From: Planctomycetaceae bacterium
Lineage (GTDB): Bacteria > Planctomycetota > Planctomycetia > Pirellulales > Pirellulaceae
Direction of reading: 5' to 3'
DNA length: 64,000 nt
Assembly: GCA_002724245.1 (NCBI GenBank)
Contig: PBOG01000062.1
Span: forward strand, 1-64,000
Shown here piece by piece: positions 1 through 64,000 of this stretch. Both the position numbers and the translations under genes were made by a program. Position 1 is the stretch's first letter. Each line of letters opens with the position of its first letter. The notes beneath the pieces were generated by a model. It worked only from the letters and a program-made list of their open reading frames with translations, was not told the origin of the DNA and did no database searches.

Positions 1-2
1 TT

Positions 3-1394
3 CCTGCGGCAGAACCGACTTTTCAATTGCTCTCATTGGCCATGGGAAAGCATCTCTTTGCGACACGCATTTTCGATCTTCTTCGTGTGGTTGATTTTCT
101 CCAGGCGGACTCTGATTGCCAGGGACTGAAAGTGACGCTCTGGGGGGAGGGGGTCCGTGAAGGAATGATGGCTCTTTATGCGGCGGCGATTGACTCACGG
201 TTTGACAGCGTGGTCGCGACACACGGCTTGATTTCTTACCAGAACGTGATCGACCAGAATGGAACACCGAATTTTGACTGGTACGTTCCCGGCATACTCC
301 GAAATGCAGATGCAGTGCAAATCGCCGCTGCGGTTGCGCCCCGTAAAGTGATCATCGAGGCTCCCGTTGATGTGAAGAATTCGGCAGCAGACGAACAGGC
401 GATCGCGGATCACTACGCGTGGGCCGATCCAGTGTTCCGCCTGTTGGGCGGTAATACCCAGTATCTGTATGGCGCTCAGGTCGATGCCATTGCGGCGCTG
501 CTCGAAATCCCCACAGCGACAGTTTACGGCAGGTTACTGGCCGGTGGGAAACCTGCGGCTGGGGCACGTGTCGAAGTCTTAGGGAGCGGGGTGTCGACGA
601 CGACAGATGCCCGTGGTCAGTATGCGTTGACGGCCCGCGCCGGAACCTTGACTCTGCGAGGCAGTGGGCGTGGATACTCGCCACAGTTGGCGCAGGTTAC
701 CGCGGTTTCCGGTGGCAGGACGCGTCGTGATTTTGATTTGGGGACGGTTGCACGTGAATGGTCCTTGTCGGCGGATTTCTCGCAGCGGGCGAATCCAAAT
801 GGAGCCTGGACGTTTGGTTACCAGAGGATGCGAGGCGGCGCGTTGACGCGCTATCGAGAATTCAAGTGGGCGGGTGCGTATCCGGACCAATTTGGTTTCT
901 GGAAACCGCGCGGCGGTGGTAGCCATGACCGTTTCGGATCGGTCGACATCTATGTGGGTTCGGATGGATCGGCACTTTACGGATTGCATTGCTACGATCG
1001 CAATCAGGTTTCCCTGCATGCCGGCGGTGGGACGTCACAGGATGACGTGGATAAGGTCTACACGACCGCGCGTTGGACAGCACCGTTGGATGGAAAAGTG
1101 CGTGTTCACGCAGGGTTCAAAGGAATCGCCTACCGTGGCACTGGTACTCACACCGTGGTGGGGGTGACGGTCAACCGGATGCCGAAGTTTACTGCCCAGA
1201 TCGACGGGTTTGCTGGCGGCGGCAACGTCGGCCCGATGGGCCCCAACCCCGTTGCTTCCTATGTCGAAGTACTATCGGTTGCGGCAGGTGATACGATTGA
1301 CTTCACCTGTCTGGCCAACGGCGAACAGCTCTATGAAAGGTATGTGGGATGCGATGTCACGCTCAAGGAAGTCGGGAAGCCTCGAAAAAGATAG
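3..1394 (+). CDS. Exported hydrolase with carboxypeptidase-regulatory-like domain (C-terminal part)
   Basis: The reading frame is open to the left edge, so the true start lies outside the window; a TTG at 27 is only an in-frame codon. The first 150 or so visible residues resemble the end of an alpha/beta-hydrolase of the acetyl-xylan-esterase/dienelactone-hydrolase type (a 'VTLWGEGVREGMMALYAAA' stretch resembling a nucleophile-elbow helix, but without a GxSxG serine). A short beta-sandwich follows near residues 165-230, with the 'G-x-x-A-x-V-x-V...T-D-x-x-G-x-Y' pattern of carboxypeptidase-regulatory-like domains. The last 200 residues form a Gly/Asp-rich beta-structured domain I do not recognise. 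A role in extracellular polymer breakdown is inferred. The gene ends 187 bp before the next cytochrome gene on the same strand. Confidence 0.55.
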   Translation, partial: PAAEPTFQLLSLAMGKHLFATRIFDLLRVVDFLQADSDCQGLKVTLWGEGVREGMMALYAAAIDSRFDSVVATHGLISYQNVIDQNGTPNFDWYVPGILRNADAVQIAAAVAPRKVIIEAPVDVKNSAADEQAIADHYAWADPVFRLLGGNTQYLYGAQVDAIAALLEIPTATVYGRLLAGGKPAAGARVEVLGSGVSTTTDARGQYALTARAGTLTLRGSGRGYSPQLAQVTAVSGGRTRRDFDLGTVAREWSLSADFSQRANPNGAWTFGYQRMRGGALTRYREFKWAGAYPDQFGFWKPRGGGSHDRFGSVDIYVGSDGSALYGLHCYDRNQVSLHAGGGTSQDDVDKVYTTARWTAPLDGKVRVHAGFKGIAYRGTGTHTVVGVTVNRMPKFTAQIDGFAGGGNVGPMGPNPVASYVEVLSVAAGDTIDFTCLANGEQLYERYVGCDVTLKEVGKPRKR

Positions 1395-1581
1395 GTGGTC
1401 GATTCTCGGGCAACTACTGTTGGGCAAGAACGGATTGCTCTCGGATCAAACTCGGGCGGCGTTTGTCAGTAAGAGGTGGGCCTGTCGCTGACCGCGGATA
1501 GGTATTATGTAGTACTTTGAGAAATAGGGTTGCGATCCCACTCTGTGATTTGATGAGCTGGTCCTGGCGAGGTGATTTGGA
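1395..1581. other. Intergenic region upstream of the first cytochrome gene
   Basis: No convincing gene, repeat or terminator is visible here. A purine-rich GAGG at about 1569-1572 lies ten bases before the GTG chosen as start of the following gene and is a plausible ribosome binding site. Confidence 0.4.
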
Positions 1582-3921
1582 GTGAAGCAACAATTGACTT
1601 ACGCGACGGATGGACGCACTGCAGCTAGGGATTCGCGACGCGTTCTCACCTGGTGGTACGCCGGATGGATGCTGGCAGGCTGTTTGGGTGTCGCGGGCAC
1701 TGGACTGGCTCAGGTGCGTTTCAATCGTGATGTGCTGCCGATCTTGTCGACGAAGTGCTTTTCCTGTCATGGCGCCGATCGGGCCAGACGGAAAGCAGAT
1801 TTGCGATTGGACAAACGGGATGCTGCGTTGGCCAATCGTGACGGCAGGCACGCCATTGTGCCGGGAGAACCCGAAAGCAGCGAGCTGATACGCAGAATAT
1901 TTGCGACAGATGGTGTTGGCTCGATGCCCCCACCGGAAGAGACGGCGGTTCTCGACGCGGAAGAGAAGCGAGTGCTCCGAACGTGGATTGCCCAGGGCGC
2001 TGTTTACGAACAGCACTGGGCGTTTCAGCCACCTGTGAAAAGCGAGGTGCCTCAGGGAGATTGGGGGCACAACGAAATCGATCGGTTCATCGCGGCACGG
2101 CTGGTAACAGAAAACCTCTCCCCGCAGAGGCCAGCGACACGTGCACAACTGATTCGGCGAGTTAGTTTTGATCTCACCGGTTTGCCACCGACTCGGGTAC
2201 AGGTAGAGGCATTTCTGGCAGACGAAAGCCCTCAGGCATACGAACACGTCGTGGACTCCTTGTTGAAGTCACCCCGCTTTGGCGAACGCATGGCCATGTG
2301 GTGGTTAGATGGCGCCCGGTATGGCGATAGCCATGGCTACGATAATGACCTCCAGAACAGTCAGTGGCCGTGGCGCAACTGGGTGATCGAGTCATTCAAT
2401 GCGAATAAACGATTCGATGTGTTCACTATCGAGCAGATTGCCGGTGATCTGCTGCCTGACGCGAGGCCCGAGCAGATTTTGGCGACCGCGTTTAACCGCA
2501 ATCACAGAATCCAGACCGAGGATGGGGCGATCGACGAAGAGTGGCGAACCGAGTACGTCATCGATCGGGTCGAGACAATTGGGGCGGTGTGGATGGGACT
2601 CACCTTGGGCTGCTCACGCTGTCATGATCACAAGTACGATCCCATCAGCCAACGAGAGTTTTACCAACTGTTCTCGCTTTTCAATAATCTGGACGAGAAG
2701 GGGTTTATCAATAATTTGCGGGGTAGCGCGGAACCCCGTACGCGTTATCGGCCCGACGATTTTGCTCGCCAGGTGACGTTGATTGAAGAGCGGATCGAGA
2801 AGAAAGAGACGCGTGAGAAAGCGCTGGCAGATCTGGAATCGCGTTACCCACAGGTGATGGTGATGCGTGACATGGAGCGGCCACGGCAGGCATTCGTGCT
2901 GCAGCGGGGACGTTACGACGCGCGGGGAGAGGCGGTGCAGCCTGGGTTGCCAGCGGCGCTGCCAGGGCTGGAGGCCGGTGTACCGGTGACTCGTTTGTCG
3001 CTGGCCAGGTGGCTCGTGAGTGGTCGTCATCCACTTACGTCCCGGGTGATCGTCAACCGGTTGTGGGAACAACTGTTTGGAGCTGGAATTGTCGAGAGCT
3101 CTGAGAACCTGGGGATCCAGGCTGATTGGCCGAGTCACCCGGCCTTGCTTGACTGGCTGGCGGTCGAGTTTGTGCAATCAGGGTGGGATCTAAAGGGTCT
3201 GCTTAAACAGTTGGTCATGAGCGCGACGTATCGACAGAGTCACCATGTCGATCAGGAGAAGTTACGGCTGGATCCCCAGAACCGGTTTTTGTCGCGTGGT
3301 CCGCGAATGCGTTTACAGGCCGAGATGGTGCGTGACCAGGCATTGGCCGTGGCGGGATTACTGGTGGAAAAACTGGGCGGTCCAAGTGTGCGTCCCTATC
3401 AGCCTGCGGGTCTCTGGGAAGAAGTCGAAAAACGTGGGACCTACCAGCGCAGCTCTGGCACCGGACTCTACCGACGGAGTCTCTACACGGCGATTCGCCG
3501 GACCGTGCCAGCGCCGGAGATGGGGCTCTTCGATATGCCCAGCCGTGAAGTCTGTACGATCCGTAGATCGCGGACAAATACCCCGTTGCAAGCATTAGCA
3601 TTAATGAACGATGTGACCTATATCGAAGCAGCCAGGAAATTCGCTGAACGTATCGTGGCACAAGAGACAACCTCTGCGGCCCGTATTGCCTGGGCCTTTC
3701 GGGAGGTGACTCAGCGGCACCCTCAGTCGGCGGAACTGGAGGTACTGCATGCGGGCTACCTGCGACGTGTTGCTGTTTACCGCAAACGTCCAGGTCAGGC
3801 CGCAGCGATATTGGAACAGGGAGAGTCTCCATTGCCGACTGATCTGGATAAGGTTGAATTGGCGGCCATGACGACGGTGGCCAGCGTTCTCCTCAATCTC
3901 GATGAGGCCATTAACAAATGA
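1582..3921 (+). CDS. Planctomycete cytochrome c / DUF1549 / DUF1553 protein (PSD1 family)
   Basis: This 779-residue exported protein starts at a GTG and has a hydrophobic segment near residues 24-44. A heme-binding CxxCH (C59, C62, H63) marks the planctomycete cytochrome C domain. A DUF1549 domain follows from about residue 145, containing a second CxxCH (C344, C347, H348) in the family's conserved 'GCxRCHDHK' context. DUF1553 occupies roughly 460-745. The family is almost restricted to Planctomycetota and relatives. Its biochemistry is not established; an extracytoplasmic redox role linked to the neighbouring DUF1501 protein is usually proposed from gene pairing. The stop overlaps the start of the DUF1501 gene (ATGA), so the two are very likely co-translated. 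Confidence 0.93.
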   Translation: MKQQLTYATDGRTAARDSRRVLTWWYAGWMLAGCLGVAGTGLAQVRFNRDVLPILSTKCFSCHGADRARRKADLRLDKRDAALANRDGRHAIVPGEPESSELIRRIFATDGVGSMPPPEETAVLDAEEKRVLRTWIAQGAVYEQHWAFQPPVKSEVPQGDWGHNEIDRFIAARLVTENLSPQRPATRAQLIRRVSFDLTGLPPTRVQVEAFLADESPQAYEHVVDSLLKSPRFGERMAMWWLDGARYGDSHGYDNDLQNSQWPWRNWVIESFNANKRFDVFTIEQIAGDLLPDARPEQILATAFNRNHRIQTEDGAIDEEWRTEYVIDRVETIGAVWMGLTLGCSRCHDHKYDPISQREFYQLFSLFNNLDEKGFINNLRGSAEPRTRYRPDDFARQVTLIEERIEKKETREKALADLESRYPQVMVMRDMERPRQAFVLQRGRYDARGEAVQPGLPAALPGLEAGVPVTRLSLARWLVSGRHPLTSRVIVNRLWEQLFGAGIVESSENLGIQADWPSHPALLDWLAVEFVQSGWDLKGLLKQLVMSATYRQSHHVDQEKLRLDPQNRFLSRGPRMRLQAEMVRDQALAVAGLLVEKLGGPSVRPYQPAGLWEEVEKRGTYQRSSGTGLYRRSLYTAIRRTVPAPEMGLFDMPSREVCTIRRSRTNTPLQALALMNDVTYIEAARKFAERIVAQETTSAARIAWAFREVTQRHPQSAELEVLHAGYLRRVAVYRKRPGQAAAILEQGESPLPTDLDKVELAAMTTVASVLLNLDEAINK

Positions 3922-5351
3922 CACACAACCCAAGGTTGTCGACACTGAGGGAGCGGCTTCAGCGGCGTGCATTTCTGTCGACGTCGGCAGGTGGAATTGG
4001 CACGGTTGTGTTGGGTGCCCTGGCAGACCAGGGGAACAGCGCGGTGCCACTGTTAGCCAGGACACATCATCTAGCCAAGGCGAAACGCGTTATTTGTCTT
4101 TTCCAGTCGGGCGGGCCCGCACAGTGCGACTTGTTTGACCCCAAACCGGACCTGGAAAAGGAACGTGGCAAAGCACTGCCGGATTCCGTCCGTGATAGCC
4201 AACGGATCACGACGATGACGTCCCGTCAGGGTGCGTTGTTGACCTGGCCGACACTATTTCGTTTTCGCCGCCACGGCGAAAGTGGAATTGCAGTGAGTGA
4301 GTTGATGCCTCGGCTGAGTCGGGTCGTCGACGATCTGTGTGTGATCCGTTCGATGCACACCGAGGCCATTAACCATGATCCAGCGATTACGTTTTTTCAG
4401 ACGGGGTTTCAACTTGCCGGAAGACCTAGTATCGGTTCGTGGGTTTCCTACGGGCTGGGCGCGTTGAATCAGGACTTGCCGAGCTACGTGGTGCTCACCT
4501 CGCAGGGAGGGTCTGGCTCGCAGCCACTCTATAGTCGCCTCTGGGGAGCCGGATTTCTGCCGACCGAACACGCTGGCGTCAAGTTCCGGAACACCGGTGC
4601 TCCCGTGTTTTATCTTGCCAATCCACCCGGGATCGACGGTGGTTTGCGGCGAGACATGCTCGATGATCTGGGCAAATTGAACCGGCAACGCCAGGCAGTT
4701 GTAGGAGATCCGGAGATCGCGGCCCGCATCGCGCAATATGAAATGGCTTTTCGGATGCAGTCCAGTGTTCCTGACCTGGCGGATATTTCCAGCGAGACAG
4801 CAGAGACTCTGAAACTTTATGGTCCTGACGTGAATCGGCCAGGAACATTTGCTCGCAATTGCCTCCTGGCTCGACGTTTGGCGGAACGGGATGTGCGTTT
4901 TATTCAGCTGTTTCACATGGGCTGGGACCATCATTCCAAGATTTCGGAAAACCTGCCGAAGTTGTGCCGGAGCTCAGACCAAGCAACGGCAGGACTGCTA
5001 ATTGATCTGAAATGTCGAGGCTTGCTGGAGGACACCCTGGTTGTCTGGGGTGGGGAATTTGGCCGTACCATCTACGCTCAGGCAAACGGCAAGAATGCCG
5101 GGCGCGATCATCACCCCTATTGTTTCACAACGTTACTTGCCGGTGCGGGGGTTAAGGCAGGGCACGTCCACGGTGCGACAGATGACTACTGTTACAATAT
5201 TGTTGAGGACCCGGTTCACGTGCACGACCTCAACGCCACGATATTGCATTTGCTGGGGATTGACCACGAGCGACTCACCTACAAATATCAAGGGCGCGAT
5301 TACCGGCTCACAGATGTGCATGGTGACCTGGTGCGCGCGATCTTGAATTGA
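3918..5351 (+). CDS. DUF1501 family protein with Tat-type signal
   Basis: The product has 477 residues. The N-terminus carries a twin-arginine-like signal (R16, R17 followed by AFLSTSAGG and a hydrophobic run), as is common in DUF1501 proteins that fold before export. The body belongs to the alkaline-phosphatase/sulfatase-like superfamily. Typical DUF1501 blocks are visible: 'SGGPAQCDLFDPKP' early, 'WGGEFGRT' at about 378, 'GRDHHP' after it, and the closing 'RLTYKYQGRDYRLTDV'. The metal-site Asp/His residues of these blocks are present. The substrate is unknown. It is translationally coupled to the upstream DUF1549/1553 cytochrome, which suggests the two act together in the periplasm. Confidence 0.93.
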   Translation: MTHNPRLSTLRERLQRRAFLSTSAGGIGTVVLGALADQGNSAVPLLARTHHLAKAKRVICLFQSGGPAQCDLFDPKPDLEKERGKALPDSVRDSQRITTMTSRQGALLTWPTLFRFRRHGESGIAVSELMPRLSRVVDDLCVIRSMHTEAINHDPAITFFQTGFQLAGRPSIGSWVSYGLGALNQDLPSYVVLTSQGGSGSQPLYSRLWGAGFLPTEHAGVKFRNTGAPVFYLANPPGIDGGLRRDMLDDLGKLNRQRQAVVGDPEIAARIAQYEMAFRMQSSVPDLADISSETAETLKLYGPDVNRPGTFARNCLLARRLAERDVRFIQLFHMGWDHHSKISENLPKLCRSSDQATAGLLIDLKCRGLLEDTLVVWGGEFGRTIYAQANGKNAGRDHHPYCFTTLLAGAGVKAGHVHGATDDYCYNIVEDPVHVHDLNATILHLLGIDHERLTYKYQGRDYRLTDVHGDLVRAILN

Positions 5352-5382
5352 GAGGATTTGATTTAGAGGCCTGGAATCAATC

Positions 5383-8322
5383 ATGAATCGGACAATGCTG
5401 CTGACAGGGCTGGCGGCCCTGGTGGGTGCGTTTGGCGCTACCAGTACGTGGGCAGCGGGGGTGCGCCGCACAGGTGACCAGATTTTTCTGGAGACCGATC
5501 ACGTCACCTACGCGATCGGCAGAGATGGTAACAACAAGAGTTTTACGGACATACGCACCGGCAAGGAGTTGCTGGACGCCGATCCGGTCCCGTTTATGTT
5601 TGTGGCTCGCGACGGCCAGTGGACTCCGTCCACGGCGCTGGAATGGGCAGGTGGATTCCTGCGAGTCGGCTTTGCGGATACGGGGATTCGGGCCACGGTG
5701 CACCCCCGTGTGTTTGCCAACTACCTGACATTCGAACTGTCCGCGATCAATGACCAACGCGTCAGCGAGATTCAGCTGGTTCGGTTGCCGCTGATGATCA
5801 CGCAGTCGATCGGTAGTAATTTGGTGCACTGTCGAGACAGTGCACATGCTGCAGCCTTGATTCCCCTGAACATGGAAACACACTGCTATGTGGCACCGCT
5901 GAAGCGGAGTCCACCAGGACAAATACCGGCGGCCATGGCCTACGCAGGTGCCCGCAGTCATGTTGGCCCCAAGGACGGCCAGCAGCCGGTGCTCATTGCC
6001 CATGCAGATCGCCGGTTGCGTCTGGAGGGTGCCAAGGTTGCGATTGTCGGGTGCGCGTCTGGAAATCTGCTCGACGTGATCGAGCAAATTGAAATCGAAA
6101 ACGGGTTGCCACATCCGACGATTGATGGCGTTTGGGCCCGCCGCTCGCCGGAACTGATGAAGTCACTGCTCTATACCGATATTTCGGAAGCGACCGCGGA
6201 CGAGGTGATTGCGTATGCGAAGGCGGGTGGCTTCACGACCGTGCACATTAATCGGCCGGTTTGGTGCGCCTCCAACGGAAGTTATCTCATTAACCGCGAG
6301 AACTTTCCCAGCGGCGAGGCTGGGTTGCTGGCGGTAAGTCGTAAGATCCATGCGGCCGGGCTCAAATTCGGGATGCACAATTGGGAGATGGTCATCCACA
6401 AGCATGACCCGCTCGTCAAGCCAGTTCCCGCGCGGGGTTTTCTCATGTATCCCGACCGTCAACGGATTCTGGCCGCGGACATTGGACCCGACGATACATT
6501 TATCCCCACCACGACGAACCCCAACGGATTACTCGCCAGAGGCGATAAAGCGGTGCATTACGGCCGGGACCTGCGGATCGGTGATGAGATCATCATTTAC
6601 GGTGACCTCAAACGAACCAAACCTTACGGATTTACCGGTTGTCTTCGTGGCGCCTTGGGCACCCGTCGCGTCAGGCACACCAAGGGCGACGCGATTGATA
6701 ACTTTGCGGAGTTCTACTGGTCTTACTACAAGCCTGATTTGCAGGGGGAATTGTTTGATCGCATCATGCGATCTGAAGCGGCGTTGCTGGAGAAATTCCA
6801 AGTCGATTACTACTATCCCGATGGAGCAGGAGAGAATACGAATCAGTATCCTCCCGTGCTCCCGGACTGGTACATTCGCGGCCTGTCGGCGGTCAAGCGA
6901 TTTCACTACACCCGCCGCGAGGTGCGGTTTGCGCATGGCGCGACCTCGAATTTTGCCTGGCATGTCCTGACGCAGGGGAACCATAGCGATTCGGTTCAGC
7001 AAGGTGTCATGGAGCACTTCAATCGAAGCCTGGCGGAGGCTGCCCATTTCAGGGCGGATCTGCAACCGATTGACCTGGGCTGGCTGGGTTATTTCACCCA
7101 GAACGTGACGGGACCGGCGACGCGGCCTCGGGAGATGGCGTACGCCTGGTCCAAGGCATTGGCTTATGAAGCACCCATTAGTCTTTCTACGGACAAGGCG
7201 CGCTTGGACGGCAATGGTCGGACTGGTGAAATCTTCGCCCTGATTCGCCAGTGGGAGGAATTGAAGGTCGCAGGCTACTTTTCACAATCGGTTCGCGATC
7301 AGCTGAAGCAACCCAATCGCGAGTTCGTTCTGGAAAACACAGATGCCCAGCAGTGGCAGGTCCGTCCCGTCACTTACGCCCCTGACCACTACGTGGCCAC
7401 TACCGATGGCGTCCAAAACACCTGGACTTTCCACAACCAGGATTCTGCGCAGCCGTTGCGCGTCGCGATTGAACCGATGCCACAATTGGCCGCGTACGGA
7501 GATCCGCAGAACATCGCGTTGCTGGAGCCAGGGCCGTTGCAGCTTGCCACTACCGGTGCGGGGCCGATGTGGGGTCCGCGCGCTGCCGCGGGCATGGAAC
7601 TACAACTAACGCCAGACGCCGAGCCAGCACCAGGAGGTGGCAAAGCGTTTCAGGTCACCGCTGCGAATAAGGGGAAACAACTCCAGGGCTGGGCCTGTGC
7701 CGAGGTCATTCTTGGCAAGACACTTCAACTGGCAGGACACCGGGCTCTGGGCGCGTGGGTCCTGGGCGATAGTTCGGGCGCCTACCTGCATTTCACTTTG
7801 GAGTCGGGGAGACGGTCTGCACGCGACTATTACACTCGCTTGGATTTCAGCGGATGGAAATATGTGCAGATGTATGAATCGGCGGGCGGTGAGATCTATG
7901 ACTTTCAGTTTCCCTTCAGTAACTATTGGGCTCTCGGCATCATGGACTATGAGGCGGTAGATCGTGTTTACGTGTTTCTTACGAATCTGCCACCTGGGAA
8001 AACTGCTGCGGCTGGTTTTGGGCGGGTCGAGGCACTACGAGAAACGCCACTTCCGGTGGTCAACCCAGGACTTGCAGTGCGGGGAGAGACCATTGTCTTT
8101 CCGGTGACATTGCAGCCTGGCTGGTACCTGGAATACACGGGAGGCGATGCCGTGCGGGTATTCGACCCGAATGGTTTTACCAAGGCTGAAGTGCGTCCAC
8201 GCGGCAGGGTGCCGACAATCGACAGTGGCAAGAACCCGGTTTCTTTTTTCTGTGATTCCGGGGAAACATCTGGGCAAGCTGTCAAAGTCCGGTTCGTGAC
8301 AAGAGGAAAGCCGCTCAGGTAG
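5383..8322 (+). CDS. Large exported protein with probable TIM-barrel glycosidase-like domain
   Basis: The 979-residue product has a clear signal peptide (MNRTMLL... ending in an Ala-rich cleavage region near residue 26). The first 240 residues look like a beta-sandwich. From about residue 245 to 620 the pattern alternates helices and strands like a TIM barrel ('ADEVIAYAKAGGFTTVHI', 'GLKFGMHNWEMV', 'FQVDYYYPDGAGE'). The Asp/Glu of the YYYPDGAGE segment would be candidate catalytic acids. The last 350 residues are beta-rich and could bind carbohydrate. I do not recognise a named glycoside hydrolase family, so hydrolase activity is inferred. It follows the DUF1501 gene by 31 bp on the same strand and may be in the same transcript. 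Confidence 0.75.
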   Translation: MNRTMLLTGLAALVGAFGATSTWAAGVRRTGDQIFLETDHVTYAIGRDGNNKSFTDIRTGKELLDADPVPFMFVARDGQWTPSTALEWAGGFLRVGFADTGIRATVHPRVFANYLTFELSAINDQRVSEIQLVRLPLMITQSIGSNLVHCRDSAHAAALIPLNMETHCYVAPLKRSPPGQIPAAMAYAGARSHVGPKDGQQPVLIAHADRRLRLEGAKVAIVGCASGNLLDVIEQIEIENGLPHPTIDGVWARRSPELMKSLLYTDISEATADEVIAYAKAGGFTTVHINRPVWCASNGSYLINRENFPSGEAGLLAVSRKIHAAGLKFGMHNWEMVIHKHDPLVKPVPARGFLMYPDRQRILAADIGPDDTFIPTTTNPNGLLARGDKAVHYGRDLRIGDEIIIYGDLKRTKPYGFTGCLRGALGTRRVRHTKGDAIDNFAEFYWSYYKPDLQGELFDRIMRSEAALLEKFQVDYYYPDGAGENTNQYPPVLPDWYIRGLSAVKRFHYTRREVRFAHGATSNFAWHVLTQGNHSDSVQQGVMEHFNRSLAEAAHFRADLQPIDLGWLGYFTQNVTGPATRPREMAYAWSKALAYEAPISLSTDKARLDGNGRTGEIFALIRQWEELKVAGYFSQSVRDQLKQPNREFVLENTDAQQWQVRPVTYAPDHYVATTDGVQNTWTFHNQDSAQPLRVAIEPMPQLAAYGDPQNIALLEPGPLQLATTGAGPMWGPRAAAGMELQLTPDAEPAPGGGKAFQVTAANKGKQLQGWACAEVILGKTLQLAGHRALGAWVLGDSSGAYLHFTLESGRRSARDYYTRLDFSGWKYVQMYESAGGEIYDFQFPFSNYWALGIMDYEAVDRVYVFLTNLPPGKTAAAGFGRVEALRETPLPVVNPGLAVRGETIVFPVTLQPGWYLEYTGGDAVRVFDPNGFTKAEVRPRGRVPTIDSGKNPVSFFCDSGETSGQAVKVRFVTRGKPLR

Positions 8323-8370
8323 CGGCAACGTCACCACGCCGTTGGGTGGGTTGTGGGTTGTTCCGCTTCG

Positions 8371-9246
8371 TCAGGGCGATGGCTTACGGAAATTTTCGTC
8401 GCGCTGCATATGCTGCCGGATAAATTCAGCGGCCAGCGTGTAGGCATGCGGGATCGCGCGGTGGCCATCAACGGGGGCAATGACGAGATCGACCGGTGCC
8501 GCCTGCTCGCCGGCTTGCCGTCGCAACGCGGTACCTTTCAACCGTCGGGCCGTGTTCCTGCAGTCGGTTGTGCTGACGCGCTGATCCTTGTCGCCGATGC
8601 TCAACCACAGCGGCCGCGTTCCCAGTTTCTGTGCCAGGTTGGCGACGTTGAGATCTCCTGCGAGTCGCGGTTCGACTCCCTTGAATTCACGCAAAGCCAA
8701 GAGGTTGGTCACAGGGGAGACTGCTGTGACAACTCGGATTCTTGGTTCCGTTGCCGCAAAGTGAAGCGCGCAGAAGCCACCCCGAGAAGTTCCACAGGCC
8801 GCCACGCGCGCAGGGTCGGTATAGCCTTCCGCAATGAGGAAATCGAGCACCTGTCGGCAACGTTTCACAAACGGCCCGATCAATTCGTTTCCCTGTTTGA
8901 CGCGGTGCGCCCAACCCAACAGGTTTGCCGGTTCCTCTGGACGTTGACTGTGGCCATGACAGGGAGGGTCGAGAGTCACGTAGAGCCAGCCGTCGCGCGC
9001 GAGCTGTTCACCCGCTCCAGAGTAGATTCGCTGACGATCCATGTCGGCGATCGCAGCCGCAAAGACAAATAGCGTGGCAGCGGGTGCAGTTGGTTTTTTG
9101 CCAAACAGGCCAAATCGCACGCCGGTTGCAGTGGAGAGGACACGCATGGCTGGCTTGTCTGTATCCTCCGCGATTACGAACGAGGAGAGGCACCAGAGAT
9201 AGCTGGTGGCGGCGAGCAAGAGTGGGGTTCGTCTGCAGTTTGTCAC
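8371..9246 (-). CDS. Exported alpha/beta-hydrolase (prolyl-oligopeptidase-like)
   Basis: The 291-residue protein has an N-terminal hydrophobic export signal (residues about 7-26). The nucleophile elbow is CGTSRGG, giving Ser154. The probable acid lies in the 'SIGDKDQRV' loop (D219 or D221) and the probable base is His262 in 'VDGHRAIP', so a full Ser-Asp-His triad is present. The length and motif spacing match small esterase/peptidase-like hydrolases. Substrate is unknown. It lies 22 bp downstream of the DUF1080-esterase gene on the same strand, so the two probably form an operon of extracytoplasmic carbohydrate or ester hydrolysis. It converges with the 979-aa gene. Confidence 0.82.
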   Translation of the reverse strand: MTNCRRTPLLLAATSYLWCLSSFVIAEDTDKPAMRVLSTATGVRFGLFGKKPTAPAATLFVFAAAIADMDRQRIYSGAGEQLARDGWLYVTLDPPCHGHSQRPEEPANLLGWAHRVKQGNELIGPFVKRCRQVLDFLIAEGYTDPARVAACGTSRGGFCALHFAATEPRIRVVTAVSPVTNLLALREFKGVEPRLAGDLNVANLAQKLGTRPLWLSIGDKDQRVSTTDCRNTARRLKGTALRRQAGEQAAPVDLVIAPVDGHRAIPHAYTLAAEFIRQHMQRDENFRKPSP

Positions 9247-9268
9247 GCGATGGGTTTCCAGTTGCTGC

Positions 9269-10897
9269 TTAATCGGTTGGATTGCTGTTTAGTTTTTCAA
9301 TCAGATAGGCCACGGTTGTCTTGTGGGTCACATCAGGGGCACCTGGGTAAACCAATTCGCAGTCGACTCCAAGGCTCTGGCAGTGTTCCTGTAACTTGAC
9401 GCCAAAATTCGCTGTGTGCGTGGGATCTTCTTGTGGTTGGCCAATCGCCGGTGCTGCATTGTAAGTGAGATGTACCGGGGGATCGTCCGCGGTAACTAAT
9501 GCGTAGGGGGAATATTTGGCGATCCAGGGGGCAATGGAATCGCGTTGGGAAAGAAAGACGTCGAATTGCGAGAGGTTTCGAGCCTTGTCTGGTTTGAATC
9601 CAAAAGCATGCCCACCATAGCGACTGTTCGGGGTCCAGGATTTCATTTGTACGGGATCGAGTGTGGTTTGCGCTCCACGTACGGCTGCGCACCACAGTCG
9701 TGTTGACTGACGTGCAACCGGATCCGCGTGATCAAGATCAGCCATGTCGGGGTGGAAGGCGAGCCAGAGACTCGTGCACGCCCCCGCCGATCCCCCCGCT
9801 GCCCCAATACGCTGCGGGTCGATGTTCCACTCGGAGGCCTTGCTACGCACGAATTGCAGGGCGCGCGCGGCGTCGCCAAGCGGTCCTTTCACTGGCGGAA
9901 CCACACCATCCGCAGAGGATTCCGGAAGAAACCGATACTCAACGGAAACGACAGAGAGCCCGGCTGCGAGAAGTGGTGGGAGCATGCGCGTTAGTCCGCT
10001 CATACGACCATTGCCAAGCCACGATCCGCCGTGGACGAAGAAGACCACGGGAGTGGGGCCGTCGACATCGGCCCTCCAGAAATGTAGCAACTGTTTCGGG
10101 TGGGTGCCGTAGGCGACATCGTAATGAGTGGGGTTGGGAAGTAGAGGTCGGGCCCGGACGAACCGGCGGGCTTCCTGGGTGCCAATCTTGCGCACGTAAA
10201 TGTGACGCCAACGAATCTCACCTCCATGTGTTTGCAGCATCAGCGGACCGGTCTTGGGTAACGGCTGGTTACGGTTCCAGTAGTTTTCCATGACTGCCCC
10301 TTCCACGGTGGCCCGGTTGTTGAGCCAGACCCAGGTGCGGGCACCGATTTGGCGGATGCGAACCTGGTTCCATTTCCCGAACGGCTTGTCAGCCCGCATG
10401 AAGGGGTCGCGACCTAGTGTGCCAGGAGTGTTGTTAAACAAACCTCCTGACCCCAAGTGGGGCCGTCGTGTTGGATTGTCTGGATTGAAGACCTGGTTCC
10501 AGTCCCAGATCTGGACTTGCGGTGTGCCTCGTAAGTAAATGCCGCTGTCGGCTTGGGGGACTGTCTTGTATTGCAGTTGCAATTCAATGTCGCCAAAATC
10601 GACGTCGGTAGTCGCATACGGTCCGTGTCCGTCGTTGACGAGCTCGCCATTCTCTACCGACCAGTGCGTAGCGAATTCAGCGCGCTGCTGGGCGAGATTG
10701 GCCTTGCGTTTGTCACCGGTCAGATTTGCGGCCCGATGGGGATTCAATCCATGCCATCCAGTGAGATCTTTACCGTTGAAAATCGCTTGAAAATCTTGCG
10801 GCGGCTGAGGCTCGGCTGCCTGGCCAGCCAGGATGGTTGCAAACGTGGTCAGTGCGGTTAGCAGCGCGACAGGCAGCGTCTTGGGTTGCATTGTCAT
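9269..10897 (-). CDS. Fusion of DUF1080 (3-keto-disaccharide hydrolase-like) and alpha/beta-hydrolase esterase
   Basis: The protein starts with a signal peptide; ATGs at 10897 and 10891 are more likely starts than the GTG at 10906. Residue numbers below count from 10906. A DUF1080 concanavalin-like domain spans roughly 39-245 ('FQAIFNGKDLTGWHG' opening, 'HLGSGGLFNN' in the middle). DUF1080 members include lyase/hydrolase enzymes acting on 3-keto-glycosides. A second domain from about 260 is an alpha/beta-hydrolase of the BD-FAE/lipase type, with the oxyanion motif HGGS (292-295) and nucleophile Ser373 in GGSAG. The pairing on one chain suggests removal of an acyl group and attack on the sugar of the same substrate; that is inference. 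It is divergent from the EEP gene. Confidence 0.88.
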   Translation of the reverse strand: MTMQPKTLPVALLTALTTFATILAGQAAEPQPPQDFQAIFNGKDLTGWHGLNPHRAANLTGDKRKANLAQQRAEFATHWSVENGELVNDGHGPYATTDVDFGDIELQLQYKTVPQADSGIYLRGTPQVQIWDWNQVFNPDNPTRRPHLGSGGLFNNTPGTLGRDPFMRADKPFGKWNQVRIRQIGARTWVWLNNRATVEGAVMENYWNRNQPLPKTGPLMLQTHGGEIRWRHIYVRKIGTQEARRFVRARPLLPNPTHYDVAYGTHPKQLLHFWRADVDGPTPVVFFVHGGSWLGNGRMSGLTRMLPPLLAAGLSVVSVEYRFLPESSADGVVPPVKGPLGDAARALQFVRSKASEWNIDPQRIGAAGGSAGACTSLWLAFHPDMADLDHADPVARQSTRLWCAAVRGAQTTLDPVQMKSWTPNSRYGGHAFGFKPDKARNLSQFDVFLSQRDSIAPWIAKYSPYALVTADDPPVHLTYNAAPAIGQPQEDPTHTANFGVKLQEHCQSLGVDCELVYPGAPDVTHKTTVAYLIEKLNSNPTD

Positions 10898-11080
10898 CTG
10901 GCACACAAGGGAACAAGGTAAGCGAGAATTCCGAACATCATTCGGCCAAAATGGTTGTCTACCATCAATGCAGGCCTTTGGCCACTATTGGTTGTGGTCT
11001 TTTCGTTATCATGGCGTTGTGTTGTGGCACTTGGGTGCCTGTCCCCCGAATTTGAGACCCGCGCGAATTTGTGAGCCGTA

Positions 11081-11872
11081 ATGGTACGACGATTAAACGC
11101 TTTGCTCTTTGTTATTGCGTTCGGGACATCAGCCGTCGTTGCAGCTGAGCCGTTTCGAGTCCGCATTCTTTCTTACAACATCCATCACGGTGAAGGTATG
11201 GATGGCAAATTGGATTTGGCACGGATTGCCAAGGTCATCCGGTCTGTTTCCCCTGACATCGTGGCGCTGCAGGAAGTCGATGACCAGGTGCGGCGCAGCA
11301 GGCGTGTCAAGCAACCGATGGAATTGGCCCGCTTGACGAACATGCAAGTTGTGTTCGAGAAGAATATTGATTACCAGGGCGGGCGGTATGGCAACGCCGT
11401 GCTTTCCAGGTTTCCGTTCGTCCAGCACAAGAACGTACATTTGCCTTCGTTTGACAAGGGAGAGCAGCGGGGTGTGCTGATCTGCAGGTTAAGGTTGCCG
11501 TCCCGCCAGCAGCCACTCCTGTTTTTGGCGACCCACTTAGACCATCGCCGCCGGGACCGTGAACGCCTGGCATCTGCCGAACGCATTAACGCGTTGAGCG
11601 ACGCATACGAAAAACTGCCGGCGTTACTCGTGGGAGATCTCAACGCAACACGTGACAGCGATGTACTCGCCCGGTTCCAGCAGAACTGGCAGATTGTCCA
11701 TCGTGAAGAGCTGCCGACAGTTCCCGTCGACAAGCCAACCCGCCAAATCGACTTTATTCTGGCCCGTCCTGCGGGTGCCTGGAAAACGGTGGAAGTACGG
11801 GTCCTGGCAGAAGCGATCGCGTCTGACCACCGACCCTTGTTCGCGGTGCTGGAATGGACAGATCCGCAGTAG
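11081..11872 (+). CDS. Endonuclease/exonuclease/phosphatase (EEP) family protein, exported
   Basis: The product has 263 residues with a signal peptide ending near residue 21 (VVAAEP). The EEP superfamily signature residues are visible in order: Asn in 'LSYNIHHGEG', Glu in 'VALQEVD', 'HLDHR', 'GDLNAT', and the terminal 'SDHRP' His/Asp pair. These residues bind a divalent metal and hydrolyse phosphodiester or phosphomonoester bonds. The export signal argues against a DNA-repair role; extracellular DNA, phospholipid or inositol phosphate are possible substrates, but the sequence does not settle this. It stands alone, divergent from the DUF1080 gene, with 174 bp shared between them for promoters. 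Confidence 0.88.
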   Translation: MVRRLNALLFVIAFGTSAVVAAEPFRVRILSYNIHHGEGMDGKLDLARIAKVIRSVSPDIVALQEVDDQVRRSRRVKQPMELARLTNMQVVFEKNIDYQGGRYGNAVLSRFPFVQHKNVHLPSFDKGEQRGVLICRLRLPSRQQPLLFLATHLDHRRRDRERLASAERINALSDAYEKLPALLVGDLNATRDSDVLARFQQNWQIVHREELPTVPVDKPTRQIDFILARPAGAWKTVEVRVLAEAIASDHRPLFAVLEWTDPQ

Positions 11873-11998
11873 GAGTCTTGCCGGCGCCCAGGATCGGTGG
11901 CATTGCCCGTGCGCACGGTATTCTCCAGAAGACGTGGCAAATCGTAGAGCAACCCCGGTCAAATCCCAATGATGGCAAAACGCACTGGAGACAAGGTG

Positions 11999-13135
11999 AT
12001 GACAAAATACATGAACACCCTGTGGTTCCTGATGGGGCTGGCAGCCACGCTGCCCGCGCAGAACCGCAAACAGGCGGAGCTGTTCGAAGTTCCCGAGATT
12101 GTTTCGTCCTGGGATGATTTGACCGCGGGTCTGAAGTCACCGGCAGATTGGGAGCAGCGGCGCCAGGTTCTAAAGCAGCGTTATCTGGATTTGCTCCGTG
12201 ACCAGCACAAGCCTACCCGGCCTCCACTGGATTTGCGGATTCATGAAGAGGTCCAGATAGACGGTCTCTATTTGCGCCGGCGGATCAGCTATGCCGTCGA
12301 GTCGGATGAGCGGGCCCAGGCGTACCTGGGAATTCCGCTGAAAAGAAACGGCCGCCTGCCAGGGATCGTCGCGTTGCACGGTACTTTTGCCCAAGGCAAA
12401 CAGCGAGTTGCAGGTTTGGTCGACAATCCGGACAAAGCCTATCTCGACCATCTCTGTCGACGAGGATACGTCGTGATCGCCCCGGAGCATTTTGTCTCTG
12501 GACACCGGATTCCCACGGCCGGCCCCTATGAAACCGGCGAGTTCTACAAGAAGCATCCCCAGTGGACTGCGGTTGGCAAGTTTACCTACGAACATTCCAT
12601 CGCGGTGGACGTGTTGCAAGGTCTTCCGCAGGTAGACGGCGAGCGAATCGGTGCTTTGGGCCACTCACTTGGCGGGCACGGCACGTTCTTTCTGGCCGCC
12701 TATGATGGTCGCATCAAAGCTTCTGCTTGTAATTGCGGTGCCTCGTTTTTCCGACACAATCCGCGTGTGACTGCCTGGGCCCGTGACCATTGGTATGTCT
12801 ATTTCAAGCCGATTCGCGCTGGTTTGCTCAAAGGAGAGCTGCCACCGATTGATTTTCATGAGATCATCGCCTTGATTGCGCCCCGCGCGTTTCTAGACCT
12901 TTCCGGCTTGAATGACGGGCATCGTCCGACGCAGCGGCAACGCCTGCTGATGCTGATGAAGATCATGGATGTCTATGAACTCACCAAAGCGCCCCAGAAC
13001 TTTGGATTTTACGTCCACGGGCGTGGGCATTCGGTCGCCCATGAGTCACGTCAGCTAATCTACGGCTGGATGGACACGCATTTGAAACCAGCGGCGGCCA
13101 CCAGGACGCGTCGGGTCGCGTCGAGATCTCCTTAG
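11999..13135 (+). CDS. Exported alpha/beta-hydrolase (acetyl-xylan-esterase/dienelactone-hydrolase-like)
   Basis: I chose ATG 11999 because a GGAG at 11987-11990 lies eight bases upstream and the resulting N-terminus (MTKYMNTLWFLMGLAATLPAQ) is a good signal peptide; an in-frame start at 11969 is weaker. The body has the nucleophile elbow GHSLGGHG, a likely acid in 'LNDGHRPT', and a terminal His in 'YVHGRGHSV'. This is the layout of large bacterial acyl esterases that act on plant-type or algal polysaccharide esters. Substrate is inferred only from family. It is followed by a convergent DUF1501/cytochrome pair. Confidence 0.82.
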   Translation: MTKYMNTLWFLMGLAATLPAQNRKQAELFEVPEIVSSWDDLTAGLKSPADWEQRRQVLKQRYLDLLRDQHKPTRPPLDLRIHEEVQIDGLYLRRRISYAVESDERAQAYLGIPLKRNGRLPGIVALHGTFAQGKQRVAGLVDNPDKAYLDHLCRRGYVVIAPEHFVSGHRIPTAGPYETGEFYKKHPQWTAVGKFTYEHSIAVDVLQGLPQVDGERIGALGHSLGGHGTFFLAAYDGRIKASACNCGASFFRHNPRVTAWARDHWYVYFKPIRAGLLKGELPPIDFHEIIALIAPRAFLDLSGLNDGHRPTQRQRLLMLMKIMDVYELTKAPQNFGFYVHGRGHSVAHESRQLIYGWMDTHLKPAAATRTRRVASRSP

Positions 13136-13172
13136 CCGTAGCTGCGAATGTAAGGGCGTAAACCAGGAAGTA

Positions 13173-14621
13173 TCAGGCGAACACCTGTTGCACCACGTTC
13201 CCCTCGACGTCAGTCAGCCGGAAGTCACGGCCGGCGTAACGGTAGGTGAGACGCTCATGCTCCAGGCCCAAGGCATGCAGCAAGGTGGCGTGCAGGTCGT
13301 GAATGTGGACTTTGTCTTCGGCGGCATAGTAGCCATAGTCGTCCGTTGCGCCGTAGCGAAAACCTCCTTTGACGCCGCCGCCGGCCAGCCACATCGTAAA
13401 GCCTTCCGGATTGTGATCGCGGCCGTCCCGGGTGCCTTCGGCTGTGGGGGTGCGGCCGAATTCGCTGCCCCACCAGATCAGCGTGTCTTCCAGCAACCCA
13501 CGCTGTTTCAAGTCGGCCAGCAGGCCGGCGATCGGCAGGTCTACCTCGCGGGCGTTCTTCTCGTGATCGCGTTTCAGATTGGAGTGCTGATCCCACTGGA
13601 CCTTGTCGTCGTTGTGGGTGACTTGAATGAACCGTACCCCTGCCTCGGCGAAACGTCGCGCCAACAAACACATGCGACCGAAGTTGGCGGTCACCGGAGC
13701 ATCCATACCGTACAGCCTTTTTGTGGTTGCCGACTCGTTCGAGAGATCTTCAATTTGCGGAATGGAGGACTGCATGCGAAATGCTAATTCGAACGAACTG
13801 ATGCGTGCTTCGAGTGACGCGTCAAATCCAGTAGTCGCCAGGTGCCGGCGATTCATGGTACGCAGGCGGTCGAGCTGGAGTTGTTGAATCTGACGGGGAA
13901 GTTTCGTGTTCTGGATGTATTTGACGCGTGCCTGCTTGGACGGCACGCTGGCGTCGCCCAGCGCGGTGCCATTGTGAATCGCAGGTAGGAAGGAGGAGCT
14001 CCAGTTGTTAATTCCACCAAACGCCAGTGTCGGACAAATGGTGACAAATGCGGGAAGATTGGCGTTTTCCGTACCAAGGCCGTAGCTGATCCATGAGCCA
14101 ATACTGGGACGGACGAAATTGTCACTGCCGGTATGCACTTTCATCATGGCACCGCCATGTGCCGGGTTGGTTCCATACACCGAGTGCAGCATACAAAGAT
14201 CATCGACACGTTTGGCAAGGTGGGGGAAGAGCTGGCTGACCCACAGGCCACTCTCGCCGTACTGCTGGAACTTCCAGGGGGACTTGAGCAAGTTCTTGGT
14301 CGCATTGAACTGGACGCGTGGCTTGGCGAAAGGGAGCGGCTTGCCGTCGTCCCGTGTCAGCAACGGTTTGGGGTCGAACGTATCTACCTGCGAAGGGCCT
14401 CCTGACATCAGCAGGAAGATAATGCGTTTGGCGCGGGCTGGCAGGTGCGGCGGTTTCGGCGCCAGCGGATTTGACTTGGGTTCTTGCGCGGCCATTTCGT
14501 CGGCCAGCAGAGAGGAGAGGGCGAGCGAACCAAATCCGACCGCCGTCTGTTTCAGCAGCCTGCGGCGCGGCAACGTGGCCGCGTCACGCAGTGATTCCGG
14601 TTTCAGTGGGGAGATGTTCAT
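13173..14621 (-). CDS. DUF1501 family protein with Tat signal (second copy)
   Basis: The 482-residue product opens with a canonical twin-arginine signal (PRRRLLKQTAVGFGSLALS). The conserved DUF1501 blocks follow: 'SGGPSQVDTFDPKP', 'WGSEFGRTPTAEG', 'GRDHNPEG', 'HIHDLHATLLHALG' and the closing 'GRDFRLTDVEG'. It closely resembles the DUF1501 protein at 42320 and less so the one at 3918. Its ATG overlaps the stop of the upstream cytochrome gene (ATGA), so translation is probably coupled. The substrate is unknown; membership of the alkaline-phosphatase superfamily fold suggests a metal-dependent hydrolase. Confidence 0.93.
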   Translation of the reverse strand: MNISPLKPESLRDAATLPRRRLLKQTAVGFGSLALSSLLADEMAAQEPKSNPLAPKPPHLPARAKRIIFLLMSGGPSQVDTFDPKPLLTRDDGKPLPFAKPRVQFNATKNLLKSPWKFQQYGESGLWVSQLFPHLAKRVDDLCMLHSVYGTNPAHGGAMMKVHTGSDNFVRPSIGSWISYGLGTENANLPAFVTICPTLAFGGINNWSSSFLPAIHNGTALGDASVPSKQARVKYIQNTKLPRQIQQLQLDRLRTMNRRHLATTGFDASLEARISSFELAFRMQSSIPQIEDLSNESATTKRLYGMDAPVTANFGRMCLLARRFAEAGVRFIQVTHNDDKVQWDQHSNLKRDHEKNAREVDLPIAGLLADLKQRGLLEDTLIWWGSEFGRTPTAEGTRDGRDHNPEGFTMWLAGGGVKGGFRYGATDDYGYYAAEDKVHIHDLHATLLHALGLEHERLTYRYAGRDFRLTDVEGNVVQQVFA

Positions 14622-17029
14622 TTGATGTAGATAAATTCGTTCGTAGCCAGGGTAACGTGGCAGAGTGTGGTCCAGGCTGCACGACGGCGGGATGCGGCGT
14701 CTGCGGAAGGATCTTGGGCTGCGGACGCCTGGGCCAGGAAGGCGAGGTCGGCGTGGCGTTCGTCCGCCGTCACAGGGCGGCCGAAGGCAAGCTGGTAGAG
14801 GGTCTCGAGGCGAATATTGTCATCCGGGGATTGGTTCAGCAACCGTGCGGCAAAGTGACTGGCAGCTTGCATCACGAAGTCGCTGTTAAGCATCAATAAG
14901 GCCTGGGAGGCGACCACACTGGTCGCACGTTGGCCCGTCGAGACGGCCGGGTCGGGAAAGTCGAGCAGCTGGAACAAGTCGTAGACATTGTTCCGTACGA
15001 CCGGCAGGTACAGTGACCGCCGCCGGGTGTCGTAGCTTGTTTTGTCAATTGACGTGTGGTCAAAAAAATAGGCCCGGTTCTTGAGTTTCAGCAGGGAACC
15101 ACCCTGGGTCCGGTCCAGCTGTCCGCTGGCGGCGAGTAGTGCGTCCCGTACGGCCTCGGCTTCCAGCCGTCGTACCGCGGCCCGCCCGTACCAGCGATTG
15201 ACAGGATCCAGCTGCAAGGTAGCTGCACGGGGTGTGCTCGATTGTTGGTAGGTGCTGGAGGACAAGATCATCCGGTGCAGTGATTTGACGGACCAGCCGT
15301 CTGAGATGAATCGCCGGGCCAGCCAGTCGAGCAGTACTGGGTGTGACGGCGCCTCACCCAACAAGCCAAAATTGTCCGGGGTGCGCCCCAGCCCCTGGCC
15401 GAAGTGCCAGCTCCAGACGCGATTCACGAAGACGCGCGCGGTCAGTGGGTGTTGTGGGTCAACCAGCCAGTCGGCCAGCTGACGGCGGCCACTTTCACGG
15501 TCGGTGAATTGAGGGAGTTGCGGGCCGCGCACGACGCGAGGCGTGCGTCGCGGTATGAGCTTGCCCAGTTTCAGTGGGTCGCCGCGGAGGTGGATCGCGA
15601 CGTCGGTGATCTTGTCCTCGGTAACACCCATTGCGGCCGGCAGGTCCGGGCCGTTCTTTTCCAGGGTTGCCAGGGCCTCACGCAGTTTCTTGAGCCTGGC
15701 TTTCGTTTCGGCCGGATAGAGCGCGGATACGTCGGCGGGCGGTTTCGTTTTCGCGGTTTGGGTGTGTTTCTGGCGTGCTGCACTGTCAGCCGCCTCGACC
15801 AGCTCGGCAATCACCTTTTTCTGCGCGGCAACTTTGCTGTCAAACGCTTTTTGCAGCGCGGTCGCCGCGGCAGACGGTAGCAGGTGTTCGTGCCATTCGG
15901 CGACTTTGATGTACTTTCGCATCGACAGTGTGCTTTTGAAGATCCCCGCCAGACCGTAGTAATCCGCCGTTTCGATGGGGTCGAATTTGTGGTCGTGGCA
16001 GCGGGCGCAACCCAAAGTGAGTCCCAGGAAAACGCGGCCCGTGGTATCGAGTTGTTCGTCGATGATATCCATGCGCATTTTGTCCAGGTCGGTTTCTGCG
16101 AGGACTTTGGGTCCAATCGAGAGAAAGCCTGTCGCGATCAGCTGAGCATGTTGCTGGATTTCATTGTCAAACGGTAGTAAATCTCCCGCGAGTTGCTCGC
16201 GGACGAAACGGTCGAAGGGCTTGTCTTGATTGAACGCGTCAACGACGTAATCGCGATACCGCCAGGCGTTTCCGTGACAGACATTCTCATCCAGCCCGTT
16301 GGAATCAGCGTACCTCGCGACATCGAGCCAGTGACGCCCCCAGCGTTCGCCGTACCGCGGTGATTCGAGCAGTCGATCGACCACGCGCGCCAAAGCGTCG
16401 GGAGCGGGATCTGCGAGGAACGACTGGATTTCATCGGGCGTGGGTGGCAAGCCAAGCAGATCAAAGGTAACGCGGCGGATCAGGGTGCGGCGGTCCGCCT
16501 GCGCCGCCGGGACGCAGGAAGCAGCTTGCAGGCGAGCCAGGATGAAGTGATCGGCTGGCGTTTGTGGCCAGGCTAACCTGTGGTCGAAATGCAGACCGGC
16601 GGGCGACAACGGCTGGAAGGACCAATGGTTCGGGTCCCGAGTCGGCTCGTCGCGGGTAGTTGTCGCCGGAAACGGTGCGCCCATGTTGATCCAGCTGGCC
16701 ACCGCGGCAATTTGACCGGCGGTCAGCTTCGCGTCTTTGGGCATTTTCAGATCGTCGTCGACCTGACGGATAGCACGGAGCAGCAGACTCGCATCAGGTT
16801 GACCTGGAACGACGGCCGGACCGGAGTCACCGCCACGTAGCAAGCTGGCGCGTGAATCGAGTCGCAGGCCGCCCCACTGTTTTTTCGCGCCATGGCATTT
16901 CAAACACCGATCGGCCAGCAAAGGCCGAATCCGGGTCTCAAAGAACTGGATTTGCTGACCGGTAGCGGCAACCGGTTCTGCTGGCTGCGAGGTCAGCAGG
17001 GCAGTACCCAGGAGTAACACGAGCATCAT
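14618..17029 (-). CDS. Planctomycete cytochrome c / DUF1549 / DUF1553 protein (second copy)
   Basis: The 803-residue product starts with a signal peptide. The heme CxxCH is C42, C45, H46, inside 'LLADRCLKCHGAKKQWGG'. DUF1549 follows ('DHFILARLQAA', 'RHWLDVARYADSNG', second CxxCH in 'GCARCHDHKFDPIE'), then a charged Lys/Ala-rich linker near residues 395-470 that may be helical, then DUF1553 ('TARVFVNRVWSWHFGQG' to the end). It precedes and overlaps the DUF1501 gene. It is divergent from the MFS transporter, with 165 bp between the starts. Confidence 0.93.
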   Translation of the reverse strand: MMLVLLLGTALLTSQPAEPVAATGQQIQFFETRIRPLLADRCLKCHGAKKQWGGLRLDSRASLLRGGDSGPAVVPGQPDASLLLRAIRQVDDDLKMPKDAKLTAGQIAAVASWINMGAPFPATTTRDEPTRDPNHWSFQPLSPAGLHFDHRLAWPQTPADHFILARLQAASCVPAAQADRRTLIRRVTFDLLGLPPTPDEIQSFLADPAPDALARVVDRLLESPRYGERWGRHWLDVARYADSNGLDENVCHGNAWRYRDYVVDAFNQDKPFDRFVREQLAGDLLPFDNEIQQHAQLIATGFLSIGPKVLAETDLDKMRMDIIDEQLDTTGRVFLGLTLGCARCHDHKFDPIETADYYGLAGIFKSTLSMRKYIKVAEWHEHLLPSAAATALQKAFDSKVAAQKKVIAELVEAADSAARQKHTQTAKTKPPADVSALYPAETKARLKKLREALATLEKNGPDLPAAMGVTEDKITDVAIHLRGDPLKLGKLIPRRTPRVVRGPQLPQFTDRESGRRQLADWLVDPQHPLTARVFVNRVWSWHFGQGLGRTPDNFGLLGEAPSHPVLLDWLARRFISDGWSVKSLHRMILSSSTYQQSSTPRAATLQLDPVNRWYGRAAVRRLEAEAVRDALLAASGQLDRTQGGSLLKLKNRAYFFDHTSIDKTSYDTRRRSLYLPVVRNNVYDLFQLLDFPDPAVSTGQRATSVVASQALLMLNSDFVMQAASHFAARLLNQSPDDNIRLETLYQLAFGRPVTADERHADLAFLAQASAAQDPSADAASRRRAAWTTLCHVTLATNEFIYIK

Positions 17030-17194
17030 GATTCTCGATGAACTGTGGCGGATTGAGTGGCGACCGGGGGGGGAGGACTGGTTCTCAGGCCGTTCCTGTT
17101 CATATCATTTTGCCCACGAACCGTTTAGATTGTAGCAGCTTGGGCACCTATCGCCCCAATTCATAGTAAACGTAACGATTTGAGGAGAAAGTTC

Positions 17195-18454
17195 GTGGAC
17201 ACGAACCGCTGGCGAAATATTCTGCTGCTGATGGTTTATGCCGGCATGGGGCATTTTAACCGGGTTGGTATTTCGGTGGCTGGTGACGAGTTGTTTATTC
17301 CTGAGAAAGGGATTTCAGAGGTTCAGATGGGCTGGGTCTACACCACGTTCTTGATTGTTTACACAATCGGAATGTTACCGGGAGGCTGGCTGATCGATCG
17401 ATTCGGCTCATCGCGGGTCTTGGGCTGGTTTGGGCTGGGCATGGGAACGTTTGTTGTGCTGACCGGGGCCCTGGGTTGGATTTCAACTACCGCGACAACG
17501 TTGCTAATCGGTTTACTGGTCATCCGTGGGCTGGCGGGTGTCTGTAACGCTCCGCTGCATCCGGGGGCAGCGCATGTGGTTTCTGTGGTGATCACGCCAC
17601 CACGACAGGCCACCGCCAACGGGATGATCACAGCCGGCGCACTGGTCGGTATCGCTTGCTGTTTCCCGGTGTTTGGGTGGCTGATCGACGTGTTGGGTTG
17701 GCAGCTCGCATTCGTTGCCGGTGGGGCGACGCTAGTGAGTTGTGGTCTGCTCTGGCGCGTGTTCGCGGAACCGACACTGCCGCAGCTGGCCGCTTCAGAT
17801 ACGGTCGGGCCAATGGGTGGGAATGAGGATGGCCGGTCGCTATCGAGATTGCTGGAGAGCGGGAATATTTGGCTCATTACGTTGAGCTACGCAGCCTACG
17901 GCTACTTTCAATACCTCTTTTTTTATTGGATGGGCTATTACTTCAAAGATGTGTTGCAGGTGCCCGATGTGAACGCACGCTGGGCTTCGTTCTGGATCAT
18001 GCTGTCAATGGGCGGGGGCATGGTCTTAGGAGGCCGTTGCACGGACCTGCTATGCGGCTGGTTGGGTACGGCATGGGGCCGCCGTCTGATGGTGATTGGC
18101 GGTATGGGACTGGGCGCTGTATTCGGATTGATTGGTGTGAATGTGGAGAGCTTTGCCAGCGTTTCGATCTTTCTGGCGCTTTCGATGGCCGCGGCCGGCA
18201 TGTGTGAAGGGGTGTTCTGGACAACCGCCACCGATATTGGGGGCAGGTCAGGTGGCTTTGCGGGTGCTTTTATGAACACCGGTGGGAATATTGGGGGTCT
18301 GATTTCTCCGGTGCTGACTCCGATCATGGCGGCCGCGATCGGGTGGCCGGGTGCGATTGCTACAGCTTGCGTGATCAGCGGTGTTGGCGGTTTGACCTGG
18401 CTGTTGATCACACCGCCTGCAGCGATCGTAGAGATTCCCGCCGAGGTGGCCTGA
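17195..18454 (+). CDS. MFS transporter, anion/cation symporter type
   Basis: A strong Shine-Dalgarno GAGGAG at about 17182-17187 sits seven bases before a GTG at 17195, so I place the start there and not at the TTG at 17180, which would overlap that site. The 419-residue product has about 12 hydrophobic helices with a central cytoplasmic loop near residues 195-220. The TM2-TM3 loop carries the MFS motif A-like 'GWLIDRFGSSRVLG'. The overall pattern recalls the ACS branch (hexuronate, glucarate and other sugar-acid uptake). Substrate is not proven; nearby sugar-acid-type enzymes make an organic acid plausible. Confidence 0.85.
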   Translation: MDTNRWRNILLLMVYAGMGHFNRVGISVAGDELFIPEKGISEVQMGWVYTTFLIVYTIGMLPGGWLIDRFGSSRVLGWFGLGMGTFVVLTGALGWISTTATTLLIGLLVIRGLAGVCNAPLHPGAAHVVSVVITPPRQATANGMITAGALVGIACCFPVFGWLIDVLGWQLAFVAGGATLVSCGLLWRVFAEPTLPQLAASDTVGPMGGNEDGRSLSRLLESGNIWLITLSYAAYGYFQYLFFYWMGYYFKDVLQVPDVNARWASFWIMLSMGGGMVLGGRCTDLLCGWLGTAWGRRLMVIGGMGLGAVFGLIGVNVESFASVSIFLALSMAAAGMCEGVFWTTATDIGGRSGGFAGAFMNTGGNIGGLISPVLTPIMAAAIGWPGAIATACVISGVGGLTWLLITPPAAIVEIPAEVA

Positions 18455-18521
18455 TCGCGCGGATGGGAAGGCAGACGACACTGCGAACGCCGTGTCTTGT
18501 ACGGCGCGAACAACCAAGTTG

Positions 18522-21500
18522 TCAGCCCTCTGGTCGGTCCCAGATCGAGATCGATTCGATCACAATCGGGGCACCGCCGAAGACGAGTCGACAGTTGGCG
18601 TTTTGATTGTCGACCCGCCCCATTTTCCAGGGTTGTTGGCGTGACTGGGCGAGCGGCTTGCCGTCCAGGAACAAGCGAATTTCGCCCACCGAAGTGTCCC
18701 AGGTCACCGTGGCATCGTGCCAGTCGCCGGGAGCCATATCGCGCAGCGAAGTGTGGGGCCAGTGTTGCTCACCGGTGACATCGAACATGTTGCACAGGTA
18801 ACGGCCATCGTCGAGCTTGCCGATATACATTAGTCCAGGTTCCACGCGAAGTTGCAGGAAATACCGTGTCACCCCGTCTCCACCGTGCCACAGCGGTTTG
18901 AAACGGAGATGGATTTTGCCGCGTTGCAGATTGATGTTGCCTTGCGGGAGGTAGCTCACCGTGGCGCCTGGTGGCAGATGCAGGGCGGTTCCTCCGGGTG
19001 ATTGTTCGTAGCGGATGTCGCCGGTAATCGTCGCCTTACCGGACAGTCCGCGGGCGATCCGGGCATCGGCGCCCCCTTCGAAATCAACGTGAAACAGCAG
19101 GTGTTTATCAGGAGTTGTATTGCGGGACGCTGGCTGCAGCGTGGCAATGGATCCGGCATGGAACCGGGTGAATTCGGGGTAGAGTCGCAGGGTGTAGCCG
19201 AAGGTGGCCGTTTGCCCCTGTGCCAGTGGAGTGGCGCGGTACATCCACTCTGCAGTGCCGTGTGGGTCCTGGGAATTCTCGCCACGCCAGGTTAGCAACT
19301 GCAGGAGGCGTTCGGGTCGATCGACCTGGAACGCCAGTAACAATTTCTGGTCGGGAAAAAATTCGCCAAAATGGGCCAGGGCCCGGGTGCCCAACGCAGG
19401 GTAATCGGTGAACGCGTCCAGCACTTCAGCAGGTGCGAGGCCACGATTGATGACCACCGAGGATTTCCAGTCGGATGAAGTGAGCAAACGCGTTCCGTCA
19501 TAACTCCAGGAGACAGTCTGGCCTCGCTGTTGATGATCGATGTAATGGTGGACTCGATAACTGAGATCGAAGCTGGGAACGTCCATCGACAGCGAGTCAT
19601 TCAGAAACTCGACGCGGACGTGAACACGCCCCGGCTGATGGTCGAAAGAGTAGGTCTTGTTCATCAACAGCGTGACTCCTCCACCGAGTGAATGGAGCGC
19701 CACGGACCGTTGGAAAACCAGGTCGATCCCTTTCGCGTGGATCCGCTGATCGACCAGTCGCATCACGGTATCGAGTTCCCGGTTGCTACGTTCAGAGGTG
19801 GGTTGCCACAACATGTCGCGACAGAGTCCGGCTTCCCGCGTACGCAGTTCCGTGCCTGCGAGTTTCCACTTCAACAGGGTGCCGCTGGGGCTTATCCAGA
19901 CCTGCTGATCCGGGGATTCGACCAGGTATTCAAATTGGTTGTCTTTGTTGAAGTCGTCAAATCGCATCCGCAGGTCACCGGGAACCGTGTCGGGGGGCAG
20001 TGACGTGGCGGATTCGGTGTACGCCAGCGCCTCCTGCTGGAGCGGTTCCAGTTCGATGGCCCGGAACTTCTGAAAGTCAGGTGCGGGCGTGTTACCGGCA
20101 GGTTCCAGAGAGTAGCCTCGATAGTCGTAGGCGGGGGTTTTCAGATAGAGGCCGGCTGCCAGATCGGCTGATGAGAGCTCGGCCTGCCCTGCCCTGGTGA
20201 AAATCTCCTGGTGTTCCCGGTCGACCAACAGCCAGCGACCGGCAGGCAGGGCTGCCGTCAGCTTGACGAAACAAGGCTCCTGGCGATGGCGGTTACAGAC
20301 GACACTGAGCCAGCTGTTGGCGTCGGTGCGCTGGTAGCTGCGGAGGATGGCATCTTGATCCCAGTCGGGGTAACGGTTACGTATGATCTTGCCGCTGCCC
20401 AGGCGGATTTCCGCATCTTGCTTGGGAATTGGAGTGATAAGCAGGTTGCCGGGGTCGAGGGCACCTGCGAACAGGGTTTGTTGATGTTCTGCGAGAAAGT
20501 TCATGACGCGGTTGAGTTGCACAAACGTGGCGGCGTCGAGTGCCCAGCCGGCGTAAAAGCTGGTGCCTTTGCATCCAATCAAAGCAGCGCCAAGTGTCTG
20601 TAACATCATGTCCTGGTCGGCGATGAACAGGTTGCGATAGCCTCCTGCACTGACATTCTGACAACCTGTAAAACGCGCCTGGGGAGAACGCGCCATCCAG
20701 CGTTTCATCTCTTGCAGAGATCGTGCGCTGGTGAAGTTCATGGGGTCGACATAGGTGACCTGGTCGGCGTAGCGGGCGTAGTCGATGTTGGAAGTCAAAT
20801 CACTTGTGGTACCCTGGCAGAGAATGGTGTCGATCTTCGGATTGACGGAGCGGCAGTAAGCAGCCCAGTTGCGCACGACCTGGGCTGCCAGCTCCTGTCG
20901 CATTTCGATCCACTCTTGCAAGTACTTTTCACGAATAGTCTGTTCGGTGAGTTCGGTTTCTACGGGCAGTTTGTTCCGTTTTCGAAACCGCGTTAACAGC
21001 CATGGGTAGTTTCGAAACTCGGTAATTCTACCCGCCGGACCGGGTTCAAAGTCCAGTAGCGTTGCATCGGCCGTGCGCAGTCTGGCGGCGGTCCGCTCTG
21101 CCCCGGGGACTTGCCCAAACCAGGCGGGTCCCATCGCCAGACAGTCGAAAAAATCATTTTCGTAAACCCGCTGGTAGCTACCGGAACGTTGGTGGATCAG
21201 GTAAAAACCGCGCGCCTGCAGCGCTCGATTGAAGGTTGCTGACTCCAACGACTGGATCGCGTTAAACCCGGCTTTGGCCATGTAGTCGGCGACTTCGTCC
21301 CAGTGGCCGGTCCGATAACGCGGTCCGTAGTGCAACCACAGCTTGAAATATTCGGGCGGTAGCCGTGGCGGTTGTAACGCGTCGAAAATCTTCAGCTGAG
21401 ACCGGTCGGTAAAACACGTATCCCCTTGGAAAGTAAGTCGAACTTCAATTTGCAGGGGAGCTGGAGGGATCGGTTGATTGTCACTGATACGAAACCAGAT

Positions 21501-21917
21501 CCACTCGTGATCACTGCCCCATGCGCCTTGCAGTGACCGTATGCGCACCTGCTCCGCGTCGAGTGGTTTGGTGACTTGCTTCCACGGTTGGCCATCTCGA
21601 ATCGTGTCGACCACAGCCAGCCCTTGTTGCTCTGCGTCTGGGATTTCGATGAATCCAGGCAGCAAGACGGTGTAGCTAAATCCTTCCGCGGTGTATTTGC
21701 CACTCTGGTTGTCGATCGGGGGCATGTAGAGGTCGAGGAAGTTCACCTGATCTTTGATGGCGGAGGTGGTGCCGTTTTTGTTGATGCTGGCGTGCGCAAA
21801 ATAGATGCGTGGCGGGTCAAAGCGTTTGCCGTAGACGTCGACCGCCAACACGGCACCACCCGGCTGGAGAATGCATAGGCTACTCCAGACCAACCCCAGT
21901 AGTGTTACCCAACGCAT
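18522..21917 (-). CDS. 1131-residue exported protein with TIM-barrel-like core and C-terminal LamG-like domain
   Basis: A signal peptide ends near residue 26 and an AGGTGG lies a few bases before ATG 21917. Residues about 27-170 are beta-rich. Residues 180-480 look like a TIM-barrel ('YMAKAGFNAIQSLESATF', 'DATLLDFEPGPAG', 'NPKIDTILCQGTT') with acidic residues in places typical of glycosidases. A long beta-rich middle follows. The last 200 residues form a concanavalin/LamG-like sandwich ('LLFHVDFEGGADARIA...', 'DWHDATVTWDTSVGEIRLFLDGKPL'), commonly used to bind glycans. I do not recognise a named family. It ends 67 bp from the convergent MFS gene, which could carry its products. Confidence 0.75.
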   Translation of the reverse strand: MRWVTLLGLVWSSLCILQPGGAVLAVDVYGKRFDPPRIYFAHASINKNGTTSAIKDQVNFLDLYMPPIDNQSGKYTAEGFSYTVLLPGFIEIPDAEQQGLAVVDTIRDGQPWKQVTKPLDAEQVRIRSLQGAWGSDHEWIWFRISDNQPIPPAPLQIEVRLTFQGDTCFTDRSQLKIFDALQPPRLPPEYFKLWLHYGPRYRTGHWDEVADYMAKAGFNAIQSLESATFNRALQARGFYLIHQRSGSYQRVYENDFFDCLAMGPAWFGQVPGAERTAARLRTADATLLDFEPGPAGRITEFRNYPWLLTRFRKRNKLPVETELTEQTIREKYLQEWIEMRQELAAQVVRNWAAYCRSVNPKIDTILCQGTTSDLTSNIDYARYADQVTYVDPMNFTSARSLQEMKRWMARSPQARFTGCQNVSAGGYRNLFIADQDMMLQTLGAALIGCKGTSFYAGWALDAATFVQLNRVMNFLAEHQQTLFAGALDPGNLLITPIPKQDAEIRLGSGKIIRNRYPDWDQDAILRSYQRTDANSWLSVVCNRHRQEPCFVKLTAALPAGRWLLVDREHQEIFTRAGQAELSSADLAAGLYLKTPAYDYRGYSLEPAGNTPAPDFQKFRAIELEPLQQEALAYTESATSLPPDTVPGDLRMRFDDFNKDNQFEYLVESPDQQVWISPSGTLLKWKLAGTELRTREAGLCRDMLWQPTSERSNRELDTVMRLVDQRIHAKGIDLVFQRSVALHSLGGGVTLLMNKTYSFDHQPGRVHVRVEFLNDSLSMDVPSFDLSYRVHHYIDHQQRGQTVSWSYDGTRLLTSSDWKSSVVINRGLAPAEVLDAFTDYPALGTRALAHFGEFFPDQKLLLAFQVDRPERLLQLLTWRGENSQDPHGTAEWMYRATPLAQGQTATFGYTLRLYPEFTRFHAGSIATLQPASRNTTPDKHLLFHVDFEGGADARIARGLSGKATITGDIRYEQSPGGTALHLPPGATVSYLPQGNINLQRGKIHLRFKPLWHGGDGVTRYFLQLRVEPGLMYIGKLDDGRYLCNMFDVTGEQHWPHTSLRDMAPGDWHDATVTWDTSVGEIRLFLDGKPLAQSRQQPWKMGRVDNQNANCRLVFGGAPIVIESISIWDRPEG

Positions 21918-21951
21918 TGTTCCACCTTATCAGCCAGGATTGCCTGAGACG

Positions 21952-22656
21952 TTACGCGGATTCCCACGACTCAATCCGAGTTTCCAGAATCTCGACACGG
22001 TCGCGTAAAGTAGAGAGTTCTGCTTCCAGACTCGTGATCCGCTCGCTGGTTGAATTTGTTGTCGTCTGGCTGCGTGTGGGTGTTGTTGTGCTCTGGGGTG
22101 CGTCTTTTTGCAGGCGAGCCATTTCCTCTTCTCCGTAGAGACCGTGGGTCACGACTTGGCCCCGTCCAGGTGGCGACAATTCCACCATTAGCTGTTTAGA
22201 GAGTAACGCGTCGACAATGGGGCGCAGAGCGTTCAGGTCGACGATGGCCTCCATGCGTGCGGCGCGGCTGCGCAGCTCTCCCAGAGTTTGTGGACCACGT
22301 AGCAGCAACTCGGCGAGAACAGCAGCTTCGGTCTTGTCGACGCTTAACCAATCATAGGCACGATGCCGGAATTTGGCTGCGCGGCCGTCCCCTTGTACTT
22401 CCACAACGGCGCCCAGCTGACGCAAGCTGTCGAGCGTCTCTTGTACGTCATCAGTTTCGTAATCGGTCTGCGGTGCGCGGTTGCTTTTCTGGTTGCAGCC
22501 GGTCGTCGTGGCATTCAGGGTTAATGGGTAGGCGTCGGGCGTTGTTTTTGCTTTTTCAATCAAGACGCCGAACACACGACGCTGTGCTGGATTCAATGGA
22601 GACCAGGTGCGATCGGGAGCGGAGTCATTGTTTGTGTCTGCAGAGGCTTCGTTCAT
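21952..22656 (-). CDS. yceH: YceH-type winged-helix protein (DUF480)
   Basis: The 234-residue cytoplasmic protein matches the YceH/DUF480 family across residues 18-190: 'LNPAQRRVFGVLIEKAKTTPDAYPLTLNA', 'GCNQKSNR', 'TETDDVQ'-like segment and 'AEAAVLAELLLRGPQT'. The family consists of two winged-helix domains; its role is not well established. The C-terminus beyond residue 195 is a Thr/Ser-rich linker followed by a heptad coiled coil (about 207-232), an addition that may allow dimerisation. It starts 35 bp downstream of the previous gene's start on the same strand and appears to be an independent housekeeping gene. Confidence 0.88.
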   Translation of the reverse strand: MNEASADTNNDSAPDRTWSPLNPAQRRVFGVLIEKAKTTPDAYPLTLNATTTGCNQKSNRAPQTDYETDDVQETLDSLRQLGAVVEVQGDGRAAKFRHRAYDWLSVDKTEAAVLAELLLRGPQTLGELRSRAARMEAIVDLNALRPIVDALLSKQLMVELSPPGRGQVVTHGLYGEEEMARLQKDAPQSTTTPTRSQTTTNSTSERITSLEAELSTLRDRVEILETRIESWESA

Positions 22657-22809
22657 CTTCGCGTCTCGGGAACAGGGTGAACCGCCAGCGCGTCGGAAAT
22701 GGGATGTGAAGTGAGGACAGACACGCTTGGGGCATGGTGGTTTTTTTGCGCTGCGGCACGCTAGGTGCGCAAGCTGGCCAGCGTCTGGCAGCAGCGGTGT
22801 GTGGATGTC

Positions 22810-23103
22810 TTATTCCATCCCCAATCGATTCCGAATGACGTTCCGGGCTTCCTGGTCATCCAGCACCGGTCGGACCTCGATATCTAACGCTCCATTCCAA
22901 TTGAGTCCCCAGCCCTGGACGGCTGCCGCGTCGTCACTTTCGCAGATTGCCACACCCGTGCCGGTGGCCACATCATGCCAGCGGCCAATTACCGTGACTC
23001 CGGGGTGGTCCGTTTCGTGGTCGGCGTCTGTCATGGCGGCAAAGGTCTTGAAGACTTCATGTCGGTTGGTGGTGTGTGTAGACCAGGTAATCATGAATTT
23101 CAT
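22810..23103 (-). CDS. DUF3303-type small protein
   Basis: The 97-residue product resembles DUF3303 proteins: an initial 'MKFMITWSTHTTNRHEVFKTFAAM', then a 'GVTVIGRWHDVATGTGVAICESDD' ferredoxin-like beta hairpin, then an amphipathic end. It has no signal peptide. The family is small, dimeric alpha/beta-barrel-like by sequence and of unknown function. An overlapping + strand open frame (22727-23242) is judged non-coding. Flanking spacers are 153 bp on one side and 290 bp on the other. Confidence 0.8.
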   Translation of the reverse strand: MKFMITWSTHTTNRHEVFKTFAAMTDADHETDHPGVTVIGRWHDVATGTGVAICESDDAAAVQGWGLNWNGALDIEVRPVLDDQEARNVIRNRLGME

Positions 23104-23393
23104 CGGGGTATCCTTACAGGGAGGAGACGTACTCGTCTTTGAGCTGGAACTACTTCATTCCGTATTTCACGATGCTCAGTGTGCAGGTCACTCTGAGGCG
23201 TTGTTATCAGGCAGAGGTCTACTAACTGTCAACTATTTGTAGATAGATTCTTGGGTTTAACGAACGTGATTGGCCTGGCGGTGTGCGGGTAAATCGACCT
23301 GGTGATTAGAACAGGATCTGGGTTTCAGGCGGTGACGTGTTGCACTGCAACCGGAGCTGGTCGCCAGAAGGTCATCGGCTGCCCGGATTTGGG
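23104..23393. other. Intergenic region, no gene seen
   Basis: This stretch lies between the start of the DUF3303 gene and the end of the CPBP protease gene, both on the minus strand. I see no credible coding frame or clear terminator; it must contain the promoter of the DUF3303 gene. Confidence 0.35.
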
Positions 23394-24395
23394 TCATAAG
23401 AGTTTTTCGCTGGTGGTCGGGCCCGCAGTAACACCGGCTTGGGTCAGCAGGAATACGGAGACGATCATGGCCGGTCCGCAGGCCAGCAGGATCCCCCAGT
23501 CCGTGTAGGTGAAGTGGTTGTCGACGGTATCTGGTGAATTGAGTTGCGTTTCCAGAATAGACACGGAGTTGTTCACGATGTGACATAACATCGCCGGCAG
23601 AATGGACTTCGCTTGCCAGGCAACGACTCCCATCCAGATCCCCAGCGGCAAGACCAGCAGCGAGTGGATGGGGTCCATGTGGGCGATCGCAAAGAGCACA
23701 GAGCTGATCAAGATGGCCACCCCTGCGGGTAGCCTGGCCAGTAGCCGGGTTTGGACGTAACCGCGAAAGAGAAGTTCTTCGACGACTCCGGGAATCAAAG
23801 CAATCAGCAAAAACACTAGCGGCAAGCGTGAACCACCAAAGCTGCCCATGATGCGATTGAGGACCTCCAGGTTCTCGCCCATGTCCGTTAAGAAATGGGA
23901 AGCAACGAACCAGGTCACAAGGCCGACCATCGGGGTGGCGATCGCGAATGCAAACCAATTCCAAACCGGCAGGGCACCCCTGGCAAGGCCCAGCCTGCAC
24001 TGCCAGGGTATCGGTGATAACAACGCGGCCCCCAGCGCAGCGCATAGTAGCACGCTTTGACTCGGCACGGATATCACGAACAGCCCCTCCGGGCGCGTGT
24101 AGAAATCTTCCAACCAGATCCAGTACAGGGATGAGTCGCTCATCGTTGTTGGACCGGCATCTACCAGGGCAGCAATAACGATTGCTGCGGTCGACAGAAT
24201 GGCGGAAAGGATGATCGCCAAGATCGGCACGGTCACTGTGGGCCAGATTCTAGCGCGCGCTGCAACTGGTCTGGTAGCATCTGCAGCGGGCGCAGGAGCT
24301 GCCGGGATGCCTGGTTCGGAAGTGTCGGAAACGAAGGTTGCCAGAATCGGTGGCGGCCTGGTTGCTTCGTCTGGTAACGGATTGTCATGAGTCAT
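23394..24395 (-). CDS. CPBP-family intramembrane metalloprotease
   Basis: I place the start at ATG 24395 because the longer frame from 24488 runs into the upstream gene. The 333-residue protein has a Pro/Ala-rich 50-residue cytoplasmic lead, then about six to eight membrane helices. The CPBP/ABI (Rce1-like) motifs are intact: E206-E207 in 'EELLFR' with R211, His239 in 'FAIAHMDP', and His272 with Asn in 'CHIVNN'. These residues form the metal-dependent active site in the membrane. In eukaryotes Rce1 cuts CaaX proteins; bacterial members are often linked to bacteriocin self-protection or unknown substrates. The target here cannot be deduced. It lies downstream of the PQQ-propeller gene. Confidence 0.88.
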   Translation of the reverse strand: MTHDNPLPDEATRPPPILATFVSDTSEPGIPAAPAPAADATRPVAARARIWPTVTVPILAIILSAILSTAAIVIAALVDAGPTTMSDSSLYWIWLEDFYTRPEGLFVISVPSQSVLLCAALGAALLSPIPWQCRLGLARGALPVWNWFAFAIATPMVGLVTWFVASHFLTDMGENLEVLNRIMGSFGGSRLPLVFLLIALIPGVVEELLFRGYVQTRLLARLPAGVAILISSVLFAIAHMDPIHSLLVLPLGIWMGVVAWQAKSILPAMLCHIVNNSVSILETQLNSPDTVDNHFTYTDWGILLACGPAMIVSVFLLTQAGVTAGPTTSEKLL

Positions 24396-24474
24396 AGTGG
24401 GGCATCTTCCGGTTACCAGAGGAGGACTACGACCGTGGGTTGTGAACGCTCCGGGGTTGGTGGAATGTGGTTGA

Positions 24475-25812
24475 CTATCTGCGGTCACCGGGGGGAGACT
24501 GCTTCGCTGCCACGGGCAGCTGAACCGCTACCAGTTCACGGTCACTGCGTGCAAAAATTCGGTCTGCTGCGTAAGCAGGGTGGGCCCACGTGTTACCAAG
24601 AACGGTTGCGCGGGCCAGCTCCTGGTAACCCGTGCGGTTCAATTGCGCCAGGATCAGTTCACCGGCCGAGTTCAGGATCAGTGCCCGATCGCCCTGATTG
24701 ATCCACACCAGCGTTGCTTGTGGGTTGCGTCCGCGGGGAGTCGCGCGATTTCCATCATCCCAGATCTTTTTTCCTGTACGGAAGTCAAAACAGATCATGC
24801 CGTGTTGCTTGTCGAGTAAATAGGCATAACCGTCGCGGTAGAGGGGTTGCGACATCAATCCACGCAGATGGCGGTTTTCTTCCCAGAGCAATTCCGCCGG
24901 ATTACTGTCACCACCGAGGCGGATGGCCTTTGAGCCTTCCCAGTAGCCACTCACAAAGAGGATGTCTTCCTCGTAGACAGGGGTTGCGATTGAGACTCCC
25001 ATGGTCACTTGATAGGGAACGGCCCAAATCAGTTTACCCGTTCCCGGGTCCAGCCCGCGTATATGCGAAGGAGTCCAGCAGATAAGTTGACGCCTGCCAT
25101 CACGCTCAATCAGGATCGGTGTCGCGTAGGCTGCTTCGTCGGACAGAGTCTTCCAGACAGGCGATCCTGTTTTTCGGTTCAAGGCAACCACGCTCTGGCC
25201 TGCCTTACCTCCAGGCTGGACAATGACCAGATCGTCAGCCACTAGAGGCGACGCCGCGTAACCCCAGGTCGGCATGCGGCCCTGGTAGTCACGAGCCAGA
25301 TGCGCCGACCAGATCGGTTTGCCATTGGCGACATCCAGGCACCATAGATGTCCTAGTGCGCCTAAGGTGTAAACGCGGTTGTCGTGAATGGTTGGCGTCG
25401 CGCGAGGCCCACTACCATACTCAAGCTTTCCATAGTCGATCGGATACGTATGGATCCACAACGGTTTGCCGTCTGTGGCGCGAAAGCAGACAACGCGTTC
25501 CGAGTCTTGCGGAGTCGTTTGTCGGTCCATCGTGAAAATCCGTTGATCCGACGCGGCGACCCCCGCATAACCACCGCCAATCGGCCTGGTCCAGGCACGT
25601 TGCAAACCTTCTTGAGGCCATTTGTCGAGCAACTTCGGTGCATTCCAAGTACCGTTACCGCGTGGTCCGCGCCAACGCGGCCAATCTTCGCCTTGCCGGC
25701 TGGCTGTTCCGGTTTGATTAGCGCGTAGTTGCGCTCGTTCTTGCGACCGGGAACAGTTGGCGTGGCCCACTGCAAGCCAGGCTACGACCAGGATGACTGA
25801 AAGACGTAACAT
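24475..25812 (-). CDS. PQQ-like beta-propeller repeat protein, exported
   Basis: The start at 25812 gives a signal peptide (MLRLSVILVVAWLAVGHA); an upstream in-frame start at 25860 adds a charged stretch that would spoil it. The remaining 425 residues contain repeated WD/PQQ-like blades such as 'DWPRWRGPRGNGTW', 'GKPLWIHTYPIDYG', 'GKPIWSAHLARDY', 'GSPVWKTLSDEA' and 'TGKKIWDDGNRA', consistent with an eight-bladed propeller. Planctomycetes have many such proteins; whether this one binds pyrroloquinoline quinone or is a BamB-like scaffold cannot be told. It probably shares a transcript with the CPBP gene downstream. Confidence 0.88.
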   Translation of the reverse strand: MLRLSVILVVAWLAVGHANCSRSQERAQLRANQTGTASRQGEDWPRWRGPRGNGTWNAPKLLDKWPQEGLQRAWTRPIGGGYAGVAASDQRIFTMDRQTTPQDSERVVCFRATDGKPLWIHTYPIDYGKLEYGSGPRATPTIHDNRVYTLGALGHLWCLDVANGKPIWSAHLARDYQGRMPTWGYAASPLVADDLVIVQPGGKAGQSVVALNRKTGSPVWKTLSDEAAYATPILIERDGRRQLICWTPSHIRGLDPGTGKLIWAVPYQVTMGVSIATPVYEEDILFVSGYWEGSKAIRLGGDSNPAELLWEENRHLRGLMSQPLYRDGYAYLLDKQHGMICFDFRTGKKIWDDGNRATPRGRNPQATLVWINQGDRALILNSAGELILAQLNRTGYQELARATVLGNTWAHPAYAADRIFARSDRELVAVQLPVAAKQSPPGDRR

Positions 25813-25863
25813 GTTACCGCTCGATTCCTTCTCTTCGCGTAAGCTACCTCTTCGGCGCAACCC

Positions 25864-25886
25864 ATGCCAGGTTTATCCGCCGGCAT
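25864..25886 (-). terminator. Possible stem-loop after phoU
   Basis: ATGCC-GG pairs with CC-GGCAT around an eight-base loop, with one bulged base, in the 80 bp between the end of phoU and the start of the PQQ gene. No U-run follows, so a rho-independent terminator is only weakly supported; it may be a 3'-end stabilising hairpin. Confidence 0.25.
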
Positions 25887-25892
25887 AGTATC

Positions 25893-26573
25893 TTAGACCT
25901 GGTCATGACGAACATCATCGCCGTGCACAAGGAAGATCACCTCTTTGCAGATGTTCACCGCCTGATCCGCGATGCGTTCCAGGTGGCGGGCGATCAGAAT
26001 CTGGGCCAGCGCATCCGCGATGTCTTCGATCCCGGTCAGTACGTTGTGCAGGACTTCGTCACTCAGTAGCCTCTTGATGATCTGGGCGTTCAGGGCATCA
26101 ACAATGTCGTCTTGGCTGCGGGTAGCTTCGGCCTTGCTGGCATCTCGTTCGAAATAGGCATTGAATGCGGCATCGATCATTTCACCGACTGTGGCAGCCA
26201 TTTTGTGCAGATCCGGTTGAACGTGGTGTCCGATCTCCGTTTGCATCAGATCCAGTGATTCACAGATGTTGACCACCTGGTCGCCGATGCGCTCGAGTTG
26301 CATTGTGATGTTGCTCACACCCAGTACATACCGCAGTTGCGTGGCGACCGGGCCGTAGACCGTCAGCATGCGAATCGCGTCACGATCGATGTCCATTTGC
26401 ATTTGGTCGAGCGTGGTCTCTAACTGGTCTACCTCTTTTCGTACGTTCTTGCCGCGGTCTTGGATCGCTGTAATTGCAAGCGCGACCATCGATTGGGCCA
26501 GACTCGCCATCTGGCTCATGCGATTTTGTAACTCCATTAACTCACTGTCGAATTTTTTCACCACGCGCTCCAT
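25893..26573 (-). CDS. phoU: Phosphate signalling protein PhoU
   Basis: The 226-residue cytoplasmic protein is the usual PhoU length and consists of two repeated three-helix PhoU domains (about 15-105 and 120-210). Family motifs are visible: 'IQDRGKNVRKEVDQLETTLDQMQMDID', 'LRYVLGVSNITMQLERIGDQVVNICE' and 'ADALAQILIARHLERIADQAVNICKEV', with the E/D-x-x-D metal-cluster residues. PhoU restrains the PhoR kinase when phosphate is plentiful and regulates Pst transport. It is the last gene of the pst operon, 42 bp after a pstB gene. No phoB or phoR is in the window. Confidence 0.95.
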   Translation of the reverse strand: MERVVKKFDSELMELQNRMSQMASLAQSMVALAITAIQDRGKNVRKEVDQLETTLDQMQMDIDRDAIRMLTVYGPVATQLRYVLGVSNITMQLERIGDQVVNICESLDLMQTEIGHHVQPDLHKMAATVGEMIDAAFNAYFERDASKAEATRSQDDIVDALNAQIIKRLLSDEVLHNVLTGIEDIADALAQILIARHLERIADQAVNICKEVIFLVHGDDVRHDQV

Positions 26574-26615
26574 GGTTACGTAGCGTTGGGGACGTTGAGC
26601 TTGTCAACTATGGTT

Positions 26616-27428
26616 TTAACCATATCGCCCCTGGATGTACATTTCGGTCTTGTTGTGTTGTGGATTCAAGAACATGGATGAAGTTTTCGAGTGCTCGATC
26701 AATTCTCCGAGCAACATGAAGATGCACTCGTCGGTGGTTCGACGTGCCTGGGCCATGTTGTGGGTAACAATCACGATTGTATAGTCGCCTCGCATACTCT
26801 CGATGAGTGATTCGATGCGTTCCACCCCTTCGGCATCAAGGGCCGAGCAGGGTTCATCCATGAGGATGATTTCTGGTTTGAGTGGCAAGAGTCTGGCGAT
26901 ACAAAGTTTTTGTTGTTGCTCAAGAGTGAGTTGGGTGGCGCGTTGGTAGAGGTTGTCTTTTACCGCATCCCACAACTTCACTTCGCGCAGCGCTGCCGTG
27001 ACCAGTTCATCTTTTTTCTCACGTGAGAATTCGTTGGGCTGACTGTGAACGCGGATACCGAACAGGATGTTCTCGTAAATGGAAATAGGTAACGGGTTGG
27101 GGCGTTGGAAGACCATTCCAACTCGGCGCCGCAACTGTCTGGTTGAGACGTCATCGCCGTAGATGTTGGTGTCGAGGATCTTGATCTCGCCAGTGGTTGT
27201 CACGTTTCCGTAGCGTTCATTGATGCGGTTGAAACAACGCAGTAGAGTTGTCTTGCCGCAACCAGACGGGCCAATCAGCCCGGTGATGATTCCTTTCTTG
27301 ATCCTGAGTGCGATGTTGTCCAGTGCCTGGAAATCGCCATACCACAGACTCAAGTCACTAGTCTGGATTGCGTAGTCGGCCACAGTGTCTGCAGTGGTCG
27401 TTTCGTGTTTTGCGGGTTCGTGTTGCAT
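26616..27428 (-). CDS. pstB: Phosphate ABC transporter ATPase PstB, copy with altered signature motif
   Basis: The 270-residue ATPase has a canonical Walker A (GPSGCGKTT, 53-61), Q-loop Gln108, Walker B with catalytic Glu192 (IILMDE), D-loop SALD and switch His223 (VTHN). Its ABC signature is LTLEQQQ (167-173) where PstB normally has LSGGQQQ, so the two glycines that touch the partner's ATP are gone. The other half of the operon's ATPase pair (27464-28282) has the opposite defects. The protein would sit on the cytoplasmic face of PstCA. It lies 35 bp after the first pstB gene and 42 bp before phoU. Confidence 0.93.
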   Translation of the reverse strand: MQHEPAKHETTTADTVADYAIQTSDLSLWYGDFQALDNIALRIKKGIITGLIGPSGCGKTTLLRCFNRINERYGNVTTTGEIKILDTNIYGDDVSTRQLRRRVGMVFQRPNPLPISIYENILFGIRVHSQPNEFSREKKDELVTAALREVKLWDAVKDNLYQRATQLTLEQQQKLCIARLLPLKPEIILMDEPCSALDAEGVERIESLIESMRGDYTIVIVTHNMAQARRTTDECIFMLLGELIEHSKTSSMFLNPQHNKTEMYIQGRYG

Positions 27429-27463
27429 GGAGGTTGTTGAATTGGGACGTGCCAGTTGCGGAG

Positions 27464-28282
27464 TTAGCCGAAGTCCCCGGTAACGTAATCGAGGGTCATT
27501 GTTTGGTCCGGAGCCGAAAAGATCTTCTCGGTTTCACCGACCTCAATCAGTTGCGAGTCGTTGAGGAAAGCCGTTGTGTCGGCCAGGCGGTGGGCTTGCT
27601 GGACCAGATTGGTGACCAGAATAATGGTCATGCTCTTTTTGAGTTCCAGCAGGACATCCTCGATTTTCATTGTGGTGACGGGGTCGATGGCTATGGAGAA
27701 TTCATCGAGACAGAGAATCTCGGGGCCGGTGTTTTCCGGGCGGGCGTCCTGTGTGAGAGACAAAGCGCGGGCGATGGTCAAGCGTTGCTGCTGGCCACCG
27801 GAGAGCTTGGTCCCGAGCATGTTCATGCGGTCCTTGACCTCGTCCCACAACATTGCCTGTTGCAGACATTTATGGACGAGTGCATCCAGCGTATCCTTGT
27901 CATGCAGTCCTGCCATACGTGGCGCGTACGCGACGTTCTCGTAAACGGACATCGGCAGGCCGACGGGCAATGGGAAGACCATTCCGACACGGCGACGGAG
28001 CTTGTAGACGTCTTGCATTGTCATCACGTCCTGGCCAGCTACCGCCACAGTTCCGTTCAGTGACGCGGTTGGTTCCAGTTCGAGGGTGCGATTGATGCAC
28101 GTGAGCAAAGTAGTCTTGCCTGAGTTGGCCGGGCCAATGATGCCAAAGATCTGGTTCCTGGGGATTTTTAGCGAAATGTTGTCGAGCGCGACGTCGTTGC
28201 CATAGCGAACTGTGACATCGGAGAACTCGATGTGCGTGTTGTGCTCGGTCAGTGTTTCAGGTGTTGGCACGACGGTTACCAT
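27464..28282 (-). CDS. pstB: Phosphate ABC transporter ATPase PstB-like, copy lacking Q-loop and H-loop residues
   Basis: The 272-residue ATPase keeps Walker A (GPANSGKT, 50-57), a perfect signature LSGGQQQ (160-166) and Walker B with Glu194 (ILCLDE). The Q-loop position is Pro104 (VGMVFP in place of VGMVFQ), the D-loop is SIAID rather than SALD, and the switch histidine is Asn225 (VTN in place of VTH). These changes should cripple hydrolysis in its own nucleotide site, while its signature can complete the site of the second PstB. Its start overlaps the end of pstA by seven bases, so it is co-translated with the membrane subunits. Confidence 0.92.
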   Translation of the reverse strand: MVTVVPTPETLTEHNTHIEFSDVTVRYGNDVALDNISLKIPRNQIFGIIGPANSGKTTLLTCINRTLELEPTASLNGTVAVAGQDVMTMQDVYKLRRRVGMVFPLPVGLPMSVYENVAYAPRMAGLHDKDTLDALVHKCLQQAMLWDEVKDRMNMLGTKLSGGQQQRLTIARALSLTQDARPENTGPEILCLDEFSIAIDPVTTMKIEDVLLELKKSMTIILVTNLVQQAHRLADTTAFLNDSQLIEVGETEKIFSAPDQTMTLDYVTGDFG

Positions 28283-29196
28283 TTCTTTCGATTTCGCAAG
28301 TAGATACGAAAGGCAATCGAAGCACTATTGACGACTAGAACCAATCCGATCAGCACGACTGCCGTACCGTACTGAATACTCTCCGGGACGTTCTGGACCT
28401 GTTTGGAAATGGTGAAGAGGTGGAAAGACAGGGCCATGAACTTTTCGTCGAGCGCAAACCCCTGATCCATGTTGATATAGAACGCGACGCCGGTGAACAG
28501 GATAGGGGCAGTTTCCCCAGCAGCTCGAGAGACCTGCAGAATCACGCCGGTGAGGATTCCGCTGATGGAATTTGGCAAGACGATCGTGCGGATCGTTTGC
28601 CAGCGGGAGGCTCCCATATTCCAGCAAGCCACTCGGAACGCCATCGGCACGGCGGCCAGAGCCTCTTTGGTACTGGCGATGATCACGGGTAGTGTCATCA
28701 CCGCGACCGTACATGACGCCGCGATCAGTGATTTTCGCATTTGGGCAAAGTAGACAAAGGCCCCCAGGCCGAAGAGCCCGTGGACAATACTGGGAACACC
28801 GGCCAGGTTTACCACCGCCAGATTAATGATTCGCGTGCCCCAGTTGTCCCGCGCATATTCGTTCAGGTAGACGCCAGCCAAAACCCCAACTGGGGCGGCA
28901 ATGAGCAGCGAACAGAGCACGAGCAGGAAGGTGCCGAACAACGGTGCCCAGATTCCACCAGCGGTCATGCCATTGGCGGGATTGCTGGAGATGAAGCTCC
29001 AGGTGAGTGAAGGCCAGGCCTTGATGGTCAGGAATGCCAGGATCGCCAGCACGGGCACGACGAGCATGATGGCCATGCCGAGAAACAGGTATTTGTAGGT
29101 TCGTTCACGGCGCAGCTTGAGCTGTTCGAATTTGGTACTGACGAACGGATGCGCCGCAGTTGTTGGCAGGGCAATTGCTGATTCGTGCTCAACCAT
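28276..29196 (-). CDS. pstA: Phosphate ABC transporter permease PstA
   Basis: The 306-residue protein has six predicted membrane helices and a 40-residue cytoplasmic N-terminal lead. The ATPase-coupling (EAA) loop reads 'FRVACWNMGASRWQTIRTIVLP', and 'GVLAGVYLNEYA' and 'SRAAGETAPILFTG' are typical PstA segments. With PstC it forms the inner-membrane channel for phosphate. It overlaps pstC by eight bases upstream and pstB by seven downstream, typical of a tightly coupled operon. Confidence 0.95.
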   Translation of the reverse strand: MVEHESAIALPTTAAHPFVSTKFEQLKLRRERTYKYLFLGMAIMLVVPVLAILAFLTIKAWPSLTWSFISSNPANGMTAGGIWAPLFGTFLLVLCSLLIAAPVGVLAGVYLNEYARDNWGTRIINLAVVNLAGVPSIVHGLFGLGAFVYFAQMRKSLIAASCTVAVMTLPVIIASTKEALAAVPMAFRVACWNMGASRWQTIRTIVLPNSISGILTGVILQVSRAAGETAPILFTGVAFYINMDQGFALDEKFMALSFHLFTISKQVQNVPESIQYGTAVVLIGLVLVVNSASIAFRIYLRNRKKW

Positions 29197-30352
29197 TTTT
29201 TTCGTTTCGAATTCCCTTTACGATGAGGTCTGCAATCATGTTGACAATGAACGCGAAAACGAACAGTACGATTCCAATCAGGAAGAGCACCTGGTAATGT
29301 TCTCCACCACGAGGTGCCTCCCCCATTTCAGCCGCAATTGTCGCGGTCAGTGTCTGCACCGGATCGACCAGACTCCGTGGAATGCGGCCTGAGTGGCCAG
29401 TGGCCATCAACACCGCCATGGTTTCCCCAATCGCGCGCCCGACACCAAGAAGTACTGCTGCCAACAGACCACTTTTGGCCGCGGGAAAGAGCACGCGGAA
29501 TACGATTTCCCAACGGGTGGCCCCCATTGCCAGGGCCGCCTCACGGTAGGAATCCGGGACGGCACGCAGTGAGTCTTCCGCCACTGAAACAATCACCGGA
29601 ACGCTCATCAGAGCCAGGATCAACGCACCATTGAGCATGTTGACACCCACGGATGCCCCGGTCGTTGCGACCAGGATTGGTCCCAGGACCATCATGCCGA
29701 TGAACCCCCAGACCACCGAGGGAATTGCTGCTAACAGTTCAATCAGGACTTTCAGTGTTTCTTTTGTCCGTGTGCCGGCGAATTCGGAAACATAGATTGC
29801 GGCTCCCAGTCCCAGCGGAACCGCCATTAACATCGACAGAATAGTCACCGACAGGGTGCCGACGATCAACGCCAGAATGCCATACTCGGCTTTTCCAGCA
29901 GCCGTTGGATCCCATTTGGAACTCGAAAAGAAATTGACCAGGTCAAGTGAGCCAGTGAGCGCCGGTGCGCCTTCCTTAATGACAAAGAAGAAGATCGCCA
30001 TCACAAATAGAATGGCGCTCCAGCCACACACACGAATGAACCATTCCACGTGCCCTTCCATGGCGTCGAGGCCGGACATCATTCGGGCGCGGAAGCCCCT
30101 TGGAGCTCCTGTCCGGGAGCCCGTAGGCCAACCGAGCCAGTTAAACCGGGCGTTCGGTCCTAGCATGTAGCCGCCGGCAAAATTTCTGACGATATTGGCA
30201 GACAGAAATACCAATAGGCCGTAACCAAGACAGGTCAGAAAAAGGCTGGCTGGTTGTATTGCGTCACCCCCTTCCACGGAGACACGAGCCACGGTGGTGA
30301 CCACAATGGCTGTGAGGAAGGCGATGATTTCCAGGCCGCTGATGCGCCCCAT
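29189..30352 (-). CDS. pstC: Phosphate ABC transporter permease PstC with N-terminal extension
   Basis: The 387-residue protein is longer than most PstC (about 300-320). The conserved part starts near residue 100 and includes six helices, the coupling loop 'EAALAMGATRWEIVFRVLFP' and 'GVGRAIGETMAVLMATG'. The first 85 residues add two hydrophobic segments (about 7-24 and 36-55) joined to the core by an Arg-rich loop containing 'PTGSRTGAPRGF'. It follows pstS by 24 bp. Function with PstA is phosphate translocation. Confidence 0.94.
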   Translation of the reverse strand: MGRISGLEIIAFLTAIVVTTVARVSVEGGDAIQPASLFLTCLGYGLLVFLSANIVRNFAGGYMLGPNARFNWLGWPTGSRTGAPRGFRARMMSGLDAMEGHVEWFIRVCGWSAILFVMAIFFFVIKEGAPALTGSLDLVNFFSSSKWDPTAAGKAEYGILALIVGTLSVTILSMLMAVPLGLGAAIYVSEFAGTRTKETLKVLIELLAAIPSVVWGFIGMMVLGPILVATTGASVGVNMLNGALILALMSVPVIVSVAEDSLRAVPDSYREAALAMGATRWEIVFRVLFPAAKSGLLAAVLLGVGRAIGETMAVLMATGHSGRIPRSLVDPVQTLTATIAAEMGEAPRGGEHYQVLFLIGIVLFVFAFIVNMIADLIVKGIRNEKNG

Positions 30353-30376
30353 TAGGAATCGTCTTTCGGAGGTCGT

Positions 30377-31246
30377 TCAGTTGATTGGTACGTAGCCAAG
30401 ATCGGAAACGATTTGCTGACCCTTCTGGGAAAGAATCCAGTCGAGATAGATTTTGAGTGCTCCCGACGGTTGGCCGATCGTGTAGATGAGCAGCGGCCTG
30501 GCAATTGGATAATCGCCGCTGGCGGCATTTTCAGACGTGGGTTCCACCGGATCGTCGTCGTTTGTTTTCGACACGGACAGCATCTTCACCTGATCCGTAG
30601 CATATCCCATTCCGCTGTAGCCGATTGCAGATGGTGTTGTGCTGACCAGATCGACGACGTCCTTCGAACCGCTCTGGTTGATGGCACCTTGCTTGTAGTT
30701 TCCCGTCTTGCCAAGCACGGTTTCCCGGAAATAAACGTAAGTGCCTGAACTATTCTGCCTGCTGACACGAATGATCTCGTCGTCACCTTCCACCTTGATT
30801 CCCAACTGAGACCATTTTGTAATATCTCCATCTTCACCATAAATTGCAGCCAGTTGGGAGAGGGAAATCTTGGTAAGTGGGTTGTCCTTGTGCACGTACA
30901 CGGCCAGGGCGTCGCGTCCGACGACGTGTTCCAATGCCTCTTTGTTCAGGTTCTTTTTGACCAGTCCTTGTTCCTCTTCCTTGATAGCGCGGCTGGCATT
31001 GGCCATGTCCAGTTCCCCATCCATCAGCCCAGCGATACCCACACCGGAGCCGCCGCCGGAAACCTGAACTGAGATGTCGGGATTTTCAGCCGTATAGACT
31101 TCTGCCCACTTCTGGGCAACATTCACCATTGTGTCACTACCGCCCACCTGAATGGTGCTGTCACTTCGGGAGTTGCCACCACTACAACCGAAAACGGCCA
31201 ACGAGAGCGCAATACACGCAATTTGAGGGACTGACATCCTTGACAT
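30377..31246 (-). CDS. pstS: Phosphate-binding protein PstS, lipoprotein
   Basis: ATG 31246 is supported by an AGGAG eight bases upstream. The 289-residue product begins with a lipoprotein-like signal ending VFGC (Cys21), so it is probably membrane-anchored. Phosphate-binding blocks of PstS are present: 'GGSDTMVNVAQKWAE', 'QVSGGGSGVGIAGLMDG' and 'RQNSSGTYVYFRE'. The protein captures phosphate outside the inner membrane and delivers it to PstCA. It is the first gene of the operon and sits behind a phased box array typical of phosphate-starvation control. Confidence 0.95.
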   Translation of the reverse strand: MSRMSVPQIACIALSLAVFGCSGGNSRSDSTIQVGGSDTMVNVAQKWAEVYTAENPDISVQVSGGGSGVGIAGLMDGELDMANASRAIKEEEQGLVKKNLNKEALEHVVGRDALAVYVHKDNPLTKISLSQLAAIYGEDGDITKWSQLGIKVEGDDEIIRVSRQNSSGTYVYFRETVLGKTGNYKQGAINQSGSKDVVDLVSTTPSAIGYSGMGYATDQVKMLSVSKTNDDDPVEPTSENAASGDYPIARPLLIYTIGQPSGALKIYLDWILSQKGQQIVSDLGYVPIN

Positions 31247-31331
31247 CAGAAGAACTCCTGGGGATTCAGAGGCGTTGATTATTGTGAGGTATTCACGATA
31301 ACCTCAGTTCTCCGAACATTTTGGCGGTAAA

Positions 31332-31370
31332 TGTTAATGTTTTGTGAACATTGCGTTAGTCATTCGTTAA
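31332..31370 (-). promoter_or_regulatory. PhoP/PhoB-type box array upstream of pstS
   Basis: Reading toward pstS, four hexamers TTAACG (31370-31365), CTAACG (31359-31354), TTCACA (31348-31343) and TTAACA (31337-31332) are separated by exactly five bases each, an 11-base helical period. Two match the Bacillus PhoP consensus TT[ATC]A[CT]A fully and the other two nearly; cyanobacterial Pho boxes are similar. A CAAAAT at 31323-31318 could be the -10. The array begins 86 bases upstream of the pstS start. Regulation by a response regulator is inferred. Confidence 0.65.
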
Positions 31371-31400
31371 CTAAATGCTGGCGGAATTTTCACAAACATG

Positions 31401-31435
31401 ACGTCGCCTCGCAACTCCACGAGCGACGTTTTTTT
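31401..31435 (+). terminator. Orphan rho-independent terminator on + strand
   Basis: ACGTCGC (31401-31407), a bulged C and TCG pair with CGA and GCGACGT (ending at 31429) around the loop CAACTCCA, followed by a run of T to 31435. This is a good intrinsic terminator reading rightward, yet no annotated + strand gene lies upstream. It could end a short RNA divergent from pstS or insulate the next gene. Confidence 0.55.
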
Positions 31436-31750
31436 AGGTGGTTTACGGCCGTGTTCCGTCCGTGGCTGAGGAGGTCTTAATGCCCTGTTTTTCAGCAAAA
31501 ATGCGATGTGCAGGGCACTCAAAGGAGGCGGGGCGAGACGGGACTTCCTGGATTTGGAGGAAGCGGTGGGGCAGACGCAGGGGGCTCTGACAATCAAGCA
31601 TAGCTGGCAGTGCGTTGCGTTGTCCCTGCTTGCGGTGTTTTCTGGGGTGCCGTGACGGTGCCTCGCTTTGCTTGCACGAGGGAAACACTAGAAAAGTAGG
31701 TTGTTGCTGTCTGGTTTCTGATGGAAAAGGCAAAGAGATCGAGGGTATTC
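31436..31750. other. Intergenic region with several small inverted repeats
   Basis: No gene seen. TGCCCTG (31481-31487) pairs with CAGGGCA (31511-31517), enclosing a TTTTT-CAGC-AAAAA mini-hairpin; CTTCC (31544-31548) pairs with GGAAG (31559-31563). These could form a structured leader of the LRR gene, but no known riboswitch is recognised. Confidence 0.3.
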
Positions 31751-32224
31751 ATGGGACGCGTCGCAGTCACGCTGGCCGTATCGATGGTCGTGGGTTGCGG
31801 TCCGCGAGATCCGGTCGTGGCCTTACAGGAGATGGGGGCGGAGATCGCGCGGAATTCCCAGGGCCAGGTTGATTACATCGATCTCAGCGGAGACTTGGTT
31901 TTCGATGACCGAACTGGCAATCTACTGAGAATTGAGACCCAGGTGACTGCGGCGGGTTTAAGCCACCTCCAGGACATGACGGCGCTTCAGGAACTCCGGT
32001 TGAGTCATACCGAGATCGGCGACAAGGGCCTGGTTCACCTGCAGCGTCTCAGCAATCTGGAGCGACTGGACCTGACAGGCACCAGAATTACTGGCCAGGG
32101 ACTGCTGCACCTTCACGGGTTGAAGAAATTGAAGAAGCTCTGGCTCGATCGTAGCGCATGCAGTCCGTCAGCATTAGAGGAATTGACTCTGGCCCTACCG
32201 GATCTCGTCATTGTCCGTGAATAA
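31751..32224 (+). CDS. Leucine-rich-repeat lipoprotein
   Basis: I prefer ATG 31751, preceded by GAGGG at five bases, over ATG 31721 ten codons upstream, which lacks a ribosome site. The product starts with a lipoprotein signal ending MVVGC. It then shows about three planctomycete-type LRRs of the form 'L-x-x-L-x-x-L-x-L-x-x-T-x-I-x-D-x-G-L' ('LQELRLSHTEIGDKGLVHL', 'LERLDLTGTRITGQGLLHL', 'LKKLWLDRSACS'). It is probably a small surface-attached binding protein. It has 157 residues from the chosen start and stands alone. Confidence 0.8.
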   Translation: MGRVAVTLAVSMVVGCGPRDPVVALQEMGAEIARNSQGQVDYIDLSGDLVFDDRTGNLLRIETQVTAAGLSHLQDMTALQELRLSHTEIGDKGLVHLQRLSNLERLDLTGTRITGQGLLHLHGLKKLKKLWLDRSACSPSALEELTLALPDLVIVRE

Positions 32225-32311
32225 CAGTGCGCGGAAACATAAATGCCTGGTCTGCCTGTGGCGGCAGTCAGCTTGAGTCAACCAGGTTCGTTGCCGCAGC
32301 TGGTTCCGATT

Positions 32312-32593
32312 TCAATCAGTACGATCGGTGATTTCGATCAGGTGATAGCCGAATTGGGTCTGGACCGGACCGTGTACCTGGTTCACTTCCGCACTAAATA
32401 CCACCTGGTCGAATTCGGGCACCATTTGTCCAGGGCTAAATTCACCGAGTGCTCCTCCCTGTTGTCCGGAAGGGCAATCCGAGTGCTCCTTGGCTACCTC
32501 AGCAAAGTCGGATCCATCTTGGATTTGTTGTTTGAGTGACTCACACAATGCTTCGTCTTTGACAAGGATGTGTCGCGCACTTGCTCGTGCCAT
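32312..32593 (-). CDS. ppiC: Parvulin-type peptidyl-prolyl isomerase, single domain
   Basis: The 93-residue cytoplasmic protein is a single rotamase domain like E. coli PpiC (Par10). Hallmarks are 'ARHILVKDEALCESL', 'GSDFAEVAKEHSDCPSG', 'GGALGEFSPGQMVPEFDQVVFS' and the terminal 'TQFGYHLIEI', with the family's active-site His, Cys/Asp, Phe and His. It catalyses cis-trans isomerisation of prolyl bonds. It is isolated and convergent with the LRR gene. Confidence 0.93.
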   Translation of the reverse strand: MARASARHILVKDEALCESLKQQIQDGSDFAEVAKEHSDCPSGQQGGALGEFSPGQMVPEFDQVVFSAEVNQVHGPVQTQFGYHLIEITDRTD

Positions 32594-33197
32594 AGCTTGG
32601 AACTCTCGTCGTTTGTGGTTTGATCACGGGTTACTACGTAGAGTGTAATGGATCGTGGCGAAAGATCTATGCCACTGCCGTGACGGCACGAAAGCTGAGC
32701 GATGTGTTGGGGAGAATCTGCAGCAGGCAAGATTCCTTGCCAATGTTCCCTTGTCAATTGCGGTCTGGCGAGTCGTTTGATTTAGCGATTGGTGTCTGCT
32801 GGCTGGGACCGGCAGTACCTGGTCCGGCTTGAACTTTCCTGTTGCATCAATTGGCTTCCTTGCTGACTTGTTTGTTGTCCCTGCGGGCGGCGGTTGTAGG
32901 CTGCTGAGTTTCTACCCTGAATAAATCACGTGTGGTGATTCCGGAGCCTTCCGCCCAGGTTGTGTCTTGGCAAGAGTACTTCTGTAGCCTGACTGCAAAT
33001 GGAAACGGATGGTCTGTGTTGGCAGGATAACGTGATTTGCTCTGCGGATTTGACAAGTGACAGTAACGTACCTAGAGTCACCCGCATTACGGAAGGCCGC
33101 GAACTGGCTGGTTTCCGGATCGTGTATTCAGAGCATTGCGTCACTCGGACGAGATACTTTCTCATCGAAACACAACGATAAACAGCAGGAATAACTT
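32594..33197. other. 600-bp gene-free region upstream of the beta-helix gene
   Basis: No reading frame here looks like a real protein. The left part must hold the ppiC promoter on the minus strand. The right part holds the candidate promoter listed separately. No repeats or recognisable RNA gene were seen; the length is unusual for this otherwise dense window. Confidence 0.35.
33050..33078 (+). promoter_or_regulatory. Candidate sigma-70-type promoter of the beta-helix gene
   Basis: A perfect -35 TTGACA (33050-33055) is followed after 17 bases by TAGAGT (33073-33078), which matches four of six -10 positions. It lies about 120 bases upstream of the start at 33198. Confidence 0.4.
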
Positions 33198-34577
33198 ATG
33201 AGTAATGTGCAACGATTCGGGGCCGCAGGAGACGGCGTGACGGATGATACAGATGCCATACGCCATACGATCCAGTATGGGGATGGGATGTTACATTTTC
33301 CGCCCGGTAGCTATCGAATCAGCCAGACGCTCGAAGTCCCCTTGGCAGAGTCTGGCCCGTCTGGAATTGATGGTACTGGTGGTACGGCTCGCATTCTGAT
33401 GACGGGCGCCGGTCCGGCGTTTCGTCTGGTTGGTACCCATAACGGAACTGGAGATCCGAGTTCGGTTAAGGGCAATGTCTATCCGCAACAGCGATTGCCG
33501 ACGATCCGGAATGTCGAGATCGAAGGGGCACATCCTGAAGCCGATGGCATCCAGATGATCCGTACACTGCAATCCGTTTTTGAAGGAGTCCTGGTGCGGC
33601 GTTGCCGCCACGGTATCCACCTGACAGAGCGGAACCGAAATGTATTGATTAGTCACTGCCACGTGTACCATAACTCGGGTGTGGGCATTTTTCTCGACCA
33701 GGTCAATCTGCACCAGATCAACATCGCCAGCTCTCACATTAGTTACAACCGGCTGGGAGGTATTCGGATCGCTGGATCCGAGGTTCGCAACTTGCAAATA
33801 ACCGGCAACGACATTGAGTACAACAACCATGCCCAGCACAACACGGCGCCTGAGCCCACGGCTGAAATCTATGTCGATACGACAGCCCCCGGTGCCAGCG
33901 TGAACGAGGTTGCGATTGCTTCCAATACGATTCAAGCAACGTCTTCACCCGGCGGTTGCAATATTCGCATACGGGAAGCGTCTGATGGCAAGTCGCGGCC
34001 CCCCGGGTTATGGTCCATTGCCGGCAATATCATCGGTAGTCAGGAAAACAACGTCCATTTGACCGGCTGCTATGGTGTTTCGATTAGCGGGAATTGCATC
34101 TACTCGTGTGGCAATCGCAATCTCCTGATCGAAGATTCACGGCAGATTAACGTGGGCAGCAATACGTTTCGCAGGCATACTCCCCGTATGGGGACTGGGG
34201 TTCGTATCGTACGCTCTGCGGATATTACCCTCAGCGGCTGTTCGATTCTCGATGAACACCCGGAGGGCCAGCCTTCCGGCGCGTCGCTCCTTGAGCTCGT
34301 CGAATCACAACGGATCAACGTTTCGGGATGTCAACTTCTGGACGGGATGCCCTGCGGCCTTGATGCCACCGACTGCAGCCATGTCGTGGTGACGGGTTGC
34401 ACCATCTCGGAGAGCCGTCCACAGCCAGTTTCGCGACATGCCGTTCGCTTTGCAGGCGCGGGGACGGGAAACCTGATCGGCATGAGCTCAATTGGCCCTG
34501 CAGTGGAATCGCCCTTGTCACTCGCGGTGTCTGCTGGCGTTGTCGTACAAGGCAACGTGTTAGCAGCGGACGATTAG
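33198..34577 (+). CDS. Right-handed parallel beta-helix protein (pectate-lyase-3 type)
   Basis: The 459-residue product begins 'VQRFGAAGDGVTDDTDAIR', the signature of the pectate-lyase-3/tailspike beta-helix superfamily, and then repeats short 'I-x-I-x-x-N-x-I' or 'V-x-I-x-G-N' rungs ('NVLISHCHVYHNSGVGIF', 'NLQITGNDIEYNN', 'GVSISGNCIYSCGNRN'). No signal peptide is visible, which is odd for a polysaccharide lyase. Catalytic residues are not obvious, so it could be a lyase, epimerase or binding protein. AGGA lies just upstream of the start. It converges with the DUF1552 gene. Confidence 0.85.
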   Translation: MSNVQRFGAAGDGVTDDTDAIRHTIQYGDGMLHFPPGSYRISQTLEVPLAESGPSGIDGTGGTARILMTGAGPAFRLVGTHNGTGDPSSVKGNVYPQQRLPTIRNVEIEGAHPEADGIQMIRTLQSVFEGVLVRRCRHGIHLTERNRNVLISHCHVYHNSGVGIFLDQVNLHQINIASSHISYNRLGGIRIAGSEVRNLQITGNDIEYNNHAQHNTAPEPTAEIYVDTTAPGASVNEVAIASNTIQATSSPGGCNIRIREASDGKSRPPGLWSIAGNIIGSQENNVHLTGCYGVSISGNCIYSCGNRNLLIEDSRQINVGSNTFRRHTPRMGTGVRIVRSADITLSGCSILDEHPEGQPSGASLLELVESQRINVSGCQLLDGMPCGLDATDCSHVVVTGCTISESRPQPVSRHAVRFAGAGTGNLIGMSSIGPAVESPLSLAVSAGVVVQGNVLAADD

Positions 34578-34609
34578 ATGCACAGAATAGCGTCAGGCGA
34601 GAAAAAGTT

Positions 34610-35959
34610 TCAGGCTGTGACCAACGCGTCCAGACGTCCAGTGCTGTCTGCAAACTGTTTACGAGGAGTGCCAACACAATCCAGCATGGTCATCAGTAAA
34701 TTCGCCATCGGTACATCAGAACCGAACTTCAAGAATCGGCCGTGATGCAAACCGAGTTGACGTCCGCCTGCCAACAACAGCGGGTAGTTATTGTTGTTGT
34801 GCGTCTGGCTGTTGCTGCTTCCATACAAGATTACCGAGTTGTCGAGGATGGAACCGTTTTCCTCTGGAGCCGCGGCTAATCGGCTCAGGAAATAACTGAA
34901 TTGCTCGGCCATGAAGCGGTCCCATTTCCCGAGCTTCGCAGCGCCTTCAGGTTTATTCCAGGCGTGGGCCAGGGTGTGTAGTGAATCTTTCCAGCCCTGG
35001 AGTTGCGGGAATTTTCCGGCTTTGGATGATGCGTCCGCCATGTTGGTGATTTGATAAGTGGCGACCCTGGTCGAATCAGTGCGAAACGCCAGGTAGATCA
35101 GGTCATACATCGTTCGGATGAACAGTAGCGGAGCCTTGTCATCGGATTCGAGGTGGAGCAGATCGCGTTCTTCGTCACGCAGTTCCGGCCGTGGGATCTC
35201 CAGCCAACGTTGGGCGCGTTGGACGCGTTCTTCAATTTGCCGTACTGAGGCCAGATATTCGTCCAATTTGTCGCGGTCGGTCTTGCCAAGCCGCAAACGG
35301 AGTGAGCGCGAATCGTCTAATACGCGATCCAGCATTCCTGCGGCACTCTTGAGTCGTCGCCGTCGCGCCAGGGAATCGGCATCGCCGCTTCCGAAGAACC
35401 GGTTGAAGATCTGCTGGGGTTGGTTTAACGCGGGTAATGGTCTTCCTTTGTCGTTGTACGAGAGTGTGCTGGAGCGGGTTGGCTCTCCCACGCCACCATC
35501 CGTGGAAAGCACGAGTGATGAAAAACGTGTCTGGTCTTCATAGGCGTTGGCAATGACCTGGTCGACAGAGATGGTGTTGCGCAGGAACTTGTTATTCAGC
35601 AAGGCCCCGGTCAGAAAGGTGTCGCCGGTATCATGACCGCCCATCTTTCGGCCATTGGGGTGGGACAGGCCGCCCAGGACCGTCAGGTTATCTCGGTGGG
35701 TTTCCAGTGGTCTCAACGATTCGGTGAATTGGTAACAATCCCCTTCTCCATCGGGAAACCAGCGCCACATTGCATGCTCGCTATTTGGCTTCGGCAAGCC
35801 GACACCAAAACCAAAGTACATGGCGCAAAAACGTCGTGCCGTGCGAGTGGGGGCTTCGTCGGCCTGGCTCGTCATGCATTCCAGCCATGGCAGGCCCAGT
35901 GAAACTCCAGTACCCATCAGGAAAGTGCGTCGCGCCAAGTGCCAAGGCTTAAGTGCCAT
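34610..35959 (-). CDS. DUF1552 family protein with Tat-like signal
   Basis: The 449-residue product starts with a twin-arginine-like signal (ARRTFLMGTGVSLGLPWLE). DUF1552 features follow: 'FCAMYFGFGVGLP', 'HPNGRKMGGHDTGDTFLTG', 'SVDQVIAN', 'SVRQIEERVQRAQRW' and the closing 'GSSNSQTHNNNNYPLLLAG'. DUF1552 is distantly related to DUF1501 and in planctomycetes pairs with a DUF1592 cytochrome, as here. Its activity is unknown; export with the cytochrome suggests a periplasmic reaction. It lies 124 bp downstream of its partner. Confidence 0.92.
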   Translation of the reverse strand: MALKPWHLARRTFLMGTGVSLGLPWLECMTSQADEAPTRTARRFCAMYFGFGVGLPKPNSEHAMWRWFPDGEGDCYQFTESLRPLETHRDNLTVLGGLSHPNGRKMGGHDTGDTFLTGALLNNKFLRNTISVDQVIANAYEDQTRFSSLVLSTDGGVGEPTRSSTLSYNDKGRPLPALNQPQQIFNRFFGSGDADSLARRRRLKSAAGMLDRVLDDSRSLRLRLGKTDRDKLDEYLASVRQIEERVQRAQRWLEIPRPELRDEERDLLHLESDDKAPLLFIRTMYDLIYLAFRTDSTRVATYQITNMADASSKAGKFPQLQGWKDSLHTLAHAWNKPEGAAKLGKWDRFMAEQFSYFLSRLAAAPEENGSILDNSVILYGSSNSQTHNNNNYPLLLAGGRQLGLHHGRFLKFGSDVPMANLLMTMLDCVGTPRKQFADSTGRLDALVTA

Positions 35960-35994
35960 CGTGTTTTTTTCTCATGCAAAACGGTCGAGTAAAC

Positions 35995-36022
35995 ATCCAG
36001 GAGTTCACTAATGTACCTGGAT
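35995..36022. repeat. Seven-base inverted repeat between the DUF1592 and DUF1552 genes
   Basis: ATCCAGG and CCTGGAT flank a 14-base loop. No T-run follows on either strand, so it is more likely an mRNA processing or binding site than a terminator. Confidence 0.3.
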
Positions 36023-36083
36023 TTGGAAGTGTTGGCACGCCGAATGTTCGTGATCGTTGAGAATATCTGATGTGCCTGCCGGG

Positions 36084-38492
36084 TTATTTTGTTTGAAATG
36101 CTTTACTCTTGACGATGTTTTTCACCAGGTTCCGCAGGCGAAACTCGTCTGTGATGAACTGCTTCGTAAGATCGGCAATGGTCTCGCGATCGCTTAACTC
36201 AATTCTCCGGCCTATCGAGTAGCCGAGGATCCGCGATACCAGTGCCCGGGCAAAGTCTGTTTTTCGTTCAGAAACCAGGTAGGCTTTGAGTTCGTCGATG
36301 CCCGTCAACTCTTGGCCATTGGGTAAGGTTGCTGTCGCCGCCACGGGGCGCGTGATGAACTCTTTCCCTGATTTGTGGCGGATCTCGTCACGCCACAGTC
36401 CGACAGCGTCGAAGTGTTCCAGCGCGATTCCCCAAGGGTCAATATCACGGTGGCATCTGGCGCAGGATTTTGTTCCGCGATGCGCTTCAAGTTGTTCGCG
36501 AATTGAAAGTTGCTGGGAACCTTTGTTCGTCTGTTCCAGCGAAGGAACATTGGGTGGGGGTGATGCTGGTGGGTCGTTCAACAGTCGATCACGTATCCAT
36601 ACAGCGCGTCGGATCACATGGGAGTCTGCCCCCGTCGAATTGCTCAACAGGATGCTGGCATGACCCAGCAAGCCACCACGGTGTTGTTTGGGCGAAAGTG
36701 TCACCCGTCGGAACGTGTTGCCGTAGACATCATCAATACCGTAATGCCTGGCAAGCCGGCCATTGAGCATCGTGAAGTCGGATGACAAGAAATGTAACGC
36801 GCTCAAGTTATGACGCAGGATCTCACCAAAAACCTGTTCCGATTCCTGCCGCATGTCGGTTTTAAGACGCTCTTTGAACTGTGGGTAGTAGTCCCGGTTG
36901 ATTGCCACCTGATCGACAACATCCAGATGTAACCACTGCTCTGTAAACTGTTGGACAAATTGATCGGATCGCGGGTCCGACAGCAGGCGGTCGATTTCCT
37001 GTGAAAGGACATCGGGTTGCTGGAGCGTACCGGTTGCGGCCTTTTCGAGTAGTTGAGCGTCTGGCATCGTGCTCCACAAAAAATAGGAGAGCCGAGAAGC
37101 AAATTCCCAGTCGTTAATCGGTCGTTTCTCCTCCTCTGCTGGCTCCAGCAGGTACAGGAAGTCCGGGCGAATCAAAACCATGGCGAGCGTTTCACGCATG
37201 GCATCTTCCAGTGTGGGGAATTCTGGACGAATGGCCTGAAAAAAGTCTACCAGGGCCATCACTTCGGCCGTTGTTACCGGGCGGCGATAGGCCCTTCTCA
37301 TGAAACGTTCCAGGACGGCCTGCGTGTACGCGAGTTCGTCCGTATCCCGTAGTGGAGATTCGAAGAGAATACGCTGGTGCAAGGCGGGGGGCCAGGTATC
37401 ACATACGGGCGCTTCGAACTCAACGGAGTGAATGGTAATCGTTGGCAGGTGGGGTTCATCAGGAAAGACATTGTCCTTGCCTTTCGGCAAAGGAGAATTG
37501 TCGTCGTAGCGGTTGCGGATTTGTACGATCAGGCCTGGGAATTTGCCCTGGCCGCGAACCGGCAGCGGGTGGTTTTCAACGCGTCCATAAAATTCCAAGA
37601 CTTGTCGTTCGCCATTGGTAATTTCTACGACTTGCACCTCGCGGAAGAGAATCTTCGTGTCCGGACGATAACCAACAGAAACCTCCAGTAAGGGGAAACC
37701 GGCTGCAGGTTTCAGATCCGCGGTGAATTCGACCTGGATACGGAAGGCGCCTTGTTCAGGGTAGTCGTCAACCATTTTTGCTAGAAATGCCTGCCGCCGA
37801 CCGAGGCGGCTGGACCGTTCAGTTCCACCCAGCCAGTTCCCCACATTTCCTTGTGAAAACTGGTACTGGTAGACCGGCGGCGCGGGGCCACTGACGATAA
37901 CTCGGCTCAGAGCGCGGCGGGCTGTTGCCAGATAGTATTCCAGTTGCAGCGCAGACATGCGCAGTGCATTTCCGTTATTGCGAAAGCCATCCGAAGATGG
38001 GGGGTCGGGTGGCAGGTCACGGGCGTAGTCCATCTCCAGGCCCAACAGATCGGACATGGTGTTCTGGTATTCGGTTCGGTTTAAACGTCGCAGCACCGCG
38101 CGGCCGTTCGTAGAGCGGCCGGCTTCGACGGCCTTTTGGATGGCAGTGGAGATCCAATTGGTCAGCACCGTGTTTTGCGATGCGGACAATTGGGGTTCAT
38201 CGTCAGGCGGCATTTCGCCAGCATTCAATACGTGCAGGACCTCATTCCAGTATTCCGCAGCCGCGCGATCTTGTACCAGGTCGGTAGAGAGATTATCCAG
38301 GCGGATGCGAGATTCTTGTTTGTCTGGTCCGTGGCACCGTACGCAGTGTGACTTCAGAATTGGCAGCACTTCTTGTTTGAAGATGGTGCTCGAATCCGGG
38401 TCCGCTGCGTTGAGCGGAGGAATGAGTGCGGAAGCGGTGGTCAGAGTCAGTAGTGCCAACGCGCGCGCAGTTGACGAAGAAGGCTCGAGCAT
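36084..38492 (-). CDS. DUF1592-family planctomycete cytochrome (DUF1587/1592/1588/1585)
   Basis: The start at ATG 38492 gives a signal peptide ending LNAAD; an upstream TTG at 38561 is possible. A CxxCH (C50, C53, H54) marks the cytochrome domain. Family blocks follow in order: DUF1587 ('AVLRRLNRTEYQNTMSDLLG'), an inserted beta-rich region near 220-370, DUF1595/1592 ('MRRAYRRPVTTAEV', 'FEFASRLSYFLWSTMPD'), DUF1588 ('HRGGLLGHASILLSNS', 'CARCHRDIDPWGIALEHFDAVG', a second CxxCH) and DUF1585 at the end. The protein is thought to be a periplasmic redox partner of DUF1552. It has about 802 residues. Confidence 0.92.
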   Translation of the reverse strand: MLEPSSSTARALALLTLTTASALIPPLNAADPDSSTIFKQEVLPILKSHCVRCHGPDKQESRIRLDNLSTDLVQDRAAAEYWNEVLHVLNAGEMPPDDEPQLSASQNTVLTNWISTAIQKAVEAGRSTNGRAVLRRLNRTEYQNTMSDLLGLEMDYARDLPPDPPSSDGFRNNGNALRMSALQLEYYLATARRALSRVIVSGPAPPVYQYQFSQGNVGNWLGGTERSSRLGRRQAFLAKMVDDYPEQGAFRIQVEFTADLKPAAGFPLLEVSVGYRPDTKILFREVQVVEITNGERQVLEFYGRVENHPLPVRGQGKFPGLIVQIRNRYDDNSPLPKGKDNVFPDEPHLPTITIHSVEFEAPVCDTWPPALHQRILFESPLRDTDELAYTQAVLERFMRRAYRRPVTTAEVMALVDFFQAIRPEFPTLEDAMRETLAMVLIRPDFLYLLEPAEEEKRPINDWEFASRLSYFLWSTMPDAQLLEKAATGTLQQPDVLSQEIDRLLSDPRSDQFVQQFTEQWLHLDVVDQVAINRDYYPQFKERLKTDMRQESEQVFGEILRHNLSALHFLSSDFTMLNGRLARHYGIDDVYGNTFRRVTLSPKQHRGGLLGHASILLSNSTGADSHVIRRAVWIRDRLLNDPPASPPPNVPSLEQTNKGSQQLSIREQLEAHRGTKSCARCHRDIDPWGIALEHFDAVGLWRDEIRHKSGKEFITRPVAATATLPNGQELTGIDELKAYLVSERKTDFARALVSRILGYSIGRRIELSDRETIADLTKQFITDEFRLRNLVKNIVKSKAFQTK

Positions 38493-38601
38493 AAGGGAAT
38501 GGGGGCTGGAGGAAGGCAAGCGGTAGAGTGTTATTTTCTCTGAATAGAGAAGGCACTTCAAGTCGAAGGTTTTGTCGTTACAGATGCGGTTTGTCTTCGA
38601 T

Positions 38602-39996
38602 TCAGCGTACCGGCGAATTCTGGAAACGGAAAGAGAACACGTCAGCGTCGGTCAGTGTCCACCGCAGGCGAACGGTTTGACCGATTAGTGGGCTGACGTC
38701 ACTTCCCTGTTTCCAGCCGACAATATGTTCGATGGAGTCACCTACGAGAGGGAGGCAATCGCCGAGTGCGTAACCAGGGACGGGATGGCCTTCGGTATCC
38801 TGGATTTCGATCCGCACGCTTCCAGCGGCGCTCGTCGAATAGTTGATGGCCAGTTGTTCGCCACGAAAGCGAAATGGCTTGGTTGTCAGTTCACCAGGTT
38901 GTGCACTGGCGTGGAGAGAAGCGAAACCATCGGTGCGAAGTACGTAGCGTCGTTCGCGGACGTAGATCGACATCTCTTCGGCACTCGTGGGAACGACGTT
39001 TAATGCGGCGTAGTTGGACCGATTCCCCCATTTTCCGGGGTCCAGGCCGGGGCGGATGAACGCTTGCAAAAATGTGCGGTCGTAACGGGCACCACCTCGT
39101 GATGTCATGAAGAGAATGTCTGTTGACGCGCCTCGATCAGGAAGAAATCGAGTGGGCAATGCGATGTAGATGTGGTTCGCTCGGAAATAGGGGTGGGTTC
39201 CACTGGTGTAGAGATGTTCGCCGGGACGGTTAGGGTTGGTGGCGACGGGGTCAGACCATTTCAAGAAATCCTGCGAGACCGTGCGGCTGATCGTTCGCAG
39301 GTTGCCATGAGGTGTGTTCCAGGTGCGGAAATAGCACACGTAGCATTGTTCACTTTCAGACCAGAACGAGACATTCTGCGAATCAAAGGCAAAGCTGCGG
39401 GATGTGATGACCGGCGTCTGCTGTAGTTTTTTCCAATGGATGCCATCTGCGGAAGAGAAAGCGAACAGTCCTCCTCCCTTGTGAACGCCGGCAAGTGCTT
39501 TGAACCGATGCTGCGTTTCAGTGTTCGGGCGCAGGTCAAGAAAGGGACTGAAGTTGTGGGCGATCCACTTGGTGTGGGCGATGATGACATTGTTTTGACG
39601 AGTGCCACCAACGTCAAACAACGCCAGGTGTGGGCTGGTCCAATGTGCCCCATCCCGACTTTCCCAGTAGTGTGTGGTCTCTCTGGAGTCGCCGTCGAAA
39701 TCGGCAACGCCCCCGCGATCGTAGCGTCGAAAGAGTGCGCCATCTTTGATGACGGTTGCGTAATGGCCACGTGGGGCATTCGGAATTAATGCAGTCGGCG
39801 CAGGGTGCTGAAGTTTGAGCTGTAATCTTTCCTGTTTGTCGATCAGGAAATGATCGACAAACAGCTCTCGACGAGAGCCGATGTCGATCACGTCGTCCGC
39901 GTCAGCCCGCGTGATCCAGGAAGACGTGCCAGGGCCACTGCAGGCAGTAAGTAGTGCGCTGGTCAGGAGAACGTGCCTTATTGATGCCCAGGTCAT
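38602..39996 (-). CDS. Glycosidase-like five-bladed beta-propeller lipoprotein
   Basis: ATG 39996 is chosen since GAGG lies eight bases before it and it begins a textbook lipoprotein signal ending LLTAC (lipobox Leu-Thr-Ala-Cys). The long upstream frame to 40347 has no such support. The 464-residue product contains repeated blades ('HYWESRDGAHWTSPHLALFD', 'LFAFSSADGIHWKKLQQTPV', 'VSQDFLKWSDPVATNP') as in GH32/GH43/GH130-like propellers, then a beta-sandwich near the end. It is probably a surface-anchored glycoside-acting or binding protein; the family is not assigned. Confidence 0.78.
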   Translation of the reverse strand: MTWASIRHVLLTSALLTACSGPGTSSWITRADADDVIDIGSRRELFVDHFLIDKQERLQLKLQHPAPTALIPNAPRGHYATVIKDGALFRRYDRGGVADFDGDSRETTHYWESRDGAHWTSPHLALFDVGGTRQNNVIIAHTKWIAHNFSPFLDLRPNTETQHRFKALAGVHKGGGLFAFSSADGIHWKKLQQTPVITSRSFAFDSQNVSFWSESEQCYVCYFRTWNTPHGNLRTISRTVSQDFLKWSDPVATNPNRPGEHLYTSGTHPYFRANHIYIALPTRFLPDRGASTDILFMTSRGGARYDRTFLQAFIRPGLDPGKWGNRSNYAALNVVPTSAEEMSIYVRERRYVLRTDGFASLHASAQPGELTTKPFRFRGEQLAINYSTSAAGSVRIEIQDTEGHPVPGYALGDCLPLVGDSIEHIVGWKQGSDVSPLIGQTVRLRWTLTDADVFSFRFQNSPVR

Positions 39997-40324
39997 TGGT
40001 TTCGCCTCGGTGCGCATAGAAGATGAGTGTGCTGTTGAATCCGTACTATACACAAGTGCCTCACTGTTGGAATTGCTGCTAACACAGGGCCCTCCCATGG
40101 AAGTCAGACGTAGCGGTTTGCATTGTGTCAGGCGGCCTCCGACGGTGTCCAGGCCGTCGTTTGGGTACCGGCTGGCGGACTCTGGCGGGCGAGTGGAACC
40201 CGACGTAAAGACTGTTAGACTCTGAAGTCTGCCTTGTGACCCGGTGTGAGGTGTGTTGTGAGTGCCACAGCCTTTGCTGTTTGTCGGAGATTGCGGAGCT
40301 GTAGGCGGGCCCTGAACGCGACAG
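39997..40324. other. Divergent promoter region
   Basis: The 328-bp gap lies between the start of the propeller lipoprotein (-) and the hydratase gene (+). A TATAGT (minus strand, 40050-40045) may be the -10 of the lipoprotein. CGACGG/CCGTCG with an eight-base loop (40140-40159) forms a small hairpin. No gene is seen. Confidence 0.35.
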
Positions 40325-41116
40325 GTGATGGTGATGAAGGATCTCAATGAAATTGCGGAGCTGGCTTTCCAGATCTGGGAAACAAAGAGCTTACCGCCAG
40401 ATGCGGCGGTTCAAATGGAATCGCTGTCACTGGCAGACGCGTACGAAGTTCAGAGTAAAGTGCTGGAGCAGCGAATCGCCGGTGGTGAAAAAGTGGTGGG
40501 GTACAAGGTCGGTTGCACAAGCGGTGCGATTCGGCAGCAATTTGGTCTCACAGAACCCATTTGTGGGCGACTCATGGAGCCCTATATTTACGATGACGGG
40601 ATTGAACTTGATTGGAATGCGTATGTGCAGTGCGCGGTGGAACCGGAGTTTGTATTGCAGATTCAGCAGGACGTGCCTCACGATGTGGTTGATGAACGCG
40701 AGTTGATTGACGTGATTGGCTGGGTGGCTCCAGGTATCGAGGTCCACCACTTCAAATTCTGGTTTGGTGATCCGACATCGCAGGAGTTGATCATATCCAA
40801 TGGTATTCATGCGGCGCTGGTTGTCGGCAGCTCCCGCCGTACTCCTGAATCGACCGCTTTCAAGACGCAGCGGGTTGACGTGTTTTGCGAGGAGCAATTG
40901 GCTGCCTCGGGATTTGGTGTGGATGTGATGGGGGGACCGCTCACGTCGCTTCGCTGGCTGATCAGACATCTGGCGGAACGGGGAGAACATCTGCGCGCAG
41001 GGCAACTTGTGATTCCAGGTTCTCCGGTTGAGCTGGTCGCGGTACGTCCGCAAGGCCGAATTACCGTGTCACTGACGCAGTTTGATAACGTAACGGCGTG
41101 GTTCCGTGATCACTGA
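40325..41116 (+). CDS. 2-keto-4-pentenoate hydratase/fumarylacetoacetase-fold enzyme
   Basis: The 263-residue cytoplasmic protein resembles MhpD/2-oxo-hept-3-ene-1,7-dioate hydratase over its full length. Typical segments are 'SLADAYEVQSKVLEQRIAGGEKVVGYKVG', 'EPICGRLMEP', 'CAVEPEFVLQIQQD', 'PGIEVHHFKFW' and 'GGPLTSLRWLIRHLAERGEHLRAGQLVIPGS'. The family hydrates 2-keto-4-enoic acids or decarboxylates related acids using Mg or Mn. Three starts are possible (GTG 40325, ATG 40328, ATG 40334). It is alone on its strand; with the HpcH/HpaI aldolase at 58.7 kb it would fit an aromatic or uronate breakdown route, but they are 18 kb apart. Confidence 0.86.
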   Translation: MMVMKDLNEIAELAFQIWETKSLPPDAAVQMESLSLADAYEVQSKVLEQRIAGGEKVVGYKVGCTSGAIRQQFGLTEPICGRLMEPYIYDDGIELDWNAYVQCAVEPEFVLQIQQDVPHDVVDERELIDVIGWVAPGIEVHHFKFWFGDPTSQELIISNGIHAALVVGSSRRTPESTAFKTQRVDVFCEEQLAASGFGVDVMGGPLTSLRWLIRHLAERGEHLRAGQLVIPGSPVELVAVRPQGRITVSLTQFDNVTAWFRDH

Positions 41117-41316
41117 TGTGTCCTGGAAGTCAACTGCGGGATCATCTGTGTGGGTTTCCTCCAGCAAAAATCCACAACACAGCCTACGAAAAAGCCGTTG
41201 GATTTGAGTGTGGGTGTATCCGCCGTTGATAGCGTCGAGCTGGCAGGTTTGCTACGCTAGCGGGCAAGCAAGCTTCAACACGATTTAATTTTTGGTATCG
41301 AGTGAGGACGAAAGAC
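41117..41316. other. Intergenic region before the ThuA gene
   Basis: About 200 bp without a gene. GAGG at 41304-41307, nine bases before ATG 41317, supports that start for the next gene. Confidence 0.35.
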
Positions 41317-42180
41317 ATGGTGAATAGACTGCCTGTGGCGAAGTACACGGAGTGCCGTTGGAAACTTGCCTGCAGCGGTATTCTTGCGGTGGCTGGTTTG
41401 CTGATGTTATTGCAGCCCTTGTGTGGTGACGAAAAACCAACGGCACCACTCAAGCTGCTCATGGTCACTGGAGGTAGCAGTCATGACTATGACAATCAGA
41501 AGATCATTCTCTCGGAAGGGATTGCGGCCCGCGCGAATGTGGTCTGGACCATCGCTCACGAGGGGGGCAAAGATCGGAATCAGAAGATCCCCGTGTTCCA
41601 GAAGGCAAACTGGGCGGCAGGCTACGACGCGATTGTTCACAATCAATGTTTTGGTGGAGTGGTAGACGTCCCGTTTATCGAAGGGATTGCACGGGCGCAT
41701 GCCGAAGGCACACCCGCGGTGATCATTCACTGTTCGACGCACAGTTATCGGAATGCCAAGACCGATGCCTGGCGTAAAGTGGTAGGGGTGAGTTCGTTCA
41801 GTCACGAAAAACACCGCCCGCTGACCGTTCGCAACCTCGCGGCAGCGCACCCTGTGATGCAGGGATTTCCAAAAGCCTGGAAGACTCCAGCTGGAGAACT
41901 GTACAAGATCGAAAAATTGTGGCCCAATTGTCAGCCACTGGCGACCGCCTTTGGCGTGGACACCCAGAAAGACCATGTCTGTGTATGGACGAATCACCAC
42001 GGGAAAGGTCGTGTGTTTGGTACCACGATCGGGCACCATAATACGACTATGCGAGAGAAGATTTATTTGGATCTGGTGACACGCGGTTTGCTCTGGGCCT
42101 GTGACAAACTACGCGATGACGGCACGCCGCAAGCCGGCTATGGCGTGAAGCGGGAAGGCGGACAAGGACGCGGCAACTAG
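41317..42180 (+). CDS. ThuA-domain protein, exported
   Basis: The 287-residue product has a signal-like hydrophobic segment (residues about 19-36) before 'LKLLMVTGGSSHDYDNQK', the opening of ThuA-like domains (glutamine-amidotransferase-like fold). 'DAIVHNQCFGG', 'TPAVIIHCSTHSYR' and 'GKGRVFGTTIGHHNTTM' are family segments. ThuA proteins are linked to trehalose and 3-keto-disaccharide metabolism; in planctomycetes they often occur with DUF1080 proteins, and one is present at 9.3 kb. The enzymatic reaction is not established. It converges with the DUF1501 gene at 42320. Confidence 0.88.
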   Translation: MVNRLPVAKYTECRWKLACSGILAVAGLLMLLQPLCGDEKPTAPLKLLMVTGGSSHDYDNQKIILSEGIAARANVVWTIAHEGGKDRNQKIPVFQKANWAAGYDAIVHNQCFGGVVDVPFIEGIARAHAEGTPAVIIHCSTHSYRNAKTDAWRKVVGVSSFSHEKHRPLTVRNLAAAHPVMQGFPKAWKTPAGELYKIEKLWPNCQPLATAFGVDTQKDHVCVWTNHHGKGRVFGTTIGHHNTTMREKIYLDLVTRGLLWACDKLRDDGTPQAGYGVKREGGQGRGN

Positions 42181-42319
42181 CCTGATCGTGTTGTGTGAGG
42201 GCGCACCTTCGTTCGCCGGGCAATTTCCAGCGTAGTGTGGGCGACGAGGGACGCCCAGCGATTTGCGGGCACCCTCTTTTGTGGCAGCCTTTTTCGTCGG
42301 TCTGCGACCCGGTCGGGTG

Positions 42320-43756
42320 CTATGCGATCAGGTCGTGAATCACTTCACCATAGATGTCGGTCAGTCGGAAGTCGCGTCCTGCGTAGCGATAGGTAAGTCG
42401 TTGATGGTCGATCCCCATCAGGTGTAGCAGGGTGGCATGCAGGTCATGGAAGTGTACCTTGTCCTTGACTGCATAGTATCCGTATTCATCGGTTTCACCG
42501 TATTTGACCCCGGCCTTGATTCCGCCACCTGCCAGGAACATGGTGCAGGCGTGCGGGTTGTGGTCGCGGCCATCTCGCTTGCCTTGTGATACGGGGGTGC
42601 GGCCAAATTCACCACCCCACCAGACAAGCGTGTCGTCCAGCAGTCCACGTTGTTTCAGATCGCTCAACAAAGCCCAAATAGGCTGATCGACTTCCAGGGC
42701 ATTGGTGGTGTGGCCGTTCTTCAGGTCGCCGTGCTGGTCCCATTTGTAACTGTGGGACAACTGGATGAAACGCACTCCTTTCTCCGCAAAGCGTCGCGCC
42801 ATCAAGCATTGTCGCCCAAAGTCTTTGGTGGGTCCTTTATCGATGCCGTACATCCGCAACGTTTTCTGTGATTCGTCGCTGATGTCTTGAATGCTCGGTG
42901 CTTCAGACTGAAGTCGAAAAGCGAGTTCAAACGACTCGATACGCGACTCAAGTTCCAGGTCCGGTCCCACTTCGGCGAGTCGCTTACGATTGATTTGATT
43001 CAACAGTTCCAATTCAAGACGTTGCATGCCGGCTGAGGTAGTGCCTTGAATGAAAGGAATTTTGGCGTTCATTGATTCGGTGGCGGCGTTACCGACGGGC
43101 GTTCCCTGGTAGATCGCGGGCAAGAATGCGGCCCCCCAGTTATTTGCTCCTCCGTGGGTCAGCGAAGGGCAAATGGTGATGTAGCCAGGCAGATTCTGGT
43201 TCTCTGATCCGAGGCCGTAACTCAACCAGCTTCCCATACTGGGGCGAATAAACGTGTCGCTACCGGTGTGCAATTCCAGCAGGGCCGCACCATGGCGTGA
43301 GTTTGAGCCATGAACGGAGTTGATGAAACAAAGTTCATCGACGAGTTTTGACACGTGCGGGAAGAGCTCACTGACGTAAAACCCGGATTCACCGTGTTGT
43401 TTGAAGCGAAACGGTGATTTGAGAAGATTCCCTGTGGCTCCTGAGACGACGCGTGGTTTGTTGAACGGGACGGGTTTGTTGTCGTCTTTTGCGAGCTGAG
43501 GCTTGTAGTCAAATGTATCGATCTGAGAAGGGCCACCATGCATAAAGAGGAAAATGATCCGTTTAGCGCGCGGTGCGAAATGAGGCGCACGTTCCAACAG
43601 CGATGGCGCATGGGATTGTTCCGAGACTGCGTGGTTTCCCAGCAGGCCGGCGAGTGCCAGGCTGCCAAAACCCACAGCAGATTGACGGAGCAGGTCGCGG
43701 CGTGAGAGACCCGGCTGTTGTGCCCCATAACCGCGGTACGTCAGTTGTGTGCGCAT
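42320..43756 (-). CDS. DUF1501 family protein with Tat signal (third copy)
   Basis: The 478-residue product starts with a twin-arginine signal (SRRDLLRQSAVGFGSLALAGLL). DUF1501 blocks are intact ('HGGPSQIDTFDYKP', 'WGGEFGRTPVSQG', 'GRDHNPHACTMFLAGGG', 'HFHDLHATLLHLMG', 'YAGRDFRLTDIYG'). It is most like the copy at 13173. Its start lies 24 bp after the cytochrome gene, so it is probably in the same transcript. Confidence 0.93.
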   Translation of the reverse strand: MRTQLTYRGYGAQQPGLSRRDLLRQSAVGFGSLALAGLLGNHAVSEQSHAPSLLERAPHFAPRAKRIIFLFMHGGPSQIDTFDYKPQLAKDDNKPVPFNKPRVVSGATGNLLKSPFRFKQHGESGFYVSELFPHVSKLVDELCFINSVHGSNSRHGAALLELHTGSDTFIRPSMGSWLSYGLGSENQNLPGYITICPSLTHGGANNWGAAFLPAIYQGTPVGNAATESMNAKIPFIQGTTSAGMQRLELELLNQINRKRLAEVGPDLELESRIESFELAFRLQSEAPSIQDISDESQKTLRMYGIDKGPTKDFGRQCLMARRFAEKGVRFIQLSHSYKWDQHGDLKNGHTTNALEVDQPIWALLSDLKQRGLLDDTLVWWGGEFGRTPVSQGKRDGRDHNPHACTMFLAGGGIKAGVKYGETDEYGYYAVKDKVHFHDLHATLLHLMGIDHQRLTYRYAGRDFRLTDIYGEVIHDLIA

Positions 43757-43780
43757 GATTGTTTCACCTGGTGGGGGGCT

Positions 43781-46700
43781 TTATTCGACGTACATGAAAT
43801 CATTAGAAGATAGCAAGACACGGCTGAAACTCCGCCAGGCCTTGAGAGTTGCCTCGGCGGGATCGCTGCCCTGTTTACGAGCCAACGACTCTGCGTCGAC
43901 GATGAATTGCCTGGCAAGGTCCGCGTCATCCCCTGATGGTTGTCGGCCCAAAACCAATCGGTAGACGCTTTCTACGCGCTGGTCTGTCGGCAGGTTTGCC
44001 ACCTGTTTGGCCAAATCACTGGTTCCCTTTTGGACCAGGGAGCTGTTCATCATTAGCAGTGCTTGCGGCGCGACGGTGGTTGTGATGCGATCGCCATTTG
44101 ATACTGCAGGGTCAGGGAAGTCCATGGTTTGCAGTACATCGAAAACGGCGCTGCGGATTACTGGCAGATAAACGGAGCGGCGCAAATTGTCGTACTCGTT
44201 TGTGATGTTGGTGCCGGATCCTGTGACGTAGGCCCGATTCTTGACTTTGAGCAGTGTGCCGCCCATCACGTGATCCAGGCCCGGTCCGATCTGTAGCACA
44301 CTGTCTCGTAGTTCCTCACCCGAGAGTCGCCGGCGTCGCATGCGCCAGAGCAACTTGTTTTCCGGGTCCTGGCGATCGTTGTTTGCATTGTATTGAGAAC
44401 TCATCTGGTAGGTGCTGGAGCTGAGCATGATACGGTGCAAGGCCTTCAACGAGCCCTGCTGGCGGGAAAATTCCAATGCCAACCAGTCGAGTAAACGAGG
44501 ATGGGTGGGACGGCTTCCCAGTGAACCAAAGTTGTCGACACTGGCTACGATTCCTCGGCCAAACCGCCAACGCCAGATTCGATTCACCATGACACGGCTG
44601 ACGAGAGGATGCTTTTCGCTGGCCAACCAATTGGCGAATTCCAGGCGTCCACTGTGTTCGTTGTCGATGGGTTTCTGATGTTCACCTGCAATGATGCGTA
44701 GCATTTGGCGTGGCGCCGTATCGCCGAGCGTGATGTGGCTGCCCCGCAAATGGACACGGATGTCGGCGACCTGCCCTTCCGTTACTCCCATTGCGACATT
44801 TGCCTCGGGGATCTCGGTCTTCCAGGATTTGATTTGGGCCAAAAGAGTGCTGCGCTGTTCACGTAACGTCGCAGGATACGCGGACTCCGGTAGATCTTCA
44901 GGAGCGGAGAGTGGGGAGACGGCAGAGGCAAACTCTGTTTGTAGGCTGGCGAAAGCACGCTGTGCCTCTTGATTGTCGGATGCGTAGGCTTCAAGCAGAC
45001 GATTCGTCAGTCCCTGGTACAACGCGGCGACATCCACCAGTGACTGTGGAGGTTGCGCATGGAATGCCTTTTTCAACGGTTCTGGAAGGCGTTCTCCCAG
45101 CCCGGTGTTGGATTGAATTTCCGTGAGGATGGGAGCTGCTTGTTCGACAAACTTTGCAGGGTCCAGTTTGCGCAGGGCAAGCCAGGGTCGAAACGCCACA
45201 TGACTTTGATGTTTGCCTTCATCCAATGCTTTAAAGTAGTCGCTCCAGGTGGCCACCAACGCCGGTTCGACGTTTTCGGCTGACGCACTGCGGGTGATCG
45301 AGGTTGGTTCCTTTGTCTGGAATGGCCACTTCCCCTTGCCCGCCCAGACAATGGCGAGTTTGTCGATATGTGGGTACACCTTCGGTGAATCGAAGCGGAG
45401 AGTATGTTTACCTGGAGTGAGCTGGAGCTGTACTGCTGATACCCAACGCTGCGTGTCAGGGTACCAGCTTCCTGTTACAGCCGACAAAATCGAAGTACCG
45501 ACCTGCTGGCCATCGAGCAACAATCCAATGGGGCGTGATTCAGCTGCAGCGTACCGGATTTCTACCGCGTACCGGCCGGCTTTCTTGACGTCGATATCGT
45601 ATTCAGCGTGTGCTGCACCGCGAGAGCCGATAATGCCGATACCTTGGCCGTATCCATCTAATGTGATCACCACGTTCCCGCGATGAAAAATTTCAGCTTC
45701 TAACGCGAGATACCCATTTTCCACGACGTAGGGCTGGTCCTGCCGGACACCGAGTGCAGACTGGGGTCCTTGGAAAGCGGTTTGTAGTCGTTCCAGGTTG
45801 ACTGAAGCGGTCAGATAGGATTGAACGTGCGCTCGCAAACTGGAGGTGACGGATTTCGTCGCCTGTTCCTTGAGTGTCGCGATTTGCTTTTCAGCCTCCT
45901 TGACCTTTGTCTTGAGTAACTCGATTTGTTCGGCGCGCTGGGGGGTTACCAGTGGGCGTTCGTACCAGACCGCCACAACTTTGTGGTTTTCCATGGTCTT
46001 CGTACTTTTGAAAATACCTGCCAACGAGTAGTAATCTTGTGTCGGCAGCGGATCAAATTTGTGGTCGTGACATCGACAACACCCGAGCGTCAGGCCCATG
46101 AAAGCCTGGCCGATCGTACTGACTTGTTCATCGATGATGTCCATCTGCATTTTGGTTGGGTCATCTTCGGCGAGCATCTTCGGCCCAATGGCGAGGAATC
46201 CGGTGGCAATAAATCTCTCGAGTGGAGAATCATCTTTCCAGGATCCCGCGAGCAAGTCGCCAGCGATCTGCTCCTGGATGAAACGGGCGTAGGGTTTATC
46301 TTTGTTGAAGGCATTAATCACGTAGTCTCGGTAACGAAAGGCGTTTGCATAGGACAGGTTTTCGTCCAGGCCATTTGAATCTGCATAGCGAGCCACATCG
46401 AGCCAGTGGCGTCCCCAGCGTTCTCCATAACGTGGGGAAGCGAGCAAACGATCGACAGCACGTTCAAACGCTGCCGGAGAGTCATCATCCAGGAACGTGT
46501 CGACTTCGTTTGGAGTCGGCGGCAGCCCGAGCAGGTCAAAGGTTGCACGTCGCAACAAGGTGCGTTTAGTGGTTGGGCGTGCGGGTGTGAGGTCTGCATT
46601 TTCAAGGCGCGCGAGGATCATGTGATCGATCGGCGATCGAGACCATGTTGTGTTCTTGATCGCTGGTAGTGTCGGCAACACGGGTGGCTGAAACGCCCAG

Positions 46701-47179
46701 TAGTTTTTTTGTTGTCTGGTGAACAGTGGAGCGTCGGGGTTTGTGCCCGTCGCGGTCAGATTGGCGACGTTGTTTGAATCCGGCCAGGGGGCGCCCATCT
46801 TGACCCACCGTGTCAGGTCGACGACCTGTTGTGTGGGGAGTTTTTCCTTGGGGGGCATTTTCAGGAATTCATCGTGGTTGATTGCACTAATCAGCAGGCT
46901 GCCAGCGGGGTTTCCTGGCTTCAGTGCGGGGCCGAATTCGCCGCCGGCCAGGAGCGCTGCACGAGACTCGACGCTGAAACGGCTCTCTGGGTTGTCGCCG
47001 CTGTGGCATTCGGCACAGCGTTCAATCAGCACAGGGCGAATCTTGGTTTCAAAGAAGGCAATTTGTTGAGCGGAAAAGGCGTCTGGCCTTTCGGCCTCTG
47101 CACGGGAGATCCCGCTGGGACTGAAGCCAGCCAGTAGAGACACCAGCAATGCGGCGATTCGGTAGCGTATTGATTTCAT
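43781..47179 (-). CDS. Planctomycete cytochrome c / DUF1549 / DUF1553 protein with CBM-like insert (third copy)
   Basis: ATG 47179 gives a signal peptide (MKSIRYRIAALLVSLLAG); an upstream frame to 47350 lacks support. The 1132-residue protein is some 300 residues longer than its paralogues. Order: cytochrome domain with C55, C58, H59; DUF1549 with a second CxxCH in 'GCCRCHDHKFDP'; a short coiled coil ('EQIELLKTKVKEAEKQIATLKEQ'); a beta-sandwich at about 487-627 ('ALEAEIFHRGNVVI', 'RYAVEIRYAAAESRPI', 'PGKHTLRFD') resembling family-6/35 carbohydrate-binding modules; a helical spacer; then DUF1553. The insert may dock the enzyme to a glycan. Confidence 0.92.
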   Translation of the reverse strand: MKSIRYRIAALLVSLLAGFSPSGISRAEAERPDAFSAQQIAFFETKIRPVLIERCAECHSGDNPESRFSVESRAALLAGGEFGPALKPGNPAGSLLISAINHDEFLKMPPKEKLPTQQVVDLTRWVKMGAPWPDSNNVANLTATGTNPDAPLFTRQQKNYWAFQPPVLPTLPAIKNTTWSRSPIDHMILARLENADLTPARPTTKRTLLRRATFDLLGLPPTPNEVDTFLDDDSPAAFERAVDRLLASPRYGERWGRHWLDVARYADSNGLDENLSYANAFRYRDYVINAFNKDKPYARFIQEQIAGDLLAGSWKDDSPLERFIATGFLAIGPKMLAEDDPTKMQMDIIDEQVSTIGQAFMGLTLGCCRCHDHKFDPLPTQDYYSLAGIFKSTKTMENHKVVAVWYERPLVTPQRAEQIELLKTKVKEAEKQIATLKEQATKSVTSSLRAHVQSYLTASVNLERLQTAFQGPQSALGVRQDQPYVVENGYLALEAEIFHRGNVVITLDGYGQGIGIIGSRGAAHAEYDIDVKKAGRYAVEIRYAAAESRPIGLLLDGQQVGTSILSAVTGSWYPDTQRWVSAVQLQLTPGKHTLRFDSPKVYPHIDKLAIVWAGKGKWPFQTKEPTSITRSASAENVEPALVATWSDYFKALDEGKHQSHVAFRPWLALRKLDPAKFVEQAAPILTEIQSNTGLGERLPEPLKKAFHAQPPQSLVDVAALYQGLTNRLLEAYASDNQEAQRAFASLQTEFASAVSPLSAPEDLPESAYPATLREQRSTLLAQIKSWKTEIPEANVAMGVTEGQVADIRVHLRGSHITLGDTAPRQMLRIIAGEHQKPIDNEHSGRLEFANWLASEKHPLVSRVMVNRIWRWRFGRGIVASVDNFGSLGSRPTHPRLLDWLALEFSRQQGSLKALHRIMLSSSTYQMSSQYNANNDRQDPENKLLWRMRRRRLSGEELRDSVLQIGPGLDHVMGGTLLKVKNRAYVTGSGTNITNEYDNLRRSVYLPVIRSAVFDVLQTMDFPDPAVSNGDRITTTVAPQALLMMNSSLVQKGTSDLAKQVANLPTDQRVESVYRLVLGRQPSGDDADLARQFIVDAESLARKQGSDPAEATLKAWRSFSRVLLSSNDFMYVE

Positions 47180-47402
47180 ACCTGTATTAGATTTATTGCA
47201 GGCCCGCCTGTAAATGGCGGAAGTGGCAGGAAGCATGCACAGGGATCTGCAAACAAGAGGCTGCAACGCCATGGCCATGCGCGGAAATTCCGGGATTTTC
47301 CGCCAGAGGCTGGCATTTTTTGTCCGGTAGTTCGCAGAGGCCAGGATCAAGTTCTGGAAAAATCTTGCCGGGTCTCATTGCGGGAAATTGGGAGGAATCG
47401 CG
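47180..47402. other. Intergenic region with inverted repeats downstream of dhaK
   Basis: GCGGAAAT (47281-47288) pairs with ATTTTCCGC (47295-47303), directly followed by GCCAG-AGG-CTGGC (47302-47314) and six T (47316-47321), a small + strand terminator-like structure although neighbouring genes are on the minus strand. No gene is seen. Confidence 0.3.
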
Positions 47403-48395
47403 TTAGCGGCCCCAGCGCAAGGCGGCAGTGTGGACGGGCGCGTCCCAAAATTCCAGCATTTCCGGATCGAGCTTTGTCAAGGTGATGGAACATCCGGCCA
47501 TATCCAAGGAGGTGACGTAATTTCCCAAGAGTGAGCGACGGATGGTGACCTGCCTGCCGTCCAGCAGGCGGCCGACGCATTCAAACATCAGGCTGAGTTC
47601 CATCATTGGTGTGGCACCGAACCCGTTGACCAGCAAGAGAACTTCATCAGAGCTGGTCAATTCCAATGCGTCGATAATGGGTTGCAGCAGCTGGGCAGCG
47701 AGCTCATCCGCCGATACCAGTGGCATGCGTTTTCTTCCCGGTTCCCCATGAATGCCGACTCCCATTTCAATTTCGTTCTCTGCGATTTCGAAAGTGGGTT
47801 TACCTGCGGCCGGAACGGTGCAGCTGGTGAGCGCGACCCCCATGGATGCTGACTGGGAATTGACACGCTGGGCTAATGCACAGCAGCTGTCCAGGTCCGC
47901 CCCCTGCTCCGCTGCGGCGCCGACGATTTTCTCGACGACAAGAGTGCCGGCAACGCCGCGCCGACCGGTTGTAAACGTGCTGTCCTCGACCGCGACGTCA
48001 TCATTGGTGAGCACTGACGCCTGTGAACCTGAATACATCTCCGCGGCCATTTCAAAGTTCATTACGTCGCCGGAATAGTTCTTGACTATGAAGAGCACGC
48101 CCGCGCCGCTATCGACTTGTTGTGCCGCGGCGAGCATCTGATCGGGGGTCGGAGAGGTGAATACTTCGCCGGGACAAGCCGCATCGAGCATGCCCGGGCC
48201 GACGAACCCCGCATGTAGCGGTTCGTGCCCACTGCCGCCGCCGGAAAGAATCGCCACCTTGCCCTGCAGGGGAGCGTCACGTCGAAAAACAAAGGTGGGA
48301 TTGAAGTTGACCTGAAGCAGGTTCTGGTGGGCACGGACAAAGCCATGCAGACTTTCAGGGAGCAGGTTGTCAGGGGCATTGAGAAATTTTTTCAT
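47403..48395 (-). CDS. dhaK: Dihydroxyacetone kinase substrate-binding subunit DhaK
   Basis: ATG 48395 overlaps the stop of the HPr/EI gene (ATGA). The 330-residue protein matches DhaK: His57 in GSGHEPLHAG (general acid/base), Asp110 in 'NYSGD', and His216 in 'GIHGEPGR', the residue that holds dihydroxyacetone as a hemiaminal in E. coli DhaK (H218). It binds the triose and receives phosphate from ATP/ADP on DhaL to form dihydroxyacetone phosphate for glycolysis. It is the last gene of the operon. Confidence 0.95.
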   Translation of the reverse strand: MKKFLNAPDNLLPESLHGFVRAHQNLLQVNFNPTFVFRRDAPLQGKVAILSGGGSGHEPLHAGFVGPGMLDAACPGEVFTSPTPDQMLAAAQQVDSGAGVLFIVKNYSGDVMNFEMAAEMYSGSQASVLTNDDVAVEDSTFTTGRRGVAGTLVVEKIVGAAAEQGADLDSCCALAQRVNSQSASMGVALTSCTVPAAGKPTFEIAENEIEMGVGIHGEPGRKRMPLVSADELAAQLLQPIIDALELTSSDEVLLLVNGFGATPMMELSLMFECVGRLLDGRQVTIRRSLLGNYVTSLDMAGCSITLTKLDPEMLEFWDAPVHTAALRWGR

Positions 48396-50359
48396 GGTTC
48401 GGCTGCGTGGGTTGCGAGATGTTTCTTGACGGGGCCTAGTGCACTGGGTGAAACGGTAAACGAACGGATGTCCGCGCCGAGCAGCCTGTCCAGGCAAGCT
48501 GGAATCGAGGCAGCTTCTCCGCACACGGAGACGGGAATCTTTTGTTGGCGACCCCACCGCGCCGCCCGTTCGATCAAGGCCAGAACGGGGGCACAAAGCG
48601 ACTGGAACTGCTGCGGTTCACTTGTCGGGCCCGAGTCGTGCAGGGACTGCAACTGGTTGCAGGAACGGTCTGCCGCCAGGACATACTGAGTCAAATCGTT
48701 ACTTCCCACGGAAACAAAGTCGACCGCAAACGTCTCGATTTGAAACGCCGCGGCAGGGACTTCCAGCATGATCCCCAAGGGAGGCAGCCGGGCAGCAATT
48801 CCTTCTTGCTGAAGTGCTGCCAGCTGTTCATGCATCAGATCACGAACTTGTTCCACTTCCTGCGGCCAGGTCACCATGGGAAGGAGGATCTCGATCGGGC
48901 CTTCAGCAGCGGCTCGTAAAAGCGCTCGTAGCTGGATAGCAAACTGGTCTGGATACGCAAGTGAATAGCGCACACCGCGCAGGCCTAATGGGGATGTGGG
49001 TGGATCGTGAAGGCCTGGCATCGCTTTGTCGACAGAGGCGTCGAGTGTGCGAATCGTCACCGGTCGTCCCGCTGCCCAGGCGAGAAGCTCTCGATAACGC
49101 TCGACCTGAATCGCCTCGTCACGCAACTGGTCGGCGTTTTCAAACAGAAACTCGGTGCGTACCAGTCCAATGCCATCGCAACTCTCCGCTGACAACGACT
49201 TCAGGGAAGCCAGGTGGTCTACGTTAATCGTTATTTCAATGCGCTCGCCATCTTTAGTGTGGCTTGCCAGATTGCGCCAAGTGAGTTGTTCAGTACGCGC
49301 GGATTCAAACGAACGAATTCTCGCCTGGGCCGCCCTGCGGACATGTTCTGGGGGAACGACGGTAAGGCAGCCCTGTTCGGCGTCGACAAGGACCTCCACA
49401 CGGTCCTCGATTTTCGCGATGTCCATTGCGATCAGCATGGGAATGCCCACCGCGCGCGCCAGCAAAGCCGTATGATCCTGGAAGCTGCCCTGCTGGGTGA
49501 CGATGGCCCGTGGAGCAGGTAATTCAAGCAGTTGGCTGGGACGCATTTCAGTTGCCAGAATAATCGCCTCTGCGGGGATTTTATTGGGACTTGGAGAGTT
49601 TGTGAGTAATTGCCTGACACGCTGATCGAGGTCGCGGAGATCCAACGCACGCTGTCGATGGTAGTCTGCGGCGAGTTTTTCGAAGTCCTCGATCCATTGT
49701 GACAGTGTTCCAGACCAGGCCGATTCAACGGACTCTCCAGAGTGGATGCGGGAGACCACCGGGTCAATGAAATTCGGATCGTCGAGCATGCTGATTTGAA
49801 ATCCGATCACACCGGTGGCCGTCGTGTGACGCTGACTCAGACTGTGGAGTTCAACGCGGGCCGTATTGACTGCGGACCGCAGTCGTTGTTCCTCTGCTTC
49901 GCATGTCACTGGGGAGTCACCAGTCTTTGGTGCAAGAACAGCGTGTGGTTGCACTCGATGTGTGATCCCCAAGGCAATGCCCTGGGAGACAGTGGTTCCC
50001 GTGAAAACGCCGGTCGCGGATGGCGGTGCGCTGGCCGTGGTGTCTCCGGGTGCGGTGGGGGCTTCAACGGGCTCATCAAAATTGCGGTCGAACAGGTCAG
50101 CGACTGCTTTGATCACCGCGTCGGCTTCTGGTCCGGTCGCCCCGATTTGCAGCCGTTGTCCAAACCGTGCGCCGAGCCTCAGTACCTGGGCCGTACTACG
50201 CGCCTTGACCCACTCCCCATCGCATTCCAGACGCACCCAGGTTTCGGCATCAAAGGTGACGACGAGTTGAGCGAGCTTCACGGCGGGGCGTGCGTGGAGA
50301 CCGATCGGATGAGTCAGGAGTACTGTTGTTTCAGTATCCATCACTGTTTCAGCACCCAT
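48392..50359 (-). CDS. HPr-EI fusion phosphotransferase (DhaM-type PTS relay)
   Basis: GAGG seven bases before ATG 50359 supports this start, which shares a base with the previous stop (TGATG). Residues 8-95 are an HPr domain with active His22 in 'GLHARPAVKLAQ'. A Pro/Ala linker (98-116) leads to a full enzyme I: helical HPr-binding domain, phospho-His296 in 'QDHTALLARAVGIP', the 'GLVRTEFLF' and 'RTLDASVDK' PEP-site motifs, and 'VSVGSNDLTQYVLAADR' plus the 'VCGEAAS' cysteine at the C-terminus. E. coli DhaM keeps only an EI fragment; here the EI looks complete (655 residues). It should pass phosphate from PEP to the EIIA next door. Confidence 0.93.
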   Translation of the reverse strand: MGAETVMDTETTVLLTHPIGLHARPAVKLAQLVVTFDAETWVRLECDGEWVKARSTAQVLRLGARFGQRLQIGATGPEADAVIKAVADLFDRNFDEPVEAPTAPGDTTASAPPSATGVFTGTTVSQGIALGITHRVQPHAVLAPKTGDSPVTCEAEEQRLRSAVNTARVELHSLSQRHTTATGVIGFQISMLDDPNFIDPVVSRIHSGESVESAWSGTLSQWIEDFEKLAADYHRQRALDLRDLDQRVRQLLTNSPSPNKIPAEAIILATEMRPSQLLELPAPRAIVTQQGSFQDHTALLARAVGIPMLIAMDIAKIEDRVEVLVDAEQGCLTVVPPEHVRRAAQARIRSFESARTEQLTWRNLASHTKDGERIEITINVDHLASLKSLSAESCDGIGLVRTEFLFENADQLRDEAIQVERYRELLAWAAGRPVTIRTLDASVDKAMPGLHDPPTSPLGLRGVRYSLAYPDQFAIQLRALLRAAAEGPIEILLPMVTWPQEVEQVRDLMHEQLAALQQEGIAARLPPLGIMLEVPAAAFQIETFAVDFVSVGSNDLTQYVLAADRSCNQLQSLHDSGPTSEPQQFQSLCAPVLALIERAARWGRQQKIPVSVCGEAASIPACLDRLLGADIRSFTVSPSALGPVKKHLATHAAEP

Positions 50360-50742
50360 CAGGCGTCCTCAGCCGCGGCGCGAACGGTGTTCAAATCACT
50401 TCCCAAGGATGCCTCTGACGCTGCCAGTAGCGCACCTTCGACGATGGGAGCATCGCAAACCACGATGCGTTCTTGTTGTTCGGCAGGGCACATGGAAATG
50501 GCCATTTCTGCATTCATGCGGGCACTGCCAAGGTCGAACAACACGGCGATCCCGGGTGGATTCCAGGCAAGGTCGAGGCAGGCACGGATTGCCGCAACAT
50601 CCGTTCCCAGGCGGCTATCCACGGTGCCACCACAAGATTCAACGGCTACGTCACTGCCAACCATTTGTTTGACCATGGCTGCGGCGCCTCGAGCGACCTC
50701 CGCAGAGTGTGACACAATGACGATTCCAACACACTGGGTCAT
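50359..50742 (-). CDS. dhaM: DhaM EIIA domain, stand-alone phosphotransferase subunit
   Basis: ATG 50742 overlaps the dhaL stop (ATGA), so I prefer it to the longer frame from 50784. The 127-residue protein is a mannose-type EIIA as in DhaM: 'CVGIVIVSHSAEVARGAAAMVKQM' carries the phospho-His (His10 in VSHS), and 'GIAVLFDLGSARMNAEMAI' is the family's second block. It accepts phosphate from HPr and re-phosphorylates ADP bound to DhaL. In E. coli this domain is fused to HPr; here it is a separate gene. Confidence 0.93.
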   Translation of the reverse strand: MTQCVGIVIVSHSAEVARGAAAMVKQMVGSDVAVESCGGTVDSRLGTDVAAIRACLDLAWNPPGIAVLFDLGSARMNAEMAISMCPAEQQERIVVCDAPIVEGALLAASEASLGSDLNTVRAAAEDA

Positions 50743-51374
50743 GACGACTCCTGACGGGCTAGATTCCGGATGATCACATTGCACACCGTTTCGATGATCA
50801 GGTAGCTTGACATCGCACCCGGATCGACGTGGCCTAAGCTCCGTTCACCCAGAAACGCAGCGCGGCCTTTCGTCGCCAGCATCGCTTGGGTCGATTCCAT
50901 ACCGCACCGGGCGGTTGTGATGATCTCCTCAACGGTTTTGGTGCCACCGCCAGGATCGAAAGTCTCAAGCATTTCGACCAGGGGCACGAACACATCCAGC
51001 ATGGTTTTCTCACCGGCGGTTGATCGTCCCCGTTGCTGGACAAGTTCGATGCCCGCCCGTAACGCGTTACGAAATTCGGCGAAGCCTGGATTGTCACCCA
51101 GGTGTTTGCCAAGCCCCATAAACAGGCTGCCGAAGAGCGGACCGGAAGCACCTCCGACATTCATAACCAGCGTCATGCCGATTTTCTCCAGAGCTGCCCC
51201 AGGAGGTAGTGACGCGATCTCGGCGCGCGCGGCGACGACCGCGTTCCACCCACGTGCCATGTTAATTCCATGATCGCCATCGCCGATGGCACGATCCAGG
51301 TCGGTCAGTTCTTCCGCGTGTTGCTGCAGCTGAACCGAAATGGCGTCGATCAATTCACGGATCGGGATGTCCAT
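50739..51374 (-). CDS. dhaL: Dihydroxyacetone kinase ADP-binding subunit DhaL
   Basis: ATG 51374 follows GGAG by six bases. The 211-residue protein shows the DhaL nucleotide/Mg site 'LTDLDRAIGDGDHGINMARGW' (Asp27, Asp32, Asp34 match the three Mg-binding aspartates of E. coli DhaL), 'VGGASGPLFGSLFMGLG' and 'TKGRAAFLGERSLGHVDPGA'. It keeps ADP/ATP permanently bound as a cofactor and is recharged by DhaM. It is the first gene of the L-M-HPr/EI-K operon. Confidence 0.95.
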   Translation of the reverse strand: MDIPIRELIDAISVQLQQHAEELTDLDRAIGDGDHGINMARGWNAVVAARAEIASLPPGAALEKIGMTLVMNVGGASGPLFGSLFMGLGKHLGDNPGFAEFRNALRAGIELVQQRGRSTAGEKTMLDVFVPLVEMLETFDPGGGTKTVEEIITTARCGMESTQAMLATKGRAAFLGERSLGHVDPGAMSSYLIIETVCNVIIRNLARQESS

Positions 51375-51416
51375 CAAGGGCTCCAGGGTTGGTCAGGGCG
51401 ACGCCGGTCTTAGCGT

Positions 51417-51422
51417 GTTATA
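51417..51422 (-). promoter_or_regulatory. Possible -10 of the dha operon
   Basis: TATAAC on the minus strand lies about 43 bases before the dhaL start. No good -35 is visible at the right distance, so this is tentative. Confidence 0.25.
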
Positions 51423-51546
51423 ACGTCGCAGTCAGTTCCTGATCCGGTCGTATGGTGAGGTGGGATGCGGCCCTCTGTGGCTGGCAGCGCCGACGGCGTG
51501 GAGCCAGGCAGTGTGACCTCGGTGCAGCATTTTCGCAACGGCTGAT

Positions 51547-53556
51547 TCAGTCTTCGAAACGCACCTTGTTTTGGCCCGACGGATCTTTGCCAATCAGGCG
51601 TACCAGGTCCGGCAGGTCGTAGGTGGCCAGCGCGCCATGGACTGTGCTGTCGAGTTGGCCTGAGGGGGCTGACTCTGCCACCACTGCCGACCAGCTGCGG
51701 GGCGTCTTACGCAAGGTGACTGAAGTAAAGAGTTGGGGCTGCAATGCGGCTGCATGAAGCGCGATAATCCCCGCCTGCCCAACGGCCACGAGATGGACTT
51801 CGCGTGGGTTGGCTCGGTTCTTCTGATAGTAGGCTACGAAGTCAGCTGCAGCCAATGCGTCTTCAACGCGCAGGCCAAGCAGTGATTTTCCGAGGAGGTA
51901 GCCGAGGTAGTACGTTTTCCAGTCTGTCAGTACAGGATCGCGTTTGTCTGTTCCAGTTTCTCCCTGACCACTCAGGTCAACACTGACGACGGCATGTCCG
52001 GCATCGACAATATCTTCAATCGCTTGTCCCGCCGCGGAATCACCCAGTTTGCCATCGTCGTGCAAGTACAGGTAGGCAGCATCGACGGGGATCGTCGGAT
52101 GGAATGTCAAGGCGGGCAGCGGGATGCCGGAGTCGGTAGTCAGTAACAGTTTATCGATGTGGTAGTCAGGGCGTTGCACTCGTCCCAGATCCTGCATGAC
52201 AGGTGGTTTCAGCTTCGAGGTGGGGCGCACGCCGATGAGATTTCGTATTCGTGCTACCATTTCGTTGCGCGGTGTGGTTTGCCAGTGTTTTTCTCTTTGC
52301 TGCGCCAGCCGGCTTTCGTATTCGTGGTTTAGCTCGATGACGGAGCGTTCTCCTGGCAGACTGGTGAGTACCTGCCCGGAATTCGTGCAAAGCAAGTCGG
52401 CTGCTGGACGCACTGGCAATTCGGCGATGGGTACGGGTTTGTCTTCTCCACGCAACCAGCGTTTCATCCAGTGGGTAATTGTCGCCAGGTTCTGTGGGTG
52501 TACGCCGTGGTTCCCCTCGACCTCCACCAGATCGACGCGCTCAGGGTATCCGAGACGGGCGTAGACACGTTTGGCCTGGCGGTAGTTCTGCCAGCTCCCC
52601 TGAATGTCAAAGAAATCACCGGTGGTTGAGCTGATCAGTGTAGGACGTGGCGCCCGCATCAGAATGTAGTCGGGTTGATCAAGCCCGTAGGCGATTTGGC
52701 CGAAGATGTTCTGCTCGGCATCCTGTGGTCCAATCGTTTCGATTAAACGTCGAAATGTTGTCAGGTAGCATGCTGGAGCGGCACATTGCACACGGTCATC
52801 GAGTGCCATGACGTAGCTGGTCAGCGTACCGCCTCCGGAACACCCGGTGAAGCCGATTCGCTGTGGGTCAATTTCACGCCGGCTGGCGAGATAATCGATC
52901 GAACGCAATGCGTCCCAGATGCGATAACGGGCGGTATTGCGGCCCACCAGAATAGAGCCGACGCCAAGCAGGAAATGTTCTGTGGTGGTACTCTGAAACA
53001 GGGGTTCTCCAGTCGTCGCCAGCAGTTGCGAGCGTTCTCCCTGTCCGATCGGGTCGAAACAAAGAGCGGCTATCCCGTGCTGGGCCAGCATGATTCCGAA
53101 CCTTTGGTTGTAATCAGCGGTTTTGCCAGTGCGACTATGGCCGCTGGAAACAACGACACCGGGTACCGGCACGGAGGCATGTGGCAGATAAAGATTGGCG
53201 GTGACATGATGGTCGGGCTGGCTCTGGAAGATCACATTTTCGATGCGATACCCTTCGGCCTGGATGACTTTTGTCCGCTCTGCGTGTAGTGGTGTCCGTT
53301 CCGGAAATCCACCCAATTGTCGCAGCAAGAAGGCTCGCAATTTCTTCTGGTAGGCGACGATGTCTTCTGCTGTCTTGAGTTGTTCATAGCCTTCCATTCG
53401 TCGATCGAGGGCAGCATAGGCTTGCTGTTGGAAATGCGCGTACAAGTTCCCTGCGGTACGTTGTTCTGTATTCAGGCAACTTAAGTCTTCCGCTGCGGCA
53501 CCAACACTTGGCACAGACAGCATCAGGAACATCGCGAATCGGAAAGGTCTACTCAT
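51547..53556 (-). CDS. Exported double alpha/beta-hydrolase (second domain inactive)
   Basis: A signal peptide ends near residue 22. The first hydrolase domain (about 95-370) has an intact triad: Ser240 in GFTGCSGGG, Asp314 in 'STTGDFFD' and His350 in 'EGNHGVH'. It resembles acetyl-xylan-esterase/dienelactone hydrolases. The second domain (about 460-665) has the same fold, but its nucleophile elbow reads VGQAG with Ala595 where Ser would be, so it is probably a structural or binding domain. Substrate unknown. It stands 170 bp from dhaL on the same strand. Confidence 0.85.
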   Translation of the reverse strand: MSRPFRFAMFLMLSVPSVGAAAEDLSCLNTEQRTAGNLYAHFQQQAYAALDRRMEGYEQLKTAEDIVAYQKKLRAFLLRQLGGFPERTPLHAERTKVIQAEGYRIENVIFQSQPDHHVTANLYLPHASVPVPGVVVSSGHSRTGKTADYNQRFGIMLAQHGIAALCFDPIGQGERSQLLATTGEPLFQSTTTEHFLLGVGSILVGRNTARYRIWDALRSIDYLASRREIDPQRIGFTGCSGGGTLTSYVMALDDRVQCAAPACYLTTFRRLIETIGPQDAEQNIFGQIAYGLDQPDYILMRAPRPTLISSTTGDFFDIQGSWQNYRQAKRVYARLGYPERVDLVEVEGNHGVHPQNLATITHWMKRWLRGEDKPVPIAELPVRPAADLLCTNSGQVLTSLPGERSVIELNHEYESRLAQQREKHWQTTPRNEMVARIRNLIGVRPTSKLKPPVMQDLGRVQRPDYHIDKLLLTTDSGIPLPALTFHPTIPVDAAYLYLHDDGKLGDSAAGQAIEDIVDAGHAVVSVDLSGQGETGTDKRDPVLTDWKTYYLGYLLGKSLLGLRVEDALAAADFVAYYQKNRANPREVHLVAVGQAGIIALHAAALQPQLFTSVTLRKTPRSWSAVVAESAPSGQLDSTVHGALATYDLPDLVRLIGKDPSGQNKVRFED

Positions 53557-53807
53557 TGGTGTTATGCCACAAAAACGGGTTTCAGGTTGCAGGAAAGTAC
53601 CGCATGTGCGGTCGCTGGGGCCATCTTATACACAAATCGACAACCACGCACGCTCTCGAACACGAGTTGCATAGACCCCCGGTTTAAGGCTACTGCCGCT
53701 TTTCAGGTTTACCGGGAGGGAACTTGCAGTTGGCCAGGTCAAGGTCTCTAACCTAAAATCAAAGCCGAACAGGGCTAGTTCACTTTCACCACAACACAGG
53801 TTTTACG
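53557..53807. other. Divergent intergenic region
   Basis: About 250 bp between the double hydrolase (-) and the lone DUF1501 gene (+). It contains both promoters; I see no repeat or small gene. Confidence 0.35.
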
Positions 53808-55250
53808 ATGCTCACCATACAGGGATGTCGACAACGGACGTGCGGCGGGTTGAACCGTCGTGCCTTGTTGCAAGCCGCTGGCAGTGGTCTCTTTGGCGTG
53901 AATCTGTCCACCGTGTTGGCAGCGGAACAGGAGTCCCGGCCTTTCCAGAACGGTCGAGCCAGGTCGGTGTTGTTTCTGTTGCTGTTTGGTGGTCCCAGTC
54001 AACTCGAAACGTTTGACATGAAGCCGTCCGCCCCCGATGACATTCGCGGGCCGTTTCGACCGATCGCATCCCGCACGCCCGGTTTACAAATTTGTGAACA
54101 TCTGTCGCAGACGGCACAGGTTTCCGACAAGTTTGCCGTCGTTCGTTCGATGACGATGCCGTACAACGACCACGGTTGCGTTTTTTACATCCAGACAGGC
54201 CGTCCCCATCCGGCGCGTTTTGGAGCGACACCGGGTGAAACACCGATCGGACCGAACGACCCGCCAGCGATGGGTTCGGTTGTCGAGTATCTGTCTCGTC
54301 ACCATGATCCTGGTCGTGTGGCTGCGTTGCCCGATTATGTCTATTTGCCGAATCGTCTTGGTGCATTGCAGGACATTGATCGTGGTGGACAATACGCAGG
54401 CTGGCTGGGAAGGTCGTATAACGCGCTAGCGACCGACATCCGCAAGCGCAACAAGAATGACAACCCTTATTTTCGCAAGTGCACTGAAGAGGAGCTCGAT
54501 TTCCGTATCAAGGGACTGGCGCCCAAAGTGGACGTGAGTCTTGACCGACTGGCTCAACGGAGTTCGCTGTTGGAGCAGTTTGATCAACAACGCAGGCTGG
54601 TGGATGCCAGTGGTGCGGTCGAATCGTATGACGTGATACGACGTCGTGCCACAGAGTTGGCCACATCCGAACAAATGCGTCTGGCTTTGGATATTCGCCG
54701 CGAGTCGCCCGCGCTGCGCGATCGGTACGGACGCCACTTGTTCGGTCAATCGGTATTGATGGGGCGACGGATGATCGAAGCGGGCTCACGTTTTGTGACC
54801 GTTGCCTGGGACACGCCTGATGGCTACAGCTGGGATTCGCACCGCAATAGCGATGATGTGAAAAAACATCTGATTCCAGGTTTTGATCAAACGTTTTCGG
54901 CGTTGCTGTGCGACCTTGAGGACCGTGGCTTGTTGGATGAGACGCTGGTTGTCGCTGTGGGTGAAATGGGGCGTACCCCGCGGGCGAATAAACAGTGGGG
55001 ACGTGACCATTGGACGGTTTGCTTCCCCGCGGTTCTGGCCGGGGCTGGCATCCGTGGCGGTAGCACCTACGGCAGTTCAGATGCCAAAGCGGCTTATCCG
55101 GACGAGCATCCCACGCGACCGGAAGATCTCTCAGCGACCATCTTTCAGGCTCTGGGCATCGACCCACACATGCGCATTCCGGACCCTCAGGGACGCCCCG
55201 TTCCGCTCGTGGAGAATGGACGCGCCTTGACGTCGGAATTGTTTGGTTGA
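53808..55250 (+). CDS. DUF1501 family protein without a cytochrome partner
   Basis: The 480-residue product has a Tat-like signal (LNRRALLQAAGSGLFGVNL). The DUF1501 core is present ('FGGPSQLETFDMKP', 'HDPGRVAALPDYVYLPNR', 'VGEMGRTPR', 'WGRDHWTVC', 'DLSATIFQALGID'), but this copy belongs to a different subgroup from those at 3918, 13173 and 42320 ('VAVGEMGRTPR' in place of 'WGGEFGRT'). No DUF1549/1553 gene adjoins it on either side. Function unknown. Confidence 0.92.
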   Translation: MLTIQGCRQRTCGGLNRRALLQAAGSGLFGVNLSTVLAAEQESRPFQNGRARSVLFLLLFGGPSQLETFDMKPSAPDDIRGPFRPIASRTPGLQICEHLSQTAQVSDKFAVVRSMTMPYNDHGCVFYIQTGRPHPARFGATPGETPIGPNDPPAMGSVVEYLSRHHDPGRVAALPDYVYLPNRLGALQDIDRGGQYAGWLGRSYNALATDIRKRNKNDNPYFRKCTEEELDFRIKGLAPKVDVSLDRLAQRSSLLEQFDQQRRLVDASGAVESYDVIRRRATELATSEQMRLALDIRRESPALRDRYGRHLFGQSVLMGRRMIEAGSRFVTVAWDTPDGYSWDSHRNSDDVKKHLIPGFDQTFSALLCDLEDRGLLDETLVVAVGEMGRTPRANKQWGRDHWTVCFPAVLAGAGIRGGSTYGSSDAKAAYPDEHPTRPEDLSATIFQALGIDPHMRIPDPQGRPVPLVENGRALTSELFG

Positions 55251-55330
55251 GGGGCTGGTCGCCGTGATACGGTGTGCTGATTTCTGCAAGCTGTCACTGG
55301 AGTTCGTCGATTTCGGTCCGGTGGGCGGGC

Positions 55331-56131
55331 TCAATAGGGCAACATGCCGCCTGAGCAGTTCAGTGTTTGACCGGCGATGTAACTTGCATCATCACTGGCC
55401 AGGTAAACAGCCAGATTGGCCATGTCCTCGGGTCGTTGGATGCGTCCAATCGGAATGGAAGCCACTGCTTCCGCTTTGAATGAGCCTGTGGGGGTGTTGC
55501 TGCGCTGCGTGACCTCGCGGTCGATCAGGTCCCACATCGGTGTGTCGACGATGCCTCCGCAGATGCAGTTCACTAGAATTCCGTCTGCAGCGAGTTCAAC
55601 TCCGAGTTGCTTCGTCAAACCGATCACCGCGTGCTTGCTCATCGCATACAATCCCAGTGGTGTTGCTTTGCCAGGGGCTATTTTTCCTGCGCCGCTGGCG
55701 TTGATGATGATGCGTCCACCGTGTCCCTGTTTGAGCATTTGTCTGGCTGCGATCGTGGCACTGAGAAAGCAGCCCTTGGCGTTGATGGACATCTGACGAT
55801 CAAAGCTCGCTTCGGTTGCCTCGATCAATGGCGCGACCTCACCGGTGCCCGCATTACAGACGATGATGTCGAGTTGGCCGTGCAAGGCAACGGCCTGTGA
55901 AATTGCGTCTTCCGTTTGACTGGACGACGTGACGTCCATGATGTGGAACGAAGCTGAAGTCTCTTTGCGCTGTGCAGCGGTAACGACTAGATCTGCCTGT
56001 CCCGGGGAGATGTCCGTCAAGAGCACTTGGGCGCCTTCAGTGATGAACCGGCTCGCAATGGCCAGCCCGATGCCACGCCCGGCGCCGGTAACGAGCACCG
56101 ACTTGCCTTTGAGTTCTGGATAACTTGCCAC
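55331..56131 (-). CDS. SDR-family NAD-dependent dehydrogenase
   Basis: The 266-residue protein is a classical short-chain dehydrogenase/reductase: TGAGRGIG (15-22) binds the dinucleotide, Asp40 at the end of the second strand favours NAD over NADP, NAG (93-95) stabilises the fold, and the catalytic set is Ser146, Tyr162, Lys166 (YAMSK). It oxidises or reduces a hydroxyl, probably on a sugar or sugar acid given the nearby HpcH aldolase. It follows the VOC gene by 12 bp and ends the three-gene operon. Confidence 0.93.
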   Translation of the reverse strand: MASYPELKGKSVLVTGAGRGIGLAIASRFITEGAQVLLTDISPGQADLVVTAAQRKETSASFHIMDVTSSSQTEDAISQAVALHGQLDIIVCNAGTGEVAPLIEATEASFDRQMSINAKGCFLSATIAARQMLKQGHGGRIIINASGAGKIAPGKATPLGLYAMSKHAVIGLTKQLGVELAADGILVNCICGGIVDTPMWDLIDREVTQRSNTPTGSFKAEAVASIPIGRIQRPEDMANLAVYLASDDASYIAGQTLNCSGGMLPY

Positions 56132-56143
56132 TGTCCACCTCGG

Positions 56144-56593
56144 TTACGCGGAGTATTCTGTCAGTTCGAGTACGTATCCATCTGGATCCAGGAAAAAGAC
56201 ACAACCGATTTTCCCTTCATGTTCCAGGTCAAATTCAACCGGTGCGCTGACGAATTCGACCCCTTTCGCTTGCAACGCATTGTAGGCCTTGCCAATGTCG
56301 TTGACCTCGATGCAGAAATGGCTGTTGGCAATGTCTCCCAGCTTGCTGTCGGATTGTTTTCCGGGAGGCTCGAGGTACTCTTGCAGGTCAATGTGGATGC
56401 CTGGCGTTTCGGGACAGAGTAAGCGGACGACTTTCATTTCGACACGCTCTTTTCCTGCCATTTTTGAGATCGTCTCGCCGGTCAGGTCATGGTCGCTGGC
56501 ACGTACCAGGCCAAGCAGGTCGCAGTAGAACGCGAGTGAGCGTTCCATGTCGCTGACGGTTACCGCGACATGATCGAATTTGACAGCAAACAT
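56144..56593 (-). CDS. VOC-family metalloprotein (glyoxalase/extradiol type)
   Basis: The 149-residue protein has two beta-alpha-beta-beta-beta repeats of the vicinal oxygen chelate fold. The four expected metal ligands are visible: His8 in 'FDHVAVTVSDM', Glu72 in 'DLQEY', His92 in 'SHFCIEV' and Glu143 in 'GYVLELTEYS', so it should bind a divalent metal (Ni, Zn, Mn or Fe). It could be an epimerase, lyase or fosfomycin-like transferase; substrate unknown. It is 11 bp after the Nramp-like gene and 12 bp before the SDR gene. Confidence 0.9.
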   Translation of the reverse strand: MFAVKFDHVAVTVSDMERSLAFYCDLLGLVRASDHDLTGETISKMAGKERVEMKVVRLLCPETPGIHIDLQEYLEPPGKQSDSKLGDIANSHFCIEVNDIGKAYNALQAKGVEFVSAPVEFDLEHEGKIGCVFFLDPDGYVLELTEYSA

Positions 56594-56604
56594 TCATTTC
56601 TCCT

Positions 56605-58506
56605 TTAGAGATAGCCGCTGGCCTGTAACCGGGTCCATGAGAAGATCGTCGCGACGAGCAGAAAAAACAGGCCTGCCAGGAAGAGCGCGATGCGACAAAA
56701 CCAACCGGGACGCAGTTCTTTGGGTAACAAAATCAGATTGACCGCCAACGTGTGCAGGCAAGTAAATCCCAGGGCAAAGTTACTCAGCAGAGCGCTGATG
56801 AACAGGAGTGTCGTTGGTTCTTCAAGCGTCAGCATGATCACACCAAATGCGGCATAAGTCGCCAACACGCCAAAGTAGACGTAGCGAATTGACTTGGGGT
56901 CGAGTCGGCGAGCACGGGGACTGGCGATCCAGATGACATCCACCCAGCGGCGCAAGAATCCATCGGCTCCGGGTGTAACACCGGTTGCCAGCACAATGAA
57001 TGCGCAGAATAGCGATGCCATCCAGAAGAAGTTTCCCCATTGCGCACCGATGTTCTCCCGCAATCCGTTGGCGGTAAACAAAGCTGTCTGCCAGGTGTCG
57101 TCGACAAAGAAACCGCGCGGTAGAAACATGACGGACATCATTGCCGGTAAACCGACACCAACGAAACAACCGGGCATCCAGACCGCCCATTGATCCCGGG
57201 CGACATGCCAGAACCAGCGGCGCCAGCGTACCAATGACTCCGCGGTCGGTTCGAAGACGGTTCCCACGTGTGATAATTGCAGGTGACGCCCGCCAATAAT
57301 ACTGGGAATGGCGCCGACATGTGCGCCCATTCCCCATCCCTGTTCACGGGTGTAGTTGCTGATCGCTGAATTACCGAGCCCACCGTTCCCAGAGATCGCG
57401 ACCAGCGCGCAAAGAAACCCGATGATGGTCATGTCCATGACCGGGAGCTGACGACCCGTCAGCAAAGCGACCAGCACGTTGGCGACGTTTCCGCCGTCGC
57501 GAATACCATCTCCATCGATGTCAACGAACCGATCGAGCTTGCCGTCACCATTGCGGTCGAGAGGGATTTCCTGGTCAGGGGTTCCGTCACCTGTCGTGTC
57601 GCAGGGGAGCACCGTGTCCGCCAGCGAGTCGCCGTCGAGATCAGGCCAGCGAATCGTGTTGCCGTTCTGCTGGACGGAGACCATGCGGTCTGGTTGTCCG
57701 TCGCCGTTAACGTCACTGGCATCGTCTTGCCCGTCGTCGTCTGTGTCAAAAACCAGAGCCAGTGATGGTTCGGCCACATCCAGCCGCTGGTCACCGTCCC
57801 AGTCCTCACCCGCATCAAGAATGCCGTTGCCGTTGACATCCTCCGTGGTGCGAACAGGTACGGTGCCGAATTTAAAGAACCCACTGCCGATTTCGATCCA
57901 GTCCTGACGCGTCGAAAACAGACAGGCCAGAATGATCAGGAAACCCATCACCAGGGTGATTTTTGCGGCCATCAACACCTTGATCGAGTTGTAGATTTTT
58001 CCACCGATGATCAGCGGTACCATGGCCAACAGGAAGATTCCGATCGAAACGGACCGGACGAGGAATTCATCGTCCGGATTTGCTGCTGGATTGGGGATTT
58101 CACCGCGGACCATGGCGACCAGCGGTGGTGCGCCGGCGGCAGCCAGAAAGGGAAAGAACATATAGACGTCAAATAACAGGTAAATGACGAGCCAGAATCG
58201 GGGTCCCGGAAGCGTACGGAACTTGCCTGCGAAGATAGGTTCACCGGTGTACAGCGTGTAGCGGCTGACTTCGACGTTGTAGACGCATTGGCCGAGGATA
58301 CTGAGCGTGGCCAGCCAAAGCAGGCTACCGCCATAGCGGGCAGTGATCACGGGGCCGGTAAGCCACTCTCCACCACCGATCGCAGCGCCGGCCATGAATA
58401 GCCCCGGCCCCAGCATGGTGGCGATGTTTTGCCAACGAAACACCGGTGGATCGGGCAATTCGTTCCGATTCCAAGGCGGCATCTGGGCTGATCCGACGTG
58501 CGGCAT
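56605..58506 (-). CDS. Nramp-family transporter with altered metal-site motifs and an acidic repeat insert
   Basis: GAGG eight bases before ATG 58506 sets the start; residue numbers below count from an in-frame TTG at 58512. The fold matches Nramp transporters (about 11 helices). TM1 reads 'GAAIGGGEWLTGPVITARYG' where Nramp proteins have DPGN, so the Asp/Asn metal ligands are replaced. The canonical TM6 MPH motif is also absent ('GNSAISNYTREQGWGM'). Between TM5 and TM6, residues about 221-341 hold eight Asp-x-[Asp/Asn/Thr]-Gly repeats of the calcium-binding kind (see separate feature). The substrate is therefore uncertain. It is the first gene of the operon with VOC and SDR. Confidence 0.86.
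   Translation of the reverse strand: MPHVGSAQMPPWNRNELPDPPVFRWQNIATMLGPGLFMAGAAIGGGEWLTGPVITARYGGSLLWLATLSILGQCVYNVEVSRYTLYTGEPIFAGKFRTLPGPRFWLVIYLLFDVYMFFPFLAAAGAPPLVAMVRGEIPNPAANPDDEFLVRSVSIGIFLLAMVPLIIGGKIYNSIKVLMAAKITLVMGFLIILACLFSTRQDWIEIGSGFFKFGTVPVRTTEDVNGNGILDAGEDWDGDQRLDVAEPSLALVFDTDDDGQDDASDVNGDGQPDRMVSVQQNGNTIRWPDLDGDSLADTVLPCDTTGDGTPDQEIPLDRNGDGKLDRFVDIDGDGIRDGGNVANVLVALLTGRQLPVMDMTIIGFLCALVAISGNGGLGNSAISNYTREQGWGMGAHVGAIPSIIGGRHLQLSHVGTVFEPTAESLVRWRRWFWHVARDQWAVWMPGCFVGVGLPAMMSVMFLPRGFFVDDTWQTALFTANGLRENIGAQWGNFFWMASLFCAFIVLATGVTPGADGFLRRWVDVIWIASPRARRLDPKSIRYVYFGVLATYAAFGVIMLTLEEPTTLLFISALLSNFALGFTCLHTLAVNLILLPKELRPGWFCRIALFLAGLFFLLVATIFSWTRLQASGYL
57490..57852 (-). repeat. Eight Asp-rich calcium-binding-like repeats inside the Nramp-like gene
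   Basis: The encoded segment (residues 221-341) contains DVNGNGILD, DWDGDQRLD, DTDDDGQDD, DVNGDGQPD, DLDGDSLAD, DTTGDGTPD, DRNGDGKLD and DIDGDGIRD, the pattern of EF-hand, dockerin or thrombospondin type 3 loops that bind calcium. Spacing is irregular (11-24 residues). Confidence 0.8.
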
Positions 58507-58663
58507 GGTCAAAGCCTCGGTAGTCGAACAAGACGGGCACTTCCAGTGGAACGAATCTACCCGCTGGTCAGCGAGAGCGAAAGCGTTTGATTGCCTGCCA
58601 GGCGTTTTTCGTGGACAATTCCTGCATTCACTACCGCATCATAAATAGTCAGGTGACAGAGAC

Positions 58664-59428
58664 GTGCACGATAATACAACCCGCCAGAAGCTGCTGAACG
58701 GTGAGGCGACGATCGGTTCTTTCCTGGGGCTGGGAAGTCCCCATATTGCTGAGATGCTGGGGCACGCCGGATTCGATTGGCTGGTCCTGGAAACTGAGCA
58801 CTCGGCCGTGGAAAGTGAACGTGTAGAGCAGATGATGATGGGTGTCAGCGGCACGGCTGCGACGCCTATCGTTCGTGTGACCCGCGCCGACCCCCTCGAG
58901 ATCGGACGTGTCCTGGATGTGGGCGCTATGGGAGTCCTGGTGCCGATGGTACGGACGGCGCGAGAGGTACACGTCATTGTAGATGCGACCCGGTATCCGC
59001 CGGCGGGGACGCGCGGTTTCGGACCGCTGCGAGCATCCCGGTATGCACTCGATTACGAGGATTATCTGAATCGGGCGAATGACCAGCTGATTGTGGCTGT
59101 GATCATCGAAACGGCTGAAGCGATCGAGAATATTGATGAGATTGCCGCTGTCCCTGGACTCGATGTGATGTTTTTAGGGCTCTATGATCTTTGCCTGTCC
59201 TATGGATTGAATCCGAACCAGATGCCGTACCCGCAAATTGACGATTGCATTGATCGGGTTCTCGAAGCTGGCAAAGCACACCAGGTCGCCGTAGGCACGG
59301 GTGTGGGGTCTCCAGACGATTTACAAAGCCGAGCGCAGCAGGGGTTTCGTTTCTTGAGTTATGGAACGGATTATTTGATGCTGTCCGGTGCTGCGCGAAC
59401 CGGCATTGAAGCATTTCGTAGCCTCTGA
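58664..59428 (+). CDS. HpcH/HpaI-type class II aldolase
   Basis: The 254-residue cytoplasmic protein (GTG start) matches HpcH/HpaI/GarL aldolases. Catalytic His46 in 'LETEHSAV', metal ligands Glu149 in 'VIIETAEAI' and Asp175 in 'GLYDLCLSYG' are in the same positions as in E. coli HpaI. The enzyme splits 4-hydroxy-2-keto acids into pyruvate and an aldehyde with Mn, Mg or Co. The divergent Nramp-VOC-SDR operon shares a 158-bp promoter region, suggesting a joint sugar-acid or aromatic-acid route needing divalent metal. Confidence 0.92.
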   Translation: MHDNTTRQKLLNGEATIGSFLGLGSPHIAEMLGHAGFDWLVLETEHSAVESERVEQMMMGVSGTAATPIVRVTRADPLEIGRVLDVGAMGVLVPMVRTAREVHVIVDATRYPPAGTRGFGPLRASRYALDYEDYLNRANDQLIVAVIIETAEAIENIDEIAAVPGLDVMFLGLYDLCLSYGLNPNQMPYPQIDDCIDRVLEAGKAHQVAVGTGVGSPDDLQSRAQQGFRFLSYGTDYLMLSGAARTGIEAFRSL

Positions 59429-59605
59429 TTCCTGCTGCCATCGCCCAGTCGTCGAGTGGGTGTACAGATCCTCTGTCACCTGCTGACCCGCTGGATCCTT
59501 TGTGCAGGATTGCGCTTCTGGAGCATGTCGTACACCCGGTCGATCTTGACTGGCCGTTGCCGCAACGCGTCAACGCGAAGGCCCACAGGAGCAGAAGAGT
59601 TGGCC

Positions 59606-61795
59606 TTAACGGGGCGTGACCGTCAGGTACATCGGATTCGATGCGTAATTCGTCATAATTGAATAGGTAATGGGCACCCGGGCAAGTGCCGCGATAGGAT
59701 GACGCTTCACTAGCAGCGCCGTGGAGTTTGCTTCCAGCGTAATCTTTGCTTCCAGATCATCGCCCGTCAGCTTGGTTTCGCTACTGGCGGACATGGTGAC
59801 GCCATTGGGTAACTGTTGTCCGTATTTGGTGGTGAAGAAAGAAAAGGCCATGTCGAGTAGCACCTGATCGGAGTACTCACTACTCCGCTGGATGCGAATG
59901 GTGATTTCGGCTGTGCCGCCGCGCGGTAAAGTAATTTCCTTCGGTTCGGCAGTGACTTTGGTCAGGTCGAGTGGTTGGGTTACCGCAAGTAACTGGGTTT
60001 TGATGGGCGCCCGGTAGAAGCGGCTGGCGCCGGCGCGTCGTAGCTCAGCGGTGACGTGGGCATGTCGCACTACGGTGATCGTTTTGTCGTTGGCTCGCGG
60101 AAGTTGGGCATGGCCGCTGATATGTACCAGCGCCGCGTTGATCGGCGCATCGGGAGCCGCGGAGAAAATCAAACTGCAGTGATTCATGCCAGAAGGTATG
60201 GTTACGGGCGTTAATGAGACACCACGAGGAAGTCCAGTCGCCCGGATCTCCACAGCTCCGTCAAACCCATTCAATCGCTTGAGTTTGACGAACCAGATTG
60301 CCTGTCCGCCGGGCGCCAGCATCCCGTAGTAATACTCACCATGGATTTCGAAGTCGGGTCCACTCGGCTCAGCGTTCAAATGATAGGCAAAGCGATCACC
60401 ACTGCGTCCCGTTAGATCGCGTACTGTTACGGTGTAGTCTCCATCAGCAGGTGACTGGAAATACAGTTTGGCATCCTTGGTAAAATAGCTGTCATCGTTA
60501 CTGGCCAGTTCTTGGCCCTGGGAATCCAGCACCTTCAATACACTGTCGACGGCCAGTCCGCGACGTTGTGAATGGACTTCAAAAAGGGAGTACTCCCCCT
60601 TCCGGGAAGAAAAACGGAACGCGTGGGTTTCGTTCGGCCTGGTAAAGGAACCGGAAATTCCCAACGGCAATGAGATCGGATGTGGGGTGTTCGCGGTCAA
60701 TCCAGTTGGCGCTACGATCTGCGGATGGGGGCTGACGAGTAACGCCACTGGATTGGAAGGTCTGCCAGACGCGGTGAGGCCACGCCAGAAATAACTGGCT
60801 GATGGCTGGCCAGGGAGGGCGGCAAGAAGGGTTTCGGGAATCTCGATCGCGTGGTTCTGCGGCGCCCTTGTTGCGGCGGACGGTGGCGTGGTTGCAATCG
60901 CGGGAGTGGAGCCGCTGCCGGAGCTGATGTTTTCCGGGCGGGAGAAGATCAAAGACGGTGTCTGACCGGTTCCATATGCCAACGGCTGACTGCCGTACGC
61001 GAAAGGGTCGTGTGACACTTCCACACAGTAGACGTAACGCGGGTCTCCCGCATAACGTGTATCGCGTACCTCGAGAACATAATCACCCGATTCTGGTAGT
61101 TTGACGTGCAGCATGGCGTCACCACCGATGTAATTGTCGTTTTGGGCGACGATCCGACCGTCTGGTCCGAACAACGTCAGCATCGCGTCCATCAAGTGGA
61201 TTTTGGGATAGCGGATCGCCATCGTGTGGATCGCCCGCGTGACGCGTTGTGCGAAAATCTGACAGACGAGATCCTGTCCGGCGCTGCCGTGGATACGGTA
61301 GTAGTCGACATCCTCGAAGTCTGCGATCGTGCCGCAGATGGCGGTTGGGACTTGGACCGGCTGGGCCATCTGGCGGTTGTCATTGTCAGACGCACCTTCG
61401 ATCGTTACCGGGTGATCCGTGATCAACAGGTGGCCGACACTGGAGACGGATTGGCGCGTCGCGATCCGGTACTCATGCACGCCGGGCCGCTGGTCGTCGG
61501 GGATACGTACACGGAACCGAAACGGTGTTCCGATATCGCCTTCTTCTGGATCCGCCCATTCGTCAGGCTTCTTTTTCGGTTCCGCGAACTCCATCTCGGG
61601 ACCAGCGGGTGCGAAAAAGGCGGAGTGTGATTCGTTCAGAGTAAAATTGGACGACACCTCAATTTCACGGGTGGTGCCGCGCTGTACGGCAACAGGAAAG
61701 GTGCGCGTCAGCTGGCGAAAACTGATTTTTGATTCGGCATACAGCACGGCTGTGCCGTGCAGCAGCAGAAGCAGTGCCAGTGAAAAACGCGTCAT
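59606..61795 (-). CDS. Exported protein with two PPC (pre-peptidase C-terminal) domains
   Basis: The 729-residue product has a signal peptide ending near residue 20. A first PPC domain lies near residues 150-255 ('FEDVDYYRIHGSAGQDLVCQIFAQ', 'GDYVLEVRDTRYAG') and a second near 400-490 ('GEYSLFEVHSQRRGLAVDSVL', 'GDYTVTVRDLTG'). Further beta-sandwich segments follow, one Ig-like near 600. No protease domain is seen. Such proteins in planctomycetes regularly adjoin DUF1501 and DUF1549/1553 genes, as here; a surface-binding role is likely but unproven. 176 bp of apparently non-coding DNA separate it from the aldolase. Confidence 0.85.
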   Translation of the reverse strand: MTRFSLALLLLLHGTAVLYAESKISFRQLTRTFPVAVQRGTTREIEVSSNFTLNESHSAFFAPAGPEMEFAEPKKKPDEWADPEEGDIGTPFRFRVRIPDDQRPGVHEYRIATRQSVSSVGHLLITDHPVTIEGASDNDNRQMAQPVQVPTAICGTIADFEDVDYYRIHGSAGQDLVCQIFAQRVTRAIHTMAIRYPKIHLMDAMLTLFGPDGRIVAQNDNYIGGDAMLHVKLPESGDYVLEVRDTRYAGDPRYVYCVEVSHDPFAYGSQPLAYGTGQTPSLIFSRPENISSGSGSTPAIATTPPSAATRAPQNHAIEIPETLLAALPGQPSASYFWRGLTASGRPSNPVALLVSPHPQIVAPTGLTANTPHPISLPLGISGSFTRPNETHAFRFSSRKGEYSLFEVHSQRRGLAVDSVLKVLDSQGQELASNDDSYFTKDAKLYFQSPADGDYTVTVRDLTGRSGDRFAYHLNAEPSGPDFEIHGEYYYGMLAPGGQAIWFVKLKRLNGFDGAVEIRATGLPRGVSLTPVTIPSGMNHCSLIFSAAPDAPINAALVHISGHAQLPRANDKTITVVRHAHVTAELRRAGASRFYRAPIKTQLLAVTQPLDLTKVTAEPKEITLPRGGTAEITIRIQRSSEYSDQVLLDMAFSFFTTKYGQQLPNGVTMSASSETKLTGDDLEAKITLEANSTALLVKRHPIAALARVPITYSIMTNYASNPMYLTVTPR

Positions 61796-61866
61796 GCCAG
61801 TTTCCTATCCCAGAGGGTAGATGAAGCTCTGCAATCCGCCGCCAGACAGATTGACACGGAGTGAAT

Positions 61867-63234
61867 CTAGAGCAGTTCCGTAATCGGATTTCCTTCATTG
61901 AGTCGCATTGGTCGGCCGTTGCCGATCTGGTAGGTCGTCTCGCTGGGAATGCCCAATTTGTGATAGATCGTGGCCGCAATATCCCGCGGGTAATACTCTT
62001 TGCCAACGCTCTGGCCACCGATCGAATCCGTTTGTCCGACGATGGTTCCCACAGGGGTGCCGGCTCCGGCGAATACAGCGATTCCGGCGGATGCCCAGTG
62101 GTCGCGTCCCGCCGCCGGATTGATCGTGGGTGTGCGGCCAAAATCGGTGAGCCAGACGACCAGCGTCGTTTCCAGTAAACCCCGTTGCTTGAGATCCAGT
62201 AGCAATGCGGTGAACCCCTGGTCGACGGGCGGAGTCAATTCGCGCAGGCGAGTAAAGTTGTCACGGTGCGTATCCCAATCTCCGTCACTGACTGTGACAA
62301 ATCGCGATCCTGCTTCGATCAGTCGTCGGGCGAGCAGGCAGCTCTGACCGAACGTCGTGCGTCCGTATGCATCGCGAGTGCCATCCGTTTCGCGATCGAG
62401 GTCGAAAGCGCGTTGTGTGGCGGGTGAGGTGACCATGGCGAATGCGTTCTCGTAGTACGCATCCAAAGCGTCTAGAACCGCAGGCTGGCGGTCGAGGTCA
62501 CGTTGGAACCGGTCGATCGTACTCAAAGCTTCACGCCGTAACCGGACTCGGTCTAAACTCATGCCTCCCGGTGGCGTCAGGTCCCGCACGGAGAACTCCG
62601 GTTCGTTGGCATCGGCGTGGATCTCAAAAGGGTTGTGGGCGATGCCCAGGTACCCCGCAGTACCCCCCAAGAACTTGCGATCGACTTCGTTGCCGAGTTG
62701 TACGAACGGCGGCATGTTGTCGCGATAACCACGTTCCTTGGCAACGACTGAGCCGTAACACGGATAGGTGATGTTCGGGTTCATCTGCCAGCCGGACATC
62801 ATGATCGCGTCTGCAGTACCATGGGCGCCGTTGATGGAGTTCAAGTTGCGGACGACGCTGAACTGTTCCGCATGGCGAGCAAAATGCGGTACCAGGTCGG
62901 TGAACTGGACCCCTGGCAGCGTCGTGTCGATCGCCTTGAATTCGCCCCGCACCTCGGCTTTCGCATCCGGCTTGGGGTCCAGCGTGTCATGGTGACTGGT
63001 TCCGCCACGGGTCCAAACCAGAATGCAATTCGTCTGGGAGCGGTTGTTCAAGTCCGCGGCCTGGGCCTCTTGGCGCAACAGCCCTGGCAGTGTGGCACCG
63101 ATCCCCGCGAGTCCACCAACTTGGAGCAGGAAATGCCGACGGTTTTTTGCGGCCCGATTTTTTGCGGCACAGTTTGTTGTGGCACAGTTTGTTGTGGCAC
63201 AGTCAGCGGTTGTGCTGGGGTATAGATCTAGCAT
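61867..63234 (-). CDS. DUF1501 family protein with repeat-extended Tat signal (fourth cytochrome-linked copy)
   Basis: The 455-residue product carries a Tat motif (NRRHFLLQVGGLAGIGATLP) behind an unusual 30-residue lead made of repeats of five residues (C-A-T-T-N, C-A-A-K-N, R-A-A-K-N). The body has the DUF1501 blocks 'TRGGTSHHDTLDPKP', 'WLTDFGRTPTINP', 'AGRDHWASAG' and 'DIAATIYHKLG'. It is closer to the copy at 53808 than to the others. It lies between a PPC-domain protein and a DUF1549/1553 gene on the same strand. Confidence 0.92.
   Translation of the reverse strand: MLDLYPSTTADCATTNCATTNCAAKNRAAKNRRHFLLQVGGLAGIGATLPGLLRQEAQAADLNNRSQTNCILVWTRGGTSHHDTLDPKPDAKAEVRGEFKAIDTTLPGVQFTDLVPHFARHAEQFSVVRNLNSINGAHGTADAIMMSGWQMNPNITYPCYGSVVAKERGYRDNMPPFVQLGNEVDRKFLGGTAGYLGIAHNPFEIHADANEPEFSVRDLTPPGGMSLDRVRLRREALSTIDRFQRDLDRQPAVLDALDAYYENAFAMVTSPATQRAFDLDRETDGTRDAYGRTTFGQSCLLARRLIEAGSRFVTVSDGDWDTHRDNFTRLRELTPPVDQGFTALLLDLKQRGLLETTLVVWLTDFGRTPTINPAAGRDHWASAGIAVFAGAGTPVGTIVGQTDSIGGQSVGKEYYPRDIAATIYHKLGIPSETTYQIGNGRPMRLNEGNPITELL
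63143..63202. repeat. Four 15-bp tandem repeats in the DUF1501 signal region
   Basis: Units at 63143-63157, 63158-63172, 63173-63187 and 63188-63202 share TTT[GT]TTG[CT]GGC[AC]C[AG][GA]; the last two are identical. In frame they encode pentapeptides before the twin-arginine motif. Confidence 0.85.
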
Positions 63235-63291
63235 GGTCTGGCCTGTGTGATTGGGTGAACAATCGTTCGGTGTGCGCTGTCCTGGTACGGA

Positions 63292-64000
63292 TTAGTGATT
63301 CAGTAGAAATTCCCGACTGTTGCAGAGCGCCCAGAGTATGTTTTCGAGGCCTTCGCGGCGCGTCGCCGATTGTCCGATGAGACGCTGGCAGTTCCTGGTT
63401 TCTTCGTCGCTGGGGATGCGAGAGAACGTCACCAGGTACAGCTCGCGGATCGCCTGGCCGTCGGTGATCCCGCGTTTGATCAATTGCGTAATGCGCCCTT
63501 TTTCGTCGGCCAGCTTTTGTTGCAGCAGTGCGCCATTGGCCAGGTGCAGGACTTGAGCGATGTTGGGCTCAGCAGTCCGCTCGCATTCACAATGCGTTAA
63601 ACGTTGCGGGCGACCCAGGGTGTCGAGAAAGTAAGATTCGAAGTTCGGGTCAGGAAGTTCAATGGCGCGGGTGCCGAGTGGCACATCCGGAAAAGCCTCA
63701 CGAGTGCCGCAGGCTGAGTTGATGGCATCCAGTAGAACTTCTGCCGGCAATCGTTTGACATTGTAGTGCGTGTAGAAGCGTGTCTGGTTCAGGTTTTCCT
63801 GTCGTGGTGTACCACGGAGTTGATAGACACGTGAGTTGAGGATGCTGCGTAATAGCTGCCGTAGATCGTACCCACTGTCGACGAGATGTTCTGCCAGCGC
63901 GTTGAGCAGTTCTGGGTTGGAAGGTGGATTGGTGGAACGCATGTCATCTACCGGGTTGACGACCCCGGTGCCAAGCAAATAACCCCAGATGCGGTTCGCC
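63292..64000 (-). CDS. Planctomycete cytochrome / DUF1549 / DUF1553 protein (C-terminal part)
   Basis: The frame is open to the right edge, so only the DUF1553 end is present (about 235 residues). Recognisable segments are 'ANRIWGYLLGTGVVNPVDDM', 'SGYDLRQLLRSILNSRVYQL', 'LPAEVLLDAINSACGT' and 'ALCNSREFLLNH', the standard DUF1553 ending. The start and the heme domain lie outside the window. It precedes the DUF1501 gene by 57 bp and completes the fourth cytochrome/DUF1501 pair. Confidence 0.92.
   Translation of the reverse strand, partial: ANRIWGYLLGTGVVNPVDDMRSTNPPSNPELLNALAEHLVDSGYDLRQLLRSILNSRVYQLRGTPRQENLNQTRFYTHYNVKRLPAEVLLDAINSACGTREAFPDVPLGTRAIELPDPNFESYFLDTLGRPQRLTHCECERTAEPNIAQVLHLANGALLQQKLADEKGRITQLIKRGITDGQAIRELYLVTFSRIPSDEETRNCQRLIGQSATRREGLENILWALCNSREFLLNH

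What the first reader, a model, noticed from the sequence alone, without database searches (positions are those of the whole stretch)
56605..58506. Nramp-family transporter without DPGN and with eight calcium-loop-like repeats in an extramembrane insert
The TM1 motif that binds metal in Nramp proteins (DPGN) is GGGE here and the TM6 MPH motif is missing, so it is unlikely to be an ordinary Mn/Fe importer. About 120 residues between TM5 and TM6 carry eight Dx[DNT]GD-type loops typical of calcium-binding dockerin/TSP3 repeats. A Ca-sensing or Ca-structured domain in a transporter of this fold would be unusual. The site could select another substrate or gate transport by external calcium.
Basis: partly seen in the sequence, partly recalled or inferred. 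Interest (0 to 1): 0.7.

Follow-up and report, generated by a model that had tools for sequence, protein, structure and literature searches.

The report
Nramp-related transporter with calcium-loop insert
A bacterial membrane transporter built like the manganese/iron importers has lost their metal-binding site, sits in a sugar-acid-like breakdown gene cluster, and carries outside the membrane a fast-changing array of up to eight calcium-binding-type loops whose role is not known.

Summary
AlphaFold gives a complete Nramp/LeuT fold (pTM 0.84; Z 29.6 to Bacteroides Nramp). TM1 DPGN is replaced by GGGE and TM6 MPH is absent. In 119 relatives from Planctomycetota, Acidobacteriota and Verrucomicrobiota TM1 always reads G[GAST]GEW or AGGEW, so this is a stable subfamily of Nramp-related ('orphan outgroup') proteins, not canonical Nramp. 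The gene forms a three-gene operon with a VOC protein and an SDR, divergent from a GarL/HpaI-like aldolase; relatives sit beside 2-hydroxyacid dehydrogenases, gluconolactonase, 2-oxoacid dehydrogenase, FGGY kinase. Best reading: a carboxylate (probably sugar-acid-derived) symporter whose TM1 GxG replaces the metal site as in AdiC/LAT carriers. The 127-residue TM5-TM6 insert has eight Dx[DNT]xD loops (at most 1 in 20,000 shuffles). Three anchor loops keep EF-hand positions 1/3/5/9/12; the middle loops vary in number. The insert is external by topology, transporter-specific, and changed state at least seven times; same-genus orthologues in the same operon have it or lack it. It is probably a structural, calcium-loaded cap rather than an essential gate. 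Substrate and calcium binding are inferred, not shown.

The parts
56605..58506 (-). Nramp-related transporter, 633 aa, 11 TM, GGGE in TM1
58366..58377 (-). TM1 unwound motif G44-G45-G46-E47, in place of DPGN
57370..57390 (-). TM6 unwound motif GNGGLGN (373-379), in place of the MPH region
   Evidence: exact register inferred
57472..57852 (-). TM5-TM6 extracytoplasmic insert (residues 219-345) with eight calcium-loop-type repeats
57805..57840 (-). anchor loop 1, DVNGNGILDAGE, conserved in homologues with the insert
57769..57804 (-). anchor loop 2, DWDGDQRLDVAE, conserved in homologues with the insert
57487..57522 (-). last anchor loop, DIDGDGIRDGGN
56144..56593 (-). VOC (glyoxalase-fold) protein, second gene of the operon, 11 bp after the transporter, with AGGAG ribosome-binding-like site
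55331..56131 (-). short-chain dehydrogenase, third gene of the operon, 12 bp after VOC
58664..59428 (+). HpcH/HpaI aldolase (best matches GarL and HpaI, below cut-off), divergent; synteny kept in sister species (82% identity)

Best explanation
A secondary transporter of the Nramp-related branch that imports a small organic acid (likely a sugar acid or 2-hydroxy/2-oxo acid) for catabolism by co-transcribed enzymes. Shown: Nramp/LeuT fold (predicted) with broken TM1 and TM6, loss of DPGN and MPH, invariant G[GAST]GEW or AGGEW in TM1, closely spaced gene cluster with VOC and SDR, catabolic neighbourhoods in relatives. Inferred: the backbone amides of G44-G46 bind the substrate carboxylate as the GSG motif does in AdiC/LAT carriers; the invariant E47 takes part in ion or proton coupling or in selectivity. 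The TM5-TM6 insert projects outside the membrane, folds around Ca2+ held in EF-hand-like loops, and acts as a structural cap or docking platform, not as part of the transport site and not as an essential gate.
For: Fold: pTM 0.84; Z 29.6 to Bacteroides Nramp, 29.1 to Deinococcus Nramp, 27.7 to the YcsG model, 23.3 to arginine carrier AdiC. Offsets of the first aligned residues put G44-G46 on Nramp D56-G58 and on AdiC G25-S26-G27 if no gap intervenes. G[GAST]GEW/AGGEW in all 119 homologues, 59 of them found without any motif bias. Gene gaps of 11 and 12 bp with Shine-Dalgarno-like sites. Near/far density in relatives' loci: SDR 3.9x, TPP E1 4.3x, cyclase 13x, FGGY kinase 29x, against DUF1501 0.2x and sulfatase 0.3x. 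Gluconolactonase and D-2-hydroxyacid dehydrogenase next to three genus-level orthologues of a paralogue. Precedent: PxpT and YcsG of the same superfamily are needed for 5-oxoproline use (PMC13274462). GSG in TM1 recognises substrate carboxyl groups (PMC10998858). Insert: three anchor loops in 70-72 of 73 inserts, net charge -8 to -30; ligand positions invariant; positive-inside loops agree with an external TM5-TM6 loop; repeated loss.
Against: No substrate was tested. The neighbouring enzymes differ between subclades, and for most close relatives of the window gene the neighbours are not enzymes of one clear pathway; HpcH/HpaI itself is not enriched near the family (2 near, 4 far). NCBIfam files these proteins as metal transporters, and YcsG has also been reported as a Mn2+ importer (PMC10448178). 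E47 could be a metal ligand. Calcium binding by the insert is inferred from sequence only; the insert model alone has no PDB match.
Confidence: 0.6

Rival explanations
1. It still moves a divalent cation, with E47 replacing the Asp/Asn ligands; the acidic external insert concentrates or senses the cation (Ca2+, Mg2+ or Mn2+).
For: NF037982 names the family a metal transporter; one superfamily member, YcsG, raised cellular Mn when over-expressed (PMC10448178); Nramp-related NRMT proteins move Mg2+ (PMC4072509); the insert has net charge -25.
Against: The Nramp side-chain ligands Asp and Asn are replaced, and MPH with its Met is absent (TM6 register inferred); catabolic operon; no M-box or other Rfam element in 54500-60500; the insert is absent from close orthologues.
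Confidence: 0.17
2. Ca2+ binding to the insert gates transport or senses external calcium.
For: Ligand positions of three loops are invariant in the insert-bearing members; the insert is joined to TM5 and TM6, and TM6 is a mobile helix in LeuT-fold carriers (general knowledge).
Against: At least 7 changes forced on the tree; a same-genus orthologue in the same operon lacks it at 82% core identity; loop number differs between 93%-identical orthologues. Millimolar external calcium would keep such loops loaded (general knowledge).
Confidence: 0.12
3. The protein is a receptor or sensor (transceptor) that has lost transport.
For: Transceptors of the APC fold exist (yeast Ssy1; abstract of PMC12958826); some members stand alone without enzyme neighbours.
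Against: TM core strongly conserved with the unwound TM1 and TM6 intact; no regulator fused or constantly adjacent in the loci examined.
Confidence: 0.06

Closest known systems
Canonical Nramp/SLC11 (MntH, DMT1; e.g. Deinococcus and Bacteroides Nramp)
   Same: Whole 11-TM LeuT fold, Z 28-30 over about 365-385 residues; TM1 aligns by sequence
   Different: DPGN is GGGE, MPH absent, 12% identity, 127-residue external insert
Nramp-related proteins / 'orphan outgroup' (NF037982; B. subtilis YcsG, C. glutamicum PxpT)
   Same: Same NCBIfam model; DPGN and MPH replaced; operon with catabolic enzymes
   Different: Separate subfamily with G[GAST]GEW/AGGEW and longer chains; external insert; substrate unknown
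NRMT magnesium transporters
   Same: Nramp fold (EleNRMT 7qji Z 27.5), altered metal site
   Different: No Mg riboswitch and no MgtE-like neighbour seen; catabolic operon
APC amino-acid carriers (AdiC, LAT1, Asc1)
   Same: LeuT fold; GxG in unwound TM1 at the carboxylate-binding position (inferred equivalence)
   Different: Sequence family, an invariant Glu after GxG, external insert
Dx[DN]xDG calcium-loop proteins (EF-hand, dockerin, TSP3, FG-GAP)
   Same: 12-residue loops with D/N at positions 1,3,5, D at 9 and E/D/N at 12
   Different: No helix-loop-helix in the model, no curated family match, found almost only inside this transporter

Membership tests
Canonical Nramp/SLC11 | DPGN in TM1 | tested here: not met
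   GGGE aligns on DPGN; 0 of 119 homologues have DPGN at that place
Canonical Nramp/SLC11 | MPH in TM6 | tested here: not met
   TM6 GNGGLGN in its place; canonical clade defined by both motifs in PMC10185341
Canonical Nramp/SLC11 | 11-TM LeuT fold with broken TM1 and TM6 | tested here: met
Canonical Nramp/SLC11 | transport of Mn2+/Fe2+ | not testable with these tools
   needs uptake assays
Nramp-related (orphan outgroup) | matches NF037982 above the curated cut-off | tested here: met
   126.4 bits, cut-off 50
Nramp-related (orphan outgroup) | matches PF01566 | tested here: inconclusive
   no hit below E 1 for this protein; paralogues in the genome match
Nramp-related (orphan outgroup) | Nramp fold with other residues at DPGN and MPH | tested here: met
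   description in PMC12873925
NRMT magnesium transporter | M-box riboswitch upstream | tested here: not met
   no Rfam match in 54500-60500; not all NRMTs carry it
EF-hand / Dx[DN]xDG calcium loops | ligand residues at loop positions 1,3,5,9,12 | tested here: met
   invariant or nearly so in three anchor loops of 30 inserts; 70-72 of 73
EF-hand proper | helix-loop-helix | tested here: not met
   model shows strands and loops, no flanking helices; the model was built without Ca2+
Dockerin or TSP3 | curated family match | tested here: inconclusive
   no such Pfam match in 30 inserts at E 0.1; weak EF-hand and FG-GAP matches in some
EF-hand / Dx[DN]xDG calcium loops | calcium binding | not testable with these tools
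   needs titration of the purified insert

The most novel reading that the evidence does not exclude
An Nramp-fold carrier of organic acids whose external multi-loop calcium array tunes opening of TM6, making sugar-acid uptake depend on external Ca2+, with loop number as an evolutionary dial.
Probability: 0.1. Interest if true: 0.8.

Novelty: new variant of a known kind. Interest (0 to 1): 0.52.

Why it matters
Databases call these proteins divalent metal transporters; the evidence says the metal site is gone and many of the genes sit with sugar-acid-type catabolism, so the large Nramp-related group in Planctomycetota is probably mis-annotated. It gives a testable case for how the Nramp metal site and carboxylate-binding GxG sites relate within one fold. 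The insert is a natural experiment: orthologues in one genus and one operon carry no calcium loops or up to about eight.

Tried and rejected
Pfam scan of the transporter: no hit. Fold search of the insert alone: no PDB match at all, so its fold stays open; this is not evidence for a new fold. Global profile alignment to canonical Nramps failed, and the local one was weak (probability 26%) with an unsure TM6 register. Promoter and terminator scan: no more than chance. Literature search for calcium-binding EF-hand loops in Nramp proteins found no paper in the held library. The idea of a mobile calcium cassette shared with other proteins was rejected: 23 of 25 profile hits in 40 relatives lie inside these transporters, and the other two are marginal (own genome only paralogues). 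HpcH/HpaI adjacency as a family trait was rejected: not enriched near the family; it is kept between the window and the sister species.

Full report
What is there. The reported stretch encodes, on the minus strand, a 633-residue membrane protein (58506..56605). NCBIfam NF037982 (Nramp family) matches at E 1.5e-36; Pfam-A gives nothing below E 1. AlphaFold2 on 38 natural homologues gives pTM 0.84 with helices broken at 43-46 (TM1) and 372-379 (TM6), the hallmark of the LeuT/Nramp fold. Structural alignment gives Z 29.6 (363 residues, 2.9 A, 12% identity) to Bacteroides Nramp, 29.1 to Deinococcus Nramp, 28.8 to human NRAMP1, 27.7 to a model of YcsG, and 23.3 to AdiC.

The metal site. The family profile aligns GGGE directly on DPGN, and the fold alignment offset gives the same register (G44 on D56, E47 on N59). 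Canonical Nramps are defined by DPGN and MPH (PMC10185341); both are missing here. In 119 homologues, TM1 is GGGEW (88), GAGEW (14), AGGEW (8), GSGEW (8) or GTGEW (1), and TM6 keeps GxGGxxNxxxSNxxRDxGWG or close variants. The 59 homologues from the first search were found by whole-protein similarity, so the motif is not a search artefact; the later 80 loci were found with a pattern that includes TM1. The window's genome has about ten Nramp-superfamily proteins, and none examined carries DPGN. Among the 30 best PF01566 loci of 60 relatives only three have both DPGN and MPH. So this is an Nramp-related ('orphan outgroup') protein, as described in PMC10606218, PMC4072509 and PMC12873925, and the motif is a stable trait of a subfamily found in Planctomycetota, Acidobacteriota and Verrucomicrobiota (record titles).

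Context. The transporter is the first gene of a likely operon: 11 bp to a VOC protein and 12 bp to a short-chain dehydrogenase, each preceded by a Shine-Dalgarno-like site. Divergent from it lies an HpcH/HpaI aldolase whose best matches are GarL and HpaI, both below cut-off; this gene is kept in the sister species at 82% identity and is followed there by a D-2-hydroxyacid dehydrogenase. In genus-level relatives a paralogue is followed by gluconolactonase and D-2-hydroxyacid dehydrogenase and faces an aldose epimerase-like gene. In other subclades conserved operons hold SDR, TPP-dependent 2-oxoacid dehydrogenase E1, lipoyl E2, a cyclase-family protein, an FGGY kinase, FAA hydrolase and malate/lactate dehydrogenase. 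Density within 3.5 kb versus 3.5-10 kb is 29x for FGGY, 13x for cyclase, 4.3x for E1, 3.9x for SDR, and below 1 for DUF1501 and sulfatase. More distant relatives on plasmids lie beside oxoprolinase subunits, CoA transferase plus thiolase, isocitrate lyase or lactate permease. For most close relatives of the window gene, however, the adjacent genes form no one clear pathway.

How it most likely works. The GxG triplet in unwound TM1 matches, in position, the GSG motif whose backbone amides hold the substrate carboxylate in APC amino-acid carriers (PMC10998858, PMC5983779). With catabolic operons and the precedent of PxpT/YcsG for 5-oxoproline (PMC13274462), the best explanation is uptake of an organic acid. 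YcsG has also been reported to import Mn2+ (PMC10448178), so the metal reading is not excluded. E47, invariant, is the only acidic residue of the unwound TM1 and may serve coupling or selectivity. These last steps are inference.

The insert. Eight loops start at residues 223, 235, 254, 265, 289, 303, 317 and 329; composition-preserving shuffles almost never reach this. In 30 aligned inserts D/N at positions 1 and 3, the acidic positions 5 and 9 and the position-12 acid of the first two loops, and D1/D3/D5/D9 of the last loop, are invariant or nearly so, while the rest varies: selection acts on calcium-ligand positions. Of 73 inserts of this kind 71, 70 and 72 keep the three anchor loops; total loops range from 2 to 8, length 59 to 160 residues, net charge -8 to -30. 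The loop lies between TM5 and TM6, outside the membrane in the Nramp topology; lysine and arginine outside the insert lie mainly in the inside loops. In the own genome and in 40 relatives the insert profile is found almost only in these transporters. The model of the insert shows strands and loops; alone it has no PDB match.

Evolution. On a tree made without the insert columns, the three states (calcium loops, no insert, an unrelated insert of about 145 residues) need 12 changes, at least 7 of them forced by well-supported branches for the calcium insert. One case is very clear: L042 (no insert) and L093/L081 (79- and 127-residue inserts) share the same operon in one genus; core identity is 82%, and L093 and L081 are 93% identical yet differ by 48 insert columns. 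The short linker of L042 (EVVRGENVQNIF) looks like the remnant of a lost insert. An element so easily lost is unlikely to be the substrate site or an essential gate; a calcium-stiffened cap, stabiliser or docking surface fits better. A modulatory effect of calcium remains possible.

Verdict. New variant of a known kind.

Noticed in passing
L054, L066-L078, L162-L167, L171-L180: A recurrent operon (Nramp-related transporter, SDR, TPP E1, lipoyl E2, cyclase-family protein, FGGY kinase, FAA hydrolase, Ldh_2, 2-hydroxyacid dehydrogenase) in planctomycetes, acidobacteria and verrucomicrobia that looks like an undescribed catabolic pathway.
   Followed up: partly
L058-L065, L168, L177, L181-L190: A sister subclade has an unrelated insert of about 145 residues (RADTVIAGRHFTL...KGTVE...) at the same TM5-TM6 site: independent expansion of the same external loop.
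   Followed up: partly
G000 contig C92 (L008): Another Nramp-superfamily paralogue (GSGE in TM1) with a long hydrophilic, coiled-coil-like insert of about 150 residues between two membrane helices.
   Followed up: no
G000 contig C95 (L003): Nramp-superfamily paralogue with GGGSLGG in TM1 and a hydrophilic insert of about 80 residues in its second half.
   Followed up: no
L223, L225-L227: Several PF01566 proteins of planctomycete relatives carry GPGS-type TM1 variants (e.g. VVLGPGSILTSSK) instead of DPGN, another non-canonical Nramp-related group.
   Followed up: no
L195 (Haloarcula pNG700), L193 (Mesobacillus plasmid): Proteins named divalent metal transporters lie directly before two oxoprolinase subunits, or after 3-oxoacid CoA-transferase and thiolase: organic-acid context again.
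   Followed up: partly
window 59606-61795 (-): 729-aa protein with weak PPC-domain match, conserved next to the aldolase in the sister species (72% identity).
   Followed up: no
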